Assembly (NCBI GenBank): GCA_015060685.1
Contig: SUXZ01000001.1
Span: 1-64,000, forward strand
From: Mediterranea massiliensis
GTDB taxonomy: Bacteria; Bacteroidota; Bacteroidia; Bacteroidales; Bacteroidaceae
Direction of reading: 5' to 3'
Length of the DNA stretch: 64,000 nucleotides
The notes under the pieces are model-generated. The model did not search any database and had not been told where the DNA came from. It saw nothing but the letters and a program-made list of their open reading frames with translations. The position numbers and the translations under genes are program-made. This document shows, in pieces, positions 1 to 64,000 of this stretch. The stretch's first letter is position 1. Every line of letters begins with the position of its first letter.

Positions 1-1666
1 TGGTGAGCACGGGATGTGGCAGACGCACCATCTTGCAGTGACTTTCGTCAGGTGTAAGAATATTCATACCCACGGCTCCGATGTATTCGGTAAGCGACAT
101 GACAAGTTCTTCGCGGATGGGGTCGATGGCTGGATTCGTTACTTGTGCAAATTGTTGGCGGAAATAGTTGAACAGCAGTTGCGGACGTTCGTTCAGCACA
201 GCCAATGGTGTGTCATTACCCATGGAAGCAACTGGTTCGGCGCCATTTACAGCCATGGGCATAAGAATACGTTCCACATCCTCACGCGTGTATCCGAAGA
301 CTTTCAGCATGGTGTTATAGGCCGATATGCCATTCTCCACCTTTCGCCCACTTTTCAGGGTATCAAGTTCAATTCGGTTGGCAGCCAGCCATTGTCGGTA
401 AGGCTTGGCTGAAGCCAATTGTTCCTTCAACTCTGCATCGTAATAGATTCTCCCTTCTTGAGTATCTACCAACAGAATCTTTCCCGGTTGCAAACGTCCT
501 TTCTCCTTTATTTCCGAAGGCTCGAAATCCATCACACCCACTTCGCTGGCTACAACCATCATATCCCCTTGCGTAATGAGATAACGGGCGGGACGAAGAC
601 CGTTACGGTCAAGCATACCACCAGCATAGCGACCATCGCTGAATAGAAGTGCCGCTGGCCCATCCCACGGTTCCATCAAAATAGAATGATACTCGTAGAA
701 AGCTTTCAGTTCGTCGCTGATTGGGTTCTTGTCGTTAAACGATTCGGGAACCAACATACTCATGGCATGGGGCAGACTTAAACCTGACATGACCAGAAAT
801 TCCAATACATTGTCGAGAGAAGCACTGTCGCTCATATCCGGTTGTATAATGTGACCAAGCTGTTTGATGTCCGACAAAATAGGAGTGGCAAGTACACTTT
901 CGCGAGCTTCCATCCATCCTCGATTACCACGAATGGTGTTAATTTCGCCATTGTGTGCCAACAGACGGAAAGGTTGAGCCAGACTCCAAGTAGGAAATGT
1001 GTTGGTGCTAAAACGCGAATGTACCAAAGCCAGTCCACTTGTAAAGTATGGATGCGTCAGATCGGTGAAGTATTCACGTACCTGCATGGAAGTAAGCATT
1101 CCTTTATATATAATGTTTCGACTGGAAAGAGACACAATATAGAAATCTTTATGATGTATTCGTTTCTCTATCTTCTTGCGGATGACATAGAGTGTACATT
1201 CCAATTGCGAGTTGTCCGTATCTCCCGTAATAAAAACCTGTTTGATATCAGGTTCGGTACTCAAAGCATCTTTTCCCAGACAACTAGAATTGACTGGCAC
1301 ATTACGCAAATGCATCAGACTGAGTCCTTCACGCTCAATTTCTTCTATCATGATGCTCAAGATATCTTCCTGTTCCTTTTTACCTTTAGGAAGAAAAACC
1401 AACCCTGTACCATATTTTCCTTTTTCAGGTACAGGAATACCTTGTAACAAGATAAATTCGTGAGGAATCTGTAACATAATTCCAGCTCCGTCTCCCGTTT
1501 TGTTGTCAGCCCCTTCAGCACCACGATGGCGCATATTTTCCAGAACTTTCAAAGCCGAGTCCACTAATTGGTGCGACTTGTTACCGTGAATGTTCACGAC
1601 CATCCCCACACCACATGCATCATGCTCATTGGCAGAGTCGTATAATCCATTTCTTTTTCTTTCCAT
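1..1666 (-). CDS. gltB: Glutamate synthase (GOGAT) large subunit, N-terminal part
   Basis: Large subunit of glutamate synthase, which moves the amide nitrogen of glutamine to 2-oxoglutarate. The ATG at 1666 opens a frame that stays open to base 1, giving 555 residues; the family is about 1,500 residues, so the rest lies outside the window. The N-terminus has the class II glutaminase signature ending EHDACGVGMV, with the expected processed nucleophile at Cys18, followed by HRGAEGADNKTGDGAG. The last visible residues (LTPDESHCKMVRLPHPVLT) match the end of the glutaminase region and start of the central domain. A good promoter lies upstream (1698-1727). The adjacent amidotransferase operon on the other strand makes this locus a hub of glutamine nitrogen use. 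Confidence 0.95.
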   Translation of the reverse strand, partial: MERKRNGLYDSANEHDACGVGMVVNIHGNKSHQLVDSALKVLENMRHRGAEGADNKTGDGAGIMLQIPHEFILLQGIPVPEKGKYGTGLVFLPKGKKEQEDILSIMIEEIEREGLSLMHLRNVPVNSSCLGKDALSTEPDIKQVFITGDTDNSQLECTLYVIRKKIEKRIHHKDFYIVSLSSRNIIYKGMLTSMQVREYFTDLTHPYFTSGLALVHSRFSTNTFPTWSLAQPFRLLAHNGEINTIRGNRGWMEARESVLATPILSDIKQLGHIIQPDMSDSASLDNVLEFLVMSGLSLPHAMSMLVPESFNDKNPISDELKAFYEYHSILMEPWDGPAALLFSDGRYAGGMLDRNGLRPARYLITQGDMMVVASEVGVMDFEPSEIKEKGRLQPGKILLVDTQEGRIYYDAELKEQLASAKPYRQWLAANRIELDTLKSGRKVENGISAYNTMLKVFGYTREDVERILMPMAVNGAEPVASMGNDTPLAVLNERPQLLFNYFRQQFAQVTNPAIDPIREELVMSLTEYIGAVGMNILTPDESHCKMVRLPHPVLT

Positions 1667-1697
1667 AATGCTTTTCCTTTGTAAAACAATAGTGATG

Positions 1698-1727
1698 CAA
1701 AGGTACGACAATCAACTATCAACCAAA
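1698..1727 (-). promoter_or_regulatory. Predicted promoter of gltB
   Basis: On the minus strand a TTTG (1724-1727), an 18-base spacer and TACCTTTG (1698-1705) fit the Bacteroidetes -33/-7 consensus. It sits about 32 bases before the gltB start codon. Confidence 0.6.
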
Positions 1728-1826
1728 TTGAAAGCATAGCAAAAAGAAAGAAGAAACTAATCCCAAATTTCAAATTGAAAGAAAAACCATAAAACAATTT
1801 GCAAAATGAAAGCAAAAGTAGCCATT

Positions 1827-3053
1827 CTAAAGCCAATCTTTTAGTTGCATCACAGCTTTTTCACAATCAGAACGGCTGGCAAAAGCACTAAGACGCACAT
1901 AGCCTTCGCCACTGGGACCGAAAGCAATACCAGGTGTGCAAACCACATGAGCACCATAAAGCATCATGCGGAAATATTCCCATGCACTGTGTTGATGAGG
2001 GATACGAATCCATAAATAAGGTACATGCTCGCCACCGTAAAGACGAATTCCCGTAGTAGAAAGTTCACGGCGCATCATCATTACATTCTTCATGTAATAG
2101 TTGATGGCATTGCATACCTCTACTTTACCCTCGGGTGTATAGATGGCTGCCGCCGCACACTGGGTGACGTAAGATACACCATTAAATCTGATGCGCTGAC
2201 GGTAATTCCATAGTGAATTCATAGAAATGCTTCGACCATCCAGTGTCTGCACCTGTAGTTCGTGAGGGATGACAGTATAACCACAACGAAGACCGGTAAA
2301 ACCTGCTGTACGTGAGAAACTGCGCAGTTCTATGGCTACTTTCTTGGCTCCGCGTATTTCATAAATGGAATGCGGTATTCCAGGCGACTGAATGTATGCT
2401 TCATAAGTGGCATCGAAAAGAATAAGAGAGTTGTTTTTCAGTGCATAGTCCACCCATTTCTTCAAGCTTGATTTACTGAAAGCCATGCCTGTGGGATTGT
2501 TGGGCGAACAGAGATAAACGACATCAACAGGACGATCAGGCGGCTGAGGGACAAAACCGTTTGACTCCACACATTCCAGATAGTTGACATTGCTCCAATG
2601 CCCTCCACGGAAGACACCAGCCCGACCAGAGACCACGTTACTCTCCACATAGATAGGATAAATGGGGTCTGCCACACCTACAGCATTATCCGAGCCCAAA
2701 ATCTCACCGATATTGCCAATCTCGCTCTTGATGCCATCGTTGACGAATATTTCTTCGGGGGTGAGGTGAACACCTCTAGGGTTAAAGTCGTTCTTGATAA
2801 TGGCTTCACGCAGAAACCCATAGCCTTGTTCCGGACCATAGCCATGGAATGTTTCAGTATGCGCCATTTCATCTACAGCTTGCCGCATACTCTCCGCCAC
2901 ATGAGTTCCCAACGAATGAATTACATCATTGACGCTCAAATCGATAAGATTGTTGGATGGACGAATCACCTTGAATTTCTCCACTTCTCCTCGGATGCTC
3001 GCAAACACATTTTCCTGCGGCAATTCCAGAAAATTTTCGTTCACCAATGCCAT
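1827..3053 (-). CDS. DapL-like aminotransferase lacking the PLP lysine
   Basis: Homologue of LL-diaminopimelate aminotransferase (DapL), a fold-type I PLP enzyme of lysine and peptidoglycan-DAP synthesis. Starting at ATG 3053 rather than an upstream TTG at 3059, it has 408 residues, normal for the family. Recognisable blocks are HGYGPEQGYGFLREAI (70-85), NDGIKSEIGNIGEI (105-118), DPIYPIYV, SPNNPTG (183-189), FDATYEAY (213-220) and FGPSGEGYVRLSAF. The Schiff-base motif, normally SFSKxAGFTG, reads SFSRTAGFTG here: residue 248 is Arg (codon CGT, 2310-2312). The substrate loop usually written GIGDVTRPL is also altered, to SVNDVIHSL. The frame is intact, so this is not an obvious pseudogene. It may be a pseudoenzyme paralogue, with a catalytic DapL encoded elsewhere. 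It lies between gltB and the divergent amidotransferase operon. Confidence 0.85.
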   Translation of the reverse strand: MALVNENFLELPQENVFASIRGEVEKFKVIRPSNNLIDLSVNDVIHSLGTHVAESMRQAVDEMAHTETFHGYGPEQGYGFLREAIIKNDFNPRGVHLTPEEIFVNDGIKSEIGNIGEILGSDNAVGVADPIYPIYVESNVVSGRAGVFRGGHWSNVNYLECVESNGFVPQPPDRPVDVVYLCSPNNPTGMAFSKSSLKKWVDYALKNNSLILFDATYEAYIQSPGIPHSIYEIRGAKKVAIELRSFSRTAGFTGLRCGYTVIPHELQVQTLDGRSISMNSLWNYRQRIRFNGVSYVTQCAAAAIYTPEGKVEVCNAINYYMKNVMMMRRELSTTGIRLYGGEHVPYLWIRIPHQHSAWEYFRMMLYGAHVVCTPGIAFGPSGEGYVRLSAFASRSDCEKAVMQLKDWL

Positions 3054-3085
3054 ATTCAATCTTTCTTACAGCGTTTACAATGCTG

Positions 3086-3093
3086 CAAAATTA
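3086..3093 (-). promoter_or_regulatory. Candidate -7 box for the DapL-like gene
   Basis: TAATTTTG on the minus strand, 33 bases before the ATG, matches TAnnTTTG. No convincing -33 TTTG is seen at the usual spacing. Confidence 0.35.
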
Positions 3094-3294
3094 CAGAATT
3101 CTTTGATTTTATAGCGTACAGTCGCTTTGTTTTGGTAAAGAAAAAATAATAAATCGTTTGCAATTGACATAAAACAAGACACAATACATTTTAATTTGAA
3201 TCTTTTTCATCTAGAATAATTAGACATTAGAACTTTGATTATTCCAATTCATTCAAACAAAGAGTATATCGCATCCCGTTTGTATCGTATGCCT

Positions 3295-3302
3295 TACCTT
3301 TG
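3295..3302 (+). promoter_or_regulatory. -7 box for the amidotransferase operon
   Basis: TACCTTTG, 28 bases before the ATG at 3330, matches the Bacteroidetes -7 consensus. The only nearby TTTG (3279-3282) is too close (12 bases), so the -33 element is weak or unusual. Confidence 0.5.
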
Positions 3303-3329
3303 CAGCAGAAAACAAACAAGCAAAAACAG

Positions 3330-5162
3330 ATGGAACCTCTGAAGCATGAGTGCGGTGTGGCAATGGTAAGGTTGCTGAAACCGTTGGATTATTATCAGGA
3401 AAAGTACGGAACCCGTATGTGGGGACTGAATAAAATGTATCTGCTTATGGAGAAGCAGCACAACCGCGGTCAGGAAGGTGCCGGCCTTGCGTGTGTGAAA
3501 CTGTACACAAAGCCCGGTGAGGAATATATGTTTCGTGAACGGGCAACAGGTACAGGAGCCATTACCGAAATCTTTCAAAACATAAGCGGCCATAGTGAAG
3601 AGTTTGCAGCAGAACTCTATATGGGACACCTACGCTATTCTACAACGGGCAAAAGCGGGTTGACCTATATTCATCCTTTTTTGCGACGTAATAATTGGCG
3701 GGTGAAAAACCTAGCAATTTGTGGTAATTTCAATCTGACAAACGTAGATGAGGTTTTTGCAGGCATTACAGCCGAAGGGCAACATCCACGTCGGTATGCC
3801 GATACTTATATTCTTCTGGAACAATTGGGACATCGGTTGGACCGTGAGGTGGAACATCTGTACCATCAATGCAAGGAAGAAGGATTGGAAGGACTCGGTA
3901 TCACTCGTTCCATCGAGGAACGTATCGATTTGACGGAAGTACTGAAGACTACAAGCCGTACTTGGGACGGTGGTTACGTGATATGCGGAGTGACCGGTAG
4001 TGGAGAGAGTTTTGCGGTGCGTGATCCTTGGGGGATTCGTACCGCTTTTTGGTATAAGAACGACGAGGTACTGGTTCTTGCCAGCGAGCGTCCTGTGATA
4101 CAGACGGTTATTGATGTGCCTTGGGAAGAGGTACATGAGTTGCTGCCGGGACAGGCACTATTGGCAAAGCGGAACGGGGAAGTGCGCTTGGCGGAAATCA
4201 ATCGTCCGAAAGCTTGCTCCGCCTGCTCCTTCGAACGTATCTACTTCAGTCGGGGTAGTGACAAAGACATTTATCGGGAACGGAAAATGTTGGGTAAGCA
4301 GTTGGTACCACAAATTTTGAAGGCAGTGGACTATGAGGTGGGTCATACTGTATTTTCGTTTATTCCTAACACGGCGGAAGTGGCTTTCTATGGAATGTTA
4401 GAAGGGTTGGACGAATACTTGAATGAACGAAAGGTGAAACTCATCGAGGCATTGGGACACAAGCCGGAGCATGCGGAACTGGAACGCATTCTCTCCATGC
4501 GTATCCGTAGCGAGAAAGTGGCCCTCAAGGACATCAAGCTGCGCACATTCATTGCCGAAGGAAACAGTCGTAACGACTTGGCTGCTCATGTGTATGATAT
4601 CACGTATGGCAGTGTACAGCCAGGAATTGACAATTTGGTGGTTATCGACGACAGCATCGTGCGGGGAACTACACTCAGGCAAAGCATCATCCGCATACTC
4701 GACCGTCTGCGACCCAAGAAGATGGTCATCGTTTCTTCTTCGCCTCAAGTGCGTTATCCCGATTATTATGGTATCGATATGTCCAGTTTGGAACAGTTCA
4801 TTGCTTTCAAAGCTGCTGTCAGTTTATTGAAGGAGCGACAGATGAATGATGTGATAAGATGTGCCTATCGGAAAGCTAAACTGCAAGAAGAGCACCCAGG
4901 TGGCCGGATAAAAAATTATGTAAAGGAACTCTATGCTCCCTTTTCCGACGAGGAGATCGCAGAGCGAATAGCCGTATTGCTGACTCCTGAGAACATTCAT
5001 GCCAAAGTACAGATTGTCTATCAGGATTTGGAGGGATTACATAAGGCTTGTCCGCAGCATCGGGGAGATTGGTATTTCAGCGGTGATTATCCTACGGAAG
5101 GAGGATTGCGTCTGCTGAACAAAGCATTCATCGAGTTCATTGAAAAGAGATATCAATTCTAA
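3330..5162 (+). CDS. PurF-like amidophosphoribosyltransferase, long variant
   Basis: First gene of the operon; resembles glutamine phosphoribosylpyrophosphate amidotransferase (first step of purine synthesis). The ATG at 3330 (610 residues) is preferred to a TTG at 3300 because it places the class II nucleophile Cys8 in KHECGVAMV near the N-terminus. A glutaminase domain (with NRGQEGAGL) is followed by a phosphoribosyltransferase-like domain carrying the PRPP loop VVIDDSIVRGTT at about 437-448. It is over 100 residues longer than ordinary PurF. The usual VPDSG-type block of the PRPP site is not recognisable; the aligned stretch reads FIPNTAEV. It may therefore be a specialised paralogue. carA begins 11 bases after its stop. 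Confidence 0.8.
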   Translation: MEPLKHECGVAMVRLLKPLDYYQEKYGTRMWGLNKMYLLMEKQHNRGQEGAGLACVKLYTKPGEEYMFRERATGTGAITEIFQNISGHSEEFAAELYMGHLRYSTTGKSGLTYIHPFLRRNNWRVKNLAICGNFNLTNVDEVFAGITAEGQHPRRYADTYILLEQLGHRLDREVEHLYHQCKEEGLEGLGITRSIEERIDLTEVLKTTSRTWDGGYVICGVTGSGESFAVRDPWGIRTAFWYKNDEVLVLASERPVIQTVIDVPWEEVHELLPGQALLAKRNGEVRLAEINRPKACSACSFERIYFSRGSDKDIYRERKMLGKQLVPQILKAVDYEVGHTVFSFIPNTAEVAFYGMLEGLDEYLNERKVKLIEALGHKPEHAELERILSMRIRSEKVALKDIKLRTFIAEGNSRNDLAAHVYDITYGSVQPGIDNLVVIDDSIVRGTTLRQSIIRILDRLRPKKMVIVSSSPQVRYPDYYGIDMSSLEQFIAFKAAVSLLKERQMNDVIRCAYRKAKLQEEHPGGRIKNYVKELYAPFSDEEIAERIAVLLTPENIHAKVQIVYQDLEGLHKACPQHRGDWYFSGDYPTEGGLRLLNKAFIEFIEKRYQF

Positions 5163-5173
5163 TTAGAATATAT

Positions 5174-6259
5174 ATGAAAAAAGCAACGCTGATATTGGAA
5201 GATGGAAGTTGTTTCGAGGGCGAGTCTTTCGGTTACGAAAAACCTGTAGTGGGTGAAGTGGTATTCAATACAGCCATGATGGGTTATCCCGAAAGTTTGA
5301 CCGACCCTTCGTATGCAGGGCAACTGATGGTACTGACCTATCCGTTGGTAGGTAACTATGGAGTGCCGCCTTTCTCCATGGAAAAAAATGGGATTCCCGT
5401 CTATATGGAGAGCGGACGAATTCATGCGGAAGCACTCATCGTGAGCGATTACAGCGAAACCTTCAGCCATTGGAATGCCAATGAAAGTTTGCGTAATTGG
5501 TTGAAGCGCGAGCAAGTACCTGGATTGACTGGTATCGATACACGCCGATTAACAAAAGTACTAAGAGAACATGGAGTGATGATGGGGAAAATAGTATTCA
5601 GTAACATAGACGATTTTTCTAGTAAGTATCCTGATTATCCCCATGTGAACTATGTGGACCAAGTGAGTTGCAAAGAGGTGATTCGATACAATGAAGGAGC
5701 CGGTAAGAAAGTGGTCCTGATAGACTGTGGCGTGAAGGCAAACATTCTTCGCTTGTTGTTAAAGCGGGATGTAGAAGTCATCCGTGTACCATGGAATTAT
5801 GACTTTCTTACGTTGGAGTATGATGGAATCTTCATTTCTAACGGACCGGGCGATCCTGACACATGTGAGGTTGCGGTAAGGAATATCCGCCGTGCCATGC
5901 AGGACGAGAATCTCCCTATCTTCGGTATTTGTATGGGTAATCAACTCCTTGGCAAGGCCGGTGGAGCTTCTGTATATAAACTGAAATACGGACATCGTAG
6001 TCATAACCAACCGGTGAGGATGGTGGGAACAAACCGTTGCTTCATCACCAGTCAAAACCATGGCTATGCTGTAGATAGTAATACGTTGGGCAACGAGTGG
6101 ATACCTTGGTTTGTGAATATGAATGACGGTTCTAACGAAGGAATCCGTCATCGGACGAATCCGTGGTTTTCGGTTCAGTTTCATCCCGAAGCGGCATCCG
6201 GACCAACGGATACGGCTTTCCTCTTCGATGAGTTTGTAGAATTGCTTAAAAACAGGTAA
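5174..6259 (+). CDS. carA: Carbamoyl-phosphate synthase small subunit
   Basis: Glutaminase subunit of carbamoyl-phosphate synthase, which feeds ammonia to CarB for pyrimidine and arginine synthesis. At 361 residues it has the family length. An N-terminal CPSase small-chain domain (NTAMMGYPESLTDPSYAGQ near 32-50) precedes a class I amidotransferase domain with the nucleophile Cys253 in GICMGNQLLG and the dyad His337/Glu339 in QFHPEAASGPTD. It is followed by carB after only four bases, implying translational coupling of the two subunits. Confidence 0.96.
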   Translation: MKKATLILEDGSCFEGESFGYEKPVVGEVVFNTAMMGYPESLTDPSYAGQLMVLTYPLVGNYGVPPFSMEKNGIPVYMESGRIHAEALIVSDYSETFSHWNANESLRNWLKREQVPGLTGIDTRRLTKVLREHGVMMGKIVFSNIDDFSSKYPDYPHVNYVDQVSCKEVIRYNEGAGKKVVLIDCGVKANILRLLLKRDVEVIRVPWNYDFLTLEYDGIFISNGPGDPDTCEVAVRNIRRAMQDENLPIFGICMGNQLLGKAGGASVYKLKYGHRSHNQPVRMVGTNRCFITSQNHGYAVDSNTLGNEWIPWFVNMNDGSNEGIRHRTNPWFSVQFHPEAASGPTDTAFLFDEFVELLKNR

Positions 6260-6263
6260 ATCA

Positions 6264-9200
6264 ATGAAGAACGAACAGATACAAAAGGTGTTGCTCTTGG
6301 GGTCAGGAGCATTGAAGATCGGCGAAGCGGGTGAGTTTGATTATTCTGGTTCGCAGGCACTGAAAGCATTGAAGGAAGAAGGTATTCGTACGGTACTCAT
6401 TAATCCAAACATTGCGACCGTGCAGACTTCGAAAGAAGTTGCCGATGAAATCTACTTCTTGCCAGTTACTCCTTATTTTGTAGAGAGAGTGATTGAGAAG
6501 GAACGTCCCGATGGAATACTCCTGGCTTTTGGTGGACAGACTGCATTGAACTGTGGCGTATCACTCTACCGGTCTGGAGTGTTTGAACGATATGGGGTAC
6601 AGGTATTAGGCACTCCCGTACAAGCTATTATGGATACGGAAGACCGTGAATTATTTGTCCATCGGCTGGACGAAATCGGTGTCAAGACTATCCGTAGTGA
6701 AGCCGTGGAAACGTTGGAAGATGCTCGGCGTGCAGCCAGGGAATTGGGTTATCCCGTCATTATCCGTGCTGCATACGCATTGGGCGGTCTCGGTTCCGGA
6801 TTTTGTGACAATGAAACAGAACTAGATGCCTTAGCCGAGAAAGCTTTTTCATTCTCACCGCAGGTATTGGTTGAAAAGAGTCTGAAAGGATGGAAGGAAA
6901 TAGAGTATGAGGTGGTACGGGACTGTTTTGACAACTGTATCACCGTATGCAATATGGAGAACTTTGACCCGTTGGGTATTCACACAGGCGAATCGATAGT
7001 CGTTGCTCCTTCTCAAACGCTCACTAACAACGAATACCACAAGCTTCGTGAATTGGCCATCCGCATCATTCGTCACATCGGTATCGTGGGCGAGTGCAAT
7101 GTACAATATGCACTCGATCCCGAAAGTGAAGATTATCGGGTTATCGAAGTGAATGCCCGATTGAGCCGTTCATCAGCATTGGCTAGTAAGGCTACGGGCT
7201 ATCCGTTGGCTTTCGTCGCCGCGAAACTGGCCTTGGGATACGGGTTGTTTGACTTGAAGAATGCGGTCACCAAGACTACTCCCGCCTTCTTTGAACCGGC
7301 ACTTGACTATGTGGTCTGCAAGATTCCCCGTTGGGACCTCGGTAAGTTCCAAGGAGTAGATAGGGTGTTGGGCAGTAGCATGAAGTCGGTGGGCGAAGTG
7401 ATGGCCATCGGTCGCACGTTTGAGGAAGCTATACAGAAAGGACTCCGTATGATTGGACAAGGGATGCATGGATTTGTGGAAAACAAGGAACTAGTGATAG
7501 CAGATGTAGACAAGGCACTTCGCGAACCAACCGACAAACGCATCTTCATCATCAGCAAAGCCATGCGTGCAGGATATACCGTGGACCAGCTCCATGAACT
7601 TACAAGGATAGACAAATGGTTCTTGCAGAAACTGCAAAACATCATGGATACGAGTATAGAATTGCATGATTGTGTATGGAGCAGTTCTTCTTTCGGCTCT
7701 CTCCTTCGTAAGGCCAAACGTCAAGGTTTCTCTGATTTCCAGATTGCTCGTGCCATCGGATTGGATACAGTGATGAGTGGCGAAAATGCTGCTCAGAAAA
7801 TCCGAGAATTACGTAAACGGGTGGGGATTCTTCCTGTAGTGAAACAGATTGATACGTTGGCGGCTGAATATCCGGCACAGACCAACTATCTTTACCTAAC
7901 CTATAATGGTACTGAAAGCGACGTGGATTATTTAGGCGATAAAAAATCGGTAGTGGTATTGGGAAGCGGTGCTTATCGAATTGGTTCCAGTGTTGAATTT
8001 GATTGGTGTGGCGTACAGGCGTTGAATACCATCCGCAAAGAAGGTTGGCGTAGTGTGATGATCAACTACAATCCGGAAACCGTCAGTACGGATTATGATA
8101 TTTGCGACCGTCTCTATTTTGACGAACTGACATTCGAACGTGTTTTAGATATTCTGGAATTGGAAAATCCGTATGGAGTTATTGTAAGTACAGGCGGTCA
8201 GATACCGAACAATCTGGCTCTCCGTCTCGATGCACAAGGTGTAAGTATTTTAGGGACATCAGCCGAAAGTATTGACAGGGCAGAAGATCGGGATAAATTC
8301 TCTGCGATGCTTGATACGATTGGAGTAGATCAACCGGAATGGCGTGCATTGACTTCGTTGGAAGACATTCAGGCATTCGTTCAGGAAGTTGGTTTCCCTG
8401 TACTGGTACGCCCATCGTATGTGTTGAGTGGTGCAGCCATGAATGTATGTTCCAACAACGAAGAACTGGAACGCTTTCTGGCATTGGCTGCTAATGTGTC
8501 GAAACAGCATCCGGTGGTGGTGAGCCGTTTTATCGAACATGCCAAAGAAGTAGAAATGGATGCCGTAGCCCGAGAAGGTGAAATCATAGCATACGCTATC
8601 AGTGAACACATCGAATATGCCGGTGTGCATAGCGGTGATGCCACCATTCAGTTCCCGCCACAGAAACTTTACGTGGAAACCATGCGACGTATCAAACGAA
8701 TCAGTCGCCGTATAGCCAAGGAGCTGAACATTTCCGGTCCGTTCAACATCCAGTTCCTTGCCCGCGACAATGATATCAAGGTGATAGAATGCAATTTGCG
8801 TGCTTCGCGGTCTTTCCCGTTTGTAAGCAAGGTACTTAAGCTGAATCTGATAGAATTGGCAACTCGGGTAATGCTGGGCATGGAGGTTCAAAAGCCGGAC
8901 AAGAGTTTGTTCGATTTGGATTATGTGGGTATCAAAGCCAGTCAGTTTTCTTTTAACCGTTTGCAGAATGCCGATCCCGTATTGGGGGTAGATATGGCAT
9001 CGACGGGTGAGGTGGGATGCCTGGGACAGGACACTTCTTGTGCCTTATTGAAAGCGATGCTATCGGTAGGTTATCGTATTCCGCAAAAAGGAATCCTGCT
9101 TAGCACTGGAGCCCCCAAGCAGAAAGTGGATATGCTGGAAGCTGCCCGTATGCTGCAACAGCAAGGATTCACCTTGTATGCCACTGGAGGTACTTCAGCT

Positions 9201-9488
9201 TTCCTTGAAGAAAACGGAGTGAAAAGTGTCCGTGTCTATTGGCCAAGCGAAGAAGGAACTCCACAAGCACTCGACTTGTTGCACCGGAAAGAGATAGACA
9301 TGGTGGTGAACATCCCCAAGAATCTATCTTCTAGTGAGTTGGATAATGGTTATAAGATTCGTCGTTCGTCCATCGATTTGAACATTCCACTGATAACCAA
9401 TGCCCGTTTAGCGAGTGCTTTTATTGGTGCGTTCTGCTCGATGAAAGTGGAAGATTTGGCTATCCAGTCCTGGAATGAATATCAATAG
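6264..9488 (+). CDS. carB: Carbamoyl-phosphate synthase large subunit
   Basis: Synthetase subunit (1,074 residues, standard length) that makes carbamoyl phosphate from bicarbonate, two ATP and ammonia channelled from CarA. Two homologous ATP-grasp halves are visible. The first starts [20 protein letters not shown] and contains [10 protein letters not shown]; the second starts [20 protein letters not shown] near residue 555 and contains [10 protein letters not shown]. The last roughly 130 residues form the MGS-like allosteric domain ([15 protein letters not shown]). It lies four bases after carA and 23 before guaA in the same operon. Confidence 0.97.
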
Positions 9489-9511
9489 TAATTAATTGTA
9501 ATATCAGGTAT

Positions 9512-12675
<3,164 letters not shown>

Positions 12676-12689
12676 AAAGTAGTCAATTT

Positions 12690-14534
12690 ATGTGTGGTAT
12701 CGTTGGATATATAGGTAAGCGAGAAGCTTATCCTATTCTTATTAAGGGCTTGAAAAGGCTTGAATACCGGGGCTATGACAGTGCGGGAGTCGCAATGATT
12801 AACGCTGATGGTGAATTAAACGTGTACAAGACCAAAGGAAAAGTACACAACTTGGAGGAATTTGTGGCAGAGAAAGATGTCAGTGGAAATATAGGTATTG
12901 CCCATACTCGATGGGCTACTCACGGAGAACCTTGTCAGGCCAATGCCCATCCTCATTATTCGACTTCGGGCAACTTAGCCTTGATACATAATGGAATCAT
13001 TGAGAACTATGCTGATTTGAAGGATAAATTGAAACTCAAGGGATATACATTTAGAAGTGAAACGGATACAGAAGTATTGGTGCAGTTAATTGACTACTTG
13101 CATAATGGTAGTCATTTACCTTTACTCTTGGCTGTAGAGACGGCTCTACGTTCAGTCATAGGGGCATACGCCATTGCAGTTATAGACAAAACAAATCCGC
13201 ATCAAATAATCGCAGCACGCAAAAGTAGTCCATTAGTGGTGGGTATTGGCGACAACGAATTCTTCCTTGCTTCGGATGCAACACCCATTGTTGAATATAC
13301 AGATAAAGTCGTTTATCTAAACGATGAGGAGATTGCCATTATTAATTTGGACAACGGACTTGAAATCGTCAACCTGCACAATACTAAAGTCACTCCTGAA
13401 ATTAAGACTATTAATTTGGAACTAAACCGTTTGGAAAAAGGAGGGTATCCACATTTCATGCTAAAAGAAATATATGAACAGCCCAATTGTTTGAGTGACT
13501 GTATGTGTGGCCGGGTGAGTAGCGAAAGCAACAGCATTAAGCTTTCAGCCATTATTGACAATAAAGAAAGACTTCTGTCGGCACGCCGGTTTGTCATATT
13601 GGCTTGCGGCACATCGTGGCACGCAGGATTAATAGGGAAGCAACTAATAGAAAACTTCTGCAGGATACCTGTAGAGGTGGAATATGCCTCTGAGTTCAGA
13701 TACCGCAATCCTGTTATTGACGAAAAAGATGTGGTTATAGCCATATCCCAATCGGGTGAAACTGCCGACACGCTGGCTGCTGTAGAATTGGCCAAACAAA
13801 AAGGTGCATTCATCTATGGTATATGCAATGCTGTAGGTTCTTCTATTCCACGTGCTACGGATACAGGTTCTTACATACATGTAGGTCCTGAAATAGGCGT
13901 GGCATCAACGAAAGCTTTTACAGGGCAAGTAACCGTATTGGTGATGCTTGCTCTATCATTGGGTAGAGAGAAAAACGTTATTGACGAGAGCACATATAGT
14001 CATTTGGTGAAAGAACTTACGCTGGTTCCAGAGAAAATGAAAGGGTTACTCTCTATAAACAATCATATAGCTCACTTGGCACGTATTTTTACTTATGCCC
14101 ATAACTTCCTCTACCTCGGCCGAGGTTTCAACTACCCTGTAGCTCTGGAAGGGGCTTTAAAACTTAAGGAAATTTCCTATATCCATGCGGAGGGCTATCC
14201 TGCCGCAGAGATGAAACATGGACCCATTGCTCTGATTGACGAAGAGATGCCAGTTGTGGTGATTGCAACACAAAATGCAATGTATGACAAGATTTTGAGT
14301 AATATTCAAGAAATCAAAGCGCGTAAGGGCAAAGTCATAGCCATCGTTACAGAGGGTGACGAAGTAATAAGCCATTTAGCGGATGATGTAATAGAACTAC
14401 CATATATTGCAGAATTTTTGGAACCTTTGATAACAACAATACCACTACAACTCCTGGCGTATCATGTAGCAGTATGCAAAGGAAAGGATGTTGATCAGCC
14501 TCGTAATTTAGCAAAATCAGTAACTGTAGAATGA
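12690..14534 (+). CDS. glmS: Glutamine-fructose-6-phosphate aminotransferase (isomerising)
   Basis: Makes glucosamine-6-phosphate, the entry to UDP-GlcNAc for peptidoglycan and lipid A. The 614-residue protein starts MCGIVGYIG, with the class II nucleophile Cys2 exposed after Met removal. The glutaminase domain has THGEPCQANAHPH, and two SIS domains bind the sugar phosphate (CGTSWHAGLIGKQ and SQSGETADTLAA; then LGRGFNYPVALEGALKLKE). The end DQPRNLAKSVTVE is the canonical GlmS C-terminus. It is the last gene of the operon, and no strong terminator hairpin is obvious just after it. Confidence 0.97.
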   Translation: MCGIVGYIGKREAYPILIKGLKRLEYRGYDSAGVAMINADGELNVYKTKGKVHNLEEFVAEKDVSGNIGIAHTRWATHGEPCQANAHPHYSTSGNLALIHNGIIENYADLKDKLKLKGYTFRSETDTEVLVQLIDYLHNGSHLPLLLAVETALRSVIGAYAIAVIDKTNPHQIIAARKSSPLVVGIGDNEFFLASDATPIVEYTDKVVYLNDEEIAIINLDNGLEIVNLHNTKVTPEIKTINLELNRLEKGGYPHFMLKEIYEQPNCLSDCMCGRVSSESNSIKLSAIIDNKERLLSARRFVILACGTSWHAGLIGKQLIENFCRIPVEVEYASEFRYRNPVIDEKDVVIAISQSGETADTLAAVELAKQKGAFIYGICNAVGSSIPRATDTGSYIHVGPEIGVASTKAFTGQVTVLVMLALSLGREKNVIDESTYSHLVKELTLVPEKMKGLLSINNHIAHLARIFTYAHNFLYLGRGFNYPVALEGALKLKEISYIHAEGYPAAEMKHGPIALIDEEMPVVVIATQNAMYDKILSNIQEIKARKGKVIAIVTEGDEVISHLADDVIELPYIAEFLEPLITTIPLQLLAYHVAVCKGKDVDQPRNLAKSVTVE

Positions 14535-14900
14535 TTAGTCAGTAGGTGAAATTTATATAGGTAAAAGTTAGAAGATTGTTTGTAGAATGAACATTTGAGT
14601 TTTATTCTCGGGAGGGGTGAATAGTTTTGTAACATACATTTTTAATGTGGACATAGACTATCGCCCTCTTTGTTTTATATGTAAATAAGTCGTGATGAAA
14701 AAGCTGATTCAAGGCGTAGTTTACAAGTCAAAGGGTGTAATCTACAATTGAGAAGTTCTTCAATTACTTGTTGTAAATTTGCACTTGCTTGTTGAATTCG
14801 CATTGTGTAAATAAAGGTTAAATTTGTTAAATTTGCACTTCTGGAATCAATATTAAATCCAAATGTATTTATTTCTACCGTTTAGCTTTTAAATTATTGA
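14535..14900. other. AT-rich gap with promoter-like boxes
   Basis: No gene is supported. TAAATTTG boxes occur at 14774-14781, 14819-14826 and 14828-14835, each matching the -7 consensus. They could be promoters left over from the gene whose 3' remnant follows. No clear terminator for glmS was found. Confidence 0.4.
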
Positions 14901-15101
14901 GTACTAACGGATAAGAAATACTCATTATGTACTTCTTTAGTTAAGTGCTATTGTTATGCTACTATACCTCCGGTTCTTAATGAAAGTTCATTTGGTAATA
15001 TTGCACAAGAGGCAATTCTATATGTTCCAATAGGGTGTAAATCTGCATACGAAGCAAGTGATTGGACAAATTATTTTGAAACTATTGTGGAAATGAATTA
15101 A
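14901..15101 (+). pseudogene. 3' remnant of a BspA-like leucine-rich repeat surface protein
   Basis: Codons from 14901 to the stop at 15099-15101 read without interruption and contain CYCYATIPPVL, AILYVPIGCKSAYEASDW and end FETIVEMN. This is the typical C-terminal end of BspA-type (LRR_5) surface proteins of Bacteroidales, where repeats close with a TPP turn and a VPxGxxxAYxxxxxW block. There is no start codon and the frame is closed by TGA at 14898-14900, so only the tail of a formerly much longer gene survives. Confidence 0.7.
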
Positions 15102-15113
15102 AAAGAAAAGGTT

Positions 15114-15329
15114 ATGGATAATTATATAATTTCGTTTAAGTATAATAATGTACCTTATGATGCATTGATAGAAAATTGTTCTGCTACAGAATTAGACAAA
15201 AAAGATATAAGTATTATTGTTGAAGCTATTATTGAAAAGCAGATTAAGTATGTAGAAGGTGAATATGTACAAGCTTTAAGCTTTCGAAAAATAGAATCGA
15301 ATAAAGAACAAGATAAGAGTGGAAAATAA
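15114..15329 (+). CDS. Small hypothetical protein, 71 residues
   Basis: I do not recognise this gene. It starts at an ATG 13 bases after the BspA-like remnant, behind a purine-rich AAAAGG that could serve as ribosome binding site. The product is 71 residues, acidic and lysine-rich, with no signal peptide or membrane segment (start MDNYIISFKYNNVPYDAL). Base composition is strongly AT-rich like the remnant before it. A strong terminator hairpin (15377-15434) ends the unit, which supports a real transcript. It may have been cotranscribed with the lost surface-protein gene. Confidence 0.5.
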   Translation: MDNYIISFKYNNVPYDALIENCSATELDKKDISIIVEAIIEKQIKYVEGEYVQALSFRKIESNKEQDKSGK

Positions 15330-15376
15330 TTTAATTTTGCCACTCATATTAAAACCTGCTAATTTATAGCATATTC

Positions 15377-15434
15377 AAAGCTTTGAACACCAAAAGCGAA
15401 TCGTTCGTCAAGGTGCTTCAAAGCTTTGTTTTTA
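15377..15434 (+). terminator. Terminator after the small hypothetical gene
   Basis: A long stem pairs AAAGCTTTGAA plus CACC with GGTG, one bulged C and TTCAAAGCTTT, followed by a T-run. Confidence 0.7.
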
Positions 15435-15520
15435 TGTCTCGTTAATAGGTTGCAGTTACGCTATTTTATTCTTATCAGAAACTAAATTAAAAAATCATCG
15501 CTACCTTATGCTAAATTTTA

Positions 15521-15597
15521 TCATCACTTAAGAACAAGCTCGGTCATCACTTATGACCAACGTTAGTCATTACTTAAGCTTAAAATTAAGGGGGGGG
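15521..15597. repeat. Three 23-bp spaced quasi-repeats and a G8 run
   Basis: The motif TCATyACTTAnG recurs at about 15521, 15544 and 15567 (period 23). The middle copy is itself palindromic (GTCAT...ATGAC). A run of eight G follows at 15590-15597. No coding function is visible. Confidence 0.6.
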
Positions 15598-15632
15598 TAT
15601 GCGGACGCACCATGGCGCGTCCTTACTTTGCG

Positions 15633-15708
15633 AATATAGCTTCATGGCTCAGCGAAGGTAGCTTTGTAGGCTCATAAAGCTACCTTTGTGACCTCGCGAA
15701 GCTATATT
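15633..15708. repeat. Nested inverted repeat
   Basis: AATATAGCTTC (15633-15643) pairs with GAAGCTATATT (15698-15708). Inside it, AAGGTAGCTTT (15655-15665) pairs with AAAGCTACCTT (15676-15686). All arms are perfect. A smaller hairpin, GGACGC/GCGTCC, lies just upstream near 15603-15622. Confidence 0.7.
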
Positions 15709-15731
15709 TGTGGAATCTTGTCCTTTTTTGC

Positions 15732-15830
15732 TCGCAGCAAAAGTGTAGTAACCCCACGGCAAAATGACAAAACTCCGCAGCAAAGAAGGTGTAAGCCCAC
15801 AGCAAAAGAGTTGTAACCACGCAGCATGTA
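15732..15830. repeat. Five degenerate repeats of about 20 bp
   Basis: Units resembling CAGCAAAAGnnTTGTAACCC recur five times with decreasing fidelity. They look like a local quasi-repeat tract; similar but sequence-unrelated tracts occur in other gaps of this window. Confidence 0.55.
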
Positions 15831-15928
15831 ACCATTATGCTCGGGGCAAACGATTGCTGACATGCGGGCTTTTCATGTGTCTATTCAATGAAGTTTTGTC
15901 AATTCTGAATAAAAAAGTTCTTTATTTG

Positions 15929-15959
15929 TTTGCAGATTTATGGAAAATGTCTACCTTTG
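15929..15959 (+). promoter_or_regulatory. Promoter of the Gly/Leu tRNA cluster
   Basis: TTTG (15929-15932), a 19-base spacer and TACCTTTG (15952-15959) match the Bacteroidetes consensus exactly, 20 bases before the first tRNA-derived unit. Confidence 0.75.
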
Positions 15960-15979
15960 CATCCGCAAACGCGAAAACT

Positions 15980-16081
15980 GCGGAAATAGCTCAGTTGGTA
16001 GAGCACAACCTTGCCCCAAGAAATGGAAAAGGGGACAACCTTGGCAAGGATGGGTTTGAAAATTGAATATCTCCCAAAACT
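15980..16081 (+). repeat. Half-tRNA-Gly unit 1 (102 nt)
   Basis: The first 36 bases are identical to the 5' half of the neighbouring tRNA-Gly(GCC), ending exactly after the anticodon GCC. The remaining 66 bases are unrelated to the functional 3' half. They contain CAACCTTGGCAAGGATGGG, a degenerate echo of the anticodon arm, and CCTTGCC can pair with GGCAAGG within the unit. The acceptor 3' strand and T-arm are missing, so it cannot be an ordinary tRNA. Confidence 0.85.
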
Positions 16082-16154
16082 GCGGAAATAGCTCAGTTGG
16101 TAGAGCACAACCTTGCCAAGGTTGGGGTCGCGAGTTCGAGCCTCGTTTTCCGCT
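16082..16154 (+). tRNA. tRNA-Gly(GCC), copy 1
   Basis: A 73-nt cloverleaf: acceptor GCGGAAA/TTTCCGC, D-arm GCTC/GAGC, anticodon arm CAACC TTGCCAA GGTTG with anticodon GCC, T-arm GCGAG/CTCGT, discriminator T. CCA is not encoded. It directly abuts the preceding half-tRNA unit. Confidence 0.97.
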
Positions 16155-16201
16155 CTCATACAAGATACGCAAAGCGTAAGTTCTATGAATTAGTGATTGA
16201 T

Positions 16202-16285
16202 GGAGAGGTGGCGGAATTGGTAGACGCGCTACTTTGAGGGGGTAGTGACTGTATTGTCGTGGGAGTTCGAGTCTCCTTCTCTTCA
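16202..16285 (+). tRNA. tRNA-Leu(GAG)
   Basis: An 84-nt class II tRNA with a long variable arm. The anticodon stem CTACT/GGTAG encloses TTGAGGG (anticodon GAG), the T-loop is TTCGAGT, and the acceptor pairs with two G-U wobbles. It decodes CUC/CUU codons. Confidence 0.93.
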
Positions 16286-16294
16286 CAATAAACT

Positions 16295-16396
16295 GCGGAA
16301 ATAGCTCAGTTGGTAGAGCACAACCTTGCCCCAAGAAATGGAAAAGGGGGCAACCTTGGCAAGGATGAGTTTGAAAATTGAATATCTCCCAAAACT
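16295..16396 (+). repeat. Half-tRNA-Gly unit 2 (102 nt)
   Basis: Same architecture as unit 1: 36 bases identical to the tRNA-Gly 5' half, then the 66-base tail with one or two substitutions. It is directly followed by unit 3. Confidence 0.85.
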
Positions 16397-16498
16397 GCGG
16401 AAATAGCTCAGTTGGTAGAGCACAACCTTGCCCCAAGAAATGGAAAAGGGGACAACCTTGGCAAGGATGAGTTTGAAAATTGAATATCTCCCAAAACT
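16397..16498 (+). repeat. Half-tRNA-Gly unit 3 (102 nt)
   Basis: Nearly identical to unit 2, in tandem with it, and directly followed by a complete tRNA-Gly. Confidence 0.85.
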
Positions 16499-16571
16499 GC
16501 GGAAATAGCTCAGTTGGTAGAGCACAACCTTGCCAAGGTTGGGGTCGCGAGTTCGAGCCTCGTTTTCCGCT
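16499..16571 (+). tRNA. tRNA-Gly(GCC), copy 2
   Basis: Identical over 73 nt to copy 1, with the same cloverleaf and anticodon GCC. It abuts half-tRNA unit 3. Confidence 0.97.
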
Positions 16572-16586
16572 CTGGTTTATCACCAT

Positions 16587-16667
16587 GCCCAGGTGGCGGA
16601 ATGGTAGACGCGCGCGTTTCAGGTGCGCGTGCTGAGAGGCGTGCAGGTTCGAGTCCTGTTCTGGGCA
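16587..16667 (+). tRNA. tRNA-Leu(CAG)
   Basis: An 81-nt class II tRNA: acceptor GCCCAGG/TCTGGGC, anticodon stem CGCGT/GCGCG enclosing TTCAGGT (anticodon CAG), T-arm GCAGG TTCGAGT CCTGT, discriminator A. It decodes CUG. Confidence 0.95.
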
Positions 16668-16692
16668 CCTCCTTTGATGGAGGAATTTTATT

Positions 16693-16792
16693 GCGGAAAT
16701 AGCTCAGTTGGTAGAGCACAACCTTGCCCCAGGAAATGGAAAAGGGACAACCTTGGCAAGGATGAGTTTGAAAATTGGATATCTCCCAAACT
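16693..16792 (+). repeat. Half-tRNA-Gly unit 4 (100 nt)
   Basis: Same 36-base exact tRNA-Gly 5' half and a slightly shorter, more divergent tail (two single-base deletions relative to the other units). It abuts the third complete tRNA-Gly. Confidence 0.85.
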
Positions 16793-16865
16793 GCGGAAAT
16801 AGCTCAGTTGGTAGAGCACAACCTTGCCAAGGTTGGGGTCGCGAGTTCGAGCCTCGTTTTCCGCT
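16793..16865 (+). tRNA. tRNA-Gly(GCC), copy 3
   Basis: Identical to copies 1 and 2 over 73 nt. It is the last tRNA of the cluster and is followed by a terminator. Confidence 0.97.
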
Positions 16866-16868
16866 CTT

Positions 16869-16911
16869 TAAAGAGTAAGTCCTATAAACAGTAATGTTTG
16901 TAGGGCTTTTT
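16869..16911 (+). terminator. Terminator of the tRNA cluster
   Basis: AAGTCCTATAAAC pairs, with a G-U wobble, with GTTTGTAGGGCTT across a short loop and runs into a T-tract. Confidence 0.75.
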
Positions 16912-16936
16912 GTTGTATATAATCTTGCTTTCTGAC

Positions 16937-16992
16937 GAACAAATACTTCAGCTGTGAGGAACAAATACTTCACGTCTGAAGTATTTGTTGTT
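16937..16992. repeat. Repeats of GAACAAATACTTCA, two direct and one inverted
   Basis: Two direct copies near 16938 and 16960 are followed by an inverted copy (TGAAGTATTTGTTG) ending about 16990. This is another intergenic quasi-repeat tract. Confidence 0.6.
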
Positions 16993-17037
16993 TGGAACCG
17001 AATAGTGTGTTATTATCCTACCACCCCGCCCACAAGG

Positions 17038-17062
17038 GCACCCCTCCTTCCAGAAGGAGGGG
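17038..17062. repeat. Perfect 10-bp stem hairpin
   Basis: CCCCTCCTTC and GAAGGAGGGG (17041-17062) are separated by two bases, preceded by a GC-rich CCCGCCCACAAGGGC. The GC content contrasts with the AT-rich surroundings; it resembles a dispersed Bacteroides repeat I remember, but I cannot confirm that. Confidence 0.5.
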
Positions 17063-17077
17063 AATATATACAAAACA

Positions 17078-17109
17078 AAAAGCCTTGGAGTTTAAACTTC
17101 AAGGCTTTT
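17078..17109 (-). terminator. Bidirectional hairpin, terminator of tRNA-Asp
   Basis: AAAAGCCTTGGAGTTT pairs with AAACTTCAAGGCTTTT (with a small mismatch), flanked by A and T runs, immediately 3' of the tRNA on the minus strand. Confidence 0.7.
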
Positions 17110-17110
17110 G

Positions 17111-17184
17111 CGGTATGGACGGGACTCGAACCCGCGACCCCCTGCGTGACAGGCAGGTATTCTAACCAGCTGAACTACCACACC
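17111..17184 (-). tRNA. tRNA-Asp(GTC)
   Basis: A 74-nt cloverleaf on the minus strand: acceptor GGTGTGG/CCATACC, anticodon arm CCTGC CTGTCAC GCAGG with anticodon GTC, T-arm CGGG/CCCG with TTCGAGT, discriminator G. Confidence 0.96.
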
Positions 17185-17213
17185 ATTTGGGTTGCTTTCT
17201 TGCGATTGCGGTG

Positions 17214-17244
17214 CAAAGGTAGCTATTTCTTTGGAATCTGCAAT
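17214..17244 (-). promoter_or_regulatory. Promoter of tRNA-Asp
   Basis: On the minus strand ATTG (17241-17244), a 19-base spacer and TACCTTTG (17214-17221), about 30 bases before the tRNA 5' end. Confidence 0.6.
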
Positions 17245-17418
17245 AGCAGCACGCCACTTTTTTCTAACTTTTTATTGGTGAAAATCCTTAGTTGTTCATT
17301 TTGAGCAAATTGCTGCAAATTATCTGGATTGAGTTGCGCGTTTTTGTGCTTAATGTCGCTTTTTGAACAAAATAATACACTTTTTGCTTGAATATTTCTT
17401 TATTTGGTAATAAATGGC

Positions 17419-17426
17419 TATCTTTG
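17419..17426 (+). promoter_or_regulatory. -7 box for purU-his-lys operon
   Basis: TATCTTTG, 58 bases before the purU ATG. No good TTTG at the standard distance. The rest of the gap between tRNA-Asp and purU (17185-17484) shows nothing else beyond the tRNA-Asp promoter. Confidence 0.45.
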
Positions 17427-17484
17427 CTCCCTCAAAAATGAAAGTATTGTAAATTGTTGTATAGAATTAACCCTTATATATAGA

Positions 17485-18339
17485 ATGACGACTGCTAAAT
17501 TATTACTTCACTGCCCAGACAAACCGGGCATTTTGGCTGCTGTAACAGATTTTATAACTATCAATAAAGGAAACATTGTATATTTGGATCAATATGTAGA
17601 TAGAGAAGAAAAGGAGTTCTTTATGCGTATAGAGTGGGAGCTGGAAAACTTCCTGATTCCGCAAGAAAAGGTTGAAGACTATTTCAATACACTGTATGCT
17701 CAAAAGTACGACATGAAGTTCAGAATCTACTTCTCTGATCGTAAGCCACGTATGGCAATATTTGTTTCGAAGATGTCGCATTGCATTTACGACCTGTTGG
17801 CCCGTTATACGGCAGGCGAATGGGATGTGGAAATTCCATTGATTATCAGTAATCATCCCGATTTGGAGCACATTGCCGACCGCTTCGGTATTCCTTTCTA
17901 TGTATTCCCAATCACCAAAGAGAATAAGGCGGAACAAGAAGAAAAAGAGATGCAGCTGCTGAAAGAGAATGGCGTGAACTTTATTGTGTTGGCCCGTTAT
18001 ATGCAGGTGATTTCTGAAAAGATGATTGAGGCATATCCAAGCCGGATTATCAATATTCACCATTCGTTCTTGCCTGCATTTGTGGGAGCAAAACCCTATC
18101 ATGCCGCTTTCGAACGTGGCGTAAAGATTATTGGTGCAACCAGTCACTATGTAACTACCGAATTGGATGCTGGTCCTATTATCGAACAGGATGTAGTGCG
18201 CATTACTCATAAGGACACCGTGCAAGACCTTATTAACAAAGGTAAGGATTTGGAGAAGATTGTCTTGTCGCGTGCCGTTCAAAAGCACATCGACCGCAAG
18301 GTGTTGGCCTATAAGAATAAAACAGTGATATTCAACTGA
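17485..18339 (+). CDS. purU: Formyltetrahydrofolate deformylase
   Basis: Hydrolyses 10-formyl-THF to formate and THF, balancing one-carbon pools. The ATG at 17485 (284 residues) is preferred to an upstream in-frame ATG at 17413-17415, since that site lies before or within the promoter box and the family N-terminus starts about here. An N-terminal ACT domain (LLLHCPDKPGILAAVTDFI) is followed by a formyltransferase domain with NIHHSFLPAFVGAKPYHAAF (the Asn/His catalytic region) and ELDAGPIIEQD (catalytic Asp). It opens an operon with four his genes, linking one-carbon and purine/histidine metabolism. Confidence 0.95.
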   Translation: MTTAKLLLHCPDKPGILAAVTDFITINKGNIVYLDQYVDREEKEFFMRIEWELENFLIPQEKVEDYFNTLYAQKYDMKFRIYFSDRKPRMAIFVSKMSHCIYDLLARYTAGEWDVEIPLIISNHPDLEHIADRFGIPFYVFPITKENKAEQEEKEMQLLKENGVNFIVLARYMQVISEKMIEAYPSRIINIHHSFLPAFVGAKPYHAAFERGVKIIGATSHYVTTELDAGPIIEQDVVRITHKDTVQDLINKGKDLEKIVLSRAVQKHIDRKVLAYKNKTVIFN

Positions 18340-18345
18340 TAGTTT

Positions 18346-18936
18346 ATGAAAGTAGTTATTATCAAATACAATGCAGGCAACATTTGTTCGGTGGACTATG
18401 CGCTGAAAAGATTGGGTGTTGATGCCGAAATATCAGCCGATCCGGCTGTAATCCGTTCGGCCGACAAGGTGATTTTTCCGGGTGTAGGCGAAGCCGAGAC
18501 AACCATGGAACACCTTAAGGCAACAGGATTGGATAAGTTAATCAAGGAACTGAAGCAACCTGTCTTAGGCATCTGTTTAGGCATGCAGCTGATGTGTAGC
18601 CATTCGGAAGAGGGCAATGCCGATTGCTTGGGAATATTTGATGTGGATGTGAAGCGTTTTATCCCTAAGCGTCATGAAGATAAAGTGCCCCACATGGGTT
18701 GGAATACCATAGCACAAACCAATAGCGCTTTGTTCAATGGGTTTGACAAGGATGAATATGTTTATTTTGTTCATAGCTACTATGTGCCGGTAAACGAGCA
18801 CACTGCGGCTGTGACCGATTATATACATCCATTCAGTGCTGCATTGCATAAGGATAATTTCTATGCTACACAATTTCATCCCGAGAAGAGTGGAGGCGTA
18901 GGCGAACGGATACTTAAAAACTTCTTAGCGTTATGA
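18346..18936 (+). CDS. hisH: Imidazole glycerol phosphate synthase, glutaminase subunit
   Basis: Class I glutaminase that supplies ammonia to HisF for histidine and AICAR formation. It has 196 residues, the nucleophile Cys77 in [10 protein letters not shown], and the dyad in QFHPEKSGGVG. It begins six bases after purU and overlaps hisA by four bases (ATGA), so the two are translationally coupled. It is another glutamine amidotransferase in a window already rich in them. Confidence 0.96.
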   Translation: MKVVIIKYNAGNICSVDYALKRLGVDAEISADPAVIRSADKVIFPGVGEAETTMEHLKATGLDKLIKELKQPVLGICLGMQLMCSHSEEGNADCLGIFDVDVKRFIPKRHEDKVPHMGWNTIAQTNSALFNGFDKDEYVYFVHSYYVPVNEHTAAVTDYIHPFSAALHKDNFYATQFHPEKSGGVGERILKNFLAL

Positions 18937-19664
18937 TAGAATTAATACCGGCTATTGATATTATTGAAGGAAAATGTGTCCGATTGTCGCAAGGGGATTA
19001 CAATAGTAAGAAAGTATATGGCGTGAATCCGGCAGAATTGGCCAAGGAGTTTGAAGCTCACGGCATCAAACGCTTGCATGTGGTCGATTTGGATGGTGCA
19101 GCCTCACATCATATAGTTAACTATCGTGTGCTGGAGCAAATCACATCCGAAACATCATTGGTTGTAGATTTCGGCGGTGGCGTGAAGAGTGATGACGATT
19201 TGCGGATTGCTTTTGAATGCGGTGCCAGGATGGTAACCGGTGGAAGCATTGCCGTGAAGAACCCGGAACTTTTCTGTTCGTGGTTGCAAACATATGGAAA
19301 TGAACGTATTATTCTTGGTGCGGATGTAAAAAACAGAATGATTGCTGTTGCTGGTTGGAAGGAATCGAGCAACCATGATTTGTTTCCATTCTTAGATGAT
19401 TATATCAGCAAGGGCATCAATAAAGTAATCTGTACCGATATCGATTGTGATGGTATGCTTCAAGGTCCATCCATTACCTTATATAAGGAGATACTTCAGC
19501 AACATCCCGATTTGTACTTGATTGCCAGCGGTGGCGTTAGCAGTATGGATGATATCCGTGCATTGCAAGCTGCCAATATACCTGCAGTAATCTTTGGGAA
19601 GGCCCTTTATGAAGGGCGGATAACATTGAAAGAGTTGGAATCGCTCATATTGTCGAATCAATAA
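18933..19664 (+). CDS. hisA: ProFAR isomerase
   Basis: Catalyses the Amadori isomerisation of ProFAR to PRFAR in histidine synthesis. A 243-residue half-barrel-duplicated TIM barrel: IPAIDIIEGKCVRLSQGDY at the start with catalytic Asp8, phosphate loops DFGGGVKSD and ASGGVSS, and the second catalytic Asp in TDIDCDGML. It overlaps hisH by four bases and precedes hisF by 16. Confidence 0.96.
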   Translation: MIELIPAIDIIEGKCVRLSQGDYNSKKVYGVNPAELAKEFEAHGIKRLHVVDLDGAASHHIVNYRVLEQITSETSLVVDFGGGVKSDDDLRIAFECGARMVTGGSIAVKNPELFCSWLQTYGNERIILGADVKNRMIAVAGWKESSNHDLFPFLDDYISKGINKVICTDIDCDGMLQGPSITLYKEILQQHPDLYLIASGGVSSMDDIRALQAANIPAVIFGKALYEGRITLKELESLILSNQ

Positions 19665-19680
19665 TTACAAATAATACAAC

Positions 19681-20433
19681 GTGTTAGCTAAAAGAATTAT
19701 TCCTTGTTTGGATATCAAAGACGGACAAACCGTTAAGGGTACCAATTTCGTCAACTTGCGTCAGGCAGGCGATCCGGTTGAATTGGCTCGTGCCTATAGC
19801 GAACAAGGAGCAGATGAATTGGTGTTCTTGGATATTACCGCAAGTTTCGAAGGGCGTAAAACCTTTGCCGAATTGGTGAAACGCATTGCGGCAAACATCA
19901 GCATCCCCTTTACGGTTGGTGGCGGAATCCATGAATTGAGCGATGTAGACCGCTTGCTTAGTGCCGGTGCAGACAAGATATCCATCAATTCGTCGGCCAT
20001 TAAACATCCGCAATTGATAGATGAGATTGCCAAGAACTTTGGTTCGCAAGTGTGTGTGCTGGCCGTTGATGCCAAGCAGACGGAAAATGGCTGGAAGTGC
20101 TATTTGAACGGAGGCCGTGTGGAAACAGATAAGGAACTCTTCTCTTGGACACGTGAGGCACAGGACAGAGGCGCCGGCGAAGTGCTGTTTACAAGCATGG
20201 ACCACGATGGCGTTAAAACCGGTTATGCCAACGAAGCATTGGCGCATCTGGCATCCGAATTGAAAATTCCCATTATTGCATCGGGTGGAGCCGGCAATAT
20301 GGAACACTTCTATGATGCTTTTGTACAAGGAAAAGCAGATGCTGCATTGGCGGCAAGTGTATTTCATTTTGGAGAGATAAAGATTCCGGAATTAAAGTCG
20401 TATCTTTGCGGCAAAGGAATCAATGTGAGATAA
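19681..20433 (+). CDS. hisF: Imidazole glycerol phosphate synthase, cyclase subunit
   Basis: Cyclase partner of HisH; forms imidazole glycerol phosphate and AICAR. It has 250 residues with a GTG start at 19681, supported by the conserved start [14 protein letters not shown], which contains catalytic Asp11. The second catalytic Asp is in LAVDAKQ (near 130). Phosphate-binding loops are FTVGGGIHE and [11 protein letters not shown]. It sits between hisA and hisIE. Confidence 0.96.
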
Positions 20434-20446
20434 TTGGAAATGTAAA

Positions 20447-21073
20447 ATGATAACAGATACAATGATGTTAGATTTTGAAAAGATGAATGGTTTGGTTCCT
20501 GCAATCATTCAAGATGCAGAAACTCAGAAAGTATTGATGCTTGGCTTCATGAATAAAGAGGCCTATGAAAAGACTTTGGAAAGTGGAAAGGTGACTTTCT
20601 TCAGCCGTACAAAGAATCGCTTATGGACAAAAGGCGAGGAAAGTGGAAATTTCTTGAACGTGGTGTCTATGAAGAGCGATTGCGATAACGACACGCTGCT
20701 TATTCAAGTGAATCCGGTTGGGCCGGTTTGCCATACAGGTACTGATACTTGTTGGGGAGAGAAGAACGAACAACCGGTTATGTTCTTCAAGACACTTCAG
20801 GATTTTATTGATAAACGTCATGAAGAGATGCCCGAAGGTTCGTATACCACAAGCTTGTTCCAGTCGGGTATCAACAAAATGGCTCAAAAGGTTGGTGAAG
20901 AAGCTGTTGAAACCGTGATTGAAGCATGCAACGGAACCGATGACCGATTGATTTACGAAGGGGCAGACATGCTGTATCACTTGATTGTGTTGCTCACTTC
21001 GAAAGGATATCGCATTGAAGACTTGGCGCGCGAATTGATGGAGCGTCATAGCATCACTTGGAAGAAACATTAA
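20447..21073 (+). CDS. hisIE: Bifunctional phosphoribosyl-AMP cyclohydrolase / phosphoribosyl-ATP pyrophosphatase
   Basis: Carries out steps 2 and 3 of histidine synthesis in one 208-residue protein. The HisI part (about 1-105) has the zinc-binding cysteines in DCDNDTLL and GPVCHTGTDTCW. The HisE part (about 115-208) has GEEAVETVIEA and an all-helical MazG-like region. Either ATG 20447 or one of two ATGs 15-18 bases later could start it; the first has a GGAAA upstream. The remaining his genes are not in this window. Confidence 0.95.
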   Translation: MITDTMMLDFEKMNGLVPAIIQDAETQKVLMLGFMNKEAYEKTLESGKVTFFSRTKNRLWTKGEESGNFLNVVSMKSDCDNDTLLIQVNPVGPVCHTGTDTCWGEKNEQPVMFFKTLQDFIDKRHEEMPEGSYTTSLFQSGINKMAQKVGEEAVETVIEACNGTDDRLIYEGADMLYHLIVLLTSKGYRIEDLARELMERHSITWKKH

Positions 21074-21082
21074 TAACTGGAT

Positions 21083-21766
21083 ATGGATGACGCGCTAATT
21101 AAATACACAGATGTAACCATCTGCCAACAAGAACTATCGGTATTGGAACATGTTGACTTGGAATTGAAGAAGGGTGAACTTGTTTATCTGATAGGTAAGG
21201 TGGGGTCGGGTAAGACAAGTCTGCTCAAAACATTCTATGGCGAACTTGAAATTGCATCCGGCAATGCCATGGTGTTGGATTATGACATGTGTAGGATTAA
21301 GCGTAAACACATTCCGCATCTGCGTCGTAAGTTGGGTATCGTATTCCAGGATTTCCAACTGTTGACAGATAGGTCGGTTTTTGAAAATCTGGAGTTTGTG
21401 CTCCGTGCCACCGGTTGGAATCATAAGGGAGAGATAAAGGACCGCATTGAGGAGGTGTTGAAGCAGGTAGGCATGAACAACAAAGGATATAAGTTGCCCA
21501 ACGAGCTCTCTGGCGGCGAGCAACAACGCATTGTGATTGCACGTGCCATCTTGAATTCGCCCGATATAATCCTGGCCGATGAACCTACCGGCAATTTGGA
21601 TGTGGAAACCGGGAAGGCCATTGCAGAGTTGCTTCATAATCTGGCAGAAGAGGGAACATTGGTAGTAATGACTACTCACAACCTACAGTTGTTGGAGCAA
21701 TATCCGGGGCGCGTATTCAAATGCGAAAATCATCAAATCTGTGAAGTGCAGAACGAAGAAGAATAA
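21083..21766 (+). CDS. ftsE: FtsE-like ABC ATPase
   Basis: ATP-binding protein of the FtsE type, which with the membrane protein FtsX couples septum formation to peptidoglycan hydrolysis. The 227-residue protein has Walker [10 protein letters not shown] (about 38-46), Q-loop VFQDFQLL, signature [14 protein letters not shown], Walker [13 protein letters not shown] and H-loop TTHN. No ftsX lies next to it; it is ten bases after hisIE and 24 before lysC. The assignment to FtsE rather than another LolD/MacB-type ATPase rests on overall similarity. Confidence 0.8.
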
Positions 21767-21789
21767 TAGAAACTATAGATAATAAACAT

Positions 21790-23106
21790 ATGAAAGTTTT
21801 AAAGTTTGGAGGTACATCTGTTGGCTCACCTCAACGAATGAAGGAGGTTGCAAAGCTGATTACAGATGGTGAAAAGAAGATTGTAGTTTTGTCTGCTATG
21901 TCGGGCACTACCAATACGTTGGTCGAGATTTCGGATTATCTTTATAAGAAGAATCCCGATGGTGCAAACGAAGTGATTAATCGTTTGGAACGTAAGTATC
22001 AGCAACACATCAACGAGTTGTATGCTACCGAAGAGTATCGTCAGAAAGGTATGGAGTTGCTCAAGGTGCGTTTCGAGTTGTTGCGTTCGTATACAAAAGA
22101 TTTGTTTACCTTGTTCGAAGAACGTATTGTCTTGGCTCAAGGCGAATTGCTTTCAACAACCATGGTAAACTACTATTTACAAGAACAAGGATACAAGTCG
22201 GCATTGCTTCCGGCACTTGATTTCATGCGTACAGATAAGAACTCCGAGCCCGATTTGGCCTACATCAAGGAGCGTCTTGCCCAACAATTGGAGGCCAACC
22301 CGGATGCTGATATCTATATCACACAAGGTTTTATCTGTCGCAATGCGTATGGCGAAGTGGATAACCTTCAACGAGGCGGAAGCGATTATAGTGCCTCTTT
22401 GATTGGTGCAGCCGTAAAGGCCGATGAAATACAAATCTGGACAGACATTGATGGTATGCATAACAACGATCCGCGTGTAGTGGACAAAACATCACCAGTT
22501 CGTCATCTGCATTTTGAAGAGGCTGCTGAGTTGGCCTATTTCGGTGCCAAGATTCTTCACCCAACTTGTATTCAGCCGGCTAAGTATGCCAATATTCCTG
22601 TTCGTTTGTTGAACACAATGGACCCCAAAGCAGAAGGTACCATGATTTCCAATGAAACAGAGAAAGGAAAAATCAAGGCCGTTGCCGCTAAAGAGAATAT
22701 TACCGCTATCAAGATTAAGTCGAGCCGAATGTTGTTGGCTCACGGTTTTTTGCGTAAGGTATTCGAAATCTTCGAGAAGTATCAGACTTCTATCGATATG
22801 ATTTGTACATCTGAGGTGGGTGTGTCTGTATCAATAGACAACGTGAAGCACTTGAATGAAATCTTGGACGAATTGCGTAAGTATGGTACGGTTACGGTAG
22901 ATCATAACATGTGTATCGTTTGTGTGGTTGGCGATTTGGAATGGGAGAATGTAGGTTTCGAAGCTAAGGCACTCGATGCAATGCGCGACATACCTGTGCG
23001 TATGATTTCGTTTGGTGGTAGCAACTACAATATCTCTTTCCTGATTCGTGAATGTGATAAGAAGGCTGCTTTGCAATCACTTAGCGATCAGTTGTTTAAT
23101 AATTAA
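21790..23106 (+). CDS. lysC: Aspartokinase
   Basis: Phosphorylates aspartate, the first step to lysine, threonine and methionine. The 438-residue protein is monofunctional. It starts MKVLKFGGTSVGSPQRM (amino-acid kinase domain, to about 290), contains RGGSDYSASLIGAA, and ends with tandem ACT domains that would bind feedback effectors (TSEVGVSVSIDN). It is followed six bases later by lysA, so the two ends of the lysine pathway are cotranscribed. Confidence 0.95.
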   Translation: MKVLKFGGTSVGSPQRMKEVAKLITDGEKKIVVLSAMSGTTNTLVEISDYLYKKNPDGANEVINRLERKYQQHINELYATEEYRQKGMELLKVRFELLRSYTKDLFTLFEERIVLAQGELLSTTMVNYYLQEQGYKSALLPALDFMRTDKNSEPDLAYIKERLAQQLEANPDADIYITQGFICRNAYGEVDNLQRGGSDYSASLIGAAVKADEIQIWTDIDGMHNNDPRVVDKTSPVRHLHFEEAAELAYFGAKILHPTCIQPAKYANIPVRLLNTMDPKAEGTMISNETEKGKIKAVAAKENITAIKIKSSRMLLAHGFLRKVFEIFEKYQTSIDMICTSEVGVSVSIDNVKHLNEILDELRKYGTVTVDHNMCIVCVVGDLEWENVGFEAKALDAMRDIPVRMISFGGSNYNISFLIRECDKKAALQSLSDQLFNN

Positions 23107-23112
23107 TACCGT

Positions 23113-24273
23113 ATGAATACAATATTCCCTATAGAGGAACTACGTAAGCTGCCCACTCCATTCTATTACTACGACGTGGATTTGTTGCGCCAGACGCTTT
23201 CGGCTATAGCGAAAGAGGCTTCGAAGTATGAGAAATTTGAAGTTCACTATGCTATCAAAGCCAATGCAAATCCGAAGTTGTTGAAGGTGATTCGTACAAG
23301 TGGATTGGGTGCCGATTGCGTAAGTGGCGGGGAAGTTCAAGCCTCTTTGGATGCAGGTTTCCCTAACGACAAGATTGTATTTGCCGGTGTGGGAAAAGCC
23401 GATTGGGAGATTAATCTGGGTTTGGATAATGATATCTTCTGTTTCAATGTAGAGTCATTGGCCGAGTTAGAGGTAATCAACGAATTGGCCAGCTTGAAAA
23501 ACAAGGTGGCTAATGTTGCGTTCCGCATCAATCCGAATGTGGGTGCTCATACGCATGCGAACATTACTACCGGACTTGCTGAAAATAAATTCGGTATCAG
23601 TATGGAGGATATGATTCCAATTATCCAAAAGGCATCTGCGATGAGCAATGTGAAGTTTATAGGATTGCATTTCCATATTGGTTCGCAAATTTTGGAAATG
23701 GACGACTTTGTGGCTTTATGTCATCGCGTTAACGAGTTGCAAGACATACTGGATGCTAACCAGATTTATGTGGAGAATATAAATGTTGGAGGCGGATTGG
23801 GTATTGATTACGACGCACCTAGCGAGAATCCCATTCCTGATTTTGCAGATTATTTTGCCGTTTATGCCAAGCATCTGAAGTTACGCCCACATCAGACGTT
23901 GCATTTCGAACTTGGCCGTGCGGTAGTAGGACAATGCGGCTCGTTAATCTCCAAGGTACTCTATGTTAAGCAAGGCACCAACAAACAATTTGCTATCCTC
24001 GATGCCGGCATGACCGATTTGATTCGTCCGGCATTGTATCAGGCTCATCATCAGATAGATAATTTGACATCGGAAGAACCTGCTGAAACCTACGATGTAG
24101 TAGGCCCGATATGCGAATCGTCGGATGTATTTGGTAAAGATGTTCGTTTGAATAAAGCCAAGCGGGGCGATTTGTTTGCTCTTCGTTCGGCCGGTGCTTA
24201 TGGCGAAATCATGGCATCGGGCTATAATTGTAGAGCACTCCCAAAAGGATATACTTCTGACGAATTAGCTTAA
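23113..24273 (+). CDS. lysA: Diaminopimelate decarboxylase
   Basis: Decarboxylates meso-DAP to lysine, a PLP fold-type III enzyme of 386 residues. The Schiff-base lysine is in VHYAIKANANPK (near residue 48). The phosphate-binding GGG is in NVGGGLGIDY, and the second-subunit motif CESSDVFGKD supplies the active-site Cys. It ends the operon that began at purU; a strong terminator follows. The DapL-like gene upstream in the window belongs to the same pathway on paper. Confidence 0.95.
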   Translation: MNTIFPIEELRKLPTPFYYYDVDLLRQTLSAIAKEASKYEKFEVHYAIKANANPKLLKVIRTSGLGADCVSGGEVQASLDAGFPNDKIVFAGVGKADWEINLGLDNDIFCFNVESLAELEVINELASLKNKVANVAFRINPNVGAHTHANITTGLAENKFGISMEDMIPIIQKASAMSNVKFIGLHFHIGSQILEMDDFVALCHRVNELQDILDANQIYVENINVGGGLGIDYDAPSENPIPDFADYFAVYAKHLKLRPHQTLHFELGRAVVGQCGSLISKVLYVKQGTNKQFAILDAGMTDLIRPALYQAHHQIDNLTSEEPAETYDVVGPICESSDVFGKDVRLNKAKRGDLFALRSAGAYGEIMASGYNCRALPKGYTSDELA

Positions 24274-24310
24274 TTTAGCTTTATCTGTGGTCAATCCACT
24301 GAACTAATAT

Positions 24311-24348
24311 AAAAGTGAATCTGTTTATGATGGCAGATTCACTTTTTT
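24311..24348 (+). terminator. Terminator after lysA
   Basis: AAAGTGAATCTG pairs with CAGATTCACTTT across a ten-base loop and is followed by a T-run; ferritin starts only a few bases later. Confidence 0.85.
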
Positions 24349-24361
24349 ATTATATAGGCGT

Positions 24362-24844
24362 ATGATTACAGATAAATTACAAAAAGCAATTAATGAGCAG
24401 ATAACGGCTGAGTTATGGTCGTCAAATCTCTATTTGGCTATGTCTTTTTTCCTTGCAAGAAAAGGGTATCCGGGAATGACTATCTGGATGAAGAAACAGG
24501 CTCTTGAAGAGCATGGTCATGCATGCAAGATGGCCGAATATATGATTGGTAGGGGTGGAGTTGTGAAGTTGGACAAACTTGATGTTGTTCCGAACGATTT
24601 CGGTACTCCGCTCGAAATCTTCAAACAAGTGTACGACCATGAGTGTAGGGTTTCGAAAATGATTGATATGCTTGTCGATGTAGCGTCGGCCGAGAAAGAT
24701 TATGCAACGCAAGATTTCTTGTGGGGATTTGTCCGTGAGCAGGTGGATGAAGAGGCTACCGCATTGAGCATTGTTGATATGCTGAAGCATGCCGAATCGG
24801 CCGGTATTTGTTTGATTGACGAACGGCTTGGACAAAGGGCATAA
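24362..24844 (+). CDS. ftnA: Ferritin (non-haem, bacterial type)
   Basis: Iron-storage protein with ferroxidase activity; 160 residues, as usual for bacterial FtnA, which assembles as 24-mers. A four-helix-bundle pattern is visible with ferroxidase ligands in QITAELWSSNLYLAM (Glu17), ALEEHGHACKMAEY (Glu/His) and QVDEEATALSI. It lies between terminators, so it is a single-gene unit. No Fur-like operator was identified. Confidence 0.93.
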   Translation: MITDKLQKAINEQITAELWSSNLYLAMSFFLARKGYPGMTIWMKKQALEEHGHACKMAEYMIGRGGVVKLDKLDVVPNDFGTPLEIFKQVYDHECRVSKMIDMLVDVASAEKDYATQDFLWGFVREQVDEEATALSIVDMLKHAESAGICLIDERLGQRA

Positions 24845-24845
24845 A

Positions 24846-24887
24846 ATTTTCCCTTAATGGAAAATTGTTTTTCCATTAAGGGAAAAT
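24846..24887. terminator. Bidirectional terminator between ftnA and kbl
   Basis: A perfect 19-bp stem (24846-24864 with 24869-24887) and a TTGT loop, flanked by A and T runs. It serves both convergent genes. Confidence 0.85.
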
Positions 24888-24907
24888 AGTTTTTATGTAT
24901 AGCTGGC

Positions 24908-26095
24908 TTATTTCAGCACACCCAATTCCTTGCCTACTTTGATGAAGGCATTGATGCATTTATCAAGGTGTTCGCGGTTGTGTCCGGCAGATAGTTGGAC
25001 GCGGATGCGTGCTTCTCCCTTCGGTACAACAGGGTAGTAGAAACCGGTTACGTAGATTCCCTCTTCCTGCATGCGTGCGGCATAGATTTGAGAGAGCTTG
25101 GCATCGTATAGCATTACGGCACAGATGGCACTTTGTGTTGGCTTGATGTCGAAGCCGGCTTCGGTCATTTTGTCGCGGAAGTAGTTGACGTTTTCTACCA
25201 ACTTGTCGTGCAATTCGTTGCTTTCGTCCAACATCTTGAATACCTCGATGCTTGCTCCGATTACTGCTGGTGCTACAGAGTTGGAGAAGAGGTATGGACG
25301 GCTACGTTGGCGTAGCAAGTCGATAATCTCTTTCTTGCCGGTAGTAAATCCGCCCATCGCACCGCCGAAGGCTTTGCCTAATGTGCCGGTATAGATATCT
25401 ACGCGTTCGTAGGTGTTGTACAGTTCGCTAACACCATGTCCGGTAGGACCAACAACACCGGCCGAGTGCGATTCGTCTACCATTACCAAAGCATCGTATT
25501 TTTCGGCTAGGTCGCAAATCTTATCTACGGGCGCTACATTGCCATCCATAGAGAATACACCATCGGTCACGATGATGCGGAAGCGTTGTGCTTGTGCCTC
25601 TTGCAAGCATTTTTCCAACTCTTCCATATTGGCATTGGCATAGCGGTATCGCTTGGCTTTACAAAGGCGTACACCATCAATGATAGAGGCATGGTTCAAT
25701 GCATCGGAGATGATGGCATCCTCTTCGGTGAACAACGGTTCGAACACGCCACCATTGGCATCGAAACATGCGGCATAAAGAATGGTGTCTTCGGTGTGGA
25801 AATAGTTGGAGATGGCGGCTTCGAGTTGCTTGTGGATGTCTTGCGTACCGCAAATGAAGCGTACCGATGACATGCCATAGCCGCGTTCTTCCATCATTTT
25901 CGATGCGGCTTTTATCAAACGAGGGTGATTGGATAGGCCCAAATAGTTGTTTGCACAAAAATTCAGCACTTCTTTTCCATTCACATCAATCACGGCTTGT
26001 TGAGGACTTTCAATCAAGCGTTCGCTTTTGTAAAGTCCGGCTTCTTTTATCTCGGCAAGCGTGTTGCAAAGGTGTGTTTTTAGTTTTCCGTACAT
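24908..26095 (-). CDS. kbl: 2-amino-3-ketobutyrate CoA ligase
   Basis: PLP enzyme that cleaves 2-amino-3-ketobutyrate with CoA to glycine and acetyl-CoA. The 395 residues match the family length. Visible features are NNYLGLSNHP, the Asp in VMVDESHSAGVVG, and the Schiff-base Lys241 in YTGTLGKAFGGAMGG. It is divergent from the threonine dehydrogenase at 26249, which makes its substrate, so the two form the threonine-to-glycine pathway. Confidence 0.95.
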   Translation of the reverse strand: MYGKLKTHLCNTLAEIKEAGLYKSERLIESPQQAVIDVNGKEVLNFCANNYLGLSNHPRLIKAASKMMEERGYGMSSVRFICGTQDIHKQLEAAISNYFHTEDTILYAACFDANGGVFEPLFTEEDAIISDALNHASIIDGVRLCKAKRYRYANANMEELEKCLQEAQAQRFRIIVTDGVFSMDGNVAPVDKICDLAEKYDALVMVDESHSAGVVGPTGHGVSELYNTYERVDIYTGTLGKAFGGAMGGFTTGKKEIIDLLRQRSRPYLFSNSVAPAVIGASIEVFKMLDESNELHDKLVENVNYFRDKMTEAGFDIKPTQSAICAVMLYDAKLSQIYAARMQEEGIYVTGFYYPVVPKGEARIRVQLSAGHNREHLDKCINAFIKVGKELGVLK

Positions 26096-26203
26096 AGCTA
26101 TTTTACTTAATGTTTTATACTTTTTAGTTTAGGATAGGCAAAGTACATGATTTTTATTGGAATTTCCAATAGCAAACTGATAGAAAAATGAAAAAAAATG
26201 CAG

Positions 26204-26211
26204 TATCTTTG
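26204..26211 (+). promoter_or_regulatory. -7 box for threonine dehydrogenase
   Basis: TATCTTTG, 37 bases before the ATG, matches TAnnTTTG. No clear TTTG lies 19 bases upstream. Confidence 0.45.
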
Positions 26212-26248
26212 TGCGTCTAAATAATGTAACTATTAAAAAATCATTTGT

Positions 26249-27211
26249 ATGAAGAACATTTTGGTTATTGGTGCCACCGGACAGATTGGTTCGGAATTGA
26301 CGATAGAGTTGCGTAAACGATATGGAGATGACCATGTTGTGGCTGGATATATCCCCAGTGCATTACCACAAGGAATATTGAAATCGTCGGGGCCTTCTGC
26401 TATTGCCGATGTTACTGACCGCCAATCCATTGAAGTTGTATGTCGCCAATTTAAGATAGATACTATTTACAATCTTGCGGCCTTGCTATCGGTTGTTGCT
26501 GAAAGCCGTCCGGCTATGGCTTGGAAGATTGGTATCGATGGTTTGTGGAATGTGTTGGAAGTGGCTCGCGAGTATAATTGTGCGGTGTTTACACCGAGTT
26601 CAATCGGCTCGTTTGGCGAAGCTACTCCGCGCGTGAATACACCCCAAGACACCATTCAACGTCCGCAAACCATGTATGGCGTCACCAAAGTAACAACCGA
26701 ATTGTTAAGCGATTATTACTATACAAAATATGGTGTAGATACTCGCTCGGTGCGTTTCCCTGGTATTATTTCGAACGTAACTCCTCCGGGTGGAGGTACA
26801 ACCGACTATGCCGTGGATATTTTCTATTCGGCGGTGAAAGGCGAGAAGTTTGTTTGCCCCATTAAGGAAGGTACTTACATGGACATGATGTATATGCCCG
26901 ATGCGATAAATGCCGCTATTTCGTTGATGGAAGCAGCACCGGCAAGATTGAAACATAGAAATGCCTTTAATATTACGGCAATGAGCTTCGATCCGGAAGG
27001 TATTTATCAAGCTATCAAGAAGTATGTACCCGATTTCGAGATGGAATATGCCATCGATCCGTTGAAACAATCCATTGCAGATAGTTGGCCAAATAGTCTG
27101 GACGACTCGTGTGCCCGTAACGAATGGGATTGGAAACCTCAATTCGATTTGGATTCGATGACCAAAGATATGTTGGAAAAGTTGCGTATAAAGCTAAATA
27201 TTGAAAAGTAA
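26249..27211 (+). CDS. tdh: L-threonine 3-dehydrogenase, SDR type
   Basis: Extended short-chain dehydrogenase of 320 residues. It has the Rossmann start ILVIGATGQIGSELT, the SDR Tyr/Lys pair in MYGVTKVTTE and the substrate-side PGGGTTDYAVDIF block typical of NAD-dependent threonine dehydrogenases of this class. It oxidises threonine to 2-amino-3-ketobutyrate. The function is reinforced by the divergently transcribed kbl. It differs from the zinc-dependent Tdh of enterobacteria. The following lipoprotein gene starts three bases after its stop. Confidence 0.9.
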   Translation: MKNILVIGATGQIGSELTIELRKRYGDDHVVAGYIPSALPQGILKSSGPSAIADVTDRQSIEVVCRQFKIDTIYNLAALLSVVAESRPAMAWKIGIDGLWNVLEVAREYNCAVFTPSSIGSFGEATPRVNTPQDTIQRPQTMYGVTKVTTELLSDYYYTKYGVDTRSVRFPGIISNVTPPGGGTTDYAVDIFYSAVKGEKFVCPIKEGTYMDMMYMPDAINAAISLMEAAPARLKHRNAFNITAMSFDPEGIYQAIKKYVPDFEMEYAIDPLKQSIADSWPNSLDDSCARNEWDWKPQFDLDSMTKDMLEKLRIKLNIEK

Positions 27212-27213
27212 AC

Positions 27214-28080
27214 ATGAATAGAATCCTTGCATCACTTGTCTGCCTGATTGCTCTGATTGCTTGCAAGCAACAACCGAAAGTATATCAGCAGATTACGTCG
27301 GAAAATGTTGAAGTGCCGGTGATAGATACCATCGACATTTCATTGTCCGATTCGTTGGAGATGCAAGAGATATTCAGCGACAAGACATATCCCGAAAAGC
27401 AACGGAGTTGGGAATCGTTCGGTGATTTCTTGATTACCTTTGTTTCCGATTCGTTGGAGCAAGTAAAGCGGATAGATTTTCCGTTGAAATATCAATCGAA
27501 CAACAACACTCAGACAATCGTGCAAGCATCGTGGAGATACGATAGCCTGTTTCTTGCGGAAAATTGCTATACCATGCTTTTCGACGATGAGGCCGATATG
27601 GAGATGATTGGCGATACGCTTCAGCATAACGTCCGACTGGATTGGTATCTTTTGAACGAGAAGGTGTTGAAGTGCTATCAATTTGTTGCTACCCATGGAA
27701 AATGGATTCTGAACGGCATTGAAGAGACAAAGCGGAAGGATTCGGATAACGATTTCATTAGTTTCTATACTCGTTTTGTGAACGATAGTATTTTCCAACG
27801 CAAACACATTTGCATGCCATTGCAATATGTAACATTAGATCCCGATGACGAATTCTCCGTCCTGGAAACTTCGCTCGACATCGATCAATGGTTTGCTTTC
27901 AAGCCTCTTTTGCCTATCAGGTATTTGTCAAACATTGCTTATGGCCAGTCGAATGATGAAACTTCGAAGGTAAAGATTGTAAAGGTGAGCGGCTTGGATA
28001 ATGGATACACTACCATCTACTATTTCAGACGTTTGTCCAAAGGGTGGGAGTTGTATAGATACGAAGATACAAGCATATAA
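27214..28080 (+). CDS. DUF4348-like lipoprotein
   Basis: A 288-residue predicted lipoprotein: a short hydrophobic signal is followed by the lipobox LIAC with Cys17. The rest is acidic and soluble, with no membrane segment, and resembles the Bacteroidales family DUF4348 (central block DSLEQVKRIDFPL and repeated ISFYTRFVNDSIFQ). Function is unknown. The three-base gap to tdh makes cotranscription certain in practice, but I see no mechanistic link to threonine degradation. Family assignment is from memory. Confidence 0.75.
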   Translation: MNRILASLVCLIALIACKQQPKVYQQITSENVEVPVIDTIDISLSDSLEMQEIFSDKTYPEKQRSWESFGDFLITFVSDSLEQVKRIDFPLKYQSNNNTQTIVQASWRYDSLFLAENCYTMLFDDEADMEMIGDTLQHNVRLDWYLLNEKVLKCYQFVATHGKWILNGIEETKRKDSDNDFISFYTRFVNDSIFQRKHICMPLQYVTLDPDDEFSVLETSLDIDQWFAFKPLLPIRYLSNIAYGQSNDETSKVKIVKVSGLDNGYTTIYYFRRLSKGWELYRYEDTSI

Positions 28081-28097
28081 TAAAATAGGCTAAGTAT

Positions 28098-28859
28098 ATG
28101 AAGTTGAGAATATTGGGAAGTGGAACATCGACGGGCGTACCCGAGATAGGGTGCCAATGCGAAGTGTGTACATCCGGCGACATTCGCGACAAGCGTTTGC
28201 GTGCGTCTGCATTGTTGCATACCGGCACTGAACATATTTTGATAGATTGCGGCCCGGATTTTCGCGAACAGATGTTACGTCTGGATACCTTTCCGAAATT
28301 GGATGCCGTGTTGCTGACTCATGAACACTACGACCATGTGGGTGGATTGGATGATTTGCGTCCGTTTTGTAAGTTTGGCGAGATTCCCGTCGTAGCCGAC
28401 AATTATGCTGCTACGCATCTTAGGGAGCGGATGCCCTATTGCTTTGGCGAAAATCTCTATCCTGGTGTACCTAAGATTTATTTGCAAGAAGCCACTCCCG
28501 GTATGCCGTTTACCATAGGACAAACTTCCATCATTCCCATTCAAGTGATGCATGGAAAATTGCCGATACTGGGCTACCGCATCGGTGCTTTGGGATATGT
28601 AACGGATATGCTGACGATGCCCGAAGAATCCTATCAGATACTCGAAGGAGTTGACGTGTTGGTAATAAATGCTTTGCGCGTAAAACCGCATCCAACGCAT
28701 CAAAGCATTGACGAGGCTGTCGAAGTGGCCAAGCGCATTGGTGCTAAAGAAACATATTTCATTCACATGAGCCATCATGCGGGATTGCATGCCGATATTT
28801 CAACGAAATTGCCTCCTCATCTCCACTTCGCCTACGATGGCATTGAGATTGTTTTTTAG
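28098..28859 (+). CDS. PhnP-like metallo-beta-lactamase-fold hydrolase
   Basis: A 253-residue metallohydrolase. The metal motif HxHxDH is in LLTHEHYDHVGGLDD, with later ligands in THEHYD, FIHMSHHAG and D in YVTDM. An N-terminal zinc-finger-like GCQCEVCTSGD recalls PhnP, a cyclic phosphodiesterase. The exact substrate is not deducible. It follows the DUF4348 gene by 17 bases, probably as the last gene of the tdh operon. Confidence 0.85.
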   Translation: MKLRILGSGTSTGVPEIGCQCEVCTSGDIRDKRLRASALLHTGTEHILIDCGPDFREQMLRLDTFPKLDAVLLTHEHYDHVGGLDDLRPFCKFGEIPVVADNYAATHLRERMPYCFGENLYPGVPKIYLQEATPGMPFTIGQTSIIPIQVMHGKLPILGYRIGALGYVTDMLTMPEESYQILEGVDVLVINALRVKPHPTHQSIDEAVEVAKRIGAKETYFIHMSHHAGLHADISTKLPPHLHFAYDGIEIVF

Positions 28860-28861
28860 GA

Positions 28862-28950
28862 AGTAGATTTTTGCTTCGTTTTGCGCAACCTATTCCGTGG
28901 ATGCACGCAATGCATTCCGTGCGTTTGCGCATACTATTCCGTAGATGGCG
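28862..28950. repeat. Intergenic quasi-repeats around ATTCCGT
   Basis: Three copies of ATTCCGTnnnTG at about 28904-28950, interleaved with two copies of TTTGCGCA. This is the third distinct local repeat tract in the window. Confidence 0.55.
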
Positions 28951-28962
28951 GATGTATAGGAT

Positions 28963-29004
28963 ATAAAAACACAAGAGCTATGCCGCGGCATAGCTCTTGT
29001 GTTG
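28963..29004. terminator. Bidirectional terminator between PhnP-like and DUF3127 genes
   Basis: AACACAAGAGCTATGCC pairs perfectly with GGCATAGCTCTTGTGTT across two bases; the A-run upstream becomes a T-run on the minus strand. Confidence 0.75.
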
Positions 29005-29030
29005 ATATAAAAGGTTGGTAAAAATGTGCA

Positions 29031-29408
29031 TTAAAAAGGAAGGTCGTCGTTACTATCTCCACTCAAGAAATCGGGTGTTGTTGCCGGTGCGGGTGGAGGA
29101 AGTGGTGCGCCTTGTTCGTTGGCGGCGGCTGGTGTAGCACTTGCTCGTTCAACTTTCCATGCGCGGATGGAGTTGAACCAACGATCTTGCCATTGGCGTG
29201 CATCGATATCGAACGATACGGTTAGCTCTTCGCCCATTTGGATGTTGAATTGCTCTATTTTATCGGCGCCAAACACGTCGAAACACATTTTGCGAGGGTA
29301 TTGTGCATGGTCTTCTATAACGTATTCCTGCACTTTCCATTCGTTGCCAGATTTTGAAACTCCGCCTCGTTGCGGTAGTATAGCGATGATTTTTCCAGTA
29401 AATTCCAT
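29031..29408 (-). CDS. DUF3127 protein, SSB-like
   Basis: A 125-residue protein starting at ATG 29408 (MEFTGKIIAILPQRGG); an in-frame upstream start would add 15 poorly conserved residues. The first 95 residues look like a DUF3127 OB-fold domain with aromatic residues (WKVQEYVIED, DARQWQDRWFNSIRAWKVE). A Pro/Ala-rich linker then leads to an acidic tip ending SNDDLPF. That layout, OB-fold, disordered linker and acidic tip ending in Pro-Phe, is the layout of single-stranded DNA-binding proteins. It is divergent from dnaN. A DNA-replication role is an inference. Confidence 0.8.
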   Translation of the reverse strand: MEFTGKIIAILPQRGGVSKSGNEWKVQEYVIEDHAQYPRKMCFDVFGADKIEQFNIQMGEELTVSFDIDARQWQDRWFNSIRAWKVERASATPAAANEQGAPLPPPAPATTPDFLSGDSNDDLPF

Positions 29409-29585
29409 AGTGTTGTTTTTAAATGATGCGGCGAAGTTACGATTTTTTAGCAAAAAACCTTCAATGTTGCGTTGATTTTCTTAAAATATTTCTTTGTAGA
29501 TGGAAATACTTTTGTTAATTTTGTCGGTTACTAATATCATATATTGTAATGAGTCAAAATAATAAAAATTTAATAGTATAGTTTT

Positions 29586-30710
29586 ATGAAATTTATTGTA
29601 TCAAGTTCGGCTCTTTCCAGCCATTTGCAGGCTATTAGCCGCGTAATCAATTCGAAAAATGCATTGCCTATTTTGGATTGTTTTTTGTTTGAAGTTCAAG
29701 ATGGTTTGCTAACTATTACGGTTTCTGATAGCGAAACCACAATGGTTACGTCGGTCGAAGTGAACGATAATGATATGAATGGCCGTTTTGCCATTACTGC
29801 TAAGACGTTGCTTGATGCATTGAAAGAAATTCCTGAGCAACCATTGTCCTTCCAAGTGGATTTGGATTCGTTGGAGATAAATGTTCAGTATCAGAATGGT
29901 AAGTATAGCCTGATGGGACAACATGCCGACGAGTTCCCTCTGTCGCCCAGGTTGAGCGAAAATGCGGTGAAGGTTGAGTTGGATGCACAAGTGTTGCTCA
30001 ATGGTATCAACCGTGCATTGTTTGCAACTGCCGATGACGAGTTGCGTCCTACCATGAATGGTATCTATTTCGACATAACTACGGATGACATTACAATGGT
30101 GGCATCGGATGGCCATAAGTTGGTGCGTTGCAAGACATTGGCCGCTAAGGGTGACGAGCGTGCCGCTTTCATCCTTCCTAAGAAGCCTGCCAACTTGTTG
30201 AAGAACTTGTTGGGTAAGGAGCAAGGTCAGGTTGTTGTTGCTTTCGACGATCGCAATGCCATGTTTACACTCGAAGGTTACAAGATGGTGTGCCGCTTGA
30301 TTGAAGGCCGATATCCTAACTACAATGCCGTAATTCCTCAAAACAATCCGTATAAGATTATCATCGACCGCATGTTGATGCTTGGTGCTTTGCGTCGTGT
30401 ATCTATTTTCTCATCACAAGCAAGCAGCCTTATCAAGTTGCGTTTGCAAGACAATCAGGTAGTGATTTCGGCACAAGACATTGACTTCTCTACATCGGCC
30501 GAAGAAACATTGGTTTGCCAATATTCGGGAAATCCGATGAGCATCGGTTTTAAATCGACATTCCTGATTGATATCCTGAACAATATTTCATCTTCGGAAA
30601 TCATCGTTGAACTGGCCGATCCTTCGCGTGCAGGCGTTATCATCCCTGCCGAGCAAACCGAAAACGAGGACTTGCTGATGCTGCTTATGCCGATGATGCT
30701 GAACGATTAA
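29586..30710 (+). CDS. dnaN: DNA polymerase III beta sliding clamp
   Basis: Processivity clamp that encircles DNA and tethers polymerase and repair proteins. The 374-residue length and three repeated domains fit the family; it starts MKFIVSSSALSSHLQAISRVI, contains TDDITMVASDGHKL and ends LLMPMMLND, a typical DnaN terminus. It heads an operon with a DEDDh exonuclease, coaBC, recN, rlmB and others, placing replication and repair genes together. Confidence 0.97.
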   Translation: MKFIVSSSALSSHLQAISRVINSKNALPILDCFLFEVQDGLLTITVSDSETTMVTSVEVNDNDMNGRFAITAKTLLDALKEIPEQPLSFQVDLDSLEINVQYQNGKYSLMGQHADEFPLSPRLSENAVKVELDAQVLLNGINRALFATADDELRPTMNGIYFDITTDDITMVASDGHKLVRCKTLAAKGDERAAFILPKKPANLLKNLLGKEQGQVVVAFDDRNAMFTLEGYKMVCRLIEGRYPNYNAVIPQNNPYKIIIDRMLMLGALRRVSIFSSQASSLIKLRLQDNQVVISAQDIDFSTSAEETLVCQYSGNPMSIGFKSTFLIDILNNISSSEIIVELADPSRAGVIIPAEQTENEDLLMLLMPMMLND

Positions 30711-30727
30711 TTACTTGACAGAAAGGT

Positions 30728-31498
30728 ATGAAACTGAACTTAAAGAGCCCGATTGTTTTTTTCGATTTGGAGACAACCGGCACCAACATCATCACAGATA
30801 GAATCGTAGAAATCTGCTACTTGAAGGTGTATCCGAATGGAAATGAAGAGTCGAAGACAATGCGCATCAATCCGGGTATGCATATCCCGGAAGCTGCTTC
30901 GGCCGTTCATGGCATCTACGATGAGGATGTAGCCGATTGTCCGACATTCAAAGAGGTAGCCAAGATGATTGCCTCGGAGTTGGAAGGTTGCGATTTGGCC
31001 GGATTCAATTCAAATCGATTCGATATCCCATTGCTGGCCGAAGAATTCTTGCGTGCCGATGTGGATATTGATTTGGGCCGTCGTAAGTTTGTGGATGTAC
31101 AGGTGATTTTCCACAAAATGGAACAACGCACTTTGTCGGCCGCATATAAGTTTTATTGCGACAAGAATCTGGAGGATGCCCACTCGGCAGCTGCCGATAC
31201 GCATGCTACGTATGAAGTGTTGCAGGCGCAACTCGACCGCTATCCGGAGTTGAAAAACGATGTTGCCTATTTGTCGGAATATTCAAGTTTCAATCGCAAT
31301 GCCGATTTTGCCGGACGCATTGTTTACGACGACAAAGGAGTGGAGTTGTTCAACTTCGGCAAGTACAAAGGCATGCCGGTGGTAGATGTGCTGAGACGCG
31401 ATCCGGGCTATTATAGCTGGATATTGAATAGCGACTTTTCATTGAATACCAAATCGGTGCTTACAAAAATCCGACTAAGAGCGTTTACTGAAAAATAA
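30728..31498 (+). CDS. DEDDh 3'-5' exonuclease (DnaQ-like)
   Basis: A 256-residue exonuclease of the DnaQ/epsilon class. Exo I residues are in VFFDLETTGTN, Exo II in LAGFNSNRFDIPLLAEE and Exo III in DAHSAAADTHAT (the DEDDh His/Asp). The C-terminal about 70 residues include FGKYKGMPVVDVLRRDPGYYSWI, a short module often fused to such nucleases. Lying 17 bases after dnaN it could serve as the proofreading subunit or in repair; which is not decided here. Confidence 0.88.
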   Translation: MKLNLKSPIVFFDLETTGTNIITDRIVEICYLKVYPNGNEESKTMRINPGMHIPEAASAVHGIYDEDVADCPTFKEVAKMIASELEGCDLAGFNSNRFDIPLLAEEFLRADVDIDLGRRKFVDVQVIFHKMEQRTLSAAYKFYCDKNLEDAHSAAADTHATYEVLQAQLDRYPELKNDVAYLSEYSSFNRNADFAGRIVYDDKGVELFNFGKYKGMPVVDVLRRDPGYYSWILNSDFSLNTKSVLTKIRLRAFTEK

Positions 31499-31511
31499 TT
31501 CAAGTATTTGC

Positions 31512-32738
31512 ATGACAGAAGTATTGAAAGGCAAAAAAATAGTATTGGGTATAACGGGTAGTATAGCGGCATATAAGGCATGTTATATTATCCGTGGCCT
31601 TATTAAAAAGGGGGCTGAAGTGCAGGTGGTTATTACACCGGCGGGTAAGGAATTCATTACACCGATTACCCTCTCGGCACTGACAAGCAAACCCGTTATC
31701 AGCGAGTTCTTTGCACAACGCGACGGCACATGGAACAGCCATGTGGATTTGGGTTTGTGGGCCGACGCCATGCTCATAGCACCGGCTACGGCATCCACTA
31801 TCGGGAAAATGGCAAACGGCATAGCCGACAACATGCTGATAACAACCTACTTGTCGGCAAAGGCACCGGTATTCGTAGCACCGGCAATGGATTTGGATAT
31901 GTTTGCCCATCCTTCCACACAGAAGAATTTGGAAACCTTGCGCTCGTATGGCAATCACATCATTGAGCCGGCATCGGGCGAACTAGCAAGCCACCTTGTT
32001 GGAAAGGGTAGGATGGAGGAGCCTGATGCCATTATCCGTTGTCTCGAAGAGTATTTTGCTGAAAAAGAGGGAGATTTGTGCGGGAAAACCGTTATGATAA
32101 CCGCCGGGCCAACCTACGAAAAGATTGATCCCGTGCGATTTATAGGAAACTACTCGTCTGGAAAGATGGGATTTGCGTTGGCCGATGAGTGTGCCGCAAG
32201 AGGAGCAAAAGTAATCCTTGTAGCCGGCCCTACTCAACAAAAAACACGCTACACTTCCATTGAACGATGCGATGTGGAATCGGCCGGACAAATGTTTGAA
32301 GTAGTAAAAGATAAATTTCCCGAAGCCGATGTAGCAATCCTTTCGGCCGCCGTAGCCGATTATACGCCCGAACAGGTGGCCGACGAGAAAATCAAGCGCG
32401 AAAAAACAGGTGCAATGTCGTTGAACTTGAAACCTACTCAAGACATTGCAGCCTATTTGGGTAAATGGAAAAAAGATTTTCCCTTAAGGGAAAAAATATT
32501 GGTAGGCTTTGCGCTCGAAACAAACAACGAAGAAACCAATGCCCAAGATAAACTGGACAGAAAGAATCTTGATTTCATTGTGCTGAATTCGTTGAACGAT
32601 AAAGGAGCCGGTTTCCAATGCGATACAAACAAAATAACCATCATCGGTAAGCAGGAAAAAGAGGTTTTTCCGTTGAAGTCGAAGGCGGAAGTGGCTCGTG
32701 ACATTGTGAATCATTTAGTTAAAATGTTGAAGAAGTAA
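31512..32738 (+). CDS. coaBC: Bifunctional phosphopantothenoylcysteine decarboxylase / synthetase
   Basis: Two consecutive steps of coenzyme A synthesis in 408 residues. The N-terminal CoaC flavoprotein starts KKIVLGITGSIAAYKACYI and contains APAMDLDMF; the C-terminal CoaB part has MITAGPTYEKIDPVRFIGNYSSGKMG and KPTQDIAAYLG. It lies 13 bases after the exonuclease and four before recN, in the same operon. Confidence 0.96.
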   Translation: MTEVLKGKKIVLGITGSIAAYKACYIIRGLIKKGAEVQVVITPAGKEFITPITLSALTSKPVISEFFAQRDGTWNSHVDLGLWADAMLIAPATASTIGKMANGIADNMLITTYLSAKAPVFVAPAMDLDMFAHPSTQKNLETLRSYGNHIIEPASGELASHLVGKGRMEEPDAIIRCLEEYFAEKEGDLCGKTVMITAGPTYEKIDPVRFIGNYSSGKMGFALADECAARGAKVILVAGPTQQKTRYTSIERCDVESAGQMFEVVKDKFPEADVAILSAAVADYTPEQVADEKIKREKTGAMSLNLKPTQDIAAYLGKWKKDFPLREKILVGFALETNNEETNAQDKLDRKNLDFIVLNSLNDKGAGFQCDTNKITIIGKQEKEVFPLKSKAEVARDIVNHLVKMLKK

Positions 32739-32741
32739 GAT

Positions 32742-34403
32742 ATGTTGCGTTCGTTATTCATACAAAACTATGCTTTGATAGACAAGTTGGATATCGACTT
32801 CGAAAACGGCTTCTCCGTTATAACAGGCGAAACCGGCGCCGGTAAATCCATTATCCTTGGCGCTATCGGTTTGCTTCTTGGACAACGAGCTGATAGCAAG
32901 GCTATTCGGAATGGTGCGACTAAATGTGTAATCGAAGCTGTTTTCGACATTTCTACCCATCAGCTACAATCGCTTTTCGAGGAAAACGAATGGGAGTATG
33001 AGGACGAATGCATCATCCGACGCGAATTGTCGGCTACGGGAAAGAGCAGGGCATTTGTGAACGACTCGCCGGCATCGCTTTCGCAAATCAAGGAGTTGGG
33101 CGAACACCTGATTGATGTACACTCCCAACATCAGAATCTCTTGCTGAGCAACGAAGGTTTCCAACTGAATGTGTTGGATGTGATAGCACACAATGAGCAG
33201 TTACTTGCCACATATCGTGTAGCTTACAATGATTGGCGACAAGCAAAACAGGAATTGGCATCGCTGATAGAGAATGCCGAGAAGAATAAGGCGGATGAAG
33301 ACTATTATCGCTTTCAACTTGAGCAACTTGCATCGGCCAACTTATCGGATGGCGAGCAAGAGGAACTTGAAGAAGAATCGGAAGTCTTGAGCCATGCCGA
33401 AGAGATAAAAGCACAACTATATAAGGTTGAACAAATTATGTCGGCCGATGATGTTTCCGCTTTGCAGGGGGTGAAAGAATCACTTGATACATTGAAAAGC
33501 TTGTGTAACGTTTATGCAAGCGCCTCCGAATTATCGGAAAGATTCGAAAGCTGTTACATCGAACTAAAGGATATTGTGCAGGAAGTTGCCGACAAAAACG
33601 AGCGGATTGAATTCAATCCCAAGCGTTTGGATGAGGTAAACGAAAGATTGAACGTAATATACACCCTTCAGCAAAAGCATCGGGTGGATACAATATCCGA
33701 TTTGTTGGCTATCCAAGACGATTTTGCATCCAAACTTTCGTCCATCTCATCAACCGATGAAGCAATTCAACGGATGCAGAAGCGGGTGGACGAGTGTTAT
33801 GCAATCGTCATGAATCAAGCCGAAATGTTGTCGGATAACAGAAAGAAAGCAGCCGCTATCGTAGAAGAGCAGATGCGCGAACGTCTTGTGCCGCTTGGAA
33901 TCCCCAATGTACAATTCTCTGTCGATTTCGGAACATACAAAGAACCTACTTCGCTTGGATTGGATAATGTAAAGTTTTTGTTCTCGGCAAATAAGAACTC
34001 AGTTTTGCAAAACATTTCATCCGTAGCGTCGGGCGGTGAGATTGCTCGTGTCATGCTATCAATCAAGGCAATGATTGCAAAAGAGGCAAAACTACCTACC
34101 ATTATCTTCGACGAAATAGATACAGGTGTATCTGGCGAAATAGCCGATAGAATGGCAACGATTATGCACGAAATGGGAGATGCAGAAAGACAAGTAATTA
34201 GTATCACTCATCTACCTCAAATTGCATCAAAGGGAAAAGTACACTATAAAGTCTTCAAACAAGATAACGATACGGAAACAATCAGTAATATCGTCAGATT
34301 GGATGAAGAGGAGAGAATAACAGAAATAGCACAAATGCTGAGTGGTGCAACATTGACCGATGCTGCTTTGCATAATGCTAAGACATTACTTGGATACAAA
34401 TAA
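32742..34403 (+). CDS. recN: DNA repair protein RecN
   Basis: SMC-like ATPase acting in double-strand break repair; 553 residues. Walker A is ITGETGAGKSII near residue 30, the middle is a long coiled coil, and the C-terminal head has the signature SVASGGEIARVML and Walker B IIFDEIDTGVSG. It begins four bases after coaBC and precedes rlmB by nine. No LexA box could be identified. Confidence 0.96.
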   Translation: MLRSLFIQNYALIDKLDIDFENGFSVITGETGAGKSIILGAIGLLLGQRADSKAIRNGATKCVIEAVFDISTHQLQSLFEENEWEYEDECIIRRELSATGKSRAFVNDSPASLSQIKELGEHLIDVHSQHQNLLLSNEGFQLNVLDVIAHNEQLLATYRVAYNDWRQAKQELASLIENAEKNKADEDYYRFQLEQLASANLSDGEQEELEEESEVLSHAEEIKAQLYKVEQIMSADDVSALQGVKESLDTLKSLCNVYASASELSERFESCYIELKDIVQEVADKNERIEFNPKRLDEVNERLNVIYTLQQKHRVDTISDLLAIQDDFASKLSSISSTDEAIQRMQKRVDECYAIVMNQAEMLSDNRKKAAAIVEEQMRERLVPLGIPNVQFSVDFGTYKEPTSLGLDNVKFLFSANKNSVLQNISSVASGGEIARVMLSIKAMIAKEAKLPTIIFDEIDTGVSGEIADRMATIMHEMGDAERQVISITHLPQIASKGKVHYKVFKQDNDTETISNIVRLDEEERITEIAQMLSGATLTDAALHNAKTLLGYK

Positions 34404-34412
34404 TAAAACAAT

Positions 34413-35165
34413 ATGGTTGAAAAAAGTGAAATGATTTTTGGTGTCAGAGCCGTTATTGAAGCAATTCAAGCAGGTAAGGACATTGATAAGATATTGATAA
34501 AAAAAGATATTCAAAGCGAACTTTCTAAAGAACTGTTTGCCGCTTTGAAAGGATTGCTTATACCCGTACAACGTGTGCCGGTTGAGCGAATCAATAAGAT
34601 AACTCGCAAGAATCATCAGGGCGTAATTGCTTTTATGTCAGCAGTTACCTACCAAAAAACAGAAGACATCGTTCCTTTCTTATACGAGCAGGGAAAGAAT
34701 CCGCTGTTTGTAATGTTGGATGGCGTAACGGATGTTCGCAACTTTGGTGCTATAGCACGGACATGCGAGTGTGCGGCGGTTGATGCAATTATTATTCCTG
34801 CAAAGAATAGTGTATCGGTAAATGCCGATGCAATCAAAACCTCGGCAGGTGCCTTGCATAAATTACCTGTTTGTCGTGAGCAAAACCTTCGACAAACATT
34901 GCAATACTTGAAGGATAGTGGCTTCCGAATCGTTGCCGCCACCGAAAAAGGTGATTATGATTATACCAAAGCCGATTATACAGGCCCTATGTGTATCATT
35001 ATGGGTGCCGAAGATAAGGGAGTCTCCTACGATAACCTGGCCTTGTGCGATGAGTGGGTAAAGATTCCTATGTTAGGCACGATAGAATCGTTGAATGTAT
35101 CGGTTGCGGCCGGTATTTTAATTTATGAAGCAGTAAAACAAAGAATGGGACAAAACTATGAATAA
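34413..35165 (+). CDS. rlmB: 23S rRNA 2'-O-methyltransferase, SpoU family
   Basis: A TrmH/SpoU-type methyltransferase of 250 residues with the knotted SPOUT fold. The N-terminal substrate-binding domain (residues 1-75) is followed by motif 1 DVRNFGAIARTCE, motif 2 IIMGAEDKGVS and motif 3 IPMLGTIESLNVSVAAGI. These fit RlmB, which modifies 23S rRNA, though other tRNA/rRNA targets are possible. The next gene overlaps its end by eight bases. Confidence 0.88.
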   Translation: MVEKSEMIFGVRAVIEAIQAGKDIDKILIKKDIQSELSKELFAALKGLLIPVQRVPVERINKITRKNHQGVIAFMSAVTYQKTEDIVPFLYEQGKNPLFVMLDGVTDVRNFGAIARTCECAAVDAIIIPAKNSVSVNADAIKTSAGALHKLPVCREQNLRQTLQYLKDSGFRIVAATEKGDYDYTKADYTGPMCIIMGAEDKGVSYDNLALCDEWVKIPMLGTIESLNVSVAAGILIYEAVKQRMGQNYE

Positions 35166-36858
35166 AAAAGCATTTATATTATTATTTCTCTCTCTGCTGA
35201 TAATCAATGCTTATTCGCAAACACCGAAATGGGCGGATAAGGCACGGAAGGCAGTTTTTTCTGTTGTAACCTATGATGGAAACGATAAGATTCTGAATAC
35301 AGGAAATGGTTTCTTTATCTCTGAAGATGGAGTTGCCATATCCGATTATGCTTTGTTCAAGAATGCACAACGTGCGGTTATCTTAACTGCTGAAGGTGAA
35401 AAGATGCCGATTAAAGCTATCTTGGGTGCAAATGATATGTACGATGTTATTAAATTCAAGGTAGATATAACCTCGAAAAAAGTACCTTCTCTTACCTTGT
35501 CCAATGCACAGTTGCCGGAGGGAAGCAAACTATGGTTGCTGCCTTATTCTACTCAAAAAGTGCGCTCACTTTTGTCGGGAACAGTTAAAGAGACAGATAA
35601 GATTTCGGATTATTCCTATTATACTTTGGATTTGCCATTGAAGGAAAAAATGGTAAGCTGTCCTTTGATGAACGATGGTGGCGAGGTGGTAGCAATAGCT
35701 CAAAAGGCATCTGGACAGGACACAACGACTATTTGTTATGGTGTAGATGTAAGATTCGCTAATAGCCAATCCATAACAGCACTTTCATACAATGACTATT
35801 CATTGAAGCAGATAGGAATTAAGAAAGCTCTTCCCGATACGGAAGAACAGGCTCTTATTTTCTTGTATATGGTCTCTTCGCAGTTGAATGCGGAAGAATA
35901 TGCTTCTTTGTTGGATGATTTTATTGAGCAATATCCCAATAGTGCGGATGGCTATCTTCGCCGTGCTTCAAACCGGTTGGTGCTTTCAATCGAAAACGAA
36001 TCATTGCAACAGATAGAAAATGATATTCAAAAAGCTTTGCAAGTGGCCGATAGCAAAGATGATGTCTATTATAATCTTGCCAAGTTGAAGTATAGTTATC
36101 TGTCAAGTGGTGCAAATAGTGAATCGGAAAAGTGGAGTGTTGAAGGGGCATTGGCTGATATCAAGCAGGCCATATCAATAGCCGAACTTCCTGTTTATGT
36201 GCAATTGGAAGGAGATATTCATTATTTGAATAAGGATTTTGCTTCGGCATTGGTATCGTATAAAAAGGTAAACACTACCAATCTGTGTTCGGCTTCTACA
36301 CTATTTACCGAGGCTAAAACTCTCGAAATGTTGGAAGCTCCATCTGAAGAAATTTTGGCATTAATGGATAGTTGTGTAGCGCAGTTTACAAAACCATATT
36401 CCTCTGATGCAGCTCCCTATTTGATTGAACGCGCGCGGATTAGAATGCAAGCCAAACAAGCACGCAATGCAGTTGTTGATTACGATGAATGTTTCAATGC
36501 GATGTTGGGAAAGGTGAACGATAACTTTTATAATTTACGTGGGCAAGCATGTTTGGAGGCTAAACAATATCAACGGGCCATCGATGATTTCTCGAAAGCA
36601 ATAGAGTTAAATCCTAATGAATTGACTTACTATTCGGAATTGGCCTATGTAAATATGCGTGTTGGTAGAAATAAAGAGGCAATTGATATCTTAAATAAAT
36701 CATTGACTATAGATAATCAATATGCAGAATCCTATCGTTTGATTGGTGTGGCCCATCTTCAATTGAAACAGAATGCTGCAGCTTGCGAATATTTCAATAA
36801 AGCAAAAGAGTTAGGCGACCCGAATGTGGATGCATTAATAGAAAAGTATTGTAAATAA
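35158..36858 (+). CDS. Secreted trypsin-fold pseudoprotease with TPR repeats
   Basis: A 566-residue protein with a cleavable signal peptide (MNKKAFILLFLSLLIINAYS). Residues about 30-200 resemble a trypsin/HtrA domain: NGFFISEDGVAISDY aligns with the usual GxGFxISxDGxxxTNxH region, but the catalytic His is absent. Where GNSGGPL should give the catalytic Ser, the sequence is KMVSCPL, with Val166 at the serine position. Only an Asp (near 96) remains. Residues about 240-566 form TPR repeats (LRGQACLEAKQYQRAIDDFSK). It is probably a periplasmic scaffold or sensor rather than a protease. It overlaps rlmB by eight bases. Confidence 0.75.
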   Translation: MNKKAFILLFLSLLIINAYSQTPKWADKARKAVFSVVTYDGNDKILNTGNGFFISEDGVAISDYALFKNAQRAVILTAEGEKMPIKAILGANDMYDVIKFKVDITSKKVPSLTLSNAQLPEGSKLWLLPYSTQKVRSLLSGTVKETDKISDYSYYTLDLPLKEKMVSCPLMNDGGEVVAIAQKASGQDTTTICYGVDVRFANSQSITALSYNDYSLKQIGIKKALPDTEEQALIFLYMVSSQLNAEEYASLLDDFIEQYPNSADGYLRRASNRLVLSIENESLQQIENDIQKALQVADSKDDVYYNLAKLKYSYLSSGANSESEKWSVEGALADIKQAISIAELPVYVQLEGDIHYLNKDFASALVSYKKVNTTNLCSASTLFTEAKTLEMLEAPSEEILALMDSCVAQFTKPYSSDAAPYLIERARIRMQAKQARNAVVDYDECFNAMLGKVNDNFYNLRGQACLEAKQYQRAIDDFSKAIELNPNELTYYSELAYVNMRVGRNKEAIDILNKSLTIDNQYAESYRLIGVAHLQLKQNAAACEYFNKAKELGDPNVDALIEKYCK

Positions 36859-36871
36859 AAAATAGACTAAT

Positions 36872-37246
36872 ATGAAAAAAGTGATTTGTAGTACTTCGGC
36901 TCCAGGTGCAATTGGTCCTTATAGCCAAGCGATAGAAGTGAATGGTATGTTATTTTTATCTGGTCAATTACCAATTGATGCATCAACAGGATTGATGGCC
37001 GATGGTATTGAGGCTCAAGCCAACCAATCTTTGCAGAATATCAAGCATATCCTTGAGGAGGCTGGTTTAACTATGGCAAATGTAGTAAAAACAACCGTCT
37101 TCTTGGCAGATATGTTTCTTTTTGCAGATATGAATAAGGTGTATGCTACCTTTTTCGAAGGAGAGTATCCTGCTCGTTCGGCAGTAGCCGTAAAAGCATT
37201 GCCGAAGGATGCCTTAGTCGAGATTGAGTGTATTGCGGTTAGATAA
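36872..37246 (+). CDS. ridA: RidA/YjgF family deaminase
   Basis: Hydrolyses reactive enamine/imine intermediates from PLP enzymes. It has 124 residues, normal for the family, with GAIGPYSQAI at the start, the FLSGQLPID strand and the essential Arg in PARSAVAVKALPKDALVEIE. It follows the pseudoprotease gene by 13 bases. Its last 33 bases overlap the 3' end of folC on the other strand. Confidence 0.93.
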   Translation: MKKVICSTSAPGAIGPYSQAIEVNGMLFLSGQLPIDASTGLMADGIEAQANQSLQNIKHILEEAGLTMANVVKTTVFLADMFLFADMNKVYATFFEGEYPARSAVAVKALPKDALVEIECIAVR

Positions 37247-38464
37247 TAAATCTGCTACGATAAAATTGCTGCCTCCTACGAAGATCAAATCTTCTGGGAG
37301 GCTGTTTTTTTGTGCTGCTTTTACTGCTGCACATACATCACGATAGTTACTTCCTGATAAACCGAATGTTTGTGCTAGTTCTTGCAATTCATTGGCTGGA
37401 AGTGCTCTTGCAACACTGGCTTGCGTAAAATAATAGGTTGCATTTTTAGGAAGTAGCGCCAATACGCCTCTTATATCCTTATCGTTAACCATCCCTATTA
37501 CAATATGTAGTGTATTGTATGTTTGTTGTAGAAGTTGTTCAACCACATGTGTAATTCCCGCAACATTATGTCCCGTATCACAAATTAGTGTGGGATTTTT
37601 TTGAAGTTGCTGCCATCTTCCCATCAATCCTGTTGATTTACATATGGTTGTAAATCCTTCTTCTACGTCTTTATCCTTGATGTCGTATCCTATTGCTTGC
37701 AATTGCTCTATTGCTTGTGAGATTGTTTTTATGTTCTTCTGCTGATACAGTCCTTTTAGCTCAAAGACAAAATTCTCATATCTGCTATGGCTTTCATCTG
37801 CAAATATGATTGGAGATTGCATTTCAATGGCTTTATCTAAAAATATCGCTTTGGTTTCGTTTGAACTTTCGCCGATAATTACCGGAGTGTTCGGTTTAAT
37901 GATACCAGCTTTTTCTGTTGCTATTTCTTCAAGTGTATGACCTAATAGTTGTGTATGGTCATAACTAATGTTTGTAATGATGGATAGAATAGGATTTACG
38001 ATATTTGTGCAATCCAATCTACCACCTAATCCGACTTCTATTACGGCTACATCAATTTCGTTATCAGCAAAGTAGCGAAATGCCATAGAAGTGGTCAATT
38101 CAAAAAATGATGGGTGTAACGGCTCGAAGAAGTGGCGCTCTTTTTCTACGAAATTAATTACATACGATTCCGAAATAGGCTCGCCATTAATTCTGATACG
38201 TTCTCTAAAATCAATAAGATGAGGGGATGTAAACAAACCGACTTTATATCCTGATGCTTGTAATACAGAAGCTAATGTATGTGAACATGACCCCTTGCCA
38301 TTAGTGCCTGCAATGTGGATAATGGGAAAGTTTTTGTGTGGGTTATTGAAATGATTGTCGAGTGCAATCGTATTTTCTAATCCCTCTTTGTATGCCTTAC
38401 TCCCTATTTTTTGGAACATTGGTGTGGCATTTATTAAATATTCAATTGTCTCTTGGTATGTCAT
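37214..38464 (-). CDS. folC: Bifunctional folylpolyglutamate synthase / dihydrofolate synthase
   Basis: Adds glutamate to dihydropteroate and folates. The 416 residues match the family: P-loop HIAGTNGKGSCSHTLAS, the Omega-loop region FTSPHLIDFRERIRING, VIEVGLGGRLDCTN and NISYDHTQLLGHTLEEIATEKAGIIK-type block (partly quoted). It converges on ridA with a 33-base tail overlap, so no room remains for a separate terminator between them. Confidence 0.95.
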   Translation of the reverse strand: MTYQETIEYLINATPMFQKIGSKAYKEGLENTIALDNHFNNPHKNFPIIHIAGTNGKGSCSHTLASVLQASGYKVGLFTSPHLIDFRERIRINGEPISESYVINFVEKERHFFEPLHPSFFELTTSMAFRYFADNEIDVAVIEVGLGGRLDCTNIVNPILSIITNISYDHTQLLGHTLEEIATEKAGIIKPNTPVIIGESSNETKAIFLDKAIEMQSPIIFADESHSRYENFVFELKGLYQQKNIKTISQAIEQLQAIGYDIKDKDVEEGFTTICKSTGLMGRWQQLQKNPTLICDTGHNVAGITHVVEQLLQQTYNTLHIVIGMVNDKDIRGVLALLPKNATYYFTQASVARALPANELQELAQTFGLSGSNYRDVCAAVKAAQKNSLPEDLIFVGGSNFIVADLLSNRNTLNLD

Positions 38465-38567
38465 GTCATTGCTTTGTTTTGGTTGCGAAGATACATCAAA
38501 CTATTAAAATATGCATTATAAACATCAAATTCTTTATGTTTTTTTTATAGTTATAGATTTTTTACTT

Positions 38568-38575
38568 TATCTTTG
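38568..38575 (+). promoter_or_regulatory. -7 box for the CapD-like gene
   Basis: TATCTTTG, 24 bases before the ATG. The upstream -33 region is T-rich but lacks an exact TTTG. Confidence 0.45.
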
Positions 38576-38599
38576 CAACAAATTCAAAAATATTAGGGG

Positions 38600-40501
38600 A
38601 TGAAACAAAATATATTTCAAAAATATCTAACATCTCGAGTATTGCCTATTTGGACAATTTTATTGATTGATGTTTTTATTGTTACATTATCTACAATTTT
38701 AGCCTATGCCTTGAGAGTTGATTTTAAATCAGCTTTCCTCGATGCCCAGATATTAACATCTACTATTATCATTTCTATATTGGTAAATGTTGTATTCTTC
38801 CGGATATTCAAAACCTATTCAGGAGTACTTAGATATTCATCTTTTGTTGATATTTTACGGATTTTTGCATCATTAGCTGCTGCCTATGCAGTTCTTATCA
38901 TTCTATCATTTATTCTTAGTGCTTGTGGCTTGACCATATTGCTGTCTCCTTTTGTATTGATGATTGCGATGGTTTTCAGTTCTGCATTGATGGTATGTAG
39001 TCGTGTCGTAGTTAAGACACTTTTTGAATTCTTGAATTTTGATAGTGTGCATAGTTCCAATGTAGTGATATATGGTGCAAAAGAGGCTGGTGTAAATATT
39101 GCTAAATCATTGCGAGTGAACTTCCGAAACCATTATCGTTTGCGTGGTTTTATAGCCGATGAATCGGAACTGATTGGCAAAGTTATAATGGGAGTTAAAG
39201 TATATCCAAACGATGCTGAAATAGTTGAAAAGCTTCAAGATATGGAGGTGAAAACGGTAATCGTTTCTCCTGCCAAGATGGAAGCTTTGAAGAAAAATGA
39301 ATTGGCAGACTTGTTGTTGGCAAATAAAATCAAATTGTTGACAGCACCTCCTTTGAGTGAATGGACAGGACAAACACTCGAACATGCACAAATTAAAGAG
39401 ATACAAATTGAGGACTTGTTACAACGTGACCCTATTGATATTGATATCAGAAAGGTTGCTTCGAACCTTGAAGGAAAGCGTGTGCTTATTACTGGTGCTG
39501 CAGGCTCTATCGGTAGCGAAATTATGCGCCAGGTAGTTTCATTCAATCCTTATAAGTTAATTTTGGTCGATCAGGCCGAAACTCCTTTGCATGATATTCG
39601 CTTGGAATTACAAGACAAATGGAGAAATATTGATGCTGCTACCATTGTTGCAGATATTTCCAACAAAACAAGAATGGAAACTATATTTAAGGAATATAAA
39701 CCTCAGTATATATTCCATGCTGCTGCATACAAGCATGTTCCTATGATGGAAGACAATGTTTCTGAATCAATACAAATTAATGTTTTAGGAACAAAGAATG
39801 TTGCAGATTTGGCCGTGAAATATGGTGCAAAGAAATTTGTTATGATTTCTACAGACAAGGCTGTTAATCCTACCAATGTAATGGGATGCTCAAAGCGAAT
39901 CTGTGAAATCTATGTTCAGTCTTTGGCAAAGAAACTATTGAAAGAAGATAAATCTGCAACACAATTCATAACTACCCGCTTTGGAAATGTATTGGGATCG
40001 AACGGATCGGTTATACCTCGTTTCCGCGACCAGATACAAAGAGGTGGTCCTGTTACCGTTACACACCCGGAAATCATCCGATATTTCATGACTATTCCTG
40101 AAGCATGCCGATTGGTATTGGAAGCAGGAAGTATGGGTTCTGGTGGCGAGATATACATCTTTGATATGGGTAAACCGGTGAAGATTGTAGATTTGGCTAA
40201 GCGAATGATTAGCTTGTCGGGTAGGACAGATGTGAAGATTGAATTTACAGGCTTGCGTCATGGCGAGAAGTTGTATGAGGAGCTGCTGAACGTTAAGGAA
40301 TTGACTAAGCCCACTTATCATGAAAAGATTATGATTGCAACTGTTCGTGAATACGATTACGATGAAGTTAAGCACAGAATACAAGACTTGATTGATGTAA
40401 GTTATGAGTATGACCAAATGAAGATTGTTGCAGCAATGAAAGATTTGGTACCAGAGTTCGTTAGTAAAAACTCATGTTTCGAAGTGCTTGATAAGAAATA
40501 G
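38600..40501 (+). CDS. CapD/PglF-like nucleotide-sugar 4,6-dehydratase
   Basis: A 633-residue membrane enzyme. The N-terminus has four predicted membrane segments (about 15-125), then a first Rossmann-like region (VVIYGAKEAGVNIAKSL). The catalytic extended-SDR domain has GAAGSIGSEI (about 306-315), HAAAYKHVPMMEDN and STDKAVNPTNVMG. The family makes 6-deoxy-4-keto-HexNAc nucleotides for capsule, O-antigen or glycoprotein glycans. It is a single-gene unit with its own promoter and terminator rather than being in a glycan cluster, so it may serve a general protein-glycosylation route; that is an inference. Confidence 0.9.
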   Translation: MKQNIFQKYLTSRVLPIWTILLIDVFIVTLSTILAYALRVDFKSAFLDAQILTSTIIISILVNVVFFRIFKTYSGVLRYSSFVDILRIFASLAAAYAVLIILSFILSACGLTILLSPFVLMIAMVFSSALMVCSRVVVKTLFEFLNFDSVHSSNVVIYGAKEAGVNIAKSLRVNFRNHYRLRGFIADESELIGKVIMGVKVYPNDAEIVEKLQDMEVKTVIVSPAKMEALKKNELADLLLANKIKLLTAPPLSEWTGQTLEHAQIKEIQIEDLLQRDPIDIDIRKVASNLEGKRVLITGAAGSIGSEIMRQVVSFNPYKLILVDQAETPLHDIRLELQDKWRNIDAATIVADISNKTRMETIFKEYKPQYIFHAAAYKHVPMMEDNVSESIQINVLGTKNVADLAVKYGAKKFVMISTDKAVNPTNVMGCSKRICEIYVQSLAKKLLKEDKSATQFITTRFGNVLGSNGSVIPRFRDQIQRGGPVTVTHPEIIRYFMTIPEACRLVLEAGSMGSGGEIYIFDMGKPVKIVDLAKRMISLSGRTDVKIEFTGLRHGEKLYEELLNVKELTKPTYHEKIMIATVREYDYDEVKHRIQDLIDVSYEYDQMKIVAAMKDLVPEFVSKNSCFEVLDKK

Positions 40502-40529
40502 TATTTTGGATATATCTATAGGATGATAC

Positions 40530-40566
40530 ACAAAAAGGCTGAAAGTTATTCTTTCAGCCTTTTGTA
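40530..40566. terminator. Bidirectional terminator between CapD-like gene and hybrid kinase
   Basis: AAAAGGCTGAAAG pairs perfectly with CTTTCAGCCTTTT across a five-base loop. It ends both converging genes. Confidence 0.85.
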
Positions 40567-40585
40567 TTATTTTGATGTTGGCGAA

Positions 40586-43216
40586 TTATAATATATATTT
40601 TTCTATCATCTCTTTAATAACCTCTTGTGTATATGGTTTGGTTAAGAAGTCATTGCATCCGGCATCTAATGCCGCTTGCTTGTCATGGTCAAAGGCATAT
40701 GCCGTTAATGCAATGATAGGCACTTCTTTCGATATCTCGCGGATAATGCGTGTTGCATCCAATCCATTGAGATTAGGCATTTTCATGTCCATCAGTATCA
40801 AGTGGGGTTTAACTGATTCGAACATGTTTACGGCTTCCATTCCATCTTTTGCACGTACCAAGTTGTAAATCTTTCCAAGTATGGCTTTTGCCAGGATGAA
40901 ATTACTGTCGGTATCTTCTGCTACAAGAATGGTTTTCTTGGTCTCATTGTTGATGTTAGCTTGGGTTGCCTGAGAAGGCTCAGCTTTACTGGTAATTTCC
41001 ATGGTTGGCATCTCTTTTTTCTGTTCTTGTTTGGGGGTGGCTAATGGAAGGGTAAATTCGAATGTTGTACCTTCTCCTTCGATAGATGATACGGATATGG
41101 TTCCTCCTAATCGTTCAATGATAACTTTACTGATTGAAAGACCTAATCCGGTGCCTTGTGCAACATTGTTTGCTTTGACGAATCGTTCGAATATCTTATC
41201 CACCTTGTCTTTAGCTATACCCATTCCGGTATCGGTGACGTGGAAATGCAACATGTTGTTTTCTATGCAATAGCCATAACTTATACTTCCACTATGTGTA
41301 AATTTGAAGGCATTGCCGATAAGGTTAGAAATAACTTGGAAGATTCGGTTCTTATCGCCTTTAACAATGGTGTTGAGTGGAGATGTTTCGAAGATAAGTT
41401 CAACTCCTTGTGGGCAACGAAGCTTGTGTGCATTGTGTATTTCTTCACAAAGCTCGTGCATATCGACATCTTTGATACTCATTTCGATAATGCCCGCTTC
41501 GATTTTGGACAAGTCGAGGATTTCGTTGATTAGTTGAAGCAAGCGTTCGTTGTTTTCTTCGATTATGTGGTAGTAGCTCTTGCGCTCTTCAAGGTCGTCG
41601 CTTTCGGCAATGATTCTTGAGAAACCTACGATGGCATTGAGCGGCGTACGGATTTCGTGGCTCATGTTAGCTAAGAATGTAGATTTCTGTTTGTCAGAGT
41701 TTTCGGCTTTCTCCTTGGCTTTTACCAATTGCTGTTTCATCTCCTCAAGTTCGGTAATATCCCAATCGATACAAAGAATCAACGGATTCTCTCCTTCGAG
41801 AAGTTTTTTCCGTTTGTCCAGGAATAGGGGTTTGCCATCCTTGTCGGTTTCCAAAGATGTCCAATGCTTCTCTTTGCCGGTGGTTGCAATTTCAATGTCG
41901 ATGTTTCTTTTCTGTTGTGCAACCTCTTGAGAGTAGTAGTCGAAGTCGGTTTTCCCGATGGCATTCTCTCTATGTATGCCTCGTCTGTAAGCCTCACGGT
42001 TGCGGTAGATGTACCTGAAGTCGTTTTGTACATCTTTCACTACGATACTTGCCGGTAGGTTTTCAATGGTTTGGTCAAGTATTTGGTGTAGTTGTTTGTT
42101 GGCTTGTTCGCCTTTCACTCGTTTACTGATATCGCGTGTGAATCCCCACAAGGTATCTTCGCCATATTGGTTGGTCATCCAGTAGGCAAGCCCTTCGGTC
42201 ATAATGATTTCCGGGAATAACGGGTAGGGGGCTTTGTGCATGATTCCGATAGCCTTTTTCCCTTTGGTTATGGAAGATGCAAATTTCAGCCACTCTTTTT
42301 CATTATTAAAGAAGGTGTTGTTAAGTTTGTATATATTGTAGTTTTCGATGTTTGCTTTCAGGTCGATGTCGTTATGTTCTCTAAATTGTCTGTTGGCAAA
42401 AATCATGGTGCCATCTTCTTTCATGGCAAAAATATCTTCGGCCGAGTTGTTGATTACATCGGTCAACAATGTGATGTCGTTTCTGCTTTGTTGCAGGTCG
42501 GTAATGTTTTGGATGTATCCTTCAAGTGTTGTGCTGCCATCTTTATGGTGTTCGCGTGCGAAAGCTTTTAGTCTGATGTAGTGCGTTTGTCCGTTGATTA
42601 CCACCCGATAGTCGATGCTTTGGTGCAATTTTCCTTGAATGGCATAGTTGAACCATGATAAGAATGACTCTCTGTCTTCTGGGACGATAAAATTCAAGTA
42701 TTCTTCCGGCGTGATGAATTGTTCCTGGTTGGTAGCCATGATGCCGGTATGTCCCATGTAGGAGAGTATGTTTGTTTGAGAATTGTATCTCCAATTGCCT
42801 ATCAGTGCGGCTTTTTGTATCTCTTGTAAAACGTTGTTTTGCTTTTCGATAGCGATTTTGTGCTCGTTTCTTTCCGTGATGTCTCGGTATTGTCCCAACA
42901 CCATCCCTTCGAACGGTGAGAGGATACATCTGAAGTGGTAATGTTTGCCGTTTCTATCTATCTCCATATCCTGAGCGATTTTTTTGCGTGTTTGCAATAC
43001 TTGTCTGAATGCAGGATAGATTTGTTGGTAGGTTCTTTCGGGCAGCAAATCCCAAATATTTTTGCCTATCAAATCTTCGTTGATAAACCATGAATTCGGA
43101 TCCTTGTCTTGATAAACATCCAAGCAATTTCCGTCAACATCGAAAAGTATCATGTTGTCGGCAATCGTTTCAAGAATCTTCTCTGTGTAATTGATGTTCT
43201 TAAAAAAGTCTTTCAT
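40586..43216 (-). CDS. Cytosolic hybrid histidine kinase with four PAS-like domains
   Basis: An 876-residue two-component hybrid. The ATG at 43216 avoids the overlap with the glycosyltransferase that a TTG at 43270 would create. Four PAS-like sensor blocks span roughly 15-490 (ends marked DITERNEHK, NITDLQQ, RDISKRVKG, DITELEEM). Then come the HisKA domain with phospho-accepting His about 520 in NMSHEIRTPLN, the HATPase domain (NAFKFTHSG, GTGLGLSI) and a C-terminal receiver (VAEDTDSNF, ILMDMKMPN, LTKPY). No membrane segment is visible, so the signal is cytosolic. No HPt or DNA-binding regulator is adjacent. It is cotranscribed after the GT2 gene. Confidence 0.9.
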   Translation of the reverse strand: MKDFFKNINYTEKILETIADNMILFDVDGNCLDVYQDKDPNSWFINEDLIGKNIWDLLPERTYQQIYPAFRQVLQTRKKIAQDMEIDRNGKHYHFRCILSPFEGMVLGQYRDITERNEHKIAIEKQNNVLQEIQKAALIGNWRYNSQTNILSYMGHTGIMATNQEQFITPEEYLNFIVPEDRESFLSWFNYAIQGKLHQSIDYRVVINGQTHYIRLKAFAREHHKDGSTTLEGYIQNITDLQQSRNDITLLTDVINNSAEDIFAMKEDGTMIFANRQFREHNDIDLKANIENYNIYKLNNTFFNNEKEWLKFASSITKGKKAIGIMHKAPYPLFPEIIMTEGLAYWMTNQYGEDTLWGFTRDISKRVKGEQANKQLHQILDQTIENLPASIVVKDVQNDFRYIYRNREAYRRGIHRENAIGKTDFDYYSQEVAQQKRNIDIEIATTGKEKHWTSLETDKDGKPLFLDKRKKLLEGENPLILCIDWDITELEEMKQQLVKAKEKAENSDKQKSTFLANMSHEIRTPLNAIVGFSRIIAESDDLEERKSYYHIIEENNERLLQLINEILDLSKIEAGIIEMSIKDVDMHELCEEIHNAHKLRCPQGVELIFETSPLNTIVKGDKNRIFQVISNLIGNAFKFTHSGSISYGYCIENNMLHFHVTDTGMGIAKDKVDKIFERFVKANNVAQGTGLGLSISKVIIERLGGTISVSSIEGEGTTFEFTLPLATPKQEQKKEMPTMEITSKAEPSQATQANINNETKKTILVAEDTDSNFILAKAILGKIYNLVRAKDGMEAVNMFESVKPHLILMDMKMPNLNGLDATRIIREISKEVPIIALTAYAFDHDKQAALDAGCNDFLTKPYTQEVIKEMIEKYIL

Positions 43217-43245
43217 TGTTTGATAGGTGTATTGTATTGGTTTGA

Positions 43246-44436
43246 TTATGCTCTTTTTGATTTCTCCCAAGCACCCGACTTGTTTCCTTTTCGTTTACGC
43301 AGGTAGTTGAATCCGCGGATAACGTTAATGTTCATGAACAGGAAATAGTAGGGGACAAACAACAATTTGTGTTTGATGTGCTTACGCGAATAGTAATAGC
43401 CCAAACTACCCATCAGGTAGAACAGGCATTGCATCATCCATATCAGCGCATAGATGGCCAAATGTGATGTGGTAAACAAGATAGCGATGTTCAGTGGCAA
43501 TAATGCGAAGAGTAGGATGGGGGTTATTGTCCAACGCAACACCCGATGTGAGGTGTATTGAAAACTGAAAATACCATACTTGAAGGGATTGAGCAGTGCC
43601 CGGAGCCTCCATACCGATTGCAAACCACCGGCAGCAATGCGTACTTTCCGTTTCTCTTCCTCTTCCATGTTGGCCGAACCGCCTTCCATGGCATAAGCCG
43701 ATGCGCAATAGGCAATGCGATATCCTTTCATTACGATGCGCATGGAGAGGATGAAGTCATCGAGCAGCGTGTCGGTTTCCATCTCTTCGAACAATTCGCG
43801 GCGGATAGCAAACAATTCTCCGGCAGCTCCGGCAGCAGAATATAGTTGGGAATCGAGCGATTTGAGTGCCGATTCGTATTTCCAATACAGACCTTCGCCT
43901 CCTGATGCAGCATTATCCTTGCTCTTTTCGGCAATTCGTTTTTCGCCGGCAACACATCCCACTTTCGGATCTTGGAATTTATGTACAATCTCCATCAAGG
44001 CCTCTTTATTCAAGTCGGTATTGGCATCGGTGAAGACTACGATGGGTGTTTCTACAAATTGCATGCCACGGTTCATGGCGGCAGTTTTTCCTTGTCGCAA
44101 GGGTTGGTGTTGCACGGTTGCTTGCGGCCAATTGGCCAGTTTGTCGTTGGTGCCGTCGTTGCTTCCGTCGGTCACCCAAAGAATGTGCAACTTGTCAGCC
44201 GGATAGTCCAACGCCAATGTGTTGCGCATCTTTTCATCTACCACATCCTCTTCATTGTAAGCCGTGATAAAAAGAGTAAGGTGCGGCAATTCATCTTTTG
44301 TGGGATAGGGAATCGTTTTGCTTTTCTTGAAAATTTGCTTGAGCTTTACGAGCAAAAACAGTACAATTCCATATCCGATATACGTATAGAAAACAATGAA
44401 TAAGGCTATCCAAAAGATAATTTCGAGTGCGCTCAT
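43246..44436 (-). CDS. Family 2 glycosyltransferase, membrane bound
   Basis: A 396-residue processive-type GT2. A membrane helix near the N-terminus precedes the catalytic domain with LFITAYNEEDVV, WVTDGSNDGT, VVFTDANTD (metal-binding DxD-like), and LLDDFILSMR (general-base region). Several membrane segments follow (about 290-375). It looks like an enzyme for polysaccharide or membrane-glycan synthesis; donor and product cannot be read. Its promoter is upstream on the minus strand, and the hybrid kinase follows 29 bases after its stop, suggesting regulated exopolysaccharide production. Confidence 0.87.
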   Translation of the reverse strand: MSALEIIFWIALFIVFYTYIGYGIVLFLLVKLKQIFKKSKTIPYPTKDELPHLTLFITAYNEEDVVDEKMRNTLALDYPADKLHILWVTDGSNDGTNDKLANWPQATVQHQPLRQGKTAAMNRGMQFVETPIVVFTDANTDLNKEALMEIVHKFQDPKVGCVAGEKRIAEKSKDNAASGGEGLYWKYESALKSLDSQLYSAAGAAGELFAIRRELFEEMETDTLLDDFILSMRIVMKGYRIAYCASAYAMEGGSANMEEEEKRKVRIAAGGLQSVWRLRALLNPFKYGIFSFQYTSHRVLRWTITPILLFALLPLNIAILFTTSHLAIYALIWMMQCLFYLMGSLGYYYSRKHIKHKLLFVPYYFLFMNINVIRGFNYLRKRKGNKSGAWEKSKRA

Positions 44437-44462
44437 GGTCTTATGGTAAAAGTTTGATTAGA

Positions 44463-44494
44463 CAAAGGTAGTTATTGTATTTTATATATCCAAA
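44463..44494 (-). promoter_or_regulatory. Promoter of the GT2-kinase operon
   Basis: On the minus strand TTTG (44491-44494), a 20-base spacer and TACCTTTG (44463-44470), 27 bases before the GT2 start. Confidence 0.65.
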
Positions 44495-44624
44495 TATAAT
44501 CGCTGTTTTATTGGATTCTTTCTTTTATTTCTACTTTGCATATAGGGTATGGCGAATGTCGCGGTATAAGGGCGTAATTAACCTATATTGTTGCTGTTTC
44601 AAACCTATAGTGAATGAACGGCTC

Positions 44625-44703
44625 ACTTAAGTTAGCCAAACCGCCAACTTAAGTTAGCCAAATCGCCAACCCGAGTTGGCCAAACCGCCAACTTAAGTTA
44701 GCC
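44625..44703. repeat. Four palindromic units, 22-bp period
   Basis: Units ACTTAAGTTAGCC start at 44625, 44647, 44669 (variant ACCCGAGTTGGCC) and 44691. Each contains an AACTTAAGTT-type palindrome, and they are separated by AAACCGCC-like linkers. Unit sequence is private to this gap; the rest of 44437-44818 shows only the GT2 promoter and a DUF4332 terminator. Confidence 0.75.
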
Positions 44704-44762
44704 GATAAGACAATCTATCATAGAAACGTCATTACCTTATAATGGATGGGTAATAAAACCAA

Positions 44763-44793
44763 GAAAGCGCACCTATATGATAGGCACGCTTTC
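44763..44793 (-). terminator. Terminator after the DUF4332 gene
   Basis: GAAAGCG plus ACCTAT pairs with ATAGG plus CGCTTTC, with a C bulge and a short loop. On the minus strand it runs into a T-rich stretch. Confidence 0.6.
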
Positions 44794-44818
44794 ATAGTGT
44801 GTATTGTAATCGGTTGAT

Positions 44819-45226
44819 TTAGTATGTAATCAGCGGTTGCAATTCCTTGGCTTGAGCAATCATCTTTTCCAATTCGGTAACCGAAGGTACGCGGTTGCAA
44901 AGATTCTTTTCTGCATTAACAGCTTCCAACTTAGGTTGCAAGTTAGCAGGTACACGATGACGGAATTCCTTAACGGTGTCAACACCTGCAGCTTCCAACA
45001 ATTCTGCAAATTGTCCGGCAATGCCGTTGATGCGGAAGAGGTCAGCATGATTTGTCCACTTCAAAATAAGTTTTGCACTGATGCCTGTTTCTTCAGCGAT
45101 AGCCAAACGACCTTTTCTTGAGGCACACTTTTCCAATAAATCTTCTGTAGTTTTCACACCGGCAGCATTCAACTTTTCAGCATAAGCAGCGCCGATACCT
45201 TCGATTTGATCAATTTTATATCCCAT
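44819..45226 (-). CDS. DUF4332 helix-hairpin-helix protein
   Basis: A 135-residue soluble protein with two helix-hairpin-helix-like repeats: IEGIGAAYAEKLNAAGVKT near the N-terminus and INGIAGQFAELLEAAGVDT in the middle. This fits DUF4332, related to DNA-binding HhH folds such as those of Rad51/PolX-type proteins. A role in nucleic-acid binding is inferred only from the fold. It is a single-gene unit. Confidence 0.8.
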   Translation of the reverse strand: MGYKIDQIEGIGAAYAEKLNAAGVKTTEDLLEKCASRKGRLAIAEETGISAKLILKWTNHADLFRINGIAGQFAELLEAAGVDTVKEFRHRVPANLQPKLEAVNAEKNLCNRVPSVTELEKMIAQAKELQPLITY

Positions 45227-45261
45227 GGTTAAAAATTTAAATGGTTAATTATACATCAGTG

Positions 45262-45292
45262 CAAATATATGAAAAGTATTATAATTGTCAAG
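45262..45292 (-). promoter_or_regulatory. Promoter of the DUF4332 gene
   Basis: On the minus strand CTTG (45289-45292), 19 bases, then TATATTTG (45262-45269), 35 bases before the start codon. Confidence 0.5.
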
Positions 45293-45407
45293 TGTAAAAA
45301 GCAAAAAAACTTTAGTTTTTATTAGCGAAAAGCAACAAATCGCACCAATTACGGAAATTTATCCGTAATTACTTCTCTTTTTCCTCTCTTTTCACAATCT
45401 TATTTAT

Positions 45408-45415
45408 TAAATTTG
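45408..45415 (+). promoter_or_regulatory. -7 box for the nqr operon
   Basis: TAAATTTG, 36 bases before the nqrA ATG; the -33 position is not a clear TTTG. Confidence 0.45.
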
Positions 45416-45451
45416 CACGCAAATTATTGAAACCATTATTTTATATAACGC

Positions 45452-46801
45452 ATGGCAAATGTAATTAAATTACGCAAAGGCCTTGATATCAACCTGGAAG
45501 GCAAAGCCGCCCAAGAGTTTAAGGCTGTAAAGGAGACAGGAAACTACTCGTTGGTTCCCGATGACTTTACAGGTGTTAAGCCTAAGGTGGTGGTGAAAGA
45601 AGGGGAGAAGGTATTGGCCGGAGGACCCTTGTTTGTTGACAAGAATCATCCTGAAGTGAAGTTCGTTTCGCCCGTCAGTGGCGTAGTGACAAGCGTAGAG
45701 CGTGGTGAACGCCGTAAGGTGCTTAACATCATCGTTAAGGCCGACGCTGAACAACAGTTCGAAGAGTTTGGCAAGATGGAGCCTGCAAAGATGACCGGAG
45801 AAGCCGTAAAAGAAGCGCTTCTGCAAACCGGTATGTTCGCATTCTTCCGCCAACGTCCGTACGACGTGATTGCCGACCCGACAGTGGCTCCGAGAGCAAT
45901 CTTTGTATCGGCATTCGATACAGCACCATTGGCTCCCGACTTCGAGTTGGCTTTGAAAGGCGAAGAAGCAAACTTCCAAACTGGTCTCGATGCATTGGCA
46001 AAGATTGCCAAGACCTACCTCAGCATCAGTGTAAAACAACAATCTGCCGCATTGACACAGGCAAAGAACGTTACCATTACCGCTTTCGATGGTCCTCATC
46101 CGGCAGGTAACGTTGGTGTGCAAATCAACCACATCGCTCCTATCGTTAAGGGTGAAACCGTGTGGACAATCGGTTCAGAAGCAGTCATCTTCATCGGCCG
46201 CTTGATGAATACCGGCCGCGTAGATTTGACTCGCACTGTAGCCGTTACCGGTAGCGAAGTGTTGAAGCCAGCCTATTGCAAATTGAAAGTTGGCGCACAA
46301 CTCACCGAAGTGTTCAATGGTAATGTAACTACCGGCAAGGACTTGCGCTACATCAGCGGTAACCCGTTGACCGGCAAGAAAGTGGCTGCCGACGGTTATC
46401 TTGGCGCTTTCCATAGCCAACTGACAGTAATCCCCGAAGGAGACGAAACTCACGAAATGTTGGGTTGGATTATGCCTCGCTTCAAGGAATATAGCGTAAA
46501 CCGCTCATATTTCAGCTGGTTGTTGGGTAAGAAACAATATAAAATTGATGCACGTATCAAGGGTGGCGAACGTCACATGATTATGTCCGGCGAATACGAT
46601 TCGGTATTCCCTATGGATATTTTCCCTGAATACCTGGTAAAAGCCATCATCGCCGGCGATATCGATCGCATGGAGGCACTCGGCATTTACGAAGTAGCAC
46701 CCGAAGACTTTGCATTGTGCGAATTTGTATGTTCTTCAAAAGTGGAAGTGCAGCGAGTTGTTCGTGCCGGTCTTGACATGCTTCGTGCAGAAATGGCGTA
46801 A
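45452..46801 (+). CDS. nqrA: Na+-translocating NADH:quinone reductase subunit A
   Basis: Peripheral subunit of Na+-NQR, the respiratory complex that oxidises NADH and pumps sodium. The 449 residues match the family; it starts IKLRKGLDINLEGKA and carries GVKPKVVVKEGEKVLAG and the quinone-side SVNRSYFSWL. It opens a six-gene operon in the invariant order nqrABCDEF. Confidence 0.96.
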   Translation: MANVIKLRKGLDINLEGKAAQEFKAVKETGNYSLVPDDFTGVKPKVVVKEGEKVLAGGPLFVDKNHPEVKFVSPVSGVVTSVERGERRKVLNIIVKADAEQQFEEFGKMEPAKMTGEAVKEALLQTGMFAFFRQRPYDVIADPTVAPRAIFVSAFDTAPLAPDFELALKGEEANFQTGLDALAKIAKTYLSISVKQQSAALTQAKNVTITAFDGPHPAGNVGVQINHIAPIVKGETVWTIGSEAVIFIGRLMNTGRVDLTRTVAVTGSEVLKPAYCKLKVGAQLTEVFNGNVTTGKDLRYISGNPLTGKKVAADGYLGAFHSQLTVIPEGDETHEMLGWIMPRFKEYSVNRSYFSWLLGKKQYKIDARIKGGERHMIMSGEYDSVFPMDIFPEYLVKAIIAGDIDRMEALGIYEVAPEDFALCEFVCSSKVEVQRVVRAGLDMLRAEMA

Positions 46802-46836
46802 TAAATTGAAAATTGATAATTGAAAATTATAAATTA

Positions 46837-48009
46837 ATGAAAGCGTTAAGAAATTATCTCGATAAGATAAAGCCGAACTTTGAGAAGGGCGGCAAACTTC
46901 AGGCTTTCCGTTCGGTGTTCGATGGTTTCGAAACATTCCTGTTCGTGCCCAACACCACCGCGAAAACCGGAACGCACATTCACGACGCCATTGATAGCAA
47001 GCGCATCATGTCGATGGTGGTCATTGCGTTAATGCCGGCATTGCTGTTCGGTATGTACAACGTAGGTTATCAGCATTTCAATGCTACCGGTGCAGAAGGT
47101 AGTTTCATCGAAATGTTTGCCTATGGTTTCTTGGCTGTATTGCCTAAGATTATCGTTGCCTACTTAGTAGGTTTGGGTATTGAATTTGTTGTTGCACAAT
47201 GGAAAGGTGAAGAAATTCACGAAGGATTCCTTGTATCAGGTATCTTGATTCCGATGATTGTGCCGGTAGATTGTCCGTTGTGGATGCTCGCCGTAGCTAC
47301 CGCATTTTCAGTAATCTTCGCTAAGGAAGTATTTGGCGGTACAGGTATGAACATCTTCAACGTAGCATTGGTTACCCGTGCATTCCTCTTCTTTGCCTAT
47401 CCAACCAAGATGTCGGGTGATGTCGTTTGGGTATCGGGCGATTCAATCTTCGGTCTTGGTCAACAAGTTGATGGTTTGACTGTTGCTACTCCCTTGGGTA
47501 TAGCCGCTACATCGGGTGCTGCTCCAGAATTCTCAATGGATATGGTTTATGGTTTGATTCCCGGTTCAATCGGTGAAACAAGCGTTATCGCAATCGCATT
47601 GGGTGCTATCCTGTTGCTTTGGACAGGTATCGCAAGCTGGAAGACAATGGGTTCGGTATTCGTAGGTGGTGCAGTAATGGCACTTATCTTCAATGCTGTA
47701 GGTCCCGAAGGCAATGCAATGGCTCAAATGCCTTGGTACGAACACTTGGTATTGGGTGGCTTCTGCTTTGGTGCCGTGTTTATGGCTACCGACCCTGTTA
47801 CATCAGCTCGTACTGAAACAGGTAAGTACATCTTCGGTTTCTTGATTGGTGCCATGGCCATTATTATCCGTGTGCTCAATCCGGGTTATCCAGAAGGTAT
47901 GATGCTTGCCATCTTGTTGATGAACATCTTTGCACCGCTGATTGACTACTATGTAGTAGAAAGCAACATCAGCCGTCGTGCAAAGCGTGCAATTAAGTCT
48001 AACAATTAA
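46837..48009 (+). CDS. nqrB: Na+-NQR subunit B
   Basis: Membrane subunit with covalently bound FMN and riboflavin; 390 residues from the ATG at 46837, which precedes the conserved MKALRNYLDKIKP (an earlier in-frame start at 46813 lies in the leader). The flavinylation site reads DGLTVATPLG, with Thr218 as the FMN-carrying residue; the more usual SGAT is TVAT here, still compatible with the ApbE target consensus. About ten membrane segments are visible. Confidence 0.95.
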   Translation: MKALRNYLDKIKPNFEKGGKLQAFRSVFDGFETFLFVPNTTAKTGTHIHDAIDSKRIMSMVVIALMPALLFGMYNVGYQHFNATGAEGSFIEMFAYGFLAVLPKIIVAYLVGLGIEFVVAQWKGEEIHEGFLVSGILIPMIVPVDCPLWMLAVATAFSVIFAKEVFGGTGMNIFNVALVTRAFLFFAYPTKMSGDVVWVSGDSIFGLGQQVDGLTVATPLGIAATSGAAPEFSMDMVYGLIPGSIGETSVIAIALGAILLLWTGIASWKTMGSVFVGGAVMALIFNAVGPEGNAMAQMPWYEHLVLGGFCFGAVFMATDPVTSARTETGKYIFGFLIGAMAIIIRVLNPGYPEGMMLAILLMNIFAPLIDYYVVESNISRRAKRAIKSNN

Positions 48010-48023
48010 AACCGAACAACGAT

Positions 48024-48701
48024 ATGAATACCAATAGTAACAGTTATACTATTATATATGCTTCGGTAATGGTTGTTATCGTTGCATTCTTGTTGGCATT
48101 CGTCAACTCATCTTTGCGCGACATTCAAGGAAAGAATGTTGAATTGGATACAAAGAAACAAATTCTTGCTGCTTTGAACGTGAAAGATGTAGCCGATGCC
48201 GATGCTGAATTCAAGAAATTGGATGTAAAAGACATGTTGCTCGATGCAGCAACAGGCGAATTGTCTGAAAACACTGGTGCTTTTGCTACTGCATACGAAA
48301 AGGAAGTGAAAGAATTCAATCGTCTTCACGTATTCGTAGCCAACGTAGATGGTCAGGCAAAATATGTATTCCCAGTATATGGTGCCGGTCTTTGGGGCGC
48401 TATTTGGGGTTATGTAGCCTTGAACGAAGATAAAGATACCGTTTACGGTGTTTACTTCTCTCATGCCAGCGAAACTCCAGGTCTGGGTGCGGAAATTGCT
48501 GCCGAATGGTTCCAAACACAATTTGCAGGCAAGAAAGCATTGAAAGATGGCGAAATTGCCTTGACAGTTGTTAAGAACGGTAAGGTAGCCGATGCAACTG
48601 TCGAAGTTGATGGCGTTTCGGGCGGTACTATCACATCTGTAGGTGTAGCCGATATGCTGAAGGCTTGCTTGAACAATTACAAGAGTTTTTTAACTAAATA
48701 A
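48024..48701 (+). CDS. nqrC: Na+-NQR subunit C
   Basis: Carries the second covalent FMN. A 225-residue protein with one N-terminal membrane helix (10-28) and a soluble domain. The flavinylation motif is [10 protein letters not shown] with Thr202. It lies 14 bases after nqrB and 19 before nqrD. Maturation requires an ApbE flavin transferase, not encoded in this window. Confidence 0.95.
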
Positions 48702-48720
48702 TATAAGGAGGAATAAGAAT

Positions 48721-49356
48721 ATGGGACAATTGTTTTCTAAGAAGAATATGGAAGTATTCTCTACTCCGCTCGGTTTGAACAACCCCGTTACCGTGCAGGT
48801 GTTGGGTATCTGTTCGGCATTGGCCGTAACAGCCAAGTTGGAACCTGCGATTGTAATGGGTCTTTCGGTAACCGTGATTACTGCTTTTGCCAACGTTGTT
48901 ATTTCATTGCTTCGCAAAACTATCCCCAACCGCATCCGTATCATCGTTCAGTTGGTAGTGGTTGCTGCTTTGGTAACTGTAGTGAGCGAAATCTTGAAAG
49001 CCTTTGCTTACGATGTAAGTGTTCAACTTTCGGTATATGTAGGCTTGATTATCACTAACTGTATCTTGATGGGACGCCTCGAAGCCTTTGCCATGATGAA
49101 CGGTCCTTGGGAATCATTCCTCGATGGTATTGGTAACGGTTTGGGATATGCCAAGATTTTGGTTATCGTAGCCTTCTTCCGTGAGTTGTTAGGATCGGGT
49201 ACATTGCTCGGCTTCAATATCCTTAACCACGAATGGATCAAAGATTTGGGATATACAAACAACGGCTTGATGTTGATGCCTCCTATGGCATTGATTATCG
49301 TTGCTTGTATCATTTGGTATCAACGTGCACGTAACAAAGAACTGCAAGAAAAATAA
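48721..49356 (+). CDS. nqrD: Na+-NQR subunit D
   Basis: Membrane subunit of 211 residues with six hydrophobic segments, related to NqrE and RnfE. The conserved Cys is in [17 protein letters not shown]; the second-half motif [13 protein letters not shown] is typical. A purine-rich AAGGAGGAA precedes its ATG, the clearest Shine-Dalgarno-like site in the operon. Confidence 0.95.
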
Positions 49357-49367
49357 ATTAGAATAGT

Positions 49368-49994
49368 ATGGAACATTTCTTTAGTTTATTAGTCCGCTCG
49401 ATATTTGTGGACAATATGATATTCGCATTCTTCCTTGGTATGTGCTCTTATCTTGCCGTATCAAAGAATGTGAAAACAGCTTTGGGATTGGGTGCTGCCG
49501 TTACATTCGTATTGGTGGTAACGCTCCCTGTCAACTACCTGTTGCAAACTAAGGTCTTGGGACCTAATGCAATTGTCGAAGGTGTTGACCTTAGCTTCTT
49601 GAGTTTTATTCTCTTCATTGCCGTAATTGCCGGTATCGTTCAATTGGTGGAAATGATTGTTGAGCGTTTCAGCCCATCGCTTTACGCATCACTCGGTATC
49701 TTCTTGCCGTTGATTGCCGTAAACTGTGCTATCATGGGTGCTTCACTCTTTATGCAACAACGCATCACTTTGGGCGAAAGCGACCCTAAGTACATCGGCG
49801 ATGTTTGGGATGCTGTATCTTATGCCATCGGTTCGGGTATCGGTTGGTTGCTTGCCATCGTAGGTTTGGCAGCTATCCGCGAAAAGATGGCCTACTCTGA
49901 TGTACCTGCCCCTTTGAAAGGTTTGGGTATCACATTCATCACTGTAGGTTTGATGGCTATGGCATTTATGTGTTTTTCTGGTTTGAACATTTAA
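49368..49994 (+). CDS. nqrE: Na+-NQR subunit E
   Basis: Membrane subunit of 208 residues, homologous to NqrD and RnfA, with six membrane helices. It starts [23 protein letters not shown] (partly), containing the conserved Cys that with NqrD coordinates the intramembrane iron site, and has the second motif [13 protein letters not shown]. It lies 11 bases after nqrD. Confidence 0.95.
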
Positions 49995-50010
49995 TAGAAA
50001 GGAATATACA

Positions 50011-51279
50011 ATGGATATGAATTTGATTTTAGCGAGCATTGGAGTATTCCTCGTGGTTATTCTCTTGCTGGTAGTTATCCTGTTGGTGGCTAAAAAATTC
50101 TTGATGCCATCAGGAAATGTGAATATTACTATCAATGGCAAAGATACCGTATCGGTAGCACAAGGTGGTAGCTTGCTGACCACTTTGTCAGAGCAAGGCA
50201 TTTACCTTTCATCAGCTTGTGGTGGTAAGGGTTCTTGCGGCCAATGTAAATGTCAAGTAGTAGAAGGTGGTGGCGAAATCCTCGATTCAGAAAAGGGCCA
50301 TTTCACTCGTAAGCAAATCAAGGACAACTGGCGTTTGGCTTGCCAATGCAAGGTGAAAGGCGATTTGGGTATCAAGATCGACGAATCGGTATTGGGTGTT
50401 AAGGAGTACGAATGTACTGTTATCTCTAACAGCAACGTGGCTACCTTCATCAAGGAGTTCAAGGTGCAACTTCCCGAAGGTGCCGAAATGGACTTTATCC
50501 CCGGTTCGTATGCACAAATCAAGATTCCTGCATTCAACATCGATTATGACAAGGATTTCGATAAGAGCTTGATTGGCGACGAATACTTGCCGGCATGGCA
50601 AAGCTTTGGCCTCTTCCCATTGAAGTGTGTCAATACAGAGCCTACTATCCGTGCATACTCTATGGCCAACTATCCTGCCGAAGGTAACGTATTTATGCTT
50701 ACCGTGCGTATTGCAACTCCTCCGTTCAAGCCCGATCGTAGTGGTTTCATGGATGTTAATCCGGGTATCGCTTCATCATACATCTTTAGCTTGAAGCCGG
50801 GCGATAAGGTAATCATGAGTGGTCCTTATGGTGATTTCCACCCACACTTCGACTCGAAGAAGGAGATGGTTTGGGTAGGTGGTGGTGCCGGTATGGCTCC
50901 GTTGCGTGCACAAATCATGCACATGACCAAGACATTAAAGACTACCGATCGCGAAATGCACTATTTCTATGGTGCACGTGCGTTGAACGAAGTGTTCTAT
51001 TTGGACGATTTCCTTGGCATCGAAAAGGAATTCCCCAACTTCCACTTCCACTTGGCGCTCGACCGTCCCGATCCAAAGGCCGACGAAGCAGGTGTAAAAT
51101 ACACAGCTGGTTTCGTTCACCAAGTAATGTTGAATACATATTTGAAAGATCACGAAGCACCGGAAGACATCGAATACTACATGTGTGGTCCTGGCCCGAT
51201 GTCAAAGGCCGTAGTTGCCATGCTTACCGACCTCGGTGTAGAAGAATCTTCTATCATGTACGATAACTTCGGTGGATAA
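50011..51279 (+). CDS. nqrF: Na+-NQR subunit F
   Basis: NADH-oxidising subunit, 422 residues. It has an N-terminal membrane helix (about 5-27), then a 2Fe-2S ferredoxin domain with Cys70, Cys76, Cys79 and Cys111, the same positions as in the Vibrio enzyme. The FAD domain has RAYSMANYPAE and the NADH domain GGGAGMAPLRAQI and YMCGPGPM. It ends the operon, 17 bases after nqrE; a strong terminator follows. Confidence 0.97.
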   Translation: MDMNLILASIGVFLVVILLLVVILLVAKKFLMPSGNVNITINGKDTVSVAQGGSLLTTLSEQGIYLSSACGGKGSCGQCKCQVVEGGGEILDSEKGHFTRKQIKDNWRLACQCKVKGDLGIKIDESVLGVKEYECTVISNSNVATFIKEFKVQLPEGAEMDFIPGSYAQIKIPAFNIDYDKDFDKSLIGDEYLPAWQSFGLFPLKCVNTEPTIRAYSMANYPAEGNVFMLTVRIATPPFKPDRSGFMDVNPGIASSYIFSLKPGDKVIMSGPYGDFHPHFDSKKEMVWVGGGAGMAPLRAQIMHMTKTLKTTDREMHYFYGARALNEVFYLDDFLGIEKEFPNFHFHLALDRPDPKADEAGVKYTAGFVHQVMLNTYLKDHEAPEDIEYYMCGPGPMSKAVVAMLTDLGVEESSIMYDNFGG

Positions 51280-51306
51280 TCCATCTGTTACAATATCAAC
51301 AAAGCC

Positions 51307-51340
51307 CTTGCAAGTCCTTTGCAAGGGCTTTGTTTTTATT
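51307..51340 (+). terminator. Terminator of the nqr operon
   Basis: AAAGCCCTTGCAA pairs with TTGCAAGGGCTTT across a short loop, followed by a T-run. Confidence 0.85.
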
Positions 51341-51344
51341 ACCA

Positions 51345-51482
51345 TGCGTGCATATTCTCGCAAGCCCGCATCTTATCAATTGTTTGCCCCGAGCATAACG
51401 CCCGTTTGCTGCGTGCATAGCATTGCTATGCTGCGTACTTACGCCGATTTGCTGCGTGGTTGTGGCGGTTTGCTATGTGCTT
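51345..51482. repeat. Quasi-repeat tract with TTTGCTGCGTG units
   Basis: Degenerate units of about 22-30 bp around TTTGCTGCGTG / TTTGCTATGTG recur four times, and a GCATAGCATTGCTATGC palindrome lies in the middle. The tract sits between the nqr terminator and the leader promoter and has no coding potential I can support. Confidence 0.55.
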
Positions 51483-51515
51483 AAAACATTCTTTGTGATT
51501 TTTTTCATTCTTTTT

Positions 51516-51546
51516 ATTGATAAATCAAAAAATCTCTTTACATTTG
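51516..51546 (+). promoter_or_regulatory. Promoter of the structured leader
   Basis: ATTG (51516-51519), a 19-base spacer and TACATTTG (51539-51546). Transcription would start around 51551-51555, at the base of the first leader hairpin and about 300 bases before the first start codon. Confidence 0.6.
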
Positions 51547-51550
51547 CCTC

Positions 51551-51792
51551 GTAGTTCAGTTGCAGTGGCAACAACTACCGTTTTGTGGAAAAATATTAGC
51601 GTTTGCTATTATTCTATATCGTTACTGAAACTTAGGAACTTTCAAGATACTCGGTTAGAATAAGATGGCAGATGCCTACGTATAGCGTAGGTGCATCTTA
51701 TCTTTTGTAGTATCGGGTATCCTAAGACCTCAGTAACGAAAGGACATAAAAGGTGTGGCCTACGTTTCTTTTTTGTCCGAGGCTTAGGATAC
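51551..51792 (+). ncRNA. Structured leader RNA with two alternative helices
   Basis: About 240 bases fold almost continuously. Hairpin A: 51551-51563 with 51568-51578. Hairpin B: 51592-51600 with 51605-51613, one mismatch. Domain C: CGTTACTGA (51620-51628) with TCAGTAACG (51730-51738), CTTAGGA (51631-51637) with TCCTAAG (51720-51726), and an inner stem TAAGATG (51661-51667) with CATCTTA (51694-51700) capped by CCTACG/CGTAGG. Hairpin D: 51742-51752 with 51768-51778. A ten-base perfect alternative helix, GTATCCTAAG (51717-51726) with CTTAGGATAC (51783-51792), would break domain C. This is the pattern of a riboswitch or attenuator; a free-standing ncRNA is also possible. I do not recognise a known class. 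Confidence 0.6.
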
Positions 51793-51850
51793 AGCACATT
51801 CTTCTATCTTTCCTTATTAAATTATTATTAACTATTAATTATTAAGTGAA

Positions 51851-51973
51851 ATGGAAAACAAAAGACAAGAAATGGAGGATTATGAAGCACCAAAAGTGGA
51901 AGTGATAGAGGTGCAAGTTGAAAAAGGATTTGCAGGAAGTAATGATCCGTTAGAGAATGAGAAGTGGGTTTAA
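51851..51973 (+). CDS. Microprotein of 40 residues
   Basis: A short gene not large enough for usual gene finders. It encodes 40 residues, starting MENKRQEMEDYEAPKVEVIE and ending ENEKWV; the middle reads VQVEKGFAGSNDPL. It has no signal peptide or membrane segment and is strongly acidic. Short Bacteroidales peptides with a YEAPxVEVIEVxxEKGFA core next to fimbrillin-like genes are known to me from memory. Its stop is 18 bases before the lipoprotein start, so it is cotranscribed with it, and its start lies about 60 bases after the structured leader. Confidence 0.6.
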   Translation: MENKRQEMEDYEAPKVEVIEVQVEKGFAGSNDPLENEKWV

Positions 51974-51991
51974 CGTATAAACATTGAAAAC

Positions 51992-53566
51992 ATGAAATGG
52001 TGTAATATCTATAATTTAATGACAATATTGATTCTATTAGCCTTTATTGCATGTGCTGAAAGTGAAGAATTGTCTCCTTTAAATAAAGTGAAGAATCATG
52101 TAATGCTGAATGCTAAAATTATCGATGATTCTCAAACACGTGTTTTTTTAGGAGATGATACTGGAGAAACAACGGATATTTATTGGAGCGATGATACCAG
52201 TGATGCTTTTAGTCTTGAAGTGGACAACAATATTTATATTTTTACCAAACAAGGTGTGACGTCTAATGCTTTAACTGCAGATTTCAAATGTAATAATGCA
52301 CCAACGCTAACAGTAGGTGAATATGTGGCAAAATATCCATCTGAAAATGTTGCTTCTTATGCGGAACAGATTGGTACAAAAGAAGCTCTTAAAAACTATC
52401 ATTACATGGAAGCGGCATTTACTATATCGGAAGGTGAGGATTGGGATGATGTGAATTTGAACTTTAAGACCAAAGTGGCTATTGTTAAACTGACTCTGAG
52501 TAATGATGCTTTTAAAGAGAAAAATGTCACAAGTCTGAAACTTATGGCTGGACGCACTTCTGTAGTGACAGCAACCTCTACTTACACAGGTAGTGAAGAG
52601 GGGATGATTGAAGCATATTTTGCAATCCCATCACAATCATTTAGTATGACAGAAACATCGATTGTTGCCACATGTGAAGGCAATAACTATGTTGCATCAT
52701 TGGGGGACAAGATTCTTGCTGCAGGAAAACTTTATCAAGTTAACAAGTCTCTCACACTGAAGCAGGGAAATATTATTGATCCACGATCTACACAAGTTGG
52801 AGATTTTGCAATGAAAGATGGTTCATTCATTCAAAAAGGTACCACATTGACAGATGAGCAGAAAGCAAATGTAATAGGTATCGTGTACTGGACAACAAAA
52901 GCGGGTAATACTACATTGACTAACGATAAAGTGATGAATGCAGATTTCCCCAATTGTACAAATGGTTTAGTTGTATCGTTGAAGGATGTGTCAACTGGAG
53001 TGACATGGCAAGGTACAACAACAGATGATGCATCAGTTTATAAATTCCAAATCAGTGCTAATTTTAAAGATTCTAACAAGTCGCTTTATAAAACTATTGC
53101 TTCTGGAACAGAAGCTACACACCCGATGAATTATATACTTGGTTATCAGAATACAAAATTATTAAGAGCATTTAATGTTTGGAATACTACAACAAATAAA
53201 GAGTGTAATTTAATTCCTAAACTTGATGCTTTTATTACAAATAATCCTGCACCTTCTAATACTACAGGATGGTTTTTGCCTTCGGCTAAAGAGTTATTAT
53301 TACTTTGTGGTAAGGAAAAGAGTAATGTATATGCAAATAAACCATTAGGAACAAGTACTAAAACAACCATTAATAATATATTAAAGAGTATTGGAGCTAC
53401 TCAATTAGGTACGGAAGCTGATAATGCTTTATATTGGTCTACGACTGCTGCTGGGCCGAAAACAGAATATGCATATTATGCTTTTGAAGTCGATTTTGAT
53501 GATGGTAATATTAAACGAAAGAATAAATGTGGTTCAAATAGTCTCCGTGCTGTATATGCCTATTAA
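51992..53566 (+). CDS. Fimbrillin-like lipoprotein with DUF1566-like C-terminus
   Basis: A 524-residue surface lipoprotein with signal and lipobox FIAC (Cys21). The N-terminal half has the beta-rich pattern of Bacteroidales fimbrillin/Mfa-like proteins (RVFLGDDTGETTDIYWSDD, then MEAAFTISEGEDWDDV, FKTKVAIVKLTL). The C-terminal half ends with GWFLPSAKELLLLC, ALYWSTTAA and GSNSLRAVYAY, the hallmark of DUF1566/FISUMP C-type-lectin-like domains. It is probably an adhesin or pilus-tip-like protein. Conserved fimbriae assembly genes are not adjacent. It is AT-rich compared with neighbours, consistent with horizontal acquisition. Confidence 0.8.
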   Translation: MKWCNIYNLMTILILLAFIACAESEELSPLNKVKNHVMLNAKIIDDSQTRVFLGDDTGETTDIYWSDDTSDAFSLEVDNNIYIFTKQGVTSNALTADFKCNNAPTLTVGEYVAKYPSENVASYAEQIGTKEALKNYHYMEAAFTISEGEDWDDVNLNFKTKVAIVKLTLSNDAFKEKNVTSLKLMAGRTSVVTATSTYTGSEEGMIEAYFAIPSQSFSMTETSIVATCEGNNYVASLGDKILAAGKLYQVNKSLTLKQGNIIDPRSTQVGDFAMKDGSFIQKGTTLTDEQKANVIGIVYWTTKAGNTTLTNDKVMNADFPNCTNGLVVSLKDVSTGVTWQGTTTDDASVYKFQISANFKDSNKSLYKTIASGTEATHPMNYILGYQNTKLLRAFNVWNTTTNKECNLIPKLDAFITNNPAPSNTTGWFLPSAKELLLLCGKEKSNVYANKPLGTSTKTTINNILKSIGATQLGTEADNALYWSTTAAGPKTEYAYYAFEVDFDDGNIKRKNKCGSNSLRAVYAY

Positions 53567-53673
53567 TAATTGTGAGCTTTGTTGATAATTAGGTTGTGTT
53601 AGTATGAAAGAATAAAATAACGACTATATATTGTATGGAAGTATTTATATGGAATGATAATACTTTCATTCTG

Positions 53674-53708
53674 AAAAGATTAAGCGTCCAACGGGCGCTT
53701 AATCTTTT
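53674..53708 (+). terminator. Terminator after the fimbrillin-like gene
   Basis: AAAAGATTAAGCG pairs with CGCTTAATCTTTT, with extra pairs near an AACG loop. Confidence 0.8.
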
Positions 53709-53738
53709 ATCCATTATTTATATATTACTTTTATTTCT

Positions 53739-53746
53739 TATCTTTG
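53739..53746 (+). promoter_or_regulatory. -7 box for the DEFD-box helicase
   Basis: TATCTTTG, 22 bases before the ATG; no exact TTTG at the -33 position. Confidence 0.45.
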
Positions 53747-53768
53747 TACTTTCAATATATAGATATAT

Positions 53769-55082
53769 ATGCAACAATATTTGCAAAACTTGAAGATTGA
53801 GCGTTTGAACGCTATGCAGGAGACGATGTTGGAGGCTTATCCGCAAGGAAAGGATGTGGTGCTGTTGTCGCCTACAGGCTCGGGAAAGACGTTGGCCTAC
53901 TTGCTTCCGTTGATAAAATCATTGAAGGAGGGGGCAGAAGGTGTGCAAGCGGTGGTATTGGTGCCTTCGCGCGAATTGGCTTTGCAAACCGAAGGTGTTT
54001 TCAAACAAATCGGTACGTCGTTCAAGGCGATGAGTTGTTATGGTGGTCGCCCAGCAATGGACGAGCATCGCACGATGAAGAGTGTGAATCCTTCCGTTAT
54101 CATTGCTACACCCGGACGTATGAACGACCACCTTCGCAAGCAGAATTTCGATGCGACAAAGGTAAATACGTTGGTGATAGACGAGTTTGACAAATGCTTG
54201 GAGCTTGGCTTTCAGGAAGAGATGAACGAGGTTATCTCCCAATTGCCTTCGCTGAAAAAACGTGTGTTGCTATCTGCTACCGATGCCGATGAAATCCCTC
54301 AATTCGTGTCGTTGGATAGCCAGCCGCTGAAATTAGACTACTTGGAAAATAAATTTTCCCTTAACTCGCGTTTAAATTTGCAAGTAGTGCAATCGCCGCA
54401 AAAGGATAAGTTGGAGACGCTTTACAATTTGTTGTGTACACTGGGCAATGCCTCTACGTTGGTGTTTGTGAACTATCGCGAGAGTGTGGATAGGGTGGTG
54501 GCCTACCTGAAGGAAAAGCGATTTCCATGCGACGCATTCCATGGAGGGATGGAACAAATACGGCGCGAGCGCGCATTGTATAAGTTTCGCAACGGTAGTT
54601 GTCCGGTGCTTGTCTCTACCGATTTGGCTGCTCGCGGGTTGGATATATCGGGTGTTGAGCATGTGGTGCATTATCATCTTCCGATTAACGAAGAGGCGTT
54701 TACGCATCGCAATGGACGTACGGCCCGTTGGGAGGCAAGCGGCTCGGCCTATCTGTTGCTACATCACGAGGAAACAATTCCCGAATACCTTTCGCAAGAG
54801 GTGGAGACTTACACGTTGCCTGTTTCTATCCCCAAGCCACCCAAATCGAAATGGGCTACCTTATATATAGGTAAGGGAAAACGCGATAAACTGAATAAGA
54901 TTGATATCGTAGGTTTCCTTTATAAAAAAGGTGGGTTGGCGCGTGAAGAGGTGGGACAGGTTGATGTGAAAGAGCATCATGCTTTTGTTGCTGTCCGTCG
55001 TAGCAAACTGAAACAATTGCTTACATTGATACATGGCGAAAAAATAAAAGGTATTAAAACCATTATTGAAGAAGCAAAATAG
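53769..55082 (+). CDS. DEAD-box family RNA helicase with DbpA-like C-terminus
   Basis: A 437-residue RNA helicase. Motif I is LLSPTGSGKT, motif Ia PSRELALQ, Ib TPGR; motif II reads DEFD instead of DEAD; motif III is SAT; motif V STDLAARGLD; and motif VI is HRNGRTAR rather than HRxGRxxR. The last about 75 residues (ATLYIGKGKRDKLNKIDIVGF) resemble the DbpA RNA-binding domain, which recognises 23S rRNA hairpin 92 in ribosome assembly. That specific role is an inference from the domain. Single-gene unit. Confidence 0.87.
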   Translation: MQQYLQNLKIERLNAMQETMLEAYPQGKDVVLLSPTGSGKTLAYLLPLIKSLKEGAEGVQAVVLVPSRELALQTEGVFKQIGTSFKAMSCYGGRPAMDEHRTMKSVNPSVIIATPGRMNDHLRKQNFDATKVNTLVIDEFDKCLELGFQEEMNEVISQLPSLKKRVLLSATDADEIPQFVSLDSQPLKLDYLENKFSLNSRLNLQVVQSPQKDKLETLYNLLCTLGNASTLVFVNYRESVDRVVAYLKEKRFPCDAFHGGMEQIRRERALYKFRNGSCPVLVSTDLAARGLDISGVEHVVHYHLPINEEAFTHRNGRTARWEASGSAYLLLHHEETIPEYLSQEVETYTLPVSIPKPPKSKWATLYIGKGKRDKLNKIDIVGFLYKKGGLAREEVGQVDVKEHHAFVAVRRSKLKQLLTLIHGEKIKGIKTIIEEAK

Positions 55083-55186
55083 CATAGTTTTTCTTGCTTG
55101 GTATTACAAAATGGTGTGGATTTTGCGTTGGAAACAATAAAAAGTAAACCAAAAACAATATTTTTGCGTAATTTTATAAGGAAAAG

Positions 55187-55217
55187 TTTGCTGTAAGGAA
55201 AATATTGTGTAATTTCG
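55187..55217 (+). promoter_or_regulatory. Promoter of serC-serA-DUF1015
   Basis: TTTG (55187-55190), 19 bases and TAATTTCG (55210-55217; one mismatch to TAnnTTTG). It is 51 bases before the serC start. Confidence 0.55.
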
Positions 55218-55268
55218 CCCTCTCAAAAATGAAAATGAACTAAATGTATAACTAAAATAACTTTTCAA

Positions 55269-56339
55269 ATGAAAAAGCATAATTTTAATGCAGGACCCTC
55301 TATCTTGCCTCGCGAGGTAATCGAAAAAACCGCTCAAGCCATTCTCGATTTCAACGGCTCAGGTCTTTCGTTGATGGAAATCAGCCACCGCGCAAAAGAT
55401 TTTCAACCCGTTTTGGATGAGGCTGTTGCCTTGTTCAAGGAACTACTTAACATCCCCGAAGGATATTCGGTACTCTTCTTGGGTGGTGGTGCCAGCATGG
55501 AGTTCTGTATGATTCCTTATAACTTCTTGGAAAAGAAAGCCGCTTACTTGAATACAGGTGTTTGGGCTAAGAAAGCAATGAAAGAAGCCAAGGGCTTTGG
55601 CGAAGTGGTAGAAGTTGCTTCATCGGCCGAATCTACTTATAGCTACATCCCAAAGAACTATGAAGTTCCTGCTGATGTAGATTACTTCCACATCACTACC
55701 AACAATACTATCTATGGTACAGAGTTGAAGGCAGATTTGGATGTAAACGTACCAATGATTGCCGACATGTCATCAGACATCTTCTCACGTCCTATTGATG
55801 TATCTAAATATATCTGTATCTATGGTGGTGCTCAAAAGAACCTGGCACCTGCCGGTGTAACTTTTGTTATTGTAAAGGATGAGGCTTTGGGTAAGGTATC
55901 TCGTTACATCCCAACAATGCTCAACTATCAAACACATATCGATGGCGGTTCAATGTTCAACACACCTCCTGTAGTGCCCATCTATGCCGCATTGCAAACC
56001 TTGCGTTGGATTAAGGCCGAAGGTGGCGTTGCCGAAATGGAACGTCGTGCAGAAGAACGTGCACAAATGCTTTACAATGAAATCGACCGCAACAAGATGT
56101 TCGTAGGTACCGTAACCGATAAGGAAGACCGCTCACGCATGAACATCTGCTTTGTTATGGCTCCTGAATACAAGGATTTGGAAGCTGACTTCATGAAGTT
56201 TGCTACCGAACGCGGTATGGTAGGTATCAAGGGACACCGTTCAGTTGGTGGTTTCCGCGCATCATGCTACAACGCCATGCCAAAGGAAAGCGTACAAGCA
56301 TTAATCGATTGCATGCAAGAATTTGAAAAACTACACTAA
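55269..56339 (+). CDS. serC: Phosphoserine aminotransferase
   Basis: PLP aminotransferase converting 3-phosphohydroxypyruvate to phosphoserine. The 356 residues fit the family: [16 protein letters not shown] start, [10 protein letters not shown], and the Schiff-base lysine in [12 protein letters not shown] (near 195). It is followed seven bases later by serA, so two serine-synthesis steps are cotranscribed; serB is not here. Confidence 0.96.
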
Positions 56340-56346
56340 TTGATTT

Positions 56347-57270
56347 ATGAAAGTTTTAGTTGCAACAGACAAGCCATTTGCTAAAGTAGCGGTAGATGGT
56401 ATTCGTAAAGAAATAGAAGCAGCCGGTTATGAACTGGTGTTGCTCGAAAAATATGGCGAAAAAGCCAACTTGTTGGAAGCTGTAAAAGATGCCAACGCAA
56501 TAATCATTCGTAGCGACATCATCGATGCCGAAGTGTTGGAAGCCGCTAAAGAACTGAAAATTGTTGTTCGTGCCGGTGCCGGTTTCGACAATGTAGATTT
56601 GGAAGCAGCAACTGCACACAACGTATGCGTAATGAATACACCGGGCCAAAACTCGAATGCCGTAGCCGAATTGGCACTTGGCATGATGGTAATGGCCGTT
56701 CGTAACATGTATAACGGAACATCGGGTACTGAACTGAAAGGTAAGAAGTTGGGTATCCATGCTTACGGAAACGTAGGCCGTAACGTAGCACGCATTGCTC
56801 GCGGTTTTGGCATGGAAATCTATGCTTACGATGCATTCTGTCCTAAGGAAGTGATTGAAGCCGATGGCGCAAAAGCAGTTGACTCGGCCGAAGAACTTTA
56901 CGAAACATGTGATGTGATTTCGCTTCACATTCCTGCAACAGCCGAAACAAAGAACTCTATCAACCGTGCATTGGTAAACCGTATGCCTAAGGGTGGCTTG
57001 CTGGTTAATACAGCCCGCAAGGAAGTTATCAACGAAGCCGAATTGATAGAGTTGATGGAAGAACGTGCCGACTTGAAGTACGTTACCGACATCATGCCTG
57101 CGGCTAACGATACATTCTCAAGCAAGTTCCCGAATCGCTATTTCTCAACTCCTAAGAAGATGGGTGCTCAGACTGCTGAGGCAAATATCAATGCAGGTAT
57201 TGCTGCTGCCCAACAAATCGTAGGATTCTTGAAAGATGGTTGCGAACGTTTCAGAGTAAATAAGAAGTAA
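56347..57270 (+). CDS. serA: D-3-phosphoglycerate dehydrogenase, short type IIIK
   Basis: Oxidises 3-phosphoglycerate, the first step of serine synthesis. At 307 residues it lacks the C-terminal ACT/ASB regulatory domains of the long forms. The Rossmann loop is HAYGNVGRNVARIA, and the Arg/Glu catalytic relay lies around NTARKEVI and VTDIMP. Where most family members have TPH, this protein reads TPKKMGAQTAEA with Lys270. That substitution defines the type IIIK enzymes (Entamoeba and Bacteroidales), in which lysine replaces the catalytic histidine. No feedback by serine is expected without an ACT domain. Confidence 0.93.
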   Translation: MKVLVATDKPFAKVAVDGIRKEIEAAGYELVLLEKYGEKANLLEAVKDANAIIIRSDIIDAEVLEAAKELKIVVRAGAGFDNVDLEAATAHNVCVMNTPGQNSNAVAELALGMMVMAVRNMYNGTSGTELKGKKLGIHAYGNVGRNVARIARGFGMEIYAYDAFCPKEVIEADGAKAVDSAEELYETCDVISLHIPATAETKNSINRALVNRMPKGGLLVNTARKEVINEAELIELMEERADLKYVTDIMPAANDTFSSKFPNRYFSTPKKMGAQTAEANINAGIAAAQQIVGFLKDGCERFRVNKK

Positions 57271-57274
57271 AACT

Positions 57275-58522
57275 ATGGCAATAATCAAACCATTTAAAGG
57301 CATTCGCCCGCCACAAGCATTGGTAGAAGAAGTTGCATCTCGTCCATACGATGTGCTCAATTCGGAAGAAGCCCGTGCCGAAGCCGAAGGTAATGAAAAG
57401 TCGTTGTATCACATTATCAAGCCGGAAATAGATTTTCCAGTAGGTACCGACGAACACGACCCTCGTGTGTATGAAAAGGCTGCTCAAAACTTCCAAATGT
57501 TCCAAGATAAAGGCTGGTTGGTGCAAGACGAAAAAGAGAACTACTACATCTATGCCCAAACAATGAACGGTAAAACCCAATTTGGCTTGGTAGTAGGTGC
57601 TTATGTGCCCGATTATATGAACGGCACCATCAAGAAGCACGAACTTACTCGTCGCGACAAGGAAGAAGACCGCATGAAGCATGTGCGTGTAAACAACGCC
57701 AATATCGAACCGGTATTCTTTGCCTATCCAGATAATCGTACACTCGATGCTTTGATTGCCCGTTATACGGCTCAAACTCCCGTTTACGATTTCATTGCTC
57801 CTGGCGATGGATTCGGACATACCTTCTGGATTATCGACAAGCAAGAAGATATTGACATCATCACTAAGGAATTTGCCAAGATGCCGGCTCTTTACATTGC
57901 CGACGGTCATCATCGTAGTGCCGCAGCAGCATTGGTCGGAGCTGAAAAAGCCAAGCAAAATCCTAATCATAAAGGTGACGAAGAATATAACTACTTCATG
58001 GCGGTATGTTTCCCGGCAGGTCAGTTGACCATTATCGACTACAACCGTGTAGTTAAAGATTTGAATGGCCTCTCTGCTGAAGAGTTCCTGGCTGCAGTAT
58101 CAAAGAACTTTGATGTAGAAGAGAAGGGCGCTGAAATCTATAAGCCAAATGCCTTGCACAACTTCTCCCTATATTTGGAAGGCAAGTGGTATAGCTTGAC
58201 AGCAAAGCCTGGTACCTATAACGATAGCGATCCTATTGGAGTACTTGATGTTACTATCTCTTCTAATCTAATCCTCGACGAAATACTTGGAATCAAAGAT
58301 TTGCGTTCAGACAAACGCATCGACTTTGTTGGTGGTATCCGCGGATTGGGTGAATTGAAGAAGCGTGTTGATAGTGGCGAAATGAAAGTTGCCCTGGCTC
58401 TTTATCCCGTAAGCATGAAGCAACTGATGGATATTGCCGATACTGGTAACATCATGCCTCCAAAGACTACATGGTTCGAACCCAAACTACGTTCTGGTTT
58501 GGTTATCCATAAATTGGATTAA
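57275..58522 (+). CDS. DUF1015 family protein
   Basis: A 415-residue protein of unknown function. It starts with IKPFKGIRPPQALVEEVASR and PYDVLNSEEA, and has the conserved ADGHHRSAAAA block in the middle and GIRGLGELKKRVDSGEM near the end, all typical of DUF1015. It begins four bases after serA. This gene often accompanies serine-synthesis genes in related genomes (memory), suggesting a role in serine or phosphohydroxypyruvate metabolism, but the reaction is not known to me. Confidence 0.88.
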   Translation: MAIIKPFKGIRPPQALVEEVASRPYDVLNSEEARAEAEGNEKSLYHIIKPEIDFPVGTDEHDPRVYEKAAQNFQMFQDKGWLVQDEKENYYIYAQTMNGKTQFGLVVGAYVPDYMNGTIKKHELTRRDKEEDRMKHVRVNNANIEPVFFAYPDNRTLDALIARYTAQTPVYDFIAPGDGFGHTFWIIDKQEDIDIITKEFAKMPALYIADGHHRSAAAALVGAEKAKQNPNHKGDEEYNYFMAVCFPAGQLTIIDYNRVVKDLNGLSAEEFLAAVSKNFDVEEKGAEIYKPNALHNFSLYLEGKWYSLTAKPGTYNDSDPIGVLDVTISSNLILDEILGIKDLRSDKRIDFVGGIRGLGELKKRVDSGEMKVALALYPVSMKQLMDIADTGNIMPPKTTWFEPKLRSGLVIHKLD

Positions 58523-58548
58523 GCAGTTTAATTCACATAATAATAAAA

Positions 58549-58580
58549 AATGTCGCCTTCTTTCGAGGGCGACATTTTTG
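58549..58580. terminator. Bidirectional terminator after DUF1015 gene
   Basis: AAAATGTCGCC pairs with GGCGACATTTT across a ten-base loop, flanked by A and T runs. It also ends the converging peptidase gene. Confidence 0.8.
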
Positions 58581-58598
58581 TTTATGGTAGTTCGGTAA

Positions 58599-60731
58599 TT
58601 AGTCTTTCAACCACTTATCCAACCAATTAAAGAATGTACGTTGCCATAGAATACCGTTTTGTGGTTTCAATACCCAGTGATTTTCATCCGGGAAGATGAG
58701 TAATTCGGCTGGTACTCCTCTCATGATGGCGGCATCGAAAGCGGCCATAGCTTGGTTGGCTAAGATTCTGTAATCTTTCTCTCCGTGGATGCAGAGGATA
58801 GGTGTATCCCATTTGTCAACAAAGCGGTGTGGCGAGTTGGCAAAGGTGCGTTGCGCTATCTTGTTATCCTTTTCCCAATAGGCGCCACCCATATCCCAGT
58901 TGGCAAACCATTTCTCCTCGGTTTCCAGGTATTGCATCTCCATGTTGAAGATACCGTCGTGCGAGATAAATGCCTTGAAGCGTTTGTCGTGATGTCCGGC
59001 TATCCAATATACAGAGAAACCGCCGAAACTTGCGCCTACGCAACCCAAACGTTCTTCATCGACGAAAGGCTCTTTTGCCATTTCATCAATTGCGGTGAAG
59101 TAATCCTTCATGCATTGGCCGCCATAATCTCCGCTGATGGCTTCGTTCCATTCAATGCCGAATCCTGGCAAACCACGGCGGTTGGGTGCAACGATGATAT
59201 AGTCGTTAGCGGCCATGATTTGGAAATTCCAACGGTAACTCCAGAATTGGCTTACAGGGCTTTGTGGGCCTCCTTCGCAGAAGAGCAGGGTGGGATATTT
59301 CTTGTTGGGGTCGAATTGTGGAGGATAGATTACCCATGTCAGCATCTGCTTGCCATCGGTTGTTTTCATCCAACGTGCCTCAACGTTACCAATCTCCAAT
59401 TGGTCGTAAATATGCTTGTTTTCGGTGGTAAGTTGTTCTACCTGCTTACCATCCATGCTTACGGCATAGATGTCATCGGGGTAGCTCATTGAGTGACGCT
59501 TGGCAATCAACTTGTCGCCACAGAAGTCAATAGAGGCGTAATCATACACGCCATCAGTAAGTTTGGTTACTTTGTTATTCGCCTCCATATCTATATGGTA
59601 GATGTGCTCTTCGCCATGCCATACGCCAAGGAAGTAGAAGGATTTTGAATCTTTTCCCCACTTGAATTCGTCTACGTTCGACTTGAAATCGTCGCTCACA
59701 AACATTTTTTCACCGGTTTCTCGATTCATTACGCATAAACGGTTCCAATCGCTTTCATAACCATCGCGAGCCATGCTTTGCCATGCTATGTATTTGCCGT
59801 CGGGAGAGTATTGGGGATTGGTGTCATAGCCGGCCATTTCTACTTGAGTGGCTTTTGCATCCTGTTTACAGAGGTTGACAAATCCTCCCTTGGCCAAATC
59901 GTATTCATAGATATCCGAGTCGGTAGAGATGGCGTATGCCAAACCTGTTTTCATGCGACAGGTGAAGGCAATCTTATCTCCTTCGGGGCTCCATGCCAAT
60001 TGCTCAATGCCACCAAAAGGTTTCATCGGGCTTTCGTAGGGCAATCCTTCCAATAAATCCTTTACATTGCTCAAACCATTTTCGTCAATGTCGGCAACAA
60101 AGGGGTGTGGAGCAGTAGTTGTCCACTCGTCCCAATGCTTGTACATCAAGTCGTTTACCACGATACCGCTACTTTGGGGCAAGTCGGGATACTTGTCGGC
60201 TGTACTTTTTATTGTTTTTACTTGTGAGATGAAAAGTATTTTCTTTTCGTCGGGCGAGAATGCAAATCCTTCAATATCGCCTTCATAGTTGGTCAGCTGC
60301 TTTTTGTTGCTACCATCGGTATTCATTGTCCATACTTGCATGGAACCACCTTCGCTGCTCAAGTATGCCAATTGCTTGCCTCCGTTTATCCATGTTGGTT
60401 CTCCTTCGTAGGCGCTGTTGCGTGTAAGTTGTTGCTGGTTGCTACCATCAGCGTTCATCACAAACAATTCGCTATTGCTTTTATTTTCCGGTACGCTATA
60501 ATAGCTTACCGTATAGGCTATTTGCTTTTCATCGGGCGAAACGGTTACCGAACCGATTCTTCCCATTGCCCAAAGAGCTTCGGGTGTCATTCGTTTTCCC
60601 TCGATGGTGATGTCCGATTTCCCAATCACCGGTTTCTGTCCATCGCCATTTGTTGGGCCACTACAAGCGGCCAGTGTCATTGTTGCTGACATAAGTAGTA
60701 AAGTTGCAGATTTCATAGTTCGTTTGTTCAT
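58599..60731 (-). CDS. S9 family prolyl oligopeptidase-like lipoprotein
   Basis: A 710-residue serine peptidase of the DPP4/acylaminoacyl-peptidase group. The signal ends with a lipobox LAAC (Cys23), so it is an envelope lipoprotein. An N-terminal beta-propeller (about 50-430) has repeated SPDEKQIAY-like blades. The alpha/beta-hydrolase domain carries Ser568 in GASFGGF, Asp653 in HGEKDYR and His685 in DENHW. All triad residues are present, so it should be active, probably releasing dipeptides from peptides. It has its own promoter. Confidence 0.92.
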   Translation of the reverse strand: MNKRTMKSATLLLMSATMTLAACSGPTNGDGQKPVIGKSDITIEGKRMTPEALWAMGRIGSVTVSPDEKQIAYTVSYYSVPENKSNSELFVMNADGSNQQQLTRNSAYEGEPTWINGGKQLAYLSSEGGSMQVWTMNTDGSNKKQLTNYEGDIEGFAFSPDEKKILFISQVKTIKSTADKYPDLPQSSGIVVNDLMYKHWDEWTTTAPHPFVADIDENGLSNVKDLLEGLPYESPMKPFGGIEQLAWSPEGDKIAFTCRMKTGLAYAISTDSDIYEYDLAKGGFVNLCKQDAKATQVEMAGYDTNPQYSPDGKYIAWQSMARDGYESDWNRLCVMNRETGEKMFVSDDFKSNVDEFKWGKDSKSFYFLGVWHGEEHIYHIDMEANNKVTKLTDGVYDYASIDFCGDKLIAKRHSMSYPDDIYAVSMDGKQVEQLTTENKHIYDQLEIGNVEARWMKTTDGKQMLTWVIYPPQFDPNKKYPTLLFCEGGPQSPVSQFWSYRWNFQIMAANDYIIVAPNRRGLPGFGIEWNEAISGDYGGQCMKDYFTAIDEMAKEPFVDEERLGCVGASFGGFSVYWIAGHHDKRFKAFISHDGIFNMEMQYLETEEKWFANWDMGGAYWEKDNKIAQRTFANSPHRFVDKWDTPILCIHGEKDYRILANQAMAAFDAAIMRGVPAELLIFPDENHWVLKPQNGILWQRTFFNWLDKWLKD

Positions 60732-60749
60732 TATTCATTTTCTGAAAAG

Positions 60750-60780
60750 CAAAAATACACAATAATTGTGTTGTTGCAAA
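60750..60780 (-). promoter_or_regulatory. Promoter of the S9 peptidase gene
   Basis: On the minus strand TTTG (60777-60780), 19 bases and TATTTTTG (60750-60757), 18 bases before the start codon: an exact fit to the consensus. Confidence 0.7.
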
Positions 60781-60826
60781 ATAGTGTGCATAATTAATGC
60801 TGAAAGGATTGCGTTTTTGCCACAAC

Positions 60827-60913
60827 TATGGCACTCTCTTGCCATAGGCTTGGCACTGTACTGCCACTGCGATGGCAGAGTAGTGCCAAGGCTGAAAAAA
60901 AGTTTGGCACACG
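60827..60913. repeat. Quasi-repeat tract with a strong hairpin
   Basis: TGGCACT units recur several times. The core forms a hairpin in which CTTGGCACT pairs with AGTGCCAAG and CTGCCA with TGGCAG. This is the only content of the peptidase-MATE gap besides the peptidase promoter. Confidence 0.65.
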
Positions 60914-60933
60914 TGGAGTACTTCTGGATGGGG

Positions 60934-62259
60934 TTAGATGCGTTTTTTGCGCCAGTTACCTTTGCGGATGTAAAGATAGGAAAGGATGAAGATGCCGCTG
61001 GCATATACAACTTCGGCCGTCCAACAGAAGGCTACATCCATGCGAAGGATTAGGATGACGTAGGTGATGTAGCTGACGTAGAAGACGAGGGCAACCATTT
61101 CCAGGAGAAAGGCCTTCTGGGTGTTTCCCGTACCGGATATGGAGGAGAAGAATACATGTCCGGGTACTTGGAAAAGGAAAGAGAAACACATCACCCACAA
61201 TGAAGGGACAGATGCCGTTATCAACTCGGGCATGTCGGTATATACGCTTAAAGTGAATCGCGGAAAGAGTGAGAACAACAAGGCTATGGGCAATACAAAC
61301 AGATAGCCGATGCGCAGGTGGCGCAGGATGGTGGGCTGAACTTCGTCGGGGCGTCCGGCACCAATCAGGTTGCTTACAAGCGAACCGCAAGTCGATGCAA
61401 AGGCGGTCATCATCATAAACAGAATGCCCGATACGGCACGCACCAGGTTGGTGACGGCCAATGCCCGTTCGCCCAAATGCTCGATGTATAGGAAGAACAG
61501 AAACCAGGTGGAGAAGGAGATGATATTCTGTATCATTGTCCAGATGGAGACGTTGAACATGCGTTTCAATACATCGGGTCGTAGGCGTGGTATGCGGTTT
61601 AGGGCATACTTTTCCAAGTCGATGTGGCTACGGGTATAGATGATGAAGAACAGGAGCGATACCAATTCGGCCAACGACGAACCGATAGCCGCACCGGCAA
61701 TACCCAACGCGGGACAACCGAATTTTCCGAAAATCAGGATGTAGTTGAACACTACGTTGCTCAATACCATCACCACCGAGTTCAATGTCAGTGTTTTGGT
61801 TTGGGTAGTACCCACAAAATAGGCGCGGAAGATGGTTGTGCAGAAGGCAAACAATCCGCCCAATACACGCCATTGAAGGTAGATGATGGAGGAGTTGTAG
61901 ATGGCTTCGGATGAAAGTATCTGCTTAAGAATCAGCGGCGAGATGAAATAGGATAATAGCAAGATGAATACGGCCAAAGCCAATTGAAAGTAGAGGCCTT
62001 GGTAGAAAAGCATGCCTATTTCCTTGTATTGTTTTTCTCCATTCCGTCGGGCAATCAATATTTGAGTACCGATGCTGAAGCCGAACGAGGCCATGAAGAA
62101 AATGGTATAGAAGATGGATGCAATGGCCGATGCACCAAGTTCCACTTCGCCTACACGCCCTAAGAATGCGGTGTCGGTCAGCCCGATGAGTTGCTCCATT
62201 AGCAAACTTATCAGGATGGGATAGGAGATGCGAAGTATGTCTTTGGTGCGATAGGTCAT
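60934..62259 (-). CDS. MATE family efflux transporter
   Basis: A 441-residue membrane protein with twelve predicted helices in two halves. It starts MTYRTKDILRISYPILISLL and has LIGLTDTAFLGRVGEVELGA-type motif (residues 24-43), typical of the NorM/DinF-like multidrug and toxic-compound exporters, which use Na+ or H+ gradients. Given the Na+-NQR in the same genome, sodium coupling is plausible but not shown. Substrate unknown. Confidence 0.9.
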   Translation of the reverse strand: MTYRTKDILRISYPILISLLMEQLIGLTDTAFLGRVGEVELGASAIASIFYTIFFMASFGFSIGTQILIARRNGEKQYKEIGMLFYQGLYFQLALAVFILLLSYFISPLILKQILSSEAIYNSSIIYLQWRVLGGLFAFCTTIFRAYFVGTTQTKTLTLNSVVMVLSNVVFNYILIFGKFGCPALGIAGAAIGSSLAELVSLLFFIIYTRSHIDLEKYALNRIPRLRPDVLKRMFNVSIWTMIQNIISFSTWFLFFLYIEHLGERALAVTNLVRAVSGILFMMMTAFASTCGSLVSNLIGAGRPDEVQPTILRHLRIGYLFVLPIALLFSLFPRFTLSVYTDMPELITASVPSLWVMCFSFLFQVPGHVFFSSISGTGNTQKAFLLEMVALVFYVSYITYVILILRMDVAFCWTAEVVYASGIFILSYLYIRKGNWRKKRI

Positions 62260-62295
62260 ACTAATTATGAATTTTGAATTATGAATATAAATTAA

Positions 62296-62331
62296 TGACG
62301 AATTGCGAACAATGTTATCCGCAATCCGTCA
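62296..62331 (-). terminator. Likely terminator of yidC
   Basis: TGACG and ATTGCG pair with CGCAAT and CGTCA (one mismatch) around a 12-base loop; on the minus strand a T/A-rich tail follows. Confidence 0.5.
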
Positions 62332-62351
62332 CTACTTATATAAATACGATT

Positions 62352-64000
62352 TTATCGTTTGTTCTTCATCTGTTGTTGTTGGCGCATCAGCTCTTCCTGT
62401 TGCTTTTGCATAGCCTCCAGGCGTGCGGCAAAACCGGTCTTCTTCATCATCTTTGGATCCTTACGATTGGCCTCCAATTGTGCCAATAGCTTGGCTTCGT
62501 TGGTTGTTTTGCGGAAGATGATGGTAGTAAGCACACTAATCAGCGTTGAAAGGAAGTAGTAGTAGTTCAAACCTGATGGATAGTCGTTCAATACGAAGAA
62601 GAACATCACCGGCATCAGGTAAGACATCCACTTCATAGCCGCCATTTGTGGGTTGGCACCATTGTCTTGTTGCTTCATCATGTACATGGTGTTCAGGATG
62701 TTGGTAGCGGTCATCAGCAAACAGAAGAGACTGATGTGGCTACCCAAGAATGGAATGCTGAAAGGCAAGTTGATGATGGCATCGTATGTGGAGAGGTCAT
62801 CTGCCCACAAGAAGCTTTGTTGACGAAGCTCGATGGCACTTGGCAAGAAGAAGAACAAGGCCATTACAACCGGCATCTGAATCAACATTGGCAAGCATCC
62901 GCCCATCGGGCTAACCCCGTAAAGGCTATAGAGTTGCATCACCTCTTGTTGCTTCTTCATGGCATCCTCTTGCTTAGGATATTTGGCGTTGATTTCGTCG
63001 ATTTTTGGTTTCAAAACGCGCATCTTGGCCGATGAAAGATAAGTCTTGCGGGTAGTCGGATAGATGACAAGCTTCACGATGACGGTCATCAGGAAGAGCA
63101 CTACACCCATGCTCAATCCCCAGCTGGTGAGCCAATCGAAGAGGTTGATGGTGAAGAACTGGTTGACCCAACGAATCAATGGCCATCCCAAGTATACAAT
63201 GCGTTGCAAATCCCAATCGTTTTCGCGGTCATTGTCAAGGGCGGTCAGTGTCTTGTAGTGGTTGGGGCCGAAGTAGAAATAGATGTTGGTAGGCTCGGCG
63301 CCGGTTGGGTCGAAAGCCGTATTCATCTCGGCCGAGTAGTCCTTGATGTATCCGCTTCCTTGTGCTTCCATCTTCGAAGCCAGCTTAGCCTTGTCCAATC
63401 CGGCATCACAAATCAGTACGGACGAGAAGAATTGGTTTTTGAAAGCTACCCAATTCAAGCGTTCATCGAGTGTCTTTTGTGCATCTTTCATGTTCGAAAG
63501 CTCGTCCACGTCATCATCCATAATCTTATAGGTAAGCTCGGCCAGACGGTTTTCGTAAGTATATCCGCGTTCAATTTGGCGTGCGCGTTGGCTCCACTCA
63601 ATGTCCACGGTGTGGTTGGTGGCGGCCAGTTTATTGCCCATGTTTACGGCTTGGATGGTGAAATCCACCAGGTAAGTGTCGGGGTGCATGGTGTAGCGGA
63701 AGTCGATGTAACTTGCGCTATCTGCAGCCAAACGCATCACCACGCTGCTATCGGTTTGCGCTACGGGTTGGAAATAGTAGTCGTTTGTCTGAATTGTCTC
63801 TTTCAGGTTGTAAAACAAGAAATTCATGTTCACATCCTTGCCGTTGAAGAGTTGTACAGGAGTTTTCTTGTCTTGCTCCATATACTCTTTCAGTACCGAT
63901 GAGTAGATACGTCCACCCTTGGTGCTGATGGTCAGGTCGGCCAAGTTATTGTGTATGGTGATAAGTTCGTCTTTTCCTTGTCTGGCATTGAAGAAGAGGG
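62352..64000 (-). CDS. yidC: Membrane protein insertase YidC, N-terminus outside window
   Basis: Inserts and folds inner-membrane proteins, alone or with SecYEG. The frame runs without a stop to the window edge, so the 5' end is missing; about 549 residues are visible of a family length near 620. A periplasmic beta-domain ([20 protein letters not shown] and similar, to about the middle) precedes the conserved membrane domain with [37 protein letters not shown] and [17 protein letters not shown]. The charged C-terminal tail ends QQMKNKR. Confidence 0.95.

Follow-up and report, generated by a model that had tools for sequence, protein, structure and literature searches.

The window analysed here, a stretch of 64,000 nucleotides from Mediterranea massiliensis that starts at base 1 of its contig (C22), carries near that end an open reading frame for a protein related to LL-diaminopimelate aminotransferase (DapL). 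The frame is intact and begins with an ATG at 3053; a TTG six bases further upstream is a possible alternative start. The product scores 512.6 bits against the NCBIfam DapL model TIGR03542 (cut-off 364.7), which makes it a member of the DapL sequence family; its predicted structure (pLDDT 91.2) matches DapL structures over the full length. The defining feature of the DapL enzyme, the lysine that forms the Schiff base with pyridoxal phosphate (PLP), is absent: positions 2310-2312 are ACG on the plus strand, so the codon of the gene is CGT, for Arg248 within RSFSRTAGFTG. A preliminary description of this DNA had reported an intact DapL paralogue with arginine at the Schiff-base position, a loop in which SVNDVIHSL replaces GIGDVTRPL at residues 40-48, and a location between GOGAT (gltB) and the PurF-like and carAB genes, and these statements are borne out (Table 1).

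The gltB gene follows on the same strand after a gap of 116 bp, and the PurF-like neighbour is, judged by its profile scores, a divergent amidotransferase paralogue. Upstream of the DapL-like gene, TAATTTTG matches TAnnTTTG, which we take to be a promoter element of Bacteroidota. The match is found in four of five aligned relatives (the window included) within an upstream region that has otherwise diverged, and it fits a promoter of the gene's own. Neither sigma-70-like promoters nor terminators were found in 1600-3400, and no Rfam family reached its gathering score in window positions 1-12000.

Table 1. The DapL-like gene, its altered and retained sites, and its neighbours, in window positions
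Feature	Position	Strand	Basis
gltB, glutamate synthase large subunit, cut by contig end	2-1711	-	GATase_2, Glu_syn_central
Lysine-less DapL paralogue, 408 aa	1827-3053	-	open frame, TIGR03542 score, structure model
Arg387, carboxylate-binding (R390 of V. spinosum DapL), kept	1893-1895	-	26/26 clade rows
Ile288-Arg289, Thr-Lys in true DapL	2187-2192	-	loop mapped by alignment
Codon CGT, Arg248, replacing PLP-binding Lys (K251 of V. spinosum DapL)	2310-2312	-	sequence, alignment
Asp214-Ala-Thr216-Tyr217: cofactor residues Asp214 and Tyr217 kept, Thr216 replaces Ala	2403-2414	-	alignment
Substrate loop, residues 40-48 (SVNDVIHSL); Gly42 replaced by Asn (2928-2930)	2910-2936	-	alignment
Promoter-like element TAATTTTG	3086-3093	-	TAnnTTTG match
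Divergent PurF-like gene	3333-5162	+	TIGR01134, 132 bits (cut-off 350); no Pfam cut-off passed

Spread, phylogeny and selection

An alignment with relatives, as proposed in the preliminary description, reveals SFSR to be a clade-wide variant. Among 80 loci retrieved from the genome collection, residue 248 is Lys in 67, Arg in 10 and Met in 3, and Arg is present in each of the nine loci closest to the window protein (65-94% identity). The best 120 of 7,996 scored database proteins have Arg (104), His (2) or Lys (14), so that 106 of the 120 lack the lysine. A survey of 399 genomes of the family gave a match at E <= 1e-120 in 247, and 30 of these matches were read at the site: six have Arg (63-100% identity) and 24 have Lys (56-60% identity). 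The nearest Lys-bearing relatives of the window protein are approximately 60% identical. In the main tree, built from 84 of 139 deduplicated rows after ten Lys-less and many Lys rows had been thinned out, a single clade unites 26 Arg and His rows at support 100/100; it has a long stem (0.52) and contains no Lys row. The deep branching of a second tree of 67 rows is not resolved. The two His248 members (P0094 and P0097) also have Arg256 replaced by His and have lost Tyr72.

Lysine is missing from other family members as well. A Met-bearing group from Phocaeicola-like genomes (7 rows, 100/100) stands apart from the Arg group in the trees, and so does the copy of P. faecicola (L111/L138), which has Arg at the site and a different loop (EKEDV in L111). 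The approximately unbiased (AU) test rejects neither a single origin of all Lys-less rows (p 0.495) nor a common origin of the Arg/His and Met rows (p 0.467); thus one loss of lysine and several both fit the test, although the trees separate the Arg and Met groups. In the genus of P. faecicola (g37, as judged from identical match positions), several genomes have two Lys-bearing copies (L202, L206, L208, L211, L217), one of which lies directly upstream of glnN; it is possible that these glnN-linked copies are precursors of the Met group.

A recent duplication of the genome's own DapL is rejected where it could be tested among clade-bearing genomes, since the Lys copies of L042, L198 and L216 group separately (99/100); L124 joins this group in the 67-row tree. 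The 718-aa frame of L096/L131 was considered as a fusion and set aside, as its extra N-terminal stretch is antisense to a YitT-type gene. Two Lys-bearing family members are on long branches: L194, a second copy in genome G059 with the loop NLGNSDVSLPLS, and L196/L125, with the loop DLGAGDVSQPLC, from an Arg-gene genome (G062) that has no dapF. The latter is perhaps an enzyme losing constraint.

Eight clade genes gave 28 pairs, 15 of them with finite dS. Their dN/dS, a soft measure here because dS exceeds 1 for most pairs and the Nei-Gojobori method is crude, lies between 0.034 and 0.072 in 14 of the 15 and reaches 0.151 in the remaining one, the pair of lowest dS. For comparison, 14 pairs of Lys-bearing DapL genes (86-95% identity, from 60 randomly drawn rows) have a median of 0.020. 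Constraint on the clade genes is thus strong, yet weaker than on the Lys enzyme. In 13 distinct clade genes the arginine codon is CGC six times, CGT five times, and CGA and CGG once each (in Lys genes the lysine codon is AAA 62 times and AAG 77 times), and the use of all four CGN codons indicates synonymous turnover with the residue held.

These data bear on the view that the protein is still an LL-DAP aminotransferase, normal or residual, with Arg in the place of Lys, or else that the sequence is erroneous or the copy decaying. The overall DapL family score and a dN/dS above that of the Lys-DapL pairs speak for it, and in aspartate aminotransferase, arginine mutants still carry out partial reactions weakly. 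However, an error at 2310-2312, which the preliminary description had named as a refutation, is contradicted by the occurrence of Arg in many genomes and in four CGN codons, and decay by the open frames and a dN/dS far below 1; LL-DAP would also be a dead end without dapF, and the alternative enzyme Ddh is present (see below). We regard this view as very improbable. A catalytic residue lost in a conserved frame is what a pseudoenzyme under selection presents.

The remodelled pocket

The pocket sites compared were the active-site residues of V. spinosum DapL, as given in PMC7113581, together with neighbouring sites, all mapped by alignment. Residue 248 is Arg in 24 and His in 2 of the 26 clade rows. 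Lys109, Asn186, Asp214, Tyr217 and Arg387 are kept in all 26, followed by Glu75 and Ser247 (25 each), Tyr132 (24), Arg256 (23), Asn291 (19) and Tyr72 (14); in the subclade of 12 rows to which the window protein belongs, Asn291 is kept throughout and Tyr72 everywhere except in the two His rows. The window protein itself keeps Tyr72, Glu75, Lys109, Tyr132, Asn186, Asn291 and Arg387, and has Val for Ile41 and Asn for Gly42.

Several other sites have changed together across the clade. Residue 42 is Asn in 25/26 clade rows and Gly in 49/50 Lys rows; Ala108 has become Ile or Val in 26/26 (Ile in the window protein), where the 50 Lys rows have Ala (43), Ser (6) or Val (1). Asp111 and Asp137 are both Glu in 26/26, Ala216 is Ser or Thr in 26/26, Thr288 is Ile in 25/26 and Lys289 is Arg in 26/26. 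Most of these sites are invariant or almost so in the 50 Lys rows, archaeal rows included, and in the tree set residue 216 separates the two kinds completely (Ser/Thr in 34/34 Lys-less rows, Ala in 50/50 Lys rows). Residue 108 lies in what is presumably the phosphate-binding turn, judging by fold-type I enzymes in general, and its change to Ile or Val could weaken PLP binding. Loop C (T291-S297 of V. spinosum DapL) lines the active site of the partner subunit, according to PMC7113581; by the alignment, Ile288-Arg289 of the window protein fall in this loop. In the Met group, Ile288 (7/7) and Arg289 (6/7) recur, Glu75 is lost and Arg387 is Gln (7/7), which leaves it with a broken substrate site beside retained cofactor residues. 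Average conservation within the Arg clade is 0.833 for the twelve named pocket sites (248 left aside) and 0.871 for 124 other conserved sites.

Two statements of the preliminary description need correction in this light. That only the Schiff-base site and the loop had changed does not hold, given Ala108Ile, Asp111Glu, Asp137Glu, Thr288Ile and Lys289Arg in all or nearly all clade rows; nor is the motif FDATYEAY, listed there among the kept cofactor sites, constant in the family, as residue 216 differs between Lys and Lys-less rows. Its broader proposal, that selection acts on some function different from ordinary Schiff-base transamination, gains support, as the variant is clade-wide, old, under purifying selection and set in a remodelled pocket.

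What that role would be can be read from the pocket in more than one way. The main rival to the reading preferred below is an enzyme of altered chemistry, akin to the novel PLP-site chemistry that the preliminary description offered as an option, which would catalyse with pyridoxamine phosphate (PMP) or PLP and use Arg248 (His in two proteins) or Arg289 of the other subunit as the base, on the model of ColD, the lysine-less sugar dehydratase with His as base. The restriction of residue 248 to Arg or His (24 + 2 of 26), the retention of cofactor and carboxylate residues, and the joint remodelling of both pocket sides (Asn42 and Ile288-Arg289) agree with it. We consider it rather unlikely nevertheless: we came across no established enzyme with this fold that relies on Arg, there is no conserved partner enzyme beyond the inherited neighbours, and the further changes at Arg256 and Tyr72 in the two His proteins make loosening likelier than a new active site. 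Next to it stands a cofactor-free scaffold or moonlighting protein, with the dimer kept for protein contact and the pocket for folding only. Pocket sites that are no better kept than other conserved sites, the change of Ala108 to Ile or Val, and the loss of Tyr72 and Asn291 in part of the clade would suit such a protein, which remains unlikely in view of Asp214, Tyr217, Asn186, Lys109 and Arg387 being kept in every row of the clade.

Lysine pathway genes and gene neighbourhood

The assembly of this genome (G000) is 98.84% complete in 31 contigs. In a genome profile search the window gene is its only TIGR03542 match above the cut-off (the next scores 139.9 bits), and hence the second, Lys-bearing DapL which the preliminary description suggested looking for was not found above the cut-off. 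A genome search gave no match to dapF. The meso-DAP dehydrogenase Ddh is present (440.9 bits, cut-off 180.6), as is dapB. An aspartate kinase gene and lysA adjoin within the window at 21790-24273(+), lysA being 23113-24273. A single step catalysed by Ddh yields meso-DAP without the need for DapF, according to PMC4176475, whose reference list includes a study with dual pathways in B. fragilis in its title. The presence of Ddh makes DapL dispensable, and therefore the earlier argument that absence of any other DapL would tell against a pseudoenzyme does not apply.

On another contig of the same genome (C25), locus L002 has at 1444-2622 an aminotransferase nearest the TIGR03540 class of LL-DAP aminotransferases. 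Its scores fall short of two family cut-offs, with 406.8 of the required 593.25 bits for TIGR03540 and 414.1 of 507 for NF006756. It may be an unrecognised LL-DAP aminotransferase; dapF is absent from this genome regardless. Matches that score like it occur in many genomes of the same genus, some of them without DapL.

Ten genomes of the collection carry the Arg gene. In six of them (G000, G063, G064, G067-G069) no further DapL match reaches E <= 1e-60, and five of the six (G000, G063, G064, G068, G069) lack dapF and have Ddh. By identical match positions, G064 is the same as G209 (91% complete) and G068 the same as G251 (89%); for G063 and G069, a missing piece of assembly is a possible cause of the absences. 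G067 has neither a Ddh match nor a Lys copy. Its apparent combination of Arg gene and dapF was set aside, as the dapF contig (L223, C8) is probably foreign to the bin: that contig bears glnN and a different carB (65% identity to that of the window), and the Arg-gene contig has a carB and a glnN of its own. The other four (G061, G062, G065, G066) also have a Lys DapL, three of them with dapF. More widely, dapF is present in 16/16 chosen Lys-DapL genomes and absent from 13/14 genomes without a DapL match at 1e-120; among the six Arg-gene genomes of this comparison it is found in three, one of which (G216) is cut by the contig end.

This distribution bears most directly on the suggestion, made in the preliminary description, that the protein is a regulator or heteromer partner of a true DapL, for which the lysine-less LCB1 subunit of serine palmitoyltransferase provides the pattern. 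A Lys-bearing second copy does accompany the gene in four of the ten genomes, L042 having both in one gene string, and Glu75 and Asn291, residues donated to the partner's site, are mostly kept. However, with no other DapL above the cut-off in G000 there is no resident DapL to serve as partner, dapF is missing as well, and G063, G064, G068 and G069 are alike; purifying selection on the gene persists. Retention of the Arg gene where the DapL route seems gone argues against the partner role, which is refuted as a general one if the gene losses are real, and which we hold to be the least probable of all the readings.

The neighbourhood was compared over 13 distinct clade loci, with duplicates merged. 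The PurF-like gene is divergently upstream in 11, and one more locus ends too close to the gene for this to be seen. Downstream on the same strand, glnN follows directly in seven, gltB directly in three (the window included) and dapF-dapL-glnN in one; of the remaining loci, L043/L197 has an insertion before a short gltB match, and the gene of L039 is elsewhere, beside a glmS-like gene. In L197 (G066) the insertion, at 8384-15025 between the Arg gene and the gltB match, holds AAA-type, DUF262-like, methylase-like and integrase-like genes, named by eye. All four loci with a Met or P. faecicola copy have glnN after it. The order dapF-dapL-glnN occurs in 33/51 Lys loci, so that inheritance accounts for at least part of the linkage to nitrogen genes. 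G000 has lost the linked glnN and has a single match elsewhere, 58% identical. Prevotella ruminicola 23 has a cluster of dapF, glnN-2 and gltBD with a strong ammonium response, the direction of which is given inconsistently in the accessible part of PMC5552732.

A lysine-less DapL among known systems

We favour the reading, to which we give a probability of somewhat under one half (about 0.46), that the window protein belongs to an old Bacteroidaceae clade of lysine-less DapL which would bind PLP or PMP and a dicarboxylic amino acid without turnover. It probably has a job other than ordinary DapL catalysis, and perhaps holds vitamin B6 and an amino acid instead of transferring nitrogen. The dimer would still bind PLP (or PMP) non-covalently. 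Without the lysine neither transimination nor proton transfer would take place, and PLP and the amino acid, most likely glutamate, would stay as a stable external aldimine, like those of plant DapL lysine mutants; the protein would then act in ligand binding or sensing and not as a catalyst. It is from the retention of the cofactor cage, of Arg387 and mostly of Glu75, with loss of the lysine of turnover, that we infer a binding protein.

The place beside glnN or gltB is a weak hint at an output related to glutamate or nitrogen status. Against such a link are the inherited neighbourhood, the loss of the linked glnN from G000 and the position of the L039 gene away from these neighbours. Against the binding reading as a whole, the change of Ala108 could weaken the hold on PLP, conservation of the pocket sites falls slightly short of that of other conserved sites, Tyr72 and Asn291 are incompletely kept, and dN/dS exceeds that of the Lys-DapL pairs. 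The more specific proposal of a natural "trapped external aldimine" receptor in Bacteroidaceae, serving as a glutamate or nitrogen-status sensor (or carrying a new PMP chemistry), retained whether or not its ancestral lysine pathway is, and matched by a parallel or sister case in Phocaeicola, is possible but doubtful.

No description of a lysine-less DapL was found in the literature searched (an open-access library). Lysine-less relatives of PLP enzymes such as ColD and LCB1 are already known, and the DapL form would join them as a further case. Proteins of the Arg kind score above the equivalog cut-off, and public records name at least one of them (P0062, with Arg at the site) LL-diaminopimelate aminotransferase; such naming would credit genomes like G000 with a route to lysine and cell wall that they seem to be without. 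DapL has been proposed as a narrow-spectrum drug target, as stated in PMC4176475. If the ligand-binding reading is true, nature would have produced an equivalent of the lysine mutants with which PLP intermediates are trapped, and the protein would clearly exemplify the conversion of an aminotransferase into a binding protein.

Among known fold type I proteins, ColD and LCB1 both lack the Schiff-base lysine. ColD has His in its place and works by PMP chemistry, whereas the window protein has Arg, and His occurs only in P0094 and P0097 of the 106 lysine-less proteins among the best 120. LCB1 has an obligate catalytic partner; G000 offers no second match above the cut-off that could be a Lys-bearing one. 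ALD1 of A. thaliana (4fl0), unlike the window protein, keeps the catalytic lysine. DapL itself (TIGR03542; V. spinosum 6oxm, A. thaliana 2z20) is resembled in score, full-length fold, cofactor cage and Arg387, and differs in having the Schiff-base lysine, in Gly42, Ala108, Asp111, Ala216 and Thr288-Lys289, and in that the genome of the window protein has no dapF. The Met group (L096, L107, L114, P0121-P0127) shares the loss of lysine, Ser/Thr216, Ile288, mostly Arg289 and a glnN directly downstream, but has Met248, a GKEDV loop, Gln for Arg387 and no Glu75, and its genomes also have a Lys DapL and dapF. The K270N and K270Q forms of A. thaliana DapL are likewise DapL without the lysine, although there Asn or Gln was engineered into an otherwise unchanged pocket, and in the window protein a natural Arg comes with several further changes. 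Their structures with DAP or glutamate (PDB 3ei8, 3ei9, 3eia), external aldimines by their titles, indicate that a DapL without its lysine can still collect and hold PLP and an amino acid.
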